From: Candidatus Poribacteria bacterium
GTDB lineage: Bacteria > Abyssobacteria > SURF-5
Direction of reading: 5' to 3'
Assembly (NCBI GenBank): GCA_016215705.1
Contig: JACRIR010000173.1
Location: 1 to 14,942 of the forward strand
Length of the DNA: 14,942 bases
Under the pieces are notes generated by a model that saw only the letters and a list, made by a program, of their open reading frames with translations, was not told where the DNA came from and made no database searches. Numbering within the stretch: the first letter of the stretch is position 1; each line of letters opens with the position of its first letter. The position numbers and the translations under genes are program-made. Shown piece after piece: positions 1-14,942 of this stretch.

Positions 1-6
1 GGTATA

Positions 7-174
7 TTATCGGACATTGAAAAGACAGCCAGGAAAGCGCACAAAACCGCAACCCGGACACCTCAAGCATTCGCACTGCAAGCCGTCATCCGGTCCGAAC
101 AAGGGAATCCCAGACTCCCGTGGACGCATCTCACGGACCAGCGCGGTGGTTATGGTTTTGTCGGTGCTTCGCAA
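7..174 (-). CDS. Possible small Cys-rich protein downstream of the VWA gene
   Basis: A 55-codon open frame begins three bases after the VWA stop codon, in the same frame. A TTG at 174 would give 55 residues; an ATG at 129 would give 40. The C-terminal half carries C-x-C-x2-C-x2-C followed by a further Cys, which could bind a metal or form a small zinc-ribbon-like knuckle. No Shine-Dalgarno precedes either start, so expression would have to come from translational coupling or from read-through of the VWA TGA. I do not recognise a family. The frame may be fortuitous, since it is short and lies at the window edge. Its position as the last member of the metallopeptidase/AAA+/VWA run is the main reason to list it. 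Confidence 0.3.
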   Translation of the reverse strand: MRSTDKTITTALVREMRPRESGIPLFGPDDGLQCECLRCPGCGFVRFPGCLFNVR

Positions 175-177
175 GGT

Positions 178-948
178 TCAGCGCAATAAATCGTTCAACA
201 GCCGGTAGAGCGTGCGCGGTAGCTCGTGGAATGCCTGCGCCTTAAAGAGACGTCCATGTCCGGTCTTGGCGATTGCCTGGCAGGCGTCAGGATCGGTGTT
301 GAAGTCACCCAGGAGAACTACGTGTAGAGTTCGGTACCGGGCAGCCTGAAGAATTGGGTCGGCGCCGGCTGTATACTTGCCGTCTGTTAGAAGGATCCCG
401 ACGCGGTTCTTATGGCGGCCGAGGGCCAACTGTTGAATCCCCTCCGCAAGCGCGGCCTCGATGTTGGTGTAGCCTATTGCGGGTACCTCGAGTATGACCT
501 TTGCGACTTGCGGAACAGACATTTTTATGCGCATCTTTTTGAGTGTCGATGCCGCTGACTCGAAGGCGATCAGTGCGAAGTCGGCAGACGGTAATCGGAA
601 CGCCAGTACGGTGGCTGCCACCGCCAACAGCGCAAGTTTTTGGCCGGACATGGAGAGCGAGGTGTCAAGCATCATGGCGCAACTGAGTTCCTTCTGCTCT
701 CTGTGGTGAACGACAAGGTCATCAGCGTCAGGATGTGGCTTAACCAGCGTATTATCAAAGGTTTGCTCCAGATTGAGCTCGGCGTGGGGGCGTTTCCGGA
801 ATGTGGCGTTCACCCGCTTCGCTTCTTTCCTGGAGACGCCCACAACGGCCTGCGCGCGGGTGAGGACGGCCCGGACAGCAGCCGCGCGGATTGCAAGCAT
901 GCGGCTTGGCGCATGCCTGTGCGCAGCCTTGAGGTCATGGTACCGCAC
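178..948 (-). CDS. VWA-domain protein, partner of the upstream MoxR-type ATPase
   Basis: 256 residues from a GTG start. A von Willebrand factor A domain fills about residues 88-256. Its metal-ion-dependent adhesion site is complete: D95-x-S97-x-S99, T161 in GYTN and D189 in LLTDG. VWA proteins of this kind pair with MoxR AAA+ ATPases as metal-insertion or complex-remodelling chaperones, so the likely partner is the product of the adjacent gene. A GGGAG six bases before the GTG could support independent initiation. However, the frame stays open upstream to 1095, inside the 3' end of the ATPase gene, with no other usable start, and the ~49 extra codons look protein-like (Leu/Asp/Ala-rich helix). 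A -1 frameshift at the A-run 1089-1097 would therefore join it to the ATPase. The product is probably cytoplasmic; there is no signal peptide or membrane segment. Substrate unknown. Confidence 0.85.
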   Translation of the reverse strand: MRYHDLKAAHRHAPSRMLAIRAAAVRAVLTRAQAVVGVSRKEAKRVNATFRKRPHAELNLEQTFDNTLVKPHPDADDLVVHHREQKELSCAMMLDTSLSMSGQKLALLAVAATVLAFRLPSADFALIAFESAASTLKKMRIKMSVPQVAKVILEVPAIGYTNIEAALAEGIQQLALGRHKNRVGILLTDGKYTAGADPILQAARYRTLHVVLLGDFNTDPDACQAIAKTGHGRLFKAQAFHELPRTLYRLLNDLLR

Positions 949-1079
949 GGCAATCTCCCACGCGAGGTCAGTTGACCCAAGATCACAAGCTAAGTCGAGA
1001 AGAGCGCTGCTGGAAGGCGCCGGTTTCAGGAAGTCCTGGTGGGCAGGGTTCGTCTTTTGGCTTGGTTCGCGGGTTGGCG

Positions 1080-1958
1080 CTAGGAAGCTTTTTTTTTAGC
1101 TGCATCCACTATGTCGTCAATAATCTGATAGGCGGATTTATTGACGTCATCGGCGAGGTCGACCCTGGTTGGCAGAGCTATGCGAGCAGCCCTTCGGATG
1201 GCGTCGGAGCCCTGAAATTGCGCAGCCAACTCCACCATGCTGATCGCTGCCCTGACACTGGCCCCCCGCCGTATCTGCGGTGTTTCACGGGTTGCCCGAA
1301 CTACGGTAACAGCCGTCCTGATCAAATCGTCGTGGGCATGCAGCGTCTCCGGGACATTCAATCGAACTATTTCCACCTCTTCATCATATGACTGATACTC
1401 GAGAAGGATGAGTTCAAAACGGTCACGAAGGGCTTCGCTTAGGTGACTGGTTGCCACGAATTCTCGCGGGTTCTGAGTGGCAATCACCGTAAAACCGTCA
1501 CGCGCTGCGATCTCGCCGTATTTTGGAACAAACAGGAGGCGTTCATCTAAACCGGGGAGCAAGACGTTTTGAACCGACTCAGGCATTCGATTGAGCTCGT
1601 TGATGAACAGAATCCCGGATTCAAGCATTGCCTGGGTCAGCGGGCCCGGAATGAATGAGGACTGACTGTAACCTTTCGCGAGCACGATCGGTGGATCGAA
1701 CCAACCAACGAGCTTTTGCTCGCTGTAGCTTTCGTCGCCGTCGACTCTGAAGAATGGACGGTTCAGATGGCGTGCAACTGCGAGCGCAAGCACGGTCTTG
1801 CCCACACCTACGGGGCCTTCGATGAGCAAGTTCCGGTTAAGCCTGACACACGCAAGTGCGGCCGCAAGCTCGTCTGCGCGGCCAATAATACGATGTTTCT
1901 GCTGAATGCCCTCTATTTCTTCAGCCAACTCCCCTGCCCTCACAATGCGGTTTGTCAC
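1080..1958 (-). CDS. MoxR-type AAA+ ATPase
   Basis: 292 residues from a GTG start. Walker A is GPVGVGKT (48-55). Walker B is ILFINE (116-121), with Asn where most relatives have Asp. Sensor 1 is ATQNP (160-164) and an arginine-finger region follows in EALRDRF (175-181). The fold is the MoxR/ChlI branch of AAA+, which forms rings and acts on a VWA partner. The gene overlaps the metallopeptidase gene by 38 bp and is followed at once by the VWA gene, so all three are likely one transcript. GGAGG lies about 15 bases before the GTG, rather far; another in-frame GTG at 1943 is possible. The last codons are three AAA lysines then GCT TCC TAG. The nine-A run is a candidate slippery site, so two products may be made: this 292-residue ATPase and an ATPase-VWA fusion. 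Confidence 0.9.
   Translation of the reverse strand: MTNRIVRAGELAEEIEGIQQKHRIIGRADELAAALACVRLNRNLLIEGPVGVGKTVLALAVARHLNRPFFRVDGDESYSEQKLVGWFDPPIVLAKGYSQSSFIPGPLTQAMLESGILFINELNRMPESVQNVLLPGLDERLLFVPKYGEIAARDGFTVIATQNPREFVATSHLSEALRDRFELILLEYQSYDEEVEIVRLNVPETLHAHDDLIRTAVTVVRATRETPQIRRGASVRAAISMVELAAQFQGSDAIRRAARIALPTRVDLADDVNKSAYQIIDDIVDAAKKKAS
1089..1097 (-). promoter_or_regulatory. Candidate -1 frameshift (slippery) site, nine A
   Basis: Nine consecutive A on the minus strand are read by the ATPase frame as three AAA codons, three codons before its stop. A -1 slip on A-AAA-AAA enters the open VWA frame exactly at the run; that frame is closed by a TAA immediately 5' of it. I see no strong downstream stem-loop and only weak upstream purine-rich pairing. 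Transcriptional slippage on the same run would have the same effect. Independent initiation at the GTG at 948 is the competing explanation. Confidence 0.45.
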
Positions 1959-2523
1959 GCTTGAAAAGTATTGCCTCCGGAAGCTTGGGCTTCAAGCCCA
2001 CAACTTCGCCGAATCGCCTCCGAAGCGCCTCGTGATTGAAACGAAGAAAATGGGTCATCTTATGGCTATGAGGCTCGCGCAGATATCCCTCTGATAAAGA
2101 CTGGACAGTCGCATCATATTTCTTTTCAGAGTGCGAGTGCTGGTAGAAACGGCCGGGGAACCTGCGAATGTCGCCATTGAACGCGGGACTGATGTGATAA
2201 AGCTCGTGGAACAATATCGTGAGCTTCTCGTCGAAAGAGAGATTCAAAAACCTCGGCACGCAGAAATAGATCACATAGAGTATTTCATTCCCGTTGTACA
2301 TAATCTTGGGTATCCGACAATACCAGTTCCTGCTCGTCTGTATTGTCCGGCGCCCCCCTTGGAATTTGAGCGGCACGAGCTTCGCCTGGAGCCCGTGTCG
2401 CTTGCCGTTGCGGGAACGCGACACGCCCACGAGGATTCTGTGGCTGTCAATATGCCGCAAAGCTTCACAGTGACGAGATATGTCACCGACAAGTTTCTTC
2501 ATATGATAAGAGTAGTCAAACAT
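1921..2523 (-). CDS. Putative zinc metallopeptidase (HExxH), first gene of the AAA+/VWA module
   Basis: 200 residues. The zinc-protease motif HELYH lies at 106-110 (H106, E107, H110) in the helix FDEKLTILFHELYHISP. A later His-rich stretch (H129, H131) could supply a third ligand. The layout resembles the small 'phage metallopeptidase-like' putative proteases; I infer this from the motif and flanks only. The frame is open to a TTG at 2613, but ATG 2523 has GAGGTG six bases upstream and begins at a sensible domain edge (MFDYSYHMKK), so I chose it. The extra 30 codons would then be part of a ~130-base leader from the promoter at 2662-2690. The 3' end overlaps the ATPase gene by 38 bp, which suggests coupled translation. 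No signal peptide, so it is probably cytoplasmic. Substrate unknown. Confidence 0.75.
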   Translation of the reverse strand: MFDYSYHMKKLVGDISRHCEALRHIDSHRILVGVSRSRNGKRHGLQAKLVPLKFQGGRRTIQTSRNWYCRIPKIMYNGNEILYVIYFCVPRFLNLSFDEKLTILFHELYHISPAFNGDIRRFPGRFYQHSHSEKKYDATVQSLSEGYLREPHSHKMTHFLRFNHEALRRRFGEVVGLKPKLPEAILFKRDKPHCEGRGVG

Positions 2524-2661
2524 GTGCCCCACCTCATGACAATTCAACCTCGGCCGGGTCTCAGCGCCCGAGCCGATCAACTGCTCGTGAAACGAATCCG
2601 GATTGGGGGTCAAACGACGTGCAGTGTGGGATTATGAGGACGTACCTTCGGCCCAAAGAAA

Positions 2662-2690
2662 AATATACACAAATCCTAAGACGATGTCAA
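2662..2690 (-). promoter_or_regulatory. Sigma-70-type promoter for the metallopeptidase/AAA+/VWA operon
   Basis: On the minus strand, a perfect -35 box TTGACA (2690-2685), a 17-base spacer and a -10 box TATATT (2667-2662) lie in an A/T-rich patch. Transcription would start near 2655, giving a leader of about 130 bases to the preferred ATG at 2523 or about 40 bases to the TTG at 2613. It is the clearest promoter in the window and shows that the module is a separate unit from the lpxD-like gene upstream of it. Confidence 0.75.
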
Positions 2691-2786
2691 TATCGAAAAA
2701 ATATATTCTATAAGTATTGTAATAGCAATGGGATACACATCAGATGAGACAACTTAGAGAAGACCGGGCGCCCCGCCTCGTCAGTA

Positions 2787-2810
2787 TTCTCATTCCTGCG
2801 AACATGAGAA
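2787..2810. repeat. Inverted repeat, 7-bp arms
   Basis: TTCTCAT (2787-2793) and its exact complement ATGAGAA (2804-2810) are separated by 10 bases. It lies in the 387-bp gap between the lpxD-like gene and the metallopeptidase start. It could fold in the 3' end of the lpxD transcript. There is no T-run, so it is not a clear intrinsic terminator. Confidence 0.5.
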
Positions 2811-2843
2811 CGACAAGGCGACTTCAGTTTCCTTGAAGCAACA

Positions 2844-2873
2844 GGGACAGAACCCACGTTCCGGGTCTGTCCC
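2844..2873. repeat. Hairpin with 11-bp stem, REP-like, downstream of the lpxD-like gene
   Basis: GGGACAGAACCC (2844-2855) pairs with GGGTCTGTCCC (2863-2873), with a single bulged A and a 7-base loop. It starts 38 bases beyond the lpxD-like stop codon on the minus strand, where it would stabilise or end the transcript, though no clean T-run follows. The GGGACA core recurs in the larger palindrome at 10307-10349, so both may be REP/RAYT-type palindromes rather than ordinary terminators. Confidence 0.55.
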
Positions 2874-2910
2874 GATGCTCACACAAGTTCGAGCGCGGTG
2901 AATTGCGCTT

Positions 2911-3744
2911 CTATTGTTTGTCAGAAGTTTGCTTGTTGGCGTTCTCTTTGTCAGCCAGTTGCCGTCGCAACTGCTGAAGCTCTCTAAGCATTTCGGGCAA
3001 GTCCTGTACAAGAACCTGGATCGATTTTTCCATCTCGAATGGCCTCGCAGGTGCGCCCATCACGCTTTGGCCGTCGTTCAGTCCTTTTGTTATGCCGGAG
3101 AACGGATGGATTGTGACGTTGTTCCCCACTTCAATGTGTCCGATGATGCCCGCTTTGTCGCCTACATACGATTCTGAGCCTATGATGGTGCTACCGGCGA
3201 TTCCGGCCTGGGGCCGAATCACAGTCTCCTCCCCCACTTCGACGTTATGACCGATCTGCACCAGATTGTCGATGCGGGCGCCACGTTTCACGCGAGTGGC
3301 CCCAATGGTAGCCCTGTCGATGGTTACGTTAGAGCCGATCCATACATTGTCTTCTATTTCAACTGTTCCGACCTGGGGAATCTTGTGGTTAATGCCGGAA
3401 TTGTTCGCGAAACCGAAACCGTCGCTCCCGATTATAGCGCCGCTGTTGATGGTAACATTTCGCCCGATTCGAATCCGTTCGCGAATCGTTGCATGAGGCA
3501 GTATAACCGTTCCCGAGCCGATTCGTGTATGCGGGCCAACAGAGACATGGTGGCCGATTTCGACACGATCTCCAATTCTTGCTCCATCGTCTATGACCAC
3601 GAAGGCGTTGATTACGACATCATTTCCGATGCTGACATTTTTTCCAATTACAGCAGTGTGATGAATGAAGTTATCCTGAGCGACAACACCAATTTCATAG
3701 CGATGCCCATTATTTGCCAGCGTCGCCAATGATGATCTCAACAT
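2911..3744 (-). CDS. LpxD-like acyltransferase lacking the N-terminal uridine-binding domain
   Basis: 277 residues, mostly left-handed beta-helix hexapeptide repeats (I-G-x-x-V type). It matches the core of UDP-3-O-acyl-glucosamine N-acyltransferase, which adds the second hydroxy-acyl chain to lipid A precursors using acyl-ACP. It has the IGSDGFGFA loop, KIPQVG, TIDRATIG (in place of the usual TIDRGAL), and IDNLVQIGHNV with the catalytic-type His. A C-terminal helix (about 235-270) would form the trimer bundle. Usual LpxD has ~340 residues; the first ~100, which bind the uridine, are absent. I chose ATG 3744 because AGGAGA stands six bases upstream; the frame runs on to a GTG at 3870. It may be a paralogue acting on another nucleotide sugar rather than the housekeeping LpxD. 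It follows the sigma-54 regulator gene, with a dyad and a sigma-54-like site between. Confidence 0.8.
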   Translation of the reverse strand: MLRSSLATLANNGHRYEIGVVAQDNFIHHTAVIGKNVSIGNDVVINAFVVIDDGARIGDRVEIGHHVSVGPHTRIGSGTVILPHATIRERIRIGRNVTINSGAIIGSDGFGFANNSGINHKIPQVGTVEIEDNVWIGSNVTIDRATIGATRVKRGARIDNLVQIGHNVEVGEETVIRPQAGIAGSTIIGSESYVGDKAGIIGHIEVGNNVTIHPFSGITKGLNDGQSVMGAPARPFEMEKSIQVLVQDLPEMLRELQQLRRQLADKENANKQTSDKQ

Positions 3745-3853
3745 ATTGTGTCTCCTATCTCTGCCAGCTCCCATTCTCGGCTTCCTGGCATACGTTAAAC
3801 TTTGGCATATATGAGCAATATTCATACCACTTTTGAAAGTTTCTACTGGATTA

Positions 3854-3869
3854 GGGAAAAGGAGTGCCA
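3854..3869 (-). promoter_or_regulatory. Possible sigma-54 (-24/-12) promoter for the lpxD-like gene
   Basis: The minus strand reads TGGCACTCCTTTTCCC, a perfect -24 element TGGCAC, the correct spacing, and TTCC where the consensus -12 is TTGC. Transcription would start near 3843, about 100 bases before the ATG at 3744. The site lies just downstream of a gene for a sigma-54 activator, and a dyad sits about 170 bp upstream of the start point, a normal enhancer distance. The changed -12 base keeps confidence low. Confidence 0.35.
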
Positions 3870-3998
3870 CAAGTGATTGTCAAGACATATCTTATGCCTC
3901 AAGATCATCTATTCATCACGCCTCTGCAAATACGCACACTGCACACATGTTGAGCAATTTAGACCGATGAAAGATATGACGGGAGGCGGGCTTATCAC

Positions 3999-4027
3999 TG
4001 TAACATATGGCTAAACATCATGTTACA
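3999..4027. promoter_or_regulatory. Dyad TGTAACAT-N13-ATGTTACA, possible enhancer/operator
   Basis: A perfect 8-bp inverted repeat with a 13-base spacer lies between the response-regulator stop (4057) and the lpxD-like gene. The 21-bp centre spacing (two helical turns) fits a dimeric DNA-binding protein on one face. A third, imperfect ATGTT half-site lies in the spacer on the minus strand. The likeliest binder is the adjacent NtrC-type regulator. Confidence 0.5.
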
Positions 4028-4056
4028 TAGGCGGACAAAAAAGGCCGACCATCGTA

Positions 4057-5469
4057 TCAGGCAGTTTCCGATTCGTCTTTGTAATTGTCGAGCCCGTATT
4101 TTTCGGTCTTATAGCGCATAATTTTCCTGGTGACTTGAAGCAACTCGGCGGCTTTTGTCTTGTTTCCCCCCGTCCTATCAAGCGCTTCGCGTATTAGTCG
4201 CTTCTCAAGGTCCTCGACTGTTTCTATGAGCGGAATTCCTTCATTGGGGAGCTTGACGCCATTCAAGAGGATTTGTTTGGGGTCTATCTGCTCACGGAGC
4301 CGGGTTATTTGGGCCGGAAAGTTCTCGATTCCTAATATGTCTGATTTTCCGAGGACCATGGCGCGCTCTATCACGTTTTCGAGCTCGCGGACATTGCCGG
4401 GCCAATCGTATTCAGTGAGTAAATTGAGCGCCTCATTCGAAACAGAAATAATATTCTTGCCCAGTTCTCGATTGAGCTTTGACAAGCAATGTTCGAGAAG
4501 AAGGGGAATGTCCTCTTTCCTCTCTCTCAGAGGCGGCAAATGGATTTCCACGACATTGAGCCGATAGTACAGGTCTTCGCGGAAAGTTCTCTCTTCCAGG
4601 AGGCGTTCCAGATGTTTGTTGGTTGCGCCTATGATACGCACGTCCACCCGTATTGTTTGTGTGCCTCCGACGGGTTCGAACTCTTTTTCCTGCAGCACCC
4701 TCAGCAGTTTTCCCTGCAACGGGATGGACATGAGCGCCAGCTCGTCAAGGAAAAGAGTTCCGCCGTCGGCAAGCTCGAAGCGGCCCATTCTATCGCTGTG
4801 CGCGCCTGTGAATGCGCCTTTGACGTGGCCGAAAAGTTCGCTTTCCAGTAGGTGTTCCGATAGCGCCGCACAGTTGACGACCACGAAGGGTTTGAGGTTG
4901 CGAGGACTCTTCGAGTGAATTGCACGTGCAACGAGTTCCTTCCCTGTCCCACTCTCCCCTGTTACAAGGACCGTGGTGTTTGCCGCGGCCACTTGCTCGA
5001 TCAGGCCGAAGACCTTCTGCATCTTCTGCGACTGGCCGACGAAATTGCTTATGTGGAACCGTGAATCGAGTTCGGCCCTCAACTGGATGTTCTCTTTTAT
5101 GAGAGACCGTTTTTCAATGGCGCGCAGAGCCAGTATCCGCAGCTCCTCCATGTCGAGCGGTTTCGTGACATAGTTTTCAGCGCCCAATTTCATGGCCTCG
5201 ACTGCGGTTTTGACCTCCCCGTAGGCCGTCATGATTATGACCGGCAATTCGCGGTATTCGGTTTTGGCATGCCGAAGCAGCTCCAACCCGTTCATCTTGG
5301 GCATACGCATGTCGCATATTATGAGATCGGGCCGCGAGGAGGTAATCTTTTGGAGCGCCTCTTCGCCGTTTTCAGCCAGGTCGACGACGCTGCCGTCCTC
5401 CTCGAAGAACATCTGGAGAACTCTCCGCATCTTTGCTTCGTCGTCCACAACGAGAATTTTCGACGGCAT
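4057..5469 (-). CDS. NtrC-family sigma-54-dependent response regulator
   Basis: 470 residues with the three classic parts. A receiver domain (about 1-120) has the acidic pocket D9/D10, phospho-acceptor D53 and K103. An AAA+ sigma-54 activation domain (about 142-375) has Walker A GESGTGKE at 171-178, GAFTGA at 218-223, which contacts sigma-54, and Walker B TLFLDE at 238-243. A Fis-type helix-turn-helix at the C-terminus carries NKTKAAELLQVTRK. Phosphorylation by the partner kinase should let it form a hexamer at an enhancer and open a sigma-54 promoter. It starts five bases after the kinase gene ends, with AGGA overlapping that junction, so the two are co-translated. Candidate targets in the window are the dyad at 3999-4027 and the promoter at 3854-3869. 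Complete, with no odd residues in the key motifs. Confidence 0.96.
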   Translation of the reverse strand: MPSKILVVDDEAKMRRVLQMFFEEDGSVVDLAENGEEALQKITSSRPDLIICDMRMPKMNGLELLRHAKTEYRELPVIIMTAYGEVKTAVEAMKLGAENYVTKPLDMEELRILALRAIEKRSLIKENIQLRAELDSRFHISNFVGQSQKMQKVFGLIEQVAAANTTVLVTGESGTGKELVARAIHSKSPRNLKPFVVVNCAALSEHLLESELFGHVKGAFTGAHSDRMGRFELADGGTLFLDELALMSIPLQGKLLRVLQEKEFEPVGGTQTIRVDVRIIGATNKHLERLLEERTFREDLYYRLNVVEIHLPPLRERKEDIPLLLEHCLSKLNRELGKNIISVSNEALNLLTEYDWPGNVRELENVIERAMVLGKSDILGIENFPAQITRLREQIDPKQILLNGVKLPNEGIPLIETVEDLEKRLIREALDRTGGNKTKAAELLQVTRKIMRYKTEKYGLDNYKDESETA

Positions 5470-5474
5470 TTCCT

Positions 5475-7685
5475 TTACCCTTTCGATTTATTCGGGCTTA
5501 CTATCGGCAACGAAATGGAGAACGATGCGCCGACGCCTGGTTTGCTTGCCACCCTGATTCTGCCGCTGTGATTTTCAATTATTTTGTGAACCAATGAGAG
5601 ACCCAGTCCTATCCCCTCATCTTTAGTTGAGAAGAAGGGATCAAATATGCGCGGCAGCGCTTCGGGCGCAATGCCTTCTCCTGTGTCGCTGATGACCACG
5701 TCCACCGTCGGCGTTGAGACTTCCGAAGTGGTCGATGACGTCACGTTCGGCGAAAAGTCGGTTACAGCGGCTGCCATATCATGGTTGGCGGAATGCGCAA
5801 CAAGCTTCGTTTCCACGCGGAGTTGTCCGTGTCCGCGCATCGCCTGAAAAGCGTTCATGAACAGATTAAGAAACACTTGATGGCATTGTTCGGGGTCGAC
5901 GAGCACCATCGGAAGGTCGGGAGCAAGCGACTTTTCGATTGCAATATGGCTCGAATCGGCTTCGGACGCAATGAGAGTCAGGGTATGCTCGAGAACGCCA
6001 TTGATGTTCAGGGGCTCGAGTCTCGGTTCTGAAGGCCGCGCAAACTGAAGAAAGTTGGTGACGACCTTGTTAAGCCGTTCAACTTCTTCGACAATATAGT
6101 CGGCAAGCTCACGCCTTTTGGAGTCGTCCTGAATTCGATCGCGCAGCATTTCGGCGGAATTCTTGATGATGCCCAGGGGATTCCGGATTTCATGGGCAAC
6201 GCCGGCCGACAATTCTCCAAGAGCCGCCAGCCTGTTGCGACGCTGCATTTCCTGTTCGAGTTCCCTCAACTGTCGCAGCTTCTTCGTCATGATATTGAAT
6301 GCTCTTCCGAGGTCGCCTATTTCGTCTTTCGTTTTGACCTCGAATCGTTGATCGAGGTCGCCTTCGGATACCGCAAGGACGCCGCGATAGAGATGGCGTA
6401 TCGGACGTGAGATTCCCCGGGATATGGTGTACCCAAGAGCAGTTGCCAGCAGGAAACCTATCAGAAGAATGATGGGGAAAAAGTGCCACGTTGCGACGGT
6501 TGTCTCGAAGGTGTACTTGCGCGGGATGCCCACAAAAATCAATCCGAGGACTTTTCCGCCATAGCTTACCAGGGGTTGATAGACGGCGCGGTAGGGTTCT
6601 CCTTTGAGCAGCGCGTCACGGTCATACAAGCTTTGCTTGTCCACGAATATGCTCTGCTTCACAGCCGAAGTCATCGGCAGGTCCTGAATTGCGCCGACAA
6701 GAGGGTCCTCGTTGAGCTTGAACTCCAGTTCTACCCGCCGATTCATTGCCAGACTTTCTTCGGTGGTCTCGGGCGCGATGGGTCGCGTTTCTCCAAAGCT
6801 GATGGTTTGGATGCGGGTCGGCGCTATTCCTTTTCTCACGAGTGCGTGCTTGACCACCTCGGCGCGTCTGAGGCCGATTCGGTAGTTCTGTTTCTCGGAC
6901 CCGGTCGAATCGGTGTGTCCTTCTATGACCAACTCGAGGCGAGGGCGCGCCTGCATGAGAGAAGCTATCTCCCGAATCTCTTTCATCGCGGCTTCAGGCA
7001 GTTCCGAACTGCTGCCTTTAAAAAAAATGCTGGAGGGACCGGTGGGAATCTTCTCGAAGAAAATGCGAATGGCGGCGTTTGTCATGATCTCGAGGTCCTG
7101 GGCGAAGCTTTTTCCGAGGACGTAGCCGACCGCCAGGGTGCCGTATTGACGGTCACCGTCAGCGACGGGGATTACTGTGCCGGCAAGCAGCGTCTGGATG
7201 CCATTGATCTCAGTCTGCATGACGGTTTTGACCCCTGTTGGAGGGACATGGGGAGCAGGTTGAGGCGGGCCGCTCCCGCGCACCGGTTGACCGCTGGGAA
7301 GCCATAGTCCAACAGGGACCTCGTTTCCGGAGGAGAGCGGAGGCGTGAACAAATAGGGGACGGTTTGTGCTTTGAGGGCTTCGGAGAAACCGGGCTTCTC
7401 AAGAGCGGACCTGATGTTTTCCCGGCTCTGTTCCTCGTAGCGGTCGATGACCGACATCACGGTTGCGTTTGCTTCCCTGATTTTGCGCTCGATCTCGTTT
7501 TCCGTGAGTTCGGAATTGATGCGGACCACGAGATAGGTCGAGACACCAATGGCAATAAGCGCAGTGGAAACAAATGCCAGTATCAGTTTATTCTGAACTC
7601 GCGGCTTAAGCAGTTTTTTTTGCGCCGAAAAAAGAATATTTTCATCGGCGTTGCCGGTTATCTTATTTTTGTCCATATTCTGCAT
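5475..7685 (-). CDS. Sensor histidine kinase with an OmpA-like domain inserted in its Cache-type sensor
   Basis: 736 residues. Transmembrane helix 1 is about 33-55. The outer segment runs 56-400, helix 2 is 401-420 and HAMP 421-473. HisKA has phospho-acceptor H498 in GVAHEIRNP. HATPase has an N box with N607 and N611, DTGEGI at 667-672, FDPFFSTK, and GIGLGL at 691-696. A Ser/Thr-rich ~30-residue insert lies before the G1 box. The outer segment is unusual. Cache-like strands (about 160-210, LLAGTVIPV ... YGTLAVGYVL) and (about 365-395, YRAVYQPLVSYGGKVLGLIF) flank an OmpA-family peptidoglycan-binding domain at about 219-323. That domain shows GHTDSTGS, N267 with RR at 273-274, and the ending NRRVELEF. 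A Pro-rich loop covers 125-150. The start overlaps iorB by 23 bp; ATG 7676 is an alternative. It should phosphorylate the regulator encoded next. Confidence 0.95.
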   Translation of the reverse strand: MQNMDKNKITGNADENILFSAQKKLLKPRVQNKLILAFVSTALIAIGVSTYLVVRINSELTENEIERKIREANATVMSVIDRYEEQSRENIRSALEKPGFSEALKAQTVPYLFTPPLSSGNEVPVGLWLPSGQPVRGSGPPQPAPHVPPTGVKTVMQTEINGIQTLLAGTVIPVADGDRQYGTLAVGYVLGKSFAQDLEIMTNAAIRIFFEKIPTGPSSIFFKGSSSELPEAAMKEIREIASLMQARPRLELVIEGHTDSTGSEKQNYRIGLRRAEVVKHALVRKGIAPTRIQTISFGETRPIAPETTEESLAMNRRVELEFKLNEDPLVGAIQDLPMTSAVKQSIFVDKQSLYDRDALLKGEPYRAVYQPLVSYGGKVLGLIFVGIPRKYTFETTVATWHFFPIILLIGFLLATALGYTISRGISRPIRHLYRGVLAVSEGDLDQRFEVKTKDEIGDLGRAFNIMTKKLRQLRELEQEMQRRNRLAALGELSAGVAHEIRNPLGIIKNSAEMLRDRIQDDSKRRELADYIVEEVERLNKVVTNFLQFARPSEPRLEPLNINGVLEHTLTLIASEADSSHIAIEKSLAPDLPMVLVDPEQCHQVFLNLFMNAFQAMRGHGQLRVETKLVAHSANHDMAAAVTDFSPNVTSSTTSEVSTPTVDVVISDTGEGIAPEALPRIFDPFFSTKDEGIGLGLSLVHKIIENHSGRIRVASKPGVGASFSISLPIVSPNKSKG

Positions 7686-8295
7686 CGGCTAGACTGATTC
7701 CCCTCCGAAAGCACTCGATGTCAGCAGGGCGGCCTTCTTCCTGCAGAGCTGCGAGCAGGCTTGTTTCAGACACGGGCAAGTCGGCAACCCTCGAGGCGAT
7801 TCCCAAGCAAATGGCGTTCATCGCACGAGAATGCCCGAACTCCTCACGCGCTATTTCCGTCAAGTTCCATGTGTAAATGCGTTTCGCCAGTCTTTGAAGC
7901 ATTTCGATAATCACTTCCAGCGGCGGATACTTTGCCTCGCCCAGTTTTACGGGTATGGGAGTAAGCGGAAACGAATTCAGAATCACGGTGGAGGCGGTAT
8001 TCAGGTATCGGGCCAAGCGTGCAGCCTCCAATGGCTCCAACCCTATCAGGAGATGGGCGCTGCCTGCCGGGAGCATCGGCGAGCAAATTTCATGGCGTTC
8101 ATCCGCCTCGCGGCCGTCCTCATGCCATTGATATCTTATGATAGTTGAGACATGTCCCTCGCGCTGGGCGCCGCCTCGGCGTTCTGAGCCGCTCACATGG
8201 ATGCCCGCCTTGAGGGCAGCCTTCTTGAGGAGGGTTCCCAGGGTTATCACACCTTGTCCCCCAATGCCTGCGACGAGCGCGTTGTATACGGGCAT
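7663..8295 (-). CDS. iorB: Indolepyruvate ferredoxin oxidoreductase, beta subunit
   Basis: 210 residues. The N-terminal GIGGQGVITLG and the SERRGGAQREG segment mark the gamma-type domain of the 2-oxoacid:ferredoxin oxidoreductase family, as found in IorB. With IorA it oxidatively decarboxylates indolepyruvate and related aryl-pyruvates to aryl-acetyl-CoA and reduces ferredoxin in the cytoplasm. Length is normal for bacterial IorB. I chose ATG 8295, which shares one base with the iorA TGA (TGATG) and has GAGGAG nine bases upstream; a TTG at 8298 is also in frame. The gene's last 23 bp overlap the histidine-kinase start, so metabolic and signalling genes share a message. Confidence 0.93.
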   Translation of the reverse strand: MPVYNALVAGIGGQGVITLGTLLKKAALKAGIHVSGSERRGGAQREGHVSTIIRYQWHEDGREADERHEICSPMLPAGSAHLLIGLEPLEAARLARYLNTASTVILNSFPLTPIPVKLGEAKYPPLEVIIEMLQRLAKRIYTWNLTEIAREEFGHSRAMNAICLGIASRVADLPVSETSLLAALQEEGRPADIECFRRGISLADAEYGQK

Positions 8296-10223
8296 CAACG
8301 ATTACTCCTCAGAGATTCTTCCGGCTGTGCTTCTTTGCGCGGACTTAGCCGCGAGAGAACGATTGCGGAGTTAGGGCAGACGGTTTTGCAGGCTCCGCAC
8401 CGCACGCATGTTTCTTCGTCGATGTAGTAGTATTCTCCGACCTCGTCGTCGGCTTCCATGATTGCGGGACAGCCGAACTCCTTATAGCATGCGCCGCACC
8501 TTTGGCATCTCTCACGGACAATCGTGTAAAACTCGCCATATTCGGGCGGCACGTATCTCTCGCGGCGCAGCGATTGAAGCGAGCACTCCCCTTTCGCAAT
8601 TATGATACGAATGCCAGGGCGAACGAGTTCGTCCGCAATGACTGACCGCAAGCGGGGGACGTCGAATACGTCCACCATGCGGACGCGCGTTGCGCCGAGA
8701 GCCTTGAGCAGCGCTTTCAAGTCGATTCCGTCCATGCGCTCGCCCTTGACTCCCAACGAGGTCGTGGGACTCTTCTGGTGACCGGTCATTGCTACCCATC
8801 GGTTGTCAAGTATGATGAGCAGCGCATCGGCGTTATTTGCGATTGCGTTTTGCAGGCTTTGGATACCCGAGTGGAAGAACGTCGAGTCGCCGACGAACGT
8901 AACAATCGGTTTGCTTTCGCCCACGTGGCTTATGCCCTGGGCCGCGCTCAAACCGCAGTTCATGCACGTGCACCATTCCGCCGCCCGGAAAGGCGGAAGA
9001 GACGCCATTGTGTAGCAACCGATATCGCCGCCGATAATAGCATTGCGGCCGGTGGCCGCAAGGACGGCGTAGACAGATGCGCGGTGCGGGCATCCTATGC
9101 AGAATGTCGCTACTCGCTGGGGAATGCTCGATGCGATTTCATCGCCGACGCTTGCAGCGCGCGAAATATGTTCCGGAATTTTTCTGCCCGACACTCGACT
9201 CAATGCTTCGAGCGCCATATCGGGGTTTGTTTCGCCGGAGGGCGGAATCAGCTCCTTACCGATGACTTCGCACTTCAGACCGAGCTCGAAGCCGTGTCGT
9301 TTGACCTGATATTCGAGGAAACCTTCAAGGTCTTCGATAATCACGATCTTCTTAAGGTTCTTCGCGAACTCTTGTAGTTGCGCTGATGGAAACGGGTAAG
9401 TGATTCCGACCTTGAAAACGGGGACATCAAAAAGCCCAAGAATCTCGAGGGCCTCCATTGCATATAGGTGGTTGACACTGGAGGTCACGACACCCCACGG
9501 GGCGTCGCCGGAAATGATTTTATTGAAAGCGAGGATGTCCCCCGAGCGAGCGAGGGCCGCGACCCGATCGAGGCAGTCTTGATGGTTGCGGACGGCCTGA
9601 CCAAACAAGTTGAAGTAGCGCTGATAATTCGGCTTGAACTCTCCCCTACCCTTTCGAGGGGCAATCCGGCCGAGACGAAGGTCTCCGATGTTGTGACAGA
9701 GGCGAGACGGCGCATTTATGACGAAAGGCAGACTGTATTTCTCGGAGAGCGCAAAGGCAGCCAGCGTGAAATCCTTGGCCTCCTGGATTGTGCCGGGCTC
9801 GAGCAACGGGAGGTGTGTATGCAGCGAATACCAGCGGTCGTCCTGCTCGCCCGTCGAGCTGGTTGCGCCCGGGTCGCTGCCGATCACGATTACGAGACCG
9901 GCTCCGACACCGGTGTATCCGAGGAAATGGGCGGGCTCCGAGGCGACATTCATGCCGACGTGTTTCATGGCGACCATCGAGCGGGCGCCTGCCCATGAAG
10001 CGCCCATAGCGCCATTGAGCGAAACGTGTTCGTTTGCACTGTACTCCATGTAGAAATCAGGCAGTTGGTCCTTGAGATTTTCGAATGTCTGGCCGATCTC
10101 GGTAGCGGGCGTGCCGGGATACATCGAGAAATATCCGATGCCGGCCTCGATGCCTGCGCGCGCAATGGCCTCGTTGCCCATTGCGAGTATGACTTCATTT
10201 TGCGGGCGTAATAGCTCTTCCAT
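8295..10223 (-). CDS. iorA: Indolepyruvate ferredoxin oxidoreductase, alpha subunit
   Basis: 642 residues, the normal size. The N-terminal pyrimidine-type domain has YPGTPATEI near residue 35-43. The C-terminal half holds the thiamine-diphosphate site: GDIGCYTMASLPP, then FVGDSTFFHSG and the Asn/Asp of IILDNRWVAMTGHQ. Two ferredoxin-type clusters close the protein at about 577-618. The first is C-x2-C-x2-C-x5-C, slightly longer than usual; the second is C-x2-C-x2-C-x3-CP. These give two [4Fe-4S] centres that pass electrons to ferredoxin. The enzyme links breakdown of aromatic amino acids, after transamination, to reduced ferredoxin and acyl-CoA under anoxic conditions. ATG 10223 has AGGG six bases upstream. 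It is first in the run iorA-iorB-kinase-regulator, with metVF 142 bp upstream. Confidence 0.95.
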   Translation of the reverse strand: MEELLRPQNEVILAMGNEAIARAGIEAGIGYFSMYPGTPATEIGQTFENLKDQLPDFYMEYSANEHVSLNGAMGASWAGARSMVAMKHVGMNVASEPAHFLGYTGVGAGLVIVIGSDPGATSSTGEQDDRWYSLHTHLPLLEPGTIQEAKDFTLAAFALSEKYSLPFVINAPSRLCHNIGDLRLGRIAPRKGRGEFKPNYQRYFNLFGQAVRNHQDCLDRVAALARSGDILAFNKIISGDAPWGVVTSSVNHLYAMEALEILGLFDVPVFKVGITYPFPSAQLQEFAKNLKKIVIIEDLEGFLEYQVKRHGFELGLKCEVIGKELIPPSGETNPDMALEALSRVSGRKIPEHISRAASVGDEIASSIPQRVATFCIGCPHRASVYAVLAATGRNAIIGGDIGCYTMASLPPFRAAEWCTCMNCGLSAAQGISHVGESKPIVTFVGDSTFFHSGIQSLQNAIANNADALLIILDNRWVAMTGHQKSPTTSLGVKGERMDGIDLKALLKALGATRVRMVDVFDVPRLRSVIADELVRPGIRIIIAKGECSLQSLRRERYVPPEYGEFYTIVRERCQRCGACYKEFGCPAIMEADDEVGEYYYIDEETCVRCGACKTVCPNSAIVLSRLSPRKEAQPEESLRSNR

Positions 10224-10265
10224 CAGACACCCTATTCAAGCCTCATTGTCATTCTGACTACGCCA

Positions 10266-10291
10266 ACGGAGCAAGAGAGTTCTCGCTCCGT
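10266..10291. repeat. Inverted repeat, 7-bp arms, upstream of iorA
   Basis: ACGGAGC (10266-10272) and GCTCCGT (10285-10291) form a stem with a GAGA/TCTC inner pairing. It lies between the metF-like gene and iorA. On the minus strand no T-run follows, so it is at best a weak terminator for the metVF transcript. It could equally be part of the REP-like block just beside it. Confidence 0.45.
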
Positions 10292-10306
10292 TTCCGAGAA
10301 ACCAGC

Positions 10307-10349
10307 GCTTATTCGGGGACACCATGAGGCATGGTGTCCCCGAATAAGC
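10307..10349. repeat. Perfect 20-bp inverted repeat with 3-base loop, REP/RAYT-type palindrome
   Basis: GCTTATTCGGGGACACCATG (10307-10326), loop AGG, then its exact complement (10330-10349). It begins 16 bp past the metF-like stop on the minus strand. The core TTCGGGGACACCAT resembles, from memory, the palindromes that accompany RAYT (REP-associated tyrosine) transposases in many bacteria. No transposase gene is present here, so it would be a non-autonomous copy. In RNA it would be a very stable hairpin separating metVF from iorAB. Confidence 0.7.
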
Positions 10350-10365
10350 TGGATTCATGGTAACC

Positions 10366-11043
10366 TCAGCGAAGAATCCCATTGCTCAGTTTGTTGGAAC
10401 CGACCACGAGATTTATGCCGCTTGCGCCTGCCTCTTCGGCTTCGCGCAGGGTTTCCGAAAAATCCTGTGTTTGTTCAGCGGCGACCGACAAGAATATAGG
10501 CTTGTCCGTTAGTTGTTTGATCTCTGTGAGGGCCGCGAGTGATCCGACGAAGAACATATCGGCTCCGGCCGACGCGAATTTGCGAGCCCGGCCGATATCC
10601 GCGTGCGTGAGTCCGCCGATGCAAACGCCTATATTCCATGGCTGCGAGTTTAGCGGCGACAGGTCTGCCACTCCGAAAGGGGGACTATTTGATTTGATCA
10701 TTCGCAGCAGATTCAGGGCATCCAGTTCATAGACGGGTTTTGCGGCAGGGAATTGAGTGTGCGCCGGATGTGTTCCGTCAGCGATAACCACCTTGAACAG
10801 ACCGGCGACCGCGGCCGTTGTCATCTCGGAATGCAACGCGATCCGGTTCCTGTCGCGGCACGTGATTTTCAGGAATATCTCCTTCGTACAATACTGGCCG
10901 AGCACAACACCCATCTCGATGGCGCTGACTCCGCCTGCTTCTTCAAGGATTACTGAATCAAAATCCTTCGTCTCGACAATTGTCGTCATACATGTTTCGA
11001 TATCGGGCAACTGCGGTGTCCGTATTTCTATAAGTTTTTTCAT
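10366..11043 (-). CDS. MetF-like methylene-tetrahydrofolate reductase, short form
   Basis: 225 residues with the outline of a MetF TIM barrel: FKVVIADGTHPAH where MetF has its flavin-binding region, then VYELDALNLLRMIK, FGVADLSPLN and AGADMFFVGSL. Typical MetF has about 290 residues, so this is a shortened form, with divergence in the later barrel strands. It starts 10 bases after the metV-like gene, as in MetVF-type reductases of acetogens, where MetV and MetF form one complex that reduces methylene- to methyl-tetrahydrofolate. No strong Shine-Dalgarno is seen, so translation may be coupled. It may reduce a different C1 carrier, or be a structural partner of MetV. Whether it keeps activity cannot be told from sequence alone. 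The gene symbol is left empty because the family fit is partial. Confidence 0.7.
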   Translation of the reverse strand: MKKLIEIRTPQLPDIETCMTTIVETKDFDSVILEEAGGVSAIEMGVVLGQYCTKEIFLKITCRDRNRIALHSEMTTAAVAGLFKVVIADGTHPAHTQFPAAKPVYELDALNLLRMIKSNSPPFGVADLSPLNSQPWNIGVCIGGLTHADIGRARKFASAGADMFFVGSLAALTEIKQLTDKPIFLSVAAEQTQDFSETLREAEEAGASGINLVVGSNKLSNGILR

Positions 11044-11053
11044 AGCGTTTAGT

Positions 11054-11707
11054 TCATTCTCGCGGAGAAGCTTTCTTGCCCTCTGTTTTGCGCGGGCGCG
11101 TGCGCCGTTCCCAATTCAGAGGCGGGAATTCCTGGATGTCGTTCGACAGCGTGAGAGATTCCTTGCGTTTGTCGATGGTGACCCAAACGCATTCCGACTC
11201 CGGATCGACGGGGCATTTCTCGTCGAGTTTTTCCGAACACGGGCCGTTGGCAATGCCTTTGGGACAATTCGTCCTGGGGCAAATGCCGGCGGTGAAATTG
11301 AGCAAGCATTCTCCGCAGGCATCGCAGTTTTCGGCGTAACTGGTCGAATGAATGACCGTGCCGGGGAAAAGGGTGTCAAGACCCGTGAGGCACGGTTTGT
11401 CGATGGATGAAGCCAATGTCTGGACACCGGTCCCACACGCCAACACAAGAACGGCGTCCACATTCTGCAATCGTTTTTCGATGCGTCGCAATTCGCGCGC
11501 GAGTATGCGCTGGTCGCAAGGCTCATCAATCTGGAATGTGAAAACAACTTTCTTATCGCCGAGGGTCTTTTGTATTTCCTCGACCTGTTTTGTTCCGCCC
11601 GATTGGCAGACGGCGGCGCATCCTCCGCATCCGATGATCGCGAGTTTATGATAACCTGCGACGGAGGCTTTGATTTCATCGAGCGGTTTTTGACGTGAGA
11701 TTATCAC
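11054..11707 (-). CDS. MetV-like protein (methylene-tetrahydrofolate reductase C-terminal-domain family)
   Basis: 217 residues from GTG 11707, with GGGAG seven bases upstream. The N-terminal half has IIGCGGCAAVCQSGG and VLACGTGVQ, the Rossmann-like part of this family. A Cys-rich block follows: ENCDACGECLLNFTAGICP, then TNCPKGIANGPC, EKCPVDPESECVW. This is the signature of the MTHFR C-terminal domain that binds metal or Fe-S in MetV. The C-terminus is a basic tail rich in Arg and Lys. In acetogens MetV teams with MetF and passes electrons to the flavin. Here it is the first gene of a two-gene unit with the MetF-like gene, and indolepyruvate oxidoreductase genes lie just beyond, which would supply reduced ferredoxin. 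Confidence 0.85.
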   Translation of the reverse strand: MIISRQKPLDEIKASVAGYHKLAIIGCGGCAAVCQSGGTKQVEEIQKTLGDKKVVFTFQIDEPCDQRILARELRRIEKRLQNVDAVLVLACGTGVQTLASSIDKPCLTGLDTLFPGTVIHSTSYAENCDACGECLLNFTAGICPRTNCPKGIANGPCSEKLDEKCPVDPESECVWVTIDKRKESLTLSNDIQEFPPLNWERRTRPRKTEGKKASPRE

Positions 11708-12032
11708 ACAAACACTCCCTTGCTAATAGCCACAGAGGTCACTGAGGGCGTAGCCGCAAGCAAAAAGAAGAAGAAACCAAAGAAGAAGAAACTGGGATCA
11801 CGAATGTCACGAATGGACGAATCACACGAATACAGCCTCCTCAATGTCATTCCCGCCGGGAAGGAAGAAGAAGAGACTTTGGAACACGAATTGCACGAAT
11901 TACACGAACAAACAGCCTCTCTACTATCATTCCCGCTATAACTATCGTTTCCGCGAAAGCGCGAAAATTCATGATTTCGAATATGAGCAGTACGGATTGT
12001 GGATATCTGCGTGTCCTTTCGTGGACATGTCT
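11708..12032. repeat. Gene-free stretch with short degenerate repeats
   Basis: No credible gene. It carries families of short simple repeats. One is CACAGAGGTCACTGAGG (11731-11747). An AAGAAG-rich tract spans about 11760-11792. CACGAAT-type units follow at 11797-11831 and again at 11884-11909 (CACGAATTGCACGAATTACACGAA). Related units recur at about 14118-14190. An open frame crossing this stretch on the plus strand is Lys/Glu/His-rich only because of the repeats. No clear promoter for metV was found in it. Confidence 0.65.
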
Positions 12033-12662
12033 CTAGTCAAGCAAACCAAAGAGGGTTCGGAGTTTGTCGACAAAATATTCGGGTTTTTCCTCTTCGGTGC
12101 GCTTTATTCGACCTTGCGTGGCTGTCCAGCGGTCGTCTCTGTAGACCGAGGTCTTTGTCACCTCGAAAACGGCGCTCTTGAGACGCCACTTGCCGTCAAT
12201 GAATTCATAGTCGTCGTTCTCGATGCCTTCGTCGCGAATGAAATCATTGTCGTTTTCCGCCTTTGCTTCCGACTTGGTATAGCGGGTCTGGTAACGCACT
12301 TTACGATACTTCACGGTGGCTGCGTATGCAGGAGAGAGGACCGTATCGCCCGGCTGGATCGAAATGTCTGCGCTCTTTGTTCCTTCCGGAAACTCATCAT
12401 AGTATTTGTAATAGTAGGTGACATCACTCGAGGGCGCCGACACCACCTGTTTGCGGAAGGATTCCTTGTTCTGTTCGAGGAAGGACATTTGGTTTGTCAC
12501 TTTCGTCTCGAGGGCGTCGTGCGCACTGTTCTCGTTCAACTCGCCTTTGATGACGGGGTCAGGATTCTCCGAGAGGCGAGACTTGTTCGCGGATGAGCAC
12601 CCGACGGTGAGACCGAGGATAAGTATCATGCAGATTGTCGGAACCATGATTTTGTGGACCAT
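12033..12662 (-). CDS. Hypothetical lipoprotein
   Basis: 209 residues. The N-terminus is a lipoprotein signal: a short basic start, a hydrophobic stretch ICMILILGL and the lipobox LTVGC with C22 as the lipidated residue. The residues after the Cys (Ser-Ser) do not include Asp at +2, so outer-membrane transfer is likely by the general rule. The mature part is polar and rich in Tyr, Lys and acidic residues (YYYKYYDEF near 83-91), without a domain I recognise. GGAGAG lies seven bases before ATG 12662, overlapping the region just after the stop of the GHMP kinase gene (14 bases between genes), so the two form an operon. Function unknown; a role alongside surface-glycan precursors is only suggested by the neighbour. 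Confidence 0.85.
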   Translation of the reverse strand: MVHKIMVPTICMILILGLTVGCSSANKSRLSENPDPVIKGELNENSAHDALETKVTNQMSFLEQNKESFRKQVVSAPSSDVTYYYKYYDEFPEGTKSADISIQPGDTVLSPAYAATVKYRKVRYQTRYTKSEAKAENDNDFIRDEGIENDDYEFIDGKWRLKSAVFEVTKTSVYRDDRWTATQGRIKRTEEEKPEYFVDKLRTLFGLLD

Positions 12663-12676
12663 TATTTTTCTCTCCG

Positions 12677-13687
12677 TTATGGTATGCGTTCAACCTTGAC
12701 ACCATTCTTCACGATTTTGAAAGGGAGCACCTGCGCGCCCACGGCATTCAGGGCCGTCTCTACCCTGCTTCTGTCTTGCGGCTCGACGCATGTTATCATG
12801 CAGCCGCCCCCGCCTGCGCCGCAAAGCTTGTTCGCGAGCGCTCCGGCGCTGCGAGCGGCCCGCATTACGGTTTCCACCTGTTCGTTCGTGACACCCTCGG
12901 CGAGGGTGCGCCTGTTGAGCCATTCGCGGTTCACGACGGAGGCGAACTCCTTCCAGTTGCGCGCGAGGATACATTCGCGCATGGCGATTGCGGTTTCCTT
13001 TATCTGCTTCATACCGGCGAGAGTGCCGGGATTATTGTCGATATAGTTCTTAATCATGCTCCAGTTTGTGGCGCCTGAGAATCGGGGGGCCCCGGTGAAA
13101 GAAAGGATGATCCGATTCTCAAGCTCGGCAATTCCATCGCCGTCCTTCAACAAGTCCTCGCGTTGGTTTCCGCCGACCTCGAACCATAATGCGCTCACGC
13201 CTCCGAACACGGCGGCGAAATAGTCCTGCTTTCCCGTTGGGATGCGTATGCATTGGGCTTCGATGTCGGCGGCAAAGTCGATCAATTCGTCGGATGAATA
13301 GACAGAGTTCATAAGTTCGTTTAGCGCTGCCAGAGTTGCGATGAGCAGAGACGAGGAAGCGCCGAGGCCGGAGCCTTTGACGACGCGATTTTCGGTGGTC
13401 ACATTCAGTCCGACGCCGGGACGAAAGAACTTGACCGCGCGGGAGACGATTTCGAGGGGGCCGGCAGTGGATATCGAGTCTATATTTGCGAATTGTTCAT
13501 GGATGTTCAAGTCGATGGAGGTCAGGTGGATTTGCTTGTCGTTTCGGGGCTCGAGGGTGACGAGGCAGTACATATTGATGGCGCAGTTGACGGTGAGGCC
13601 TCCTTCCTCGAAGAGGTATAGAGGATAGAGGTCGAGCGTGCCGCCGGCCAGGTCTATACGTGTGGGAGTTGTAGCTTTTATGAGCAT
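12677..13687 (-). CDS. GHMP-family sugar kinase, heptose-7-phosphate/fucokinase type
   Basis: 336 residues with all three GHMP motifs. Motif 1 is PTRIDLAGGTLDL (8-20). Motif 2, the ATP loop, is GSGLGASSS (105-113). Motif 3 is NKLCGAGGGGCMI (286-298). GKQDYFAAVFGGV (152-164) is characteristic of the branch holding D-glycero-D-manno-heptose 7-phosphate kinase (HddA) and bacterial fucokinase. It should phosphorylate a sugar or sugar phosphate for nucleotide-sugar synthesis in the cytoplasm. The exact substrate cannot be told. ATG 13687 has GAGGT five bases upstream, and a 7-bp-unit repeat array (13697-13738) abuts that ribosome-binding site in the leader. The lipoprotein gene follows after 14 bases. 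Confidence 0.9.
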   Translation of the reverse strand: MLIKATTPTRIDLAGGTLDLYPLYLFEEGGLTVNCAINMYCLVTLEPRNDKQIHLTSIDLNIHEQFANIDSISTAGPLEIVSRAVKFFRPGVGLNVTTENRVVKGSGLGASSSLLIATLAALNELMNSVYSSDELIDFAADIEAQCIRIPTGKQDYFAAVFGGVSALWFEVGGNQREDLLKDGDGIAELENRIILSFTGAPRFSGATNWSMIKNYIDNNPGTLAGMKQIKETAIAMRECILARNWKEFASVVNREWLNRRTLAEGVTNEQVETVMRAARSAGALANKLCGAGGGGCMITCVEPQDRSRVETALNAVGAQVLPFKIVKNGVKVERIP

Positions 13688-13696
13688 TACTACCTC

Positions 13697-13738
13697 GGTC
13701 TATGGTTCACGGTCTACAGTTCACAGTTTACGGTTTAC
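13697..13738 (+). repeat. Array of six 7-bp units, consensus RGTYYAY
   Basis: Six consecutive heptamers fit RGTYYAY: GGTCTAT, GGTTCAC, GGTCTAC, AGTTCAC, AGTTTAC, GGTTTAC. They differ only by transitions. A seventh, decayed unit follows. On the minus strand the array lies directly upstream of the GHMP kinase ribosome-binding site (13692-13696), so it is part of that gene's leader. Confidence 0.85.
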
Positions 13739-13821
13739 AGTAAACAGACTAGAGCTCACCGTCCAAAGTCAACGGTTTGTGGTCACAATGATGGCGCAAG
13801 ACCGTAAACGGTGAACTGTAG
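13714..13821. repeat. Inverted repeat of the heptad array, 22-bp arms
   Basis: The stretch 13714-13735 recurs in inverted orientation at 13800-13821 with 20 of 22 positions matching, separated by 64 bases. Both arms are made of the same heptad family. In RNA they could pair and fold the leader of the GHMP kinase gene. The pair may have arisen by insertion of array copies in opposite orientation. Confidence 0.7.
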
Positions 13822-13878
13822 AGCGGAAACCGTGAACTTTCATGGTTATCATACACGAAGTTGGGGAATATTTCAACG

Positions 13879-13899
13879 AAAAACGGCCCAAAATGGCCG
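13879..13899 (-). terminator. Possible intrinsic terminator on the minus strand
   Basis: On the minus strand CGGCC, a 6-base loop and GGCCG are followed at once by five T (13883-13879). The stem is short but G/C-rich. It would stop transcription entering from higher coordinates, yet no recognised gene lies there, which is why confidence is modest. Confidence 0.4.
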
Positions 13900-14222
13900 C
13901 TTCTCCCCTGCCTCTTGGCGGCCAAACAGGCAAAGAAAGACGTGAACCAACCACAGGGATCAAGGGGAGTCACGGGGAGGAGCAGGCGAAAGGAGCAAGG
14001 CGAAAGGTGAAAGGAATCCGGCAAGGATTTTCGAATAATGAATAATGAACGCTGAAGCAAAGCGTGATGCGAGTGACGCATCATGGACATACCTCCCTTT
14101 TTTCAGGACCAATTACTAATTACACGAACTCACCGAAAGACTCCAAGAGACAATCCTAGCCACAGAGGGCGCAGAGGTCTCAGAGAGAGTCGTCCGCCTG
14201 TATTACGTATTACCTGCTAAGT

Positions 14223-14313
14223 GGTTTATGGTTCATGGTTTATGGTTCATAGTTCATGGTTCATAGTTTATGGTTCATGGTCTATGGTTCACGGTCTACG
14301 GTTTACAGTCAAT
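14223..14313 (+). repeat. Array of thirteen 7-bp units, consensus RGTYYAY
   Basis: Thirteen heptamers stand head to tail without a gap. Twelve fit RGTYYAY exactly (GGTTTAT, GGTTCAT, AGTTCAT, AGTTTAT, GGTCTAT, GGTTCAC, GGTCTAC, GGTTTAC); the last is decayed. All variation among the twelve is by transition. Units ending in C gather at the 3' end. It is the same family as the array at 13697-13738. Confidence 0.9.
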
Positions 14314-14390
14314 AGGTTCCACCGCAAATGTTGAGCAGTGCGCTTTGGTTGTTTTCCTTTCGTTGTTCCCCTTGATAAGGAAGCCTGGTG

Positions 14391-14410
14391 CTCCACGCCC
14401 GGGCGTGGAG
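14391..14410. repeat. Perfect 20-bp palindrome
   Basis: CTCCACGCCC followed directly by its complement GGGCGTGGAG, with no loop. It could extrude as a cruciform, bind a dimeric protein or be a mobile-element end. No T-run follows, so it is not a terminator. Confidence 0.7.
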
Positions 14411-14524
14411 TTGATTGTTTGGCCATGCGCTCCTTCCCGCGCGCATGTTTTGAACTGTGAAGACAAGCGGCTGCCTCCGGTCCCCCACCACGCCTGCCAG
14501 AAAGAAGGCAAAAGGCGAAAGGGT

Positions 14525-14714
14525 AAAAGCAAAGAAGAAGAGATTGCTTCGCTCCGTTCGCAATGACCGTCGCGCATAAAGCCTTCCTCTCGCGAAGGAA
14601 GGCGAAAGGTCAAAGGGCCGCAGGCCCGAGGCGAAACGGGAAAAGCAAAGACGAAAAAGAGATTGCTTCGCTCCGCTCGCAATGACCGTCGCGCATGAAG
14701 CCTTCCTCTCACGA
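14525..14714. repeat. Tandem pair of ~72-bp direct repeats, period about 116 bp
   Basis: Copy 1 (14525-14595) and copy 2 (14641-14714) share AAAAGCAAAGA, GAGATTGCTTCGCTCC, CGCAATGACCGTCGCGCAT and AAGCCTTCCTCTC with few changes and one 3-base indel. The spacer carries GGCGAAAGG-type units like those before copy 1, so the true period includes them. The GATTGCTTCGCTCC...CGCAATGAC core is, from memory, a dispersed repeat seen in many unrelated bacterial genomes. Confidence 0.85.
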
Positions 14715-14861
14715 TTGACCGCGCCACAGGCGCAGTCAGGCGCTCAGGACGACACCCTTTGTGTGATTTCTATGCGACGGCACTGGGACTGCGGGGCCGC
14801 CGCATGGCGAGGGTATTCTCCATGACGGGCGCATGTCGGTTGTAGACCCGGCCTGTTAACG

Positions 14862-14910
14862 CGCTTCTCTGTCCAAGTCTTCCGCAGAAGCGTGGCGGGA
14901 GGCCACTTGG
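14862..14910. other. Hairpin-rich stretch, possible structured RNA or element end
   Basis: Two hairpins, CTTC-CGCA-GAAG (14879-14890) and GTGGC-GGGAG-GCCAC (14892-14906), are enclosed by CCAA (14873-14876) and TTGG (14907-14910). An alternative stem CGCTTCT (14862-14868) with AGAAGCG (14886-14892) would interleave with the outer pair and make a pseudoknot. I do not recognise an RNA family, and the stretch runs to the window edge. Confidence 0.35.
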
Positions 14911-14942
14911 ATGAGCCTGGCACCGGTACGGGGTACTCGAAC

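Follow-up and report, generated by a model that had tools for sequence, protein, structure and literature searches.

One of the questions raised by this locus relates to how a conserved protein domain comes to be made from a reading frame that has no evident start. Within the window, by which is meant the whole stretch of 14,942 nucleotides that was analysed, the minus strand carries an ORF for a MoxR-type AAA+ ATPase of 292 residues (1080-1958) followed by an open frame for a VWA domain (178-1095; Pfam VWA, E 6.5e-9), and the pair is present as one copy in the genome (G000). The ATPase, the 0-frame product, finishes in ...DAAKKKAS, encoded by GCT AAA AAA AAA GCT TCC TAG with the stop at 1082-1080, and it is inside this run of nine A's, at 1089-1097 and read as AAA AAA AAA in the 0 frame, that the VWA frame opens. 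In the -1 frame a TAA at 1098-1096 takes its two A's from the first two of the run, after which the frame stays open from 1095 up to the TAA ending at 178. The 49 codons scanned between 1095 and the first possible start, a GTG at 946-948, include no ATG, GTG or TTG. The 0 and -1 frames overlap, and the overlap holds an in-register heptamer of the X_XXY_YYZ type, A_AAA_AAA (1095-1089). An earlier note on this DNA had described such a start-free frame opening within the A9, and had deduced a shift of -1 on A_AAA_AAA; sequence and frame checks agree with both statements and place the run at 1097-1089. How would the VWA domain be translated, and why should the two frames meet at a run of A's?

The two frames very probably constitute one gene, in which programmed -1 frameshifting at the A9 would yield both an AAA and an AAA-VWA subunit. 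Most ribosomes would pass the run and stop six bases on, releasing the 292-residue AAA+ subunit, while a fraction would slip by -1 on A_AAA_AAA, where tRNA-Lys occupies both the P and the A site, and go on to complete a predicted product of 593 residues, 290 of them from the AAA frame and 303 beyond it. The likely purpose would be to supply a single MoxR-type ring with its two kinds of subunit, only a minority of protomers bearing the VWA/MIDAS arm in the manner of NorQ6-NorD1. The slippage itself, its efficiency and the composition of the ring are what we infer here. The A9 alone could be enough, since in E. coli the frameshifting of chlD cassettes rose from 10% with 7 A's to 40% with 9 and 63% with 11 (PMC3711429).

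The arrangement recurs in the closest relatives. The pair was found in two Abyssubacteria genomes of the same family, one of which is Candidatus Abyssobacteria SURF_17 (L003, identical with L014), where the junctions read TCT AAA AAA AAA GAC TAG and GTA AAA AAA AAG ACC TGA. In both, the A9 lies at the same place with the 0 frame reading AAA AAA AA[A/G], the VWA is in the -1 frame and there is no start codon before a conserved AWxIAxxYH block; the AAA parts share 72-75% identity and the VWA parts 49-57%. The codons upstream of 948, for which the earlier note had asked whether they are conserved as protein, are so. The trans-frame segment at 949-1088 comprises a linker and the start of the folded region, containing the conserved ...DLAWEIA, and the block (D)xAWxIAxxYH spans the GTG itself. 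When the VWA frame was modelled with AlphaFold, residue 1 being the codon at 1086, the model had a pLDDT of 91 and placed one helix at residues 26-36 and another, with a pLDDT of about 95, at 39-47. The GTG is residue 47, within this conserved helix, and initiation there would therefore cut the fold.

These observations bear on the reading in which the VWA is translated independently from GTG948, coupled to termination of the AAA+ frame. The Shine-Dalgarno-like GGGAG that the earlier note had seen upstream is present, but it is part of the TGG-GAG codons for the conserved W-E, and the GTG, which codes for V in the window, is replaced by codons for A and T in the two relatives. Start positions in homologues are scattered, and of 94 loci 17 lack any ATG, GTG or TTG ahead of the conserved W block and 51 lack an ATG there. 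In the remaining 77 of the 94 an ATG, GTG or TTG does occur somewhere before this block, and 25 of 26 T6 loci have a start codon no more than 25 codons after the slip site, so that secondary independent initiation is possible in many homologues. A separate VWA gene beginning at the position of 948, which the earlier note had named as the case that would speak against it, was not found in the family. Separate genes, with the ATG 45 nt past the AAA stop and no slip site, were met only in a Rhodococcus plasmid pair, considered as a counterexample and set aside as a remote outgroup at 28-37% identity. GTG948 is accordingly judged on sequence and model not to be the VWA start, and independent initiation there appears very unlikely.

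How widely is the arrangement kept? Scanning genome contigs with a profile of the AAA alignment retrieved 80 loci, which belong to Thermoplasmata, Hadarchaea, Methanomethylicia, Asgard, Actinobacteria, Chloroflexi, Bdellovibrionota, Myxococcota and other groups. In VWA-profile surveys of sampled genomes, with family membership set at E <= 1e-40, the family was present in 20 of 199 genomes of the class of the L040 genome (Actinobacteria, Thermoleophilia-like), 54 of 191 Bdellovibrionota, 19 of 188 Myxococcota, 13 of 250 genomes in the phylum of the Methanosuratincola locus and 113 of 195 Asgard genomes, the fetched Asgard loci being mostly split. A scan of viral contigs with the VWA alignment gave no relatives, and a MoxR match in Fusobacterium came from a record without annotation. 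Once merged and freed of redundancy, the loci amount to 227 homologous pairs, bacterial and archaeal, of which 194 have the VWA in -1, eight in +1 and 25 as a single in-frame ORF, with none (0/227) in which AAA and VWA are spaced genes. Related genomes are not independent trials and inflate these raw counts; among 92 representatives below 70% AAA identity, 80 are -1, ten are fusions and two are +1. Long open -1 frames are uninformative alone in GC-rich loci. The last 48 nt of each AAA ORF were compared with those of the remaining ORFs of 200 codons or more from these loci (n=719). An in-register XXXYYYZ occurs in 61 of the 62 split homologues of the first set and in 37 of the 719 controls (5%; Fisher p about 1e-63), and a run of at least seven A's in 51 of the 62 against none of the 719. 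On a FastTree of the 227 AAA domains the class of slip site changes at least 37 times and the frame relation nine times, counts that are rough given long branches and relatedness, and from which it follows that the letters drift while the potential to slip is kept. The site and the frame relation are in this way conserved by selection across the homologues, and the A-run and -1 relation which the earlier note had proposed to look for at homologous junctions are found both in the Abyssubacteria relatives and in the wider family.

The same survey decides against the idea that one fused gene has been split, whether through an error of sequencing or assembly or by a recent frameshift mutation that made it a pseudogene. 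Homopolymers are error-prone, the contig is a MAG-like draft, the sequences of the family are mostly from MAGs and some relatives do have single-ORF fusions. Set against this, 194 non-redundant pairs, drawn from numerous assemblies and with varied sites, show the -1 arrangement, and both halves are conserved. The error raised in the earlier note is excluded for the family because the genomes are independent and relatives have slippery sites that are not runs of A, and for the window itself it is extremely improbable.

The sites themselves are diverse. Runs of A comprise A9 (53 pairs), A10 (28), A7 (17), A8 (2) and A11 (1), such that A9-A11 account for 82 of the 194 -1 loci, 54 of these 82 ending in the register ...AAA_AAG. 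Other pairs have T_TTT_TTN (26), A_AAT_TTT (12) or C_CCA_AAA (8), with smaller classes including G_GGT_TTT, T_TTA_AAC and A_AAT_TTC; the non-homopolymer heptamers CCCAAAA, AAATTTT, GGGTTTT and AAATTTC all stand in the correct register. The sites of the family include CCCAAAA with a hairpin, AAATTTT with a hairpin, and TTTTTTCGG. The weakest part of the series is formed by 33 Asgard loci that keep the -1 relation with GAT_TTT only and no canonical heptamer, where single-tRNA slippage on T_TTT is our best guess; a conserved GATTTT, often GATTTTCAATAATCGATGATTTCTC, lies at the junction in L216, L219, L203, L209 and many of L220-L259. Two further loci have no site at all. In seven Asgard loci (L200, L201, L204, L205, L206, L208 and L288) the VWA is in +1 and the sequence AAG TTT TTT CGG is invariant, with variation at the wobble base of the preceding Gly codon. 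These are candidates for a +1 programmed frameshift from TTT to TTC before the CGG codon; in most of them an ATG follows several codons further on, and reinitiation is therefore also possible. A single further locus (L039 / L102) combines A10 with a VWA in +1, for which assembly error, transcriptional slippage and a +1 shift are not distinguished.

Some of these sites have a downstream hairpin, a candidate stimulator. The A9 of the window has no clear stimulatory element, whether SD-like or a downstream hairpin, and a general hairpin across the whole family was ruled out, there being no enrichment of downstream structure (p 0.81); the association holds only for loci without A9. When a hairpin index at 2-14 nt downstream was ranked against controls from the same locus, the mean percentile was 0.82 for mixed heptamers, 0.65 for A7-8 and 0.33 for A9 or longer (mixed versus A9+, p 2.6e-11, and 0.0006 among representatives below 70% identity). 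In eight Asgard A_AAT_TT[T/C] loci 91.7% of stem pairs are kept, with compensatory changes at four of six pairs, and the covariation score is reached by none of 500 shuffles. Covariation was also sought in the actinobacterial hairpin, which is strong with little variation, and is weak there (one of seven pairs, 49 of 500 shuffles).

Could the polymerase slip rather than the ribosome? Were RNA polymerase to add one A, or drop two, within the A9, the same proteins would result, and a run of nine A's, A9-A11 being found in 82 of the 194 loci, is a transcriptional-slippage sequence as well. The loci with A9 or longer lack hairpins, as would fit slippage on a homopolymer if that requires no stimulator, and the same process may explain the A10 +1 locus L039. 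By sequence the two mechanisms would look alike at the A9 of the window and would separate only in relatives with mixed heptamers. In those relatives the heptamers are not long homopolymers, are in ribosomal register and often come with hairpins that in Asgard covary, and the runs of A themselves are biased towards the AAG register, which RNA polymerase would not sense. Transcriptional slippage is possible but unlikely, and ribosomal frameshifting is the favoured explanation.

A further view of the predicted products comes from lineages that encode them differently. The computed 593-residue -1 product forms a single alignment with single-ORF fusions from archaea and Thermoleophilia, in one example with 43% identity over 589 columns (E 5e-169), and the alignment runs through the junction as well as the codons that precede 948. 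In one genome of the Thermoleophilia an AAA-only gene is followed directly by an AAA-VWA fusion gene (L302, G074:C57:139300-143300). By their sequences these would be both predicted products as two genes, a substitute for the frameshift. Several archaeal genomes with fusions have no AAA-only copy, and the AAA-only form may therefore not be needed everywhere. The site drift, fusions and tandem genes together form a natural experiment, with one arrangement and at least a dozen slip-site sequences. On this reading the frameshift arrangement is old and strongly kept in the family across Bacteria and Archaea, giving way elsewhere to in-frame fusion or, in one genome, to tandem genes.

What kind of ring would these subunits form? 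The AAA+ of the window matches Pfam AAA_5 (E 1.7e-24) and belongs to the MoxR type on the NorQ/CbbQ/GvpN side, its closest solved relatives being NorQ and CbbQ, with NorQ as the best per-domain PDB match. Its best NCBIfam match is GvpN-like TIGR02640, at 83.4 bits, below the equivalog cut-off of 266.8. Midasin was considered as the nearest AAA relative and rejected, as its score sums about seven domains and amounts per domain to 55 bits against 74 for NorQ. The VWA has a MIDAS of the form DxSxS...T...D, with D141, S143, S145, T207 and D235 invariant in alignment A3. In the fold search its model aligns over 253-272 columns, most of its length, to the NorD VWA in NorQD structures, with MDN1-MIDAS among the structural matches. 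The family resembles NorQ/NorD, and likewise CbbQ/CbbO and RavA/ViaA (PMC9976466, PMC13036017), in pairing a MoxR-type AAA+ with a VWA/MIDAS arm. NorQ and NorD are products of separate genes and NorD binds NorQ with one copy per hexamer, NorQ6:NorD1 (PMC9976466), whereas here recoding or fusion is predicted to attach the VWA covalently to some of the AAA+ subunits. Midasin/Mdn1/Rea1, also an AAA ring with a MIDAS domain, is an architectural analogue only, having six AAA domains in one chain and a per-domain similarity below that of NorQ.

The closest parallel for the recoding is chlD, where programmed -1 frameshifting is known to produce chelatase AAA+ subunits of two lengths (Antonov et al. 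2013, PMC3711429; Atkins et al. 2016, PMC5009743; Kuznetsov et al. 2022, PMC9227772). In both cases one gene yields an AAA+ subunit together with a longer AAA+ chain that has additional sequence at its C terminus, the site is an A-run or A_AAA_AAR, Bacteria and Archaea are included, and some members have fused ORFs or 3' structure. The parallel drawn in the earlier note is right as an analogy, although by curated models the AAA+ is not itself a chelatase subunit but of a different AAA+ family with NorQ nearest per domain: it scores 34.9 bits against ChlD/BchD TIGR02031 (cut-off 499.55) and 28.8 bits against Cob-chelat-sub TIGR02442 (cut-off 779.45), to which the VWA members match at only about 1e-9. 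The slip sites are also wider in range than those of chlD, extending to C_CCA_AAA, A_AAT_TTT, T_TTT_TTN, G_GGT_TTT and the candidate +1 TTT_TTT_CGG. The failed ChlD/BchD and cobaltochelatase cut-offs set the family apart, as do the main texts of PMC3711429, PMC5009743 and PMC9227772, in which neither MoxR nor VWA is mentioned. A search of a collection of open-access papers gave none that is relevant to MoxR or Asgard frameshifting. As far as sequence and these main texts go, the family is a case of frameshifting like that of chlD in a different AAA+ family, with the reservation that PMC3711429 might include it, without a name, in its 146 clusters. A second and unrelated gene, dnaX, similarly makes two forms of an AAA+ ring subunit through an A_AAA_AAG slip site, the frameshift product in E. 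coli being the shorter form.

The genomic surroundings offer some indication of role. In Bdellovibrionota (L050, L054, L061, L065, L071 and others) the pair is located within lysine 5,6-aminomutase operons with Kam genes upstream of the AAA+, the neighbours being KamD, KamE and a 3,5-diaminohexanoate dehydrogenase-like gene, named from their sequences and, for KamD, confirmed by PF09043. Across Bdellovibrionota genomes 38 have both AAA-VWA and PF09043, ten KamD only, 16 AAA-VWA only and 127 neither (odds ratio 30, Fisher p 2.6e-18). Operon placement and co-occurrence suggest a maturation or reactivation role for the pair there, as a chaperone for a B12 enzyme. PF09043 is absent from the window's genome and its two Abyssubacteria relatives, and in the search for a universal genomic partner none was found, the KamD/KamE link applying in Bdellovibrionota only. 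In all three Abyssubacteria genomes (the relatives being L003/L014 and L004) a PF18894-like gene lies upstream; in the window it is a putative metallopeptidase with a HELYH motif (1921-2613, minus strand; E 3.1e-5, 24.5 bits against a cut-off of 23.7) whose 3' end overlaps the AAA+ start, and it is a possible partner of the pair. Elsewhere in the window, at about 14296-14727 on the minus strand, overlapping ORFs repeat an ERSEAI/ERSNL-like peptide, which suggests an intergenic repeat element and not a gene.

Taken more broadly, and with somewhat less than even confidence, the family may represent an ancient recoded AAA/AAA-VWA ring common to Bacteria and Archaea, with frameshifting determining what share of its subunits bears the VWA. 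The slip site would have been rebuilt repeatedly, including as T-rich sites in archaea and with a +1 switch at the invariant AAG_TTT_TTT_CGG in some Asgard, and other lineages would have fused or tandem-duplicated the gene. To our knowledge few programmed frameshifts in cellular genes are conserved across domains, and very few archaeal slip sites have been characterised; the family supplies concrete ones. Annotation pipelines likely split or mis-start its VWA proteins. The finding makes testable the notion of frameshifting as the setter of a ring's subunit ratio and, if the ancient ring is real, few conserved chromosomal frameshifts in archaea would be as widespread as the one at its junction.
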